Shown here: positions 1 to 9,937 of the stretch, one piece after another
Position numbering within the stretch: position 1 is the stretch's first letter
Layout of the letters: the number at the start of each line of letters is the position of its first letter
From: Candidatus Omnitrophota bacterium
GTDB lineage: Bacteria > Omnitrophota > JACPQZ01
NCBI GenBank assembly: GCA_016190205.1
Contig: JACPQZ010000017.1
Location: forward strand, 1-9,937
DNA: 9,937 bases
Direction of reading: 5' to 3'
Made by a program: the position numbers and the translations under genes
The notes under the pieces: model-generated
What the model was told of the DNA's origin: nothing
Seen by the model: the letters and a program-made list of their open reading frames with translations, nothing else
Databases searched by the model: none

Positions 1-129
1 GGCGCCCTTCGGAGCGAACCTCATTTTTTGCGCAGCAGGGTCCGCCGGCTCGTCAGGAAGTTTGCGGTGCGCAAAAAATGCAGAGTGAGCGCCTCGCTGG
101 GGCGCGAACGTTTCGCGGAGAAGGGTGCC
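1..129. repeat. Structured dispersed repeat, copy A
   Basis: This copy is repeated in the same orientation at 9803-9932. The left arms (1-46 and 9803-9848) agree at 44 of 46 positions and the right arms (106-129 and 9909-9932) at 21 of 24, while the centre differs. It folds as nested stems. Bases 1-10 pair with 120-129, with one G-T pair. A symmetric GGA/GGA internal loop (11-13 and 117-119) follows, then GCGAA (14-18) with TTCGC (112-116). Next come ATTTTTTGCGC (23-33) with GCGCAAAAAAT (69-79), and CCGC (42-45) with GCGG (64-67). A separate hairpin pairs 89-93 with 101-105 around a 7-base loop. No ORF is apparent inside. The strand cannot be chosen because the fold is nearly symmetric. It could be a MITE- or REP-like element, or a structured RNA. 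The window begins exactly at the inner core, so the left flank of this copy is missing. Confidence 0.8.
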
Positions 130-159
130 GGCCCCGGGTGCAGTCTCCTGGATGCTTGA

Positions 160-175
160 GATCGGCCCGCGCGGG
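160..175. repeat. Possible right terminal inverted repeat of copy A
   Basis: GATCGGCCCG at 160-169 is the exact reverse complement of CGGGCCGATC at 9781-9790, which lies 12 bases left of the core of copy B. Here it lies 30 bases right of the core of copy A. The 130-140 segment also resembles the reverse complement of 9791-9802. I infer that these are the outer ends of one element, seen in two different copies. The perfect palindrome CCCGCGCGGG (166-175) overlaps this site. Confidence 0.4.
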
Positions 176-227
176 GCTCGAGGGGACAAGACGGGCATTT
201 CTATATTAGGAGTGATGAGGCGTTATA

Positions 228-257
228 TTGACTTACGATAAGGCTTCAGGCTAGAAT
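228..257 (+). promoter_or_regulatory. Sigma70-type promoter for the TPR gene
   Basis: The -35 TTGACT (228-233) and -10 TAGAAT (252-257) each match the consensus at five of six positions, with an 18-bp spacer. Transcription should begin near A264, only about three bases before the ATG at 267. The mRNA would then be practically leaderless, which fits the absence of a Shine-Dalgarno sequence just before 267. Confidence 0.55.
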
Positions 258-266
258 GCAGGCATC

Positions 267-1397
267 ATGAGCGCGGCGGAGATGGGGGAGGTTTATAAGG
301 AGTACTACGACAAGGCGTTGCAGGCGCTCGCCAAGAATAACGCCGACTACGCCGTTGAGCTTTTGAAGGCCTGCCTCGAGCGCGAGCCCGCCTTCGCCAT
401 GGCAAGGGAGCTCCTGCACAAGGCCCAGCGGCAGAAGCACGGAAACAAGCCGGTTTCCGTGCTTGCGAGGACGCGGGCCCAGGCCGGTCTCGCGCTCCTG
501 AAATCGCAGGCCAAAAATGTCACCGAGCACGATGCCTATGCTTTCCTCGCCCGGATCGAGGGGGCGCTTGCACAGGACCCCTTTAACCTGCAGGCCCTGG
601 AGCTTGCAGCGCAGGTGGCGAGACGGGCAAACTTAATTGACACCGCCATCCGGACGTATCACGAGATCATCTCTTTGGATGAGAGACATCTCGCCTCCCT
701 TAAGACTTTGAGCCAACTGTATCAAAACCGGGGCGAGATCCAGAGTGCGAGAGACATCCTCATGCTCGCGGTCCGGCATCATCCCCAGGATCCGGAGCTC
801 GCGAACGCCATCAAATCCCTCGACGCCATGACCACCATCGCCCGCGCCAGGAACGAGGACCCCATGAAGCAGGTCCCCTCGTCAACCGCAACCAGCAATT
901 CCCAAAGTCCCGGACCGGCCGTACGGGAATCCCGCCCGCAACCGGCGCCCGCTGAAACCATGTCCCCCCCGCCTCAACAGACCCAAAAGGACCGGGCTGC
1001 GGAACTTAAAAGCCAGTTGGAACGAAACCCGTCGGATCTCCTTTCACGCTATCAGCTCGGAGAACTCCTCTACGAGTCCCGTGATTGGGACCAGGCGATT
1101 CAACACCTCCAACAGGCCGTTCAACACCCGCGCCGGCGCACCGCGGCCCTAAACCTCCTGGGGCTTTGCTTTAAGAATAAGGGGATGCTGGATTTGGCAC
1201 TTTCCCAGTTCGAAAGGGCTTTTACGACTGAGGGCTCCTCTCACGAAGAACAAAAAGAGATCCTCTACAACCTGGGATCCGTCCACGAAGAGATGGGTCA
1301 GAAGGAAAAAGCATTAGGGGCTTTTAAGAAGATCTACGAAGAGGATATCGGCTACCGCGACGTGGCCCAGAAGGTCGAGAAGTACTACCGTGCTTAG
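267..1397 (+). CDS. Tetratricopeptide repeat protein
   Basis: This is a 376-residue soluble protein built of helical TPR-type repeats, a fold that normally serves as a protein-protein interaction scaffold. The partner is unknown. Repeats are recognisable at about residues 10-40, 90-135 and 143-175, and again at 244-285, 293-325 and 331-365, with typical pattern residues such as LYNLGSVHEEMGQKEKAL near 333-350. A Pro/Gln/Ser-rich linker at about 195-245 separates two TPR blocks, so this is a two-lobed protein. I see no signal peptide, membrane segment or enzyme motif. The ATG at 267 has no convincing Shine-Dalgarno but sits about 9 bases after the -10 hexamer of the promoter at 228-257. An ATG at 282 is an alternative start but has no spaced Shine-Dalgarno either. 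Its TAG overlaps the TAA of the convergent gene. The TPR assignment is firm; the biological role is not known. Confidence 0.88.
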   Translation: MSAAEMGEVYKEYYDKALQALAKNNADYAVELLKACLEREPAFAMARELLHKAQRQKHGNKPVSVLARTRAQAGLALLKSQAKNVTEHDAYAFLARIEGALAQDPFNLQALELAAQVARRANLIDTAIRTYHEIISLDERHLASLKTLSQLYQNRGEIQSARDILMLAVRHHPQDPELANAIKSLDAMTTIARARNEDPMKQVPSSTATSNSQSPGPAVRESRPQPAPAETMSPPPQQTQKDRAAELKSQLERNPSDLLSRYQLGELLYESRDWDQAIQHLQQAVQHPRRRTAALNLLGLCFKNKGMLDLALSQFERAFTTEGSSHEEQKEILYNLGSVHEEMGQKEKALGAFKKIYEEDIGYRDVAQKVEKYYRA

Positions 1398-4300
1398 ACG
1401 TCGTCGCCGAGCTCGCTTAAGTTCGCGATGCGCTGGGCGATCGACTCCATCTGCGAAGAGCCCGGGAGCCCCTGGGGATTGATGAGGGTATAGGCCGGAA
1501 GCTGGTCAAAGAGACCCGGAATCCAGTCGGAATGCTCCCTCGAGAAGACAGCCTCCTGAAAACGGGAAAGATCCAATTCAAACCTTATTTTTAGAGTCCG
1601 CTCCAAGACGTCGAGCGAAAGCGAGCCGTCCTCCTGGACGAGGCCTTGGGCCGAGCGCACATCGACCGCCCCCAAGAGATGCGGATTATCGCGCATGGCA
1701 TCAAGCTCTTCGTCACTGGCCGCAAGACCCACAATCCTGACGCGCGCCTGAAACGGCGCCTCATCCCGCTTCAGGCGGTATCTGTCCAAAATCTTTTCGA
1801 GCCTGGCAAGTCCCCCGCTCTTCTCGAGGTACTTAAGCCCCGCCCCGTCCACCAAAAGGCCGATAGGGACTCCCCCGTTCATTTGCCGGGCAAGGCCTAA
1901 GAAACTAAAAGACGGAATTTCACTTAAGACGTGCGCGCCGGGAAGGGTAAGCGATGGCTTTGCTTCAGTAACACCCGGTGTATCCACAAGCGCCTGAATT
2001 TCCTGTATCACTCCATCACCGTCCACGCTTCCGCCCGTCACCCCATCTCCTACCATGTTTCTCATGAGCCAGTCAAACAGATTGGTTAATTTCTCCTTTT
2101 GCTGCTCAAGGGCTGAACGGGCATCGATGACAAAGCGGTCCCGTTCGACGTCCCCGCCCATTCCTACAACCGTCAGCCTTTTGCCCAGTTCACCGCCTTG
2201 GTCTTTAAGAATCCGCTCGAAAGCTATCTGTTCCCTCACCAACAGAATCTTGGGCAAGGAAACGAGCTGTTCCATATTGAGCTTAGCTAACTCCACGCGC
2301 AAAAATTCCTTTACGACATCGCGAATGGGTTCCGCATCATCCCCTTCTTTGCGAAGTGAATCACGCAGAGATTGAAGGCTGATGGTTTCTGGATTTTCCC
2401 CACGGCTGGTCTTAAACTCGTCCAGATGATGCGCCAGGCGGCGGAGGGCGTAAAGATGGCGCTCAAACCTGAAGTTTTCGATTCCTTCATCGCGATCATT
2501 TAACGTGAAAAAATTTTTCCCTATGTCCATGTATACATCTTGAGGCAACCATCCATCCTTAACGAGTGTTTTAATGCGATCGCGGGTCCAATATAGGAGT
2601 GTGCTCTTCTTACCTTCATCCGTTACAAAATCTGCTCCCATTTGAACCGTGTCGGGCTTAAGCGCCTCCAGGAAGCGCTGGGCCTTGGTCATGAGCAGGT
2701 AGGTTTCGAGATTGAAGACATCGTATTCCTGAAGCCTGTTTTCCTCATTCCTTGCTCTTTCCCGCTTCTTATACTTTCCTTCCACCCCGGGTCCGCCGAA
2801 GTTCCTCAAGAGGCTGTATCTCATGTTAAGTACAGCGCCCGGGTGAATTTGATTGATGCCGACACTCACAGGAGTTACAGATTGCGGATAGCGCGAAAGC
2901 TCTATTGTGGAAAATGGGACTTCCACCCGCCCCGGCAAAGTGGTAACGCCGCGGGCGATAAAAGTCCCTCTCTCAAAATAGGCGGGGCCGCCTACATTGA
3001 CGTCCAGCCCCGGAAACCCTCCCGCTTTAAAGATAACCATGTGGAGCGGTGAAGTGCCCGGGTGATTGCTGTGCTTGAAGCCTGAAGCAATGTTGACCCG
3101 GCCCTCAGGGGCATAGATTCCGATCACAAGCGAGTTCTGATGATGGGAGACAAAGAAGGGACCCAGGAAAGATGAAGCGATCTCGCTTTTTTCGACCCAT
3201 GCAGAAGGCCCCAGCACCACGTTCTCAAGCTTGGCCCCCGTTCCCGCGATGGAGCCCTCCATCAAATACGAACTTCTGGCAATGACCCCTGCACCCACCA
3301 CCACCCGCGGGTGAATCATGACGTCCTCAAGCTCCAGGGCGCCATAAATACCGACATGCTCTTTTTCCATAAATTCAGCATCGTCGGCGTGTTGATTGGC
3401 CAGATAAAGACCCTTAATGCTTTGCACCCCCTCGATTTTATTTCGAGCTCCAATCCAGGCGTCGCGGATATCGGCGGAGTATATGATTACCGTCTCGTCA
3501 CCCACCCATCCATGTGATGGCAACTGCTCGGCGGCCTTGCGTGCCGCCGCACGGTGCGCCTCCAGCTCCTCTTGAGATTCCTGGTAAACCTGACCATCCC
3601 GCCCTCGCGCTGCGCGCTGGATCTCCATGATGCGCACGGCCTCCAGGTACTTTAAGCCCGGCCTCATGGCAATCTCCAGCTTCCCTTCGTCATCAGCTTC
3701 CGGAACTACGCCGATCTTCTTCCCTACCGGCAGGCGATCTTTATGAGTCCACCGCAGATTCGAGTGTTCAATCCGAGCATACTGGCCTACATGAACGTTC
3801 TCCAGGGTGGAGTTCTGAACTCGTGAACCCTCTCCAATCCGGACGTCTCCGATAAGAACGGCATTCGGCCCCAGCACCGCCCCTTCTCCAATTTCTCCCA
3901 CTTTTATACGCGGATTTACATGCACGCTCTCCGCTCCCAATACCGTAACACCATTCATGACGTGATACGACAGAGTACTCATATCCAAAGCCTCGTCCAA
4001 ACCAGCCAAAAGAAGGTCCAGCCAACCGCTGGTATTCAGATGGTTATAATCGTAAGTGGAGGATTTCCCAGGCGCAGATTTCCGTTCATAGTACGTGATC
4101 AACGTCAGTAAAGCGTTCTTTGCCCGAACCTTTTGATCAGGGCTGCGCTCCCAATGCCAGGCTACCCGGCCTTCCACCACGTTTCTTGTCCATGGAAGGA
4201 GAAGAAGCTCCTCCGCATCGCCGTGCACCGGAAGACCGGCACGCTGCATTAACTCTATCAGCTCTTTCAACTTAGAATGATAAGTCAGGCCGTCGCCCTG

Positions 4301-4726
4301 GACAGCGGGTGCGGGGAGAAGAAGATGGGGCGCCGTATTCGGATAAAGCAGGGAATCGGCGAAATTTATTATGCGAGTATTTAAGGCCGTTACGGCAGGA
4401 TCCGGCCCTGCGACTTGGACAAAACTTCCTGTGGTGAGGAGGCTCTTGGCCAGGAAGGAGGCAAGGGCGGGATTTCTATCTCCCGTTACAGGTGCATCGG
4501 AGCGTGAGAAAAATTCATCCAATGCGGCGGATGTCACCGCAAGCTGATCCGCATATTCCTCTGCCTGCTCACCCTGGGAATACATCTGGCGGATGGCAAG
4601 GTGTGAAGAGGAGGGTGAATCAATTTGGGAATATTGGCCGCTGCAAAAAATCACATTGGTGGGAAGCACGAATTGCACAGCACATGCAAGCAAAAAGACT
4701 CTGCAAATAAACTTGTTGAAAGGCAT
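1394..4726 (-). CDS. Exported left-handed beta-helix protein, DUF4954-like core
   Basis: This protein has 1,110 residues and starts with MPFNKFICR followed by a hydrophobic stretch to about residue 27, so it is probably exported. The first hexapeptide-repeat block lies at about 259-321 (repeated I/V-G-x-x-x units such as GEIGEGAVLGPNAVLIGDV). A charged helical insert follows at about 326-405, then a second beta-helix block at about 406-605. The motifs GPFFVSHH (around 522-529), HSNH (552-555) and PFSTIE (604-609) resemble what I recall of the DUF4954 family, which has a beta-helix of the kind found in acyltransferases and sugar-nucleotide pyrophosphorylases. I see no nucleotidyltransferase signature, so no activity is claimed. 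Residues from about 775 to the end match nothing I recognise. I chose the ATG at 4726 because GGAG (4736-4739) lies 9 bases before it. The upstream ATG at 4741 adds 5 residues and has only a weak site. The gene is monocistronic in appearance. Confidence 0.85.
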   Translation of the reverse strand: MPFNKFICRVFLLACAVQFVLPTNVIFCSGQYSQIDSPSSSHLAIRQMYSQGEQAEEYADQLAVTSAALDEFFSRSDAPVTGDRNPALASFLAKSLLTTGSFVQVAGPDPAVTALNTRIINFADSLLYPNTAPHLLLPAPAVQGDGLTYHSKLKELIELMQRAGLPVHGDAEELLLLPWTRNVVEGRVAWHWERSPDQKVRAKNALLTLITYYERKSAPGKSSTYDYNHLNTSGWLDLLLAGLDEALDMSTLSYHVMNGVTVLGAESVHVNPRIKVGEIGEGAVLGPNAVLIGDVRIGEGSRVQNSTLENVHVGQYARIEHSNLRWTHKDRLPVGKKIGVVPEADDEGKLEIAMRPGLKYLEAVRIMEIQRAARGRDGQVYQESQEELEAHRAAARKAAEQLPSHGWVGDETVIIYSADIRDAWIGARNKIEGVQSIKGLYLANQHADDAEFMEKEHVGIYGALELEDVMIHPRVVVGAGVIARSSYLMEGSIAGTGAKLENVVLGPSAWVEKSEIASSFLGPFFVSHHQNSLVIGIYAPEGRVNIASGFKHSNHPGTSPLHMVIFKAGGFPGLDVNVGGPAYFERGTFIARGVTTLPGRVEVPFSTIELSRYPQSVTPVSVGINQIHPGAVLNMRYSLLRNFGGPGVEGKYKKRERARNEENRLQEYDVFNLETYLLMTKAQRFLEALKPDTVQMGADFVTDEGKKSTLLYWTRDRIKTLVKDGWLPQDVYMDIGKNFFTLNDRDEGIENFRFERHLYALRRLAHHLDEFKTSRGENPETISLQSLRDSLRKEGDDAEPIRDVVKEFLRVELAKLNMEQLVSLPKILLVREQIAFERILKDQGGELGKRLTVVGMGGDVERDRFVIDARSALEQQKEKLTNLFDWLMRNMVGDGVTGGSVDGDGVIQEIQALVDTPGVTEAKPSLTLPGAHVLSEIPSFSFLGLARQMNGGVPIGLLVDGAGLKYLEKSGGLARLEKILDRYRLKRDEAPFQARVRIVGLAASDEELDAMRDNPHLLGAVDVRSAQGLVQEDGSLSLDVLERTLKIRFELDLSRFQEAVFSREHSDWIPGLFDQLPAYTLINPQGLPGSSQMESIAQRIANLSELGDDV

Positions 4727-4735
4727 CGTAGGGGT

Positions 4736-4739
4736 CTCC
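4736..4739 (-). promoter_or_regulatory. Ribosome binding site deciding the beta-helix gene start
   Basis: On the minus strand GGAG is followed by 9 bases and then ATG (4726-4724). The GGAG overlaps the competing upstream ATG at 4741, which is preceded only by a weak AGAGA. The start at 4726 also gives a shorter, more typical signal-peptide n-region. Confidence 0.5.
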
Positions 4740-4791
4740 ATTCTCTGGGGTGAGAACAGGGTTAAAAGGTGGGCGGATTTAGCAGAAACTC

Positions 4792-4820
4792 ATACTACTG
4801 TAGTACCTTATACTTGTCAA
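4792..4820 (-). promoter_or_regulatory. Sigma70-type promoter for the beta-helix gene
   Basis: Read on the minus strand there is a perfect -35 TTGACA (4820-4815), a 17-bp spacer and a -10 TAGTAT (4797-4792, four of six consensus bases). An AT-rich stretch upstream (about 4821-4857) could act as an UP element. The expected start near 4785 gives a leader of about 60 bases. The surrounding 130 bp is visibly more AT-rich than the rest of the window. Confidence 0.65.
4793..4805. promoter_or_regulatory. 13-bp palindrome, candidate operator
   Basis: TACTAC, one base, then GTAGTA is a perfect inverted repeat. It covers five of the six bases of the -10 hexamer and part of the spacer of the promoter for the beta-helix gene, so a bound protein would block RNA polymerase. 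The half-sites resemble the TACTAC/GTAGTA arms of BlaI/MecI-type operators, but the centre is shorter than in those. The regulator is unknown. Confidence 0.4.
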
Positions 4821-4871
4821 GCACAAATTATTACAGAAATTTCAATGTATATTTTTATGGCACAGGGTAGA

Positions 4872-6896
4872 TTACAACATCGACACAGGGTCTACGTCTA
4901 AGACCGCCCGGACGCCGCGGCCTGTGGACGAGCGGGCCTTCTCCCAAAAGTCCTTGCCCCATTGACCCGCGTGGCGGGATTTGATGAGGACATGCCAGCG
5001 GTACTGGCGGCGCAGGCGGGCGATGGGCATGGGGGCCGGCCCCAGAATCTCTACTCCTGATTTCCCTCTTTTTGTTTGCGCATTGAGCTTCCGGGCAAAA
5101 TCCTGGGCCGCCCGAACGACGCCTTCTTCACGCCTTCCCCTGAATATAAAATTCGCAAGCCGGGTATAAGGAGGGTAGCCCGCCGCCTTTCTTTCCTTTA
5201 GCTCATAGTCCGCGAAGCCGGTATAAGAGTGCCCCGCCGCGGCCTGGACTATTGGGTGCTCGGGATTAAAGGTCTGGATGAAGACACGCCCGGGGACAGC
5301 GCCTCGCCCCGCGCGGCCGGCCACCTGAAGGATGAGCTGAAAGGTACGCTCCCCGGCGCGGAAATCGGGGATATTGAGCATCGTATCTGCTGAGATGACT
5401 CCCACGAGGCTCACTTGCGGGAAGTGGAGGCCCTTCGCGATCATCTGCGTACCCACGAGTACGTGAATAGACCCGCTCTTAAAAGCCTCGTAAATCTCCC
5501 GGTGCGCGCCCTTGCGAGCGGTCGTGTCGCGGTCCATGCGCACGATCTTTTCCTGTGGAAAAAGGCGGGCCAGTTCAGAGACCACCTTTTCAGTCCCGAT
5601 GCCAAAGAAAGCGACATAACCCTTGCGGCAATTGGGACAAAGTTCCGGCGGCTCCTCGTCAAACCCGCAATAGTGGCAGGTGAGCCTCTTCTCCTTGGCA
5701 TGGTAGACAAGACTCACATCACAGCGAGCGCATCGCGCGGACCAACCGCAGATGCGGCAGGCCGCATGGGATGCAAAACCCCGGCGGTTAATAAAAAGGA
5801 GTATCCCCTCCCCAGCCTCGAGTGCCTTACGCACAGCTTCGGTGAGACGGGCGCTCAAAACCGGCAGACGCCCGCCCATCCGGGGTTCACGACGCATATC
5901 CACAATCTCTGCCCGGGGCAGTTCGCGCTCCTCGAGCCGCTTGGGGAGCGGCATGAGAGCGTATTCCTTGCGTTGGGCCCTGCGATATGCTTCCAGCGAC
6001 GGCGTGGCGCTTCCCAGAATGAGAACCGCGCCTTCGATGCGCGCGCGTTCTACGGCCGCTTCACGGGCGTGATAACGCGGCGACTCCTCCTGCTTGTAGG
6101 CCGTCTCATGCTCTTCGTCTACAACGATGAGGCCCAGACGTTCAACGGGCAAAAAGAGCGCGCTGCGCGTTCCGACCACGACGCGCACGGAGCCCAAGCG
6201 CGCGCCCTGCCACACGCGAAAGCGCTCCCCCGCGCTCAATCTGCTGTGATAGACCGAAACCGAGGGGCCGAAACGCGCACGAAAGTGGTCCACCGTCTGC
6301 GGGATAAGCGCAATTTCTGGAACCAGGATGAGCCCGCTTTTTCCCTGCGCGAGGGCCTGCGCGAGGGCCTGCAGGTAAACTTCCGTCTTTCCGCTGGCCG
6401 TCACCCCGTGGAGGAGGAACGCCTGATGCCGCCCCTCGCGTATAAATTCGCGGATTTTCTCGAAGGCCTGATCCTGATGTTCGGTGAGCGCCAGGGGCGA
6501 CTCCGGCGGCGGGAGGAAATCACTCTCGCGGACGCGGACAACTCGCATGTGGGTGCGTCCGCGCCGGACGGTACCGGGGAGCGCCGTTTCAATGCACTCC
6601 CCCCAGGCCGCGCCGTACGTCTCGCTCATCCAGCGGGTGAGTTTTAAGAGGGCAGGGGTTAAAATGGGCTCCGAATCTATAACAGATAAAATGGGTTTTA
6701 AATACGGGAATGTCGCCCGGTCAGAGACGCCCACGCAGTAGCCTACCTGCTTGGATTTTCTGAAGGGGACCCACACGCGGCTTCCCACCTTGAGCCTGTT
6801 TTGAAACGCGGCTGGAATGGAGTATGTCAGGGGGGCGCGAATGGGGATTCCTAGCAGGATCTCGGCATAGGACTCCGCATGGTTTGGGGCGTTCAC
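4872..6896 (-). CDS. priA: Primosomal protein N' (replication restart helicase PriA)
   Basis: PriA recognises stalled forks and D-loops, unwinds DNA 3' to 5' and starts reloading of the replicative helicase. The order is typical: an N-terminal 3'-end-binding region (about 10-105, with AEILLGIPIRAPLTYSIP), Walker A GVTASGKT (164-171), the DEEH box (260-263), GSATPS (295-300), eight zinc-binding cysteines in four pairs (380/383, 389/392, 407/410, 420/423), and a C-terminal helicase lobe with QVAGRAGRG (524-532). It has 674 residues, slightly shorter than the 732 of E. coli, with no domain missing. It starts at GTG, whose last two bases lie in the TGA of the upstream glycosylase gene (a GTGA overlap). 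No Shine-Dalgarno is seen, so translation probably depends on coupling. It is the last gene of a four-gene operon, and no intrinsic terminator follows. Confidence 0.97.
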   Translation of the reverse strand: MNAPNHAESYAEILLGIPIRAPLTYSIPAAFQNRLKVGSRVWVPFRKSKQVGYCVGVSDRATFPYLKPILSVIDSEPILTPALLKLTRWMSETYGAAWGECIETALPGTVRRGRTHMRVVRVRESDFLPPPESPLALTEHQDQAFEKIREFIREGRHQAFLLHGVTASGKTEVYLQALAQALAQGKSGLILVPEIALIPQTVDHFRARFGPSVSVYHSRLSAGERFRVWQGARLGSVRVVVGTRSALFLPVERLGLIVVDEEHETAYKQEESPRYHAREAAVERARIEGAVLILGSATPSLEAYRRAQRKEYALMPLPKRLEERELPRAEIVDMRREPRMGGRLPVLSARLTEAVRKALEAGEGILLFINRRGFASHAACRICGWSARCARCDVSLVYHAKEKRLTCHYCGFDEEPPELCPNCRKGYVAFFGIGTEKVVSELARLFPQEKIVRMDRDTTARKGAHREIYEAFKSGSIHVLVGTQMIAKGLHFPQVSLVGVISADTMLNIPDFRAGERTFQLILQVAGRAGRGAVPGRVFIQTFNPEHPIVQAAAGHSYTGFADYELKERKAAGYPPYTRLANFIFRGRREEGVVRAAQDFARKLNAQTKRGKSGVEILGPAPMPIARLRRQYRWHVLIKSRHAGQWGKDFWEKARSSTGRGVRAVLDVDPVSML

Positions 6897-7576
6897 GGGG
6901 AGTGGGTCTTAAGAAGCTCCCGGACCTTTTTGAGATCCTCCCAGGCCAGGCGCTTCTCCTGGGGATTCCTTAAGAGATAGCTCGGGTGGAAGGTACACAT
7001 GACCTGGCGTCCGTTGACGAGAGTAAAGCGCCCTCGCAAACGGCTGATGGGCTCCTCCCTTTTCAAGAGCGTCTGGGAGGCCACCCGCCCCAGGCACACG
7101 ATCACGCGGGGGGCCACGCGCTCGATCTGGGTCTTGAGATATGGAAGGCAGGACTCGAGCTCATCCGGGAGGGGGTCGCGGTTTCCCGGGGGGCGGCACT
7201 TGACGCAGTTCGCGATATAAACGCGCTCCCGTTTGAGCCCCATGGCCTCGATCATCCGGGTCAAGAGCTGGCCGGCCGGGCCGACGAAGGGTTCTCCCTG
7301 CTGATCCTCTTCAAAACCGGGCGCCTCTCCGACAAACATAATCTCGGCCCGCGCGGGGCCTGAACCGAATACCACACGGTGACGCGCCTGGCTCAAGCGG
7401 CAGCGGGTGCACACGAGGGCGGTTTCCCTCACGGCCGAAAGAGGGTCTTCCGCTCCGCAGGCGCGGCGGGCATCCAACGTGCCCAGGAACCCATCGATGC
7501 GCGCCCGGTCATGCACGGCCAGCTCCTCGACTCCTTGTTCTTTCAGGGCGGCGAAGATAAGGCGGGCTTTCTTCAA
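6893..7576 (-). CDS. Uracil-DNA glycosylase, family 4 (iron-sulfur type)
   Basis: This enzyme removes uracil from DNA after cytosine deamination or dUTP misincorporation, starting base excision repair. Motif 1 is GEAPGFEED (83-91) and motif 2 is HPSYLLR (197-203). The four cysteines expected to hold a 4Fe-4S cluster are C56, C59, C127 and C143. The 16-residue spacing of the last pair and the gap of about 68 residues between pairs match family 4. NCVKCRPPGNR (123-133) is also typical. It has 227 residues, with about 45 residues before the first cysteine pair, longer than the minimal thermophile enzymes. It starts at TTG, overlapping the TGA of the glycosyltransferase gene (TTGA). GGAGG (7584-7588) stands 7 bases upstream and supports this start. 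Its end overlaps priA by 4 bases. Confidence 0.95.
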   Translation of the reverse strand: MKKARLIFAALKEQGVEELAVHDRARIDGFLGTLDARRACGAEDPLSAVRETALVCTRCRLSQARHRVVFGSGPARAEIMFVGEAPGFEEDQQGEPFVGPAGQLLTRMIEAMGLKRERVYIANCVKCRPPGNRDPLPDELESCLPYLKTQIERVAPRVIVCLGRVASQTLLKREEPISRLRGRFTLVNGRQVMCTFHPSYLLRNPQEKRLAWEDLKKVRELLKTHSP

Positions 7577-8673
7577 TGGAATCCCTCCAATATCTTGAGT
7601 GCGATGGCCTGCGCCGCAAACGGGCGGCCGTCGCGCTTGAGTTTCATCCTTTTCTCCTTAAGAAGCGAGGGGTCTGCCAAAATTTGCTCCAGGATCGTAC
7701 GCGCATCTTCCGGCCGGTCGATGGCCCAGGCGAGCCCCTGCTCTTTAAGCCAGCTTAAGTTCATCTCCTCCTGACCCGGGATGGGCCGGGTAAAGATACA
7801 CGGGGTCGCGGTCGCCAGGCACTCACTCACGGTCACCCCGCCCGGCTTCGTGATGATGAGATCCGCCCCTAAAAACAGCTCGTGCATGCGTTCTACAAAA
7901 CCGTGAATCCGGATGGATGGAGTCCCAAACCGAGCCGTCTTGAGCTTCAACTTATGCTCAAGCGCACGGTTGTCGCCGCAGACGACATCCACCTGTTTAA
8001 TCCCATTCGCGTAGGTGAGCAATATCTCTACAAGCCCCTCTACGGGCCCCACACCCATACCCCCGCCCGCGACGAGAATCTTAAGTCCCCCGTTTCCCTC
8101 TCGCTCGCGCGGCACGAACCCCCTGCGCACGGGGATGCCGGTCACTTGGATGCGCCCTGAAGAAATACCCTCCCTCATGATCGCCCTGCGGGTTCCCTCA
8201 ATCCCGGCAAAGTACACGTCCACGGCCGGATGGATCCAAAAGCGGTGCACGCCCAAATCGGTGACGACCCCCGCCAGGCGCCCCGTGTATCTCGCCCCCT
8301 CCTTGAGAAATCCCACGACCTCTACGGGAAAAAAATGCGTGGCAATAACATAGTCGGGAGGATTTTTTAAAAATTCCCGAGTAAAGGCCTCGGACTGAAA
8401 AGCATTAAAAACATGGCGCAGCCACCGAAAGAAACGTAAAGGAGCCAAGGCATGTGTCAGCCAAAAGAAAAGACCCCAAATCCGGGTGAAACGCGTCACG
8501 AGCATGCGGTACACGAGGGGATAGAGCTCGCGGAAGGGATACCGGCATTGCGCCAGGATATCCAGGCAGGCCACTTCGCACGAAGGGGCCATGCTTTGTA
8601 TGGCGTCCCGCACTGCCTCCGCCGCCATTTTATGACCCGCGCCCGCCTTGGCGTACAGGATCCAGATCCGCAT
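7573..8673 (-). CDS. MGDG-synthase-type glycosyltransferase (GT28-like, UgtP-related)
   Basis: This is a GT-B fold glycosyltransferase of 366 residues that probably moves a sugar from a UDP-sugar to diacylglycerol or another membrane lipid on the inner face of the cytoplasmic membrane. The family landmarks are KAGAGH near the start (9-14), TDLGVHRFW (138-146), TGIPV (178-182), the glycine-rich AGGGMGVGP (202-210), and the nucleotide-sugar site KPGGVTVSE (276-284) followed by PIPGQEEMN (297-305). The length is close to B. subtilis UgtP (about 380). MurG has a related fold, but the PGQEE pattern and GAGH entry favour the MGDG/UgtP group. Donor and acceptor cannot be read from sequence. I chose the ATG at 8673 because family members begin at this point and it lies 5 bases after the stop of the epimerase gene. 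The in-frame ATG at 8760 would add 29 unrelated residues inside that gene. The Shine-Dalgarno is weak. Confidence 0.9.
   Translation of the reverse strand: MRIWILYAKAGAGHKMAAEAVRDAIQSMAPSCEVACLDILAQCRYPFRELYPLVYRMLVTRFTRIWGLFFWLTHALAPLRFFRWLRHVFNAFQSEAFTREFLKNPPDYVIATHFFPVEVVGFLKEGARYTGRLAGVVTDLGVHRFWIHPAVDVYFAGIEGTRRAIMREGISSGRIQVTGIPVRRGFVPREREGNGGLKILVAGGGMGVGPVEGLVEILLTYANGIKQVDVVCGDNRALEHKLKLKTARFGTPSIRIHGFVERMHELFLGADLIITKPGGVTVSECLATATPCIFTRPIPGQEEMNLSWLKEQGLAWAIDRPEDARTILEQILADPSLLKEKRMKLKRDGRPFAAQAIALKILEGFH
7584..7588 (-). promoter_or_regulatory. Strong ribosome binding site for the TTG start of the glycosylase gene
   Basis: On the minus strand GGAGG is followed by 7 bases and TTG (7576-7574). 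The site lies within the last codons of the glycosyltransferase gene. It is the clearest Shine-Dalgarno in the operon and justifies a non-ATG start. Confidence 0.7.
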
Positions 8674-8678
8674 AGCCG

Positions 8679-9716
8679 CTAAGGCAAGAGCCTCACGTGT
8701 TCTTTCGCCCACATAAGAAGCCTCCGTATCCCTTCCCGTGGAGGGACTTCGGGCTTCCATTGAAGTGCCTTTTGCACGTGAGACAAATCCGATATATACA
8801 CCTTCTGATCCGCCGGCCTCCAGGCCCTGAACACGACGCGCGAGCGCGTTTTAAGCTCTTCTTCCAGGACCGCTATAAGTTCAAGTAAAGAAAGTGTGAA
8901 CCGCTCCCCCCCGCCGATATTGAAGACGTCACTCGAAGCGCCCCCGCGAATAAAGGCAGCGTAGGCCTTTACGAGGTCGTCGATATAGAGGCAGTCCCGC
9001 ACCTGTTTTCCATCACCGTACACCGTAATGGGAAGACGCTTCAACGCCCTAAAAGCAAAGTGGGCGAGCCACCCCTGATCCTCAAACCCAAACTGCCGGG
9101 GACCGTAGATACAGCTCATGCGGAAGACCCCCGTCCGAAGCCCGTACGTCTTTCCGTATTCCTGGACGTACAGATCGCCGGCAAGTTTGGAGGCGCCGTA
9201 CGGCGTATGCAAGGTGTGATCGGTCGAGAGCGTGACGTCCACAGCCCTGCTGCCGGGAAAACGGTAACGCCGCTCGAGTTCCTCCAGTGGAATCGTCCCG
9301 ACATTTTCCCCGTACACTTTATTGGTGGAACAGTAAATGAAAGCGGCCCGCGGCGAACGGCGGCGTACGGCCTCCAGGACATTCACAGTCCCCGCGGCAT
9401 TGATCTCAAAATCAGACAGGGGGTTTTCCAGGGAATACCGCACCCCCGGCTGTGAGGCCGCGTGGATCACGGCATCGACCCCCTTCGGGACCACCGCCAA
9501 AAGAGACTTTAAGCTGCGGACGTCTCCACGCACACACCGCACCCTTTTCATTCCCTTGAGCAATCGCCAGTTGTGCTCGACGCTCGCGCGCCCGGACCCG
9601 AACATCCTGGACCGTCCCAGATTATCGAAAACCGTGACTTGAGCTCCCTCCCGGGCATAAAATTCAGCCACATGAGAGCCGACCAAACCTGCACCGCCTG
9701 TAACAAAAATCTTCAA
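8679..9716 (-). CDS. NAD-dependent sugar epimerase/dehydratase, CDP-paratose 2-epimerase-like
   Basis: This is an extended short-chain dehydrogenase of 345 residues that acts on a nucleotide sugar in the cytoplasm. The NAD-binding motif is GGAGLVG (7-13). The catalytic pair is in YGASK (Y173, K177), and STNKVYG (130-136) supplies the active-site Ser/Thr region. YGPRQFG followed by EDQGWLAHF, and then YGDGKQVRDCLYIDDLV (233-249), are the features I associate with the CDP-paratose/tyvelose 2-epimerase group. A UDP-glucose 4-epimerase-like role cannot be excluded. I chose TTG at 9716 because GAGGTG (9722-9727) stands 5 bases before it and the Rossmann strand KIFVTGG follows at once. GTG at 9734 would add six residues without an evident Shine-Dalgarno. 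It is the first operon gene in the window. Its product could feed the next gene, the glycosyltransferase, but this is inference. Confidence 0.9.
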   Translation of the reverse strand: MKIFVTGGAGLVGSHVAEFYAREGAQVTVFDNLGRSRMFGSGRASVEHNWRLLKGMKRVRCVRGDVRSLKSLLAVVPKGVDAVIHAASQPGVRYSLENPLSDFEINAAGTVNVLEAVRRRSPRAAFIYCSTNKVYGENVGTIPLEELERRYRFPGSRAVDVTLSTDHTLHTPYGASKLAGDLYVQEYGKTYGLRTGVFRMSCIYGPRQFGFEDQGWLAHFAFRALKRLPITVYGDGKQVRDCLYIDDLVKAYAAFIRGGASSDVFNIGGGERFTLSLLELIAVLEEELKTRSRVVFRAWRPADQKVYISDLSHVQKALQWKPEVPPREGIRRLLMWAKEHVRLLP

Positions 9717-9721
9717 ACAAG

Positions 9722-9727
9722 CACCTC
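9722..9727 (-). promoter_or_regulatory. Ribosome binding site deciding the TTG start of the epimerase gene
   Basis: GAGGTG on the minus strand lies 5 bases before TTG (9716-9714). The in-frame GTG at 9734 lies upstream of this site, so the Shine-Dalgarno points to the shorter protein. Confidence 0.65.
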
Positions 9728-9749
9728 GCAGCACCGACCCAGATTCCGA

Positions 9750-9790
9750 ATCGGCCCGCCTCGGTCCCTTGGGCCCGAATCGGGCCGATC
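9750..9790. repeat. GC-rich inverted repeats left of copy B
   Basis: ATCGGCCCG (9750-9758) is the reverse complement of CGGGCCGAT (9781-9789), with 22 bases between. Nested in it is GGCCCGA-A-TCGGGCC (9772-9786), a perfect 7+1+7 palindrome that could form a tight hairpin. CGGGCCGATC at 9781-9790 matches, inverted, 160-169 beside copy A. It lies upstream of the epimerase gene, where I find no convincing sigma70 promoter, so it may be an operator, a hairpin in the leader or part of the mobile repeat. Confidence 0.55.
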
Positions 9791-9802
9791 GCAGCCGGGG
9801 GC

Positions 9803-9932
9803 GGCGCCCTTCGGAGCGAACCTCATTTTTTGCGCGGCACGGTCCGCCCTATTTCCAAAGAAAGATGCGGCGCGAAAAAATTGCAGAGCGTGGGCCGCGC
9901 GGGGGCCCGAGCGTTTCGCGGAGATGGGCGCC
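9803..9932. repeat. Structured dispersed repeat, copy B
   Basis: This is the second copy of the element at 1-129, in direct orientation and 130 bp long. The same stems form. GGCGCCCTTC (9803-9812) pairs with 9923-9932, where the G-T pair of copy A is now G-C but one T-A pair has become T-T. The GGA/GGA internal loop and the GCGAA/TTCGC stem are unchanged. The T6/A6 stem (9826-9831 and 9875-9880) has one bulged G. The small hairpin is GGGCC (9892-9896) and GGCCC (9904-9908) around a 7-base loop. Its second base pair is G-C where copy A has C-G, a double compensatory change. The right flank is cut by the window end after 9937. Confidence 0.8.
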
Positions 9933-9937
9933 GTCCC

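Follow-up and report, generated by a model that had tools for sequence, protein, structure and literature searches.

The window, i.e. the whole 9,937-nucleotide stretch of DNA that was analysed, carries two copies of a structured repeat with a 129/130-bp core, copy 1 at 1-129 and copy 2 at 9803-9932, where an earlier reading made from the sequence alone (the sequence-only reading) had placed them. Both ends of the contig (C5 of the source assembly) fall inside repeat copies; they are therefore breaks in the assembly, and both window copies are incomplete. The core boundaries are also too narrow, with paired flanks carrying copy 1 to ~201 and copy 2 back to ~9753. The parts of the two copies are as follows:

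1-129, + strand: core of copy 1, the 5' part of which lies beyond the contig end (match to model R1, described below, with E 1.5e-21)
1-10/120-129, + strand: P1 of copy 1
14-18/112-116, + strand: P2 of copy 1
20-34/68-83, + strand: P3 of copy 1, with a distal part at 42-45/64-67 and a variable tip at 46-63
85-93/101-109, + strand: P4 of copy 1
130-201, + strand: copy 1 beyond its core on the 3' side, a part that other full-length copies conserve
160-168, + strand: 3' outer-stem arm of copy 1, GATCGGCCC
182-201, + strand: 3' terminal inverted-repeat arm of copy 1, GGGGACAAGACGGGCATTTC
9753-9802, + strand: 5' flank of copy 2, assigned by comparison with other copies
9753-9775, + strand: terminal arm of copy 2, GGCCCGCCTCGGTCCCTTGGGCC
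9781-9792, + strand: outer-stem arm of copy 2, CGGGCCGATCGC
9803-9932, + strand: core of copy 2
9803-9812/9923-9932, + strand: P1 of copy 2
9816-9820/9915-9919, + strand: P2 of copy 2
9822-9836/9871-9886, + strand: P3 of copy 2, with a distal part at 9844-9847/9867-9870 and a variable tip at 9848-9866
9888-9896/9904-9912, + strand: P4 of copy 2
9933-9937, + strand: 3' arm of copy 2, beginning only, truncated by the contig end

Elsewhere in the window, 1394-4741 (- strand) encodes a large protein (1115 aa) that matches DUF4954 and contains hexapeptide repeats, lying between a TPR protein and PriA.

The sequence-only reading had described a pair switch between the copies (C90-G104 in copy 1, G9893-C9907 in copy 2), an outer-stem change from G4-U126 to G9806-C9929, a T-T mismatch (T9810/T9925) and a GGA/GGA internal loop, and all of these held. 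The C-G/G-C switch is a two-state difference in the source genome, with six copies in each state, so that taken alone it could be the result of one event plus gene conversion. The same reading had favoured selection on structure over simple duplication; this needed amendment, as duplication is also real and the family is dispersed and multi-copy. Searches of the source genome (1.65 Mb in 76 contigs), from which its copy number was derived, gave 16 blastn matches with a best E of 4e-63, ~14 of them near-complete, and the copies are therefore not chance. A covariance model added one diverged copy, adjoining a 6S RNA gene.

Most of the source-genome copies are part of a composite of ~540-600 bp bounded by terminal inverted repeats (GCCCGKCTYGKCCCC...GGGGMCRAGMCGGGC), in which the core is usually enclosed by an extra stem (GGGCCGATC/GATCGGCCC) and preceded by unit A, a second structured unit of ~290 bp; single-unit versions of the core or of unit A also exist. 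Terminal inverted repeats are likewise present in f16, as outer stems AGCGGGT...ACCCGCT, and most f16-type copies have TA at the 5' terminus, about half having it at both ends. For unit A itself (L036-L046, source genome, outside the window) the opposite strand gives the better fold, and the stems of its two side hairpins are retained while their sequences differ wholly from copy to copy. An insert of ~72 bp, ACCGAGCCCGGGCACCCGC...GTATACGTAGTATACCGGC, built of two hairpins, lies at one identical point beside P4 in three copies (L049 and L054 in G000:C30 and C36, and L172 in G000:C60) and is apparently a nested insertion.

The sequence-only reading had proposed a covariance-model search of the source genome and its relatives, and searches of this kind found homologues in both; that the phylum is Omnitrophota is an inference from the best match of PriA. 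Model R1, built from 12 source-genome copies, gave full-length matches in 13 other Omnitrophota genomes of several families, with little sequence in common but an identical architecture. Model R2, built from 22 diverse matches, detected the family at E <= 0.001 in 150 of 384 Omnitrophota genomes, in one of 392 Planctomycetota genomes and in none of 30 genomes of other phyla. The family is thus present in at least 39% of the sampled Omnitrophota, usually in several copies per genome, and is almost absent elsewhere. Eight genomes that were re-searched held 3-25 copies each. Just eight candidates were scored per genome in the 384-genome scan, so that both the copy numbers and the prevalence are lower bounds; all scans of more than 40 genomes, including the Planctomycetota control, were limited in this way to 7-8 candidates per genome, whereas up to 102 were scored in the 30-genome control. 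In addition, the E-values are rough (short calibration) and draft genomes break at repeats. The Planctomycetota set contained one clear member (L276:586-763) carrying the hallmark motifs, for which contamination and horizontal transfer were not distinguished.

As it is mainly structure that is conserved, 57 further genomes of the phylum gave no blastn matches. Nothing relevant came from viral and genome collections searched for exact 19-20-base matches, or from plasmids and phages searched by blastn. Identity between copies fell from 0.757 within a genome to 0.597 within a family and 0.456 between families, a gradient that may reflect amplification within genomes or gene conversion, either of which would be expected to produce it. 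A chance palindrome or tandem artefact is ruled out by the source-genome BLAST matches together with the distribution of R2 matches across phyla.

An alignment of 67 distinct copies showed a shared architecture of an outer stem, a purine internal loop and two hairpins, one long and one short, that meet in a three-way junction. The elements occur in the order P1, purine-rich internal loop (GGA/GGA in the window copies), P2, P3, linker GAGYGAR, P4 and linker CGARCG. The long hairpin, P3, has a variable tip, the motif GGGCAYGG and an asymmetric motif near GAGCGGGCAYGGTT...GAGCGAG; the short hairpin, P4, has the loop CGCUGG (CGCTGG in DNA), closed by covarying pairs. On a reading of the consensus alone, CGAGC opposite GCGAG could form tandem G-A pairs, both in P3 and at the P4 base. 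At three loci (L180, L193 and L197) the forward element is enclosed by a model match on the reverse strand, which gives the impression of one element placed within the hairpin tip of another.

In the structure-guided alignment 94.8% of cells were paired, compared with 57.6% after shuffling, and double changes occurred in 47 of 48 pairs. Because this alignment had been fitted to the structure, the test was repeated with plain MAFFT: 18 copies, taken from genomes that belong mostly to a single family, were aligned by sequence alone, and on this alignment RNAalifold predicted 42 pairs, 34 of which showed compensatory double changes. Substitutions in the stems are thus non-random, which supports the earlier claim of selection on structure, and neither of the outcomes that the sequence-only reading had named as refuting it (random stem substitutions, or absence of the element outside the two sites) was observed. 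On the + strand G-U outnumbered A-C by 114 to 17, and this strand was more stable than its complement in 65 of 67 copies under RNA parameters and in all 67 under DNA parameters. One strand, the + strand of the window, is therefore selected to fold, although neither the G-U:A-C ratio nor strand stability can separate RNA from single-stranded DNA. The earlier suggestion of an RNA or a cruciform is amended accordingly, as a single folded strand (RNA or single-stranded DNA) fits the asymmetry better than a double-stranded cruciform does. The family is thus conserved as a strand-specific fold, with an outer stem, a purine internal loop, a three-way junction, conserved loop motifs and conserved motifs read as tandem G-A pairs. 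The sequence-only reading had not recognised the element as a known RNA family, and Rfam 15 scans gave zero family matches to it, and only hits lying outside it (rRNA, 5S, 6S) or below the gathering score.

The copies are intergenic, and the genes whose stop codons face them (neighbours being taken as simple open reading frames) end at a median distance of 35 nt, many of them at 1-20 nt. Orientation relative to the stop-facing gene is mixed (20 same, 35 opposite). The flanking genes belong to many unrelated, mostly housekeeping, families with none recurring, and most are arranged in tandem; the 25 Pfam families most frequent in 105 flanking proteins included no transposase. One copy directly follows a 5S rRNA and one lies just downstream of a 6S RNA, and divergent (inverted) pairs separated by 45-250 bp are found repeatedly in G107, G060 and G018. 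Source-genome copies end in an A-tract, a stem and a T-tract (e.g. GAAAAGGCCCGG...CCGGGCCTTTTC); phylum-wide, the flanks are T-rich on the 5' side and A-rich on the 3' side.

A single orthologous site was examined, i.e. the junction upstream of tmk in genus g44, where the upstream gene is one that we take to be cysS from its C-terminus (Pfam tRNA-synt_1e is found among the neighbours). The element lies upstream of tmk in six genomes: G144, G222 (where the gene upstream of the element differs), G141, G415, G283 (cut) and G255 (reversed). In G420 and G369 cysS and tmk appear to overlap directly, with no element, and in G050 only the outer stems are left. On the tmk gene tree, which has few strongly supported branches, the six carriers require six changes, of which well-supported branches force at least four. 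No clean target-site duplication was found at this site. Four further genomes, G329, G134, G250 and G417 (L245, L246, L248 and L252), carry other hairpins at the tmk site with similar ends (AGCGGGTGAC...CAGGACCCGCT) and a different interior (in several, GCGCGCAACGYAAGTGAGCAC), apparently a second family with the same termini.

The family is therefore multi-copy and intergenic, most alike within a genome, and present or absent at orthologous sites. It is likely to be a previously uncatalogued family of folded non-coding repeats of ~150 bases, judged against Rfam 15 and the literature searched; we found no description of it in that literature, which is an incomplete sample. The explanation that we favour, with moderate confidence, is that it is a new family of small, protein-less (non-autonomous), dispersed mobile structured repeats of Omnitrophota that behave like ERIC. 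In such a scheme the + strand, as RNA or single-stranded DNA, would be bound by an unidentified protein supplied in trans, which would copy or move the element, in either orientation, into the spaces just past stop codons. The hairpin tips would then drift but the fold would persist, because what is selected is mobilisation and not a function for the host at the individual sites, and effects on neighbouring transcripts would probably be secondary. Movement is inferred from distribution only: none was seen directly and no mobilising enzyme was identified. Further points count against the mobile-repeat reading, namely that phylum-wide conservation of the interior motifs exceeds that of a typical MITE and could mean a host function, and that gene conversion could also yield the high identity within genomes. 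A bolder version, no more than a possibility, is that this is a phylum-specific mobile RNA (or folded single-stranded DNA) in which the three-way-junction fold is itself the active part, e.g. an RNA that resembles a ribozyme or a guide, or that recruits proteins, and that brings about its own insertion behind genes through a previously undescribed mechanism.

The main rival, which is clearly less probable, is a structured non-coding RNA that serves the host and is present in many copies homogenised by gene conversion, e.g. an RNA that binds a protein or acts in regulation and has a promoter of its own; there are no RNA data on transcription of the folded strand. The strand-specific fold, the phylum-wide unpaired motifs (GGGCAYGG, GAGYGAR, CGCUGG and CGARCG), the compensatory changes and a position independent of neighbour orientation all support it. 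However, over half of the sampled genomes lack the element at the threshold used, its presence varies at the cysS-tmk site, and it has no fixed gene partner.

A cis-acting 3'-end element, i.e. a bidirectional transcription terminator or an mRNA stabiliser behind genes, is unlikely. It would fit the many copies 1-20 nt past a stop codon, the 5S rRNA and 6S RNA neighbours, and the G+C stem followed by a T-run in source-genome copies. However, the T-rich 5' and A-rich 3' flanks seen across the phylum are the reverse of a terminator, the flanking genes are mostly in tandem and both element orientations occur, and a terminator would need no conserved three-way junction on one strand. We give still less credence to a REP/REPIN-like repeat of giant size, mobilised by a Y1 (RAYT/TnpA-REP) transposase, for which the inverted pairs and four Y1 matches in the source genome could be cited. 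Among the 384 genomes Y1 occurred in 118 of 150 carriers and 187 of 234 non-carriers (odds ratio 0.93, p 0.80), three carriers that are 95-98% complete with 7-8 copies found (G018, G058 and G064) have no Y1 at all, and an element of ~150 bp or more does not meet the definition of a REP. An integron attC site is argued against, without a formal test, by the dispersed copies, second hairpin and conserved interior, and no Rfam intron match pointed to a group II intron.

A narrow host range is usual for small repeats like ERIC and REP; the Omnitrophota repeat, in a phylum with almost no cultured members, retains a single elaborate fold throughout while its sequence turns over. The family offers a ready alignment for structure probing, serves as a marker for Omnitrophota genomes, whose assemblies it also breaks, and provides a concrete case for how bacterial repeats without a transposase spread.

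Among known systems, REP/REPIN repeats with RAYT (PMC3116915) resemble the family in being intergenic and multi-copy, in forming inverted pairs and in plausibly folding as a single strand; REPs are 20-40 bp (PMC3733652), however, and the Omnitrophota repeat is longer and has no statistical association with Y1 transposases. Orphan structured bacterial RNA families (Rfam-type candidates) share the intergenic location and conserved strand-specific secondary structure, but the Omnitrophota repeat matches none in Rfam 15 at the thresholds applied and is dispersed and mobile-like where they occupy one or a few fixed loci. The closest likeness in behaviour is to ERIC/IRU/RU-1, the 127-bp enterobacterial intergenic repeats, and to small MITEs (Correia/NEMIS, RUP, RPE), which are also 100-200 bp, dispersed and intergenic, with palindromic ends, often a terminal TA, no internal transposase and predicted structured transcripts (PMC2229807), although no sequence relation has been shown and neither target duplication nor an autonomous partner has been demonstrated for the Omnitrophota repeat. 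Repeats of the ERIC kind are long stem-loops, each confined to a narrow group of hosts. In the Omnitrophota repeat, by contrast, a three-way junction, a set of unpaired motifs and a single folded strand persist throughout the phylum, with heavy compensatory change.
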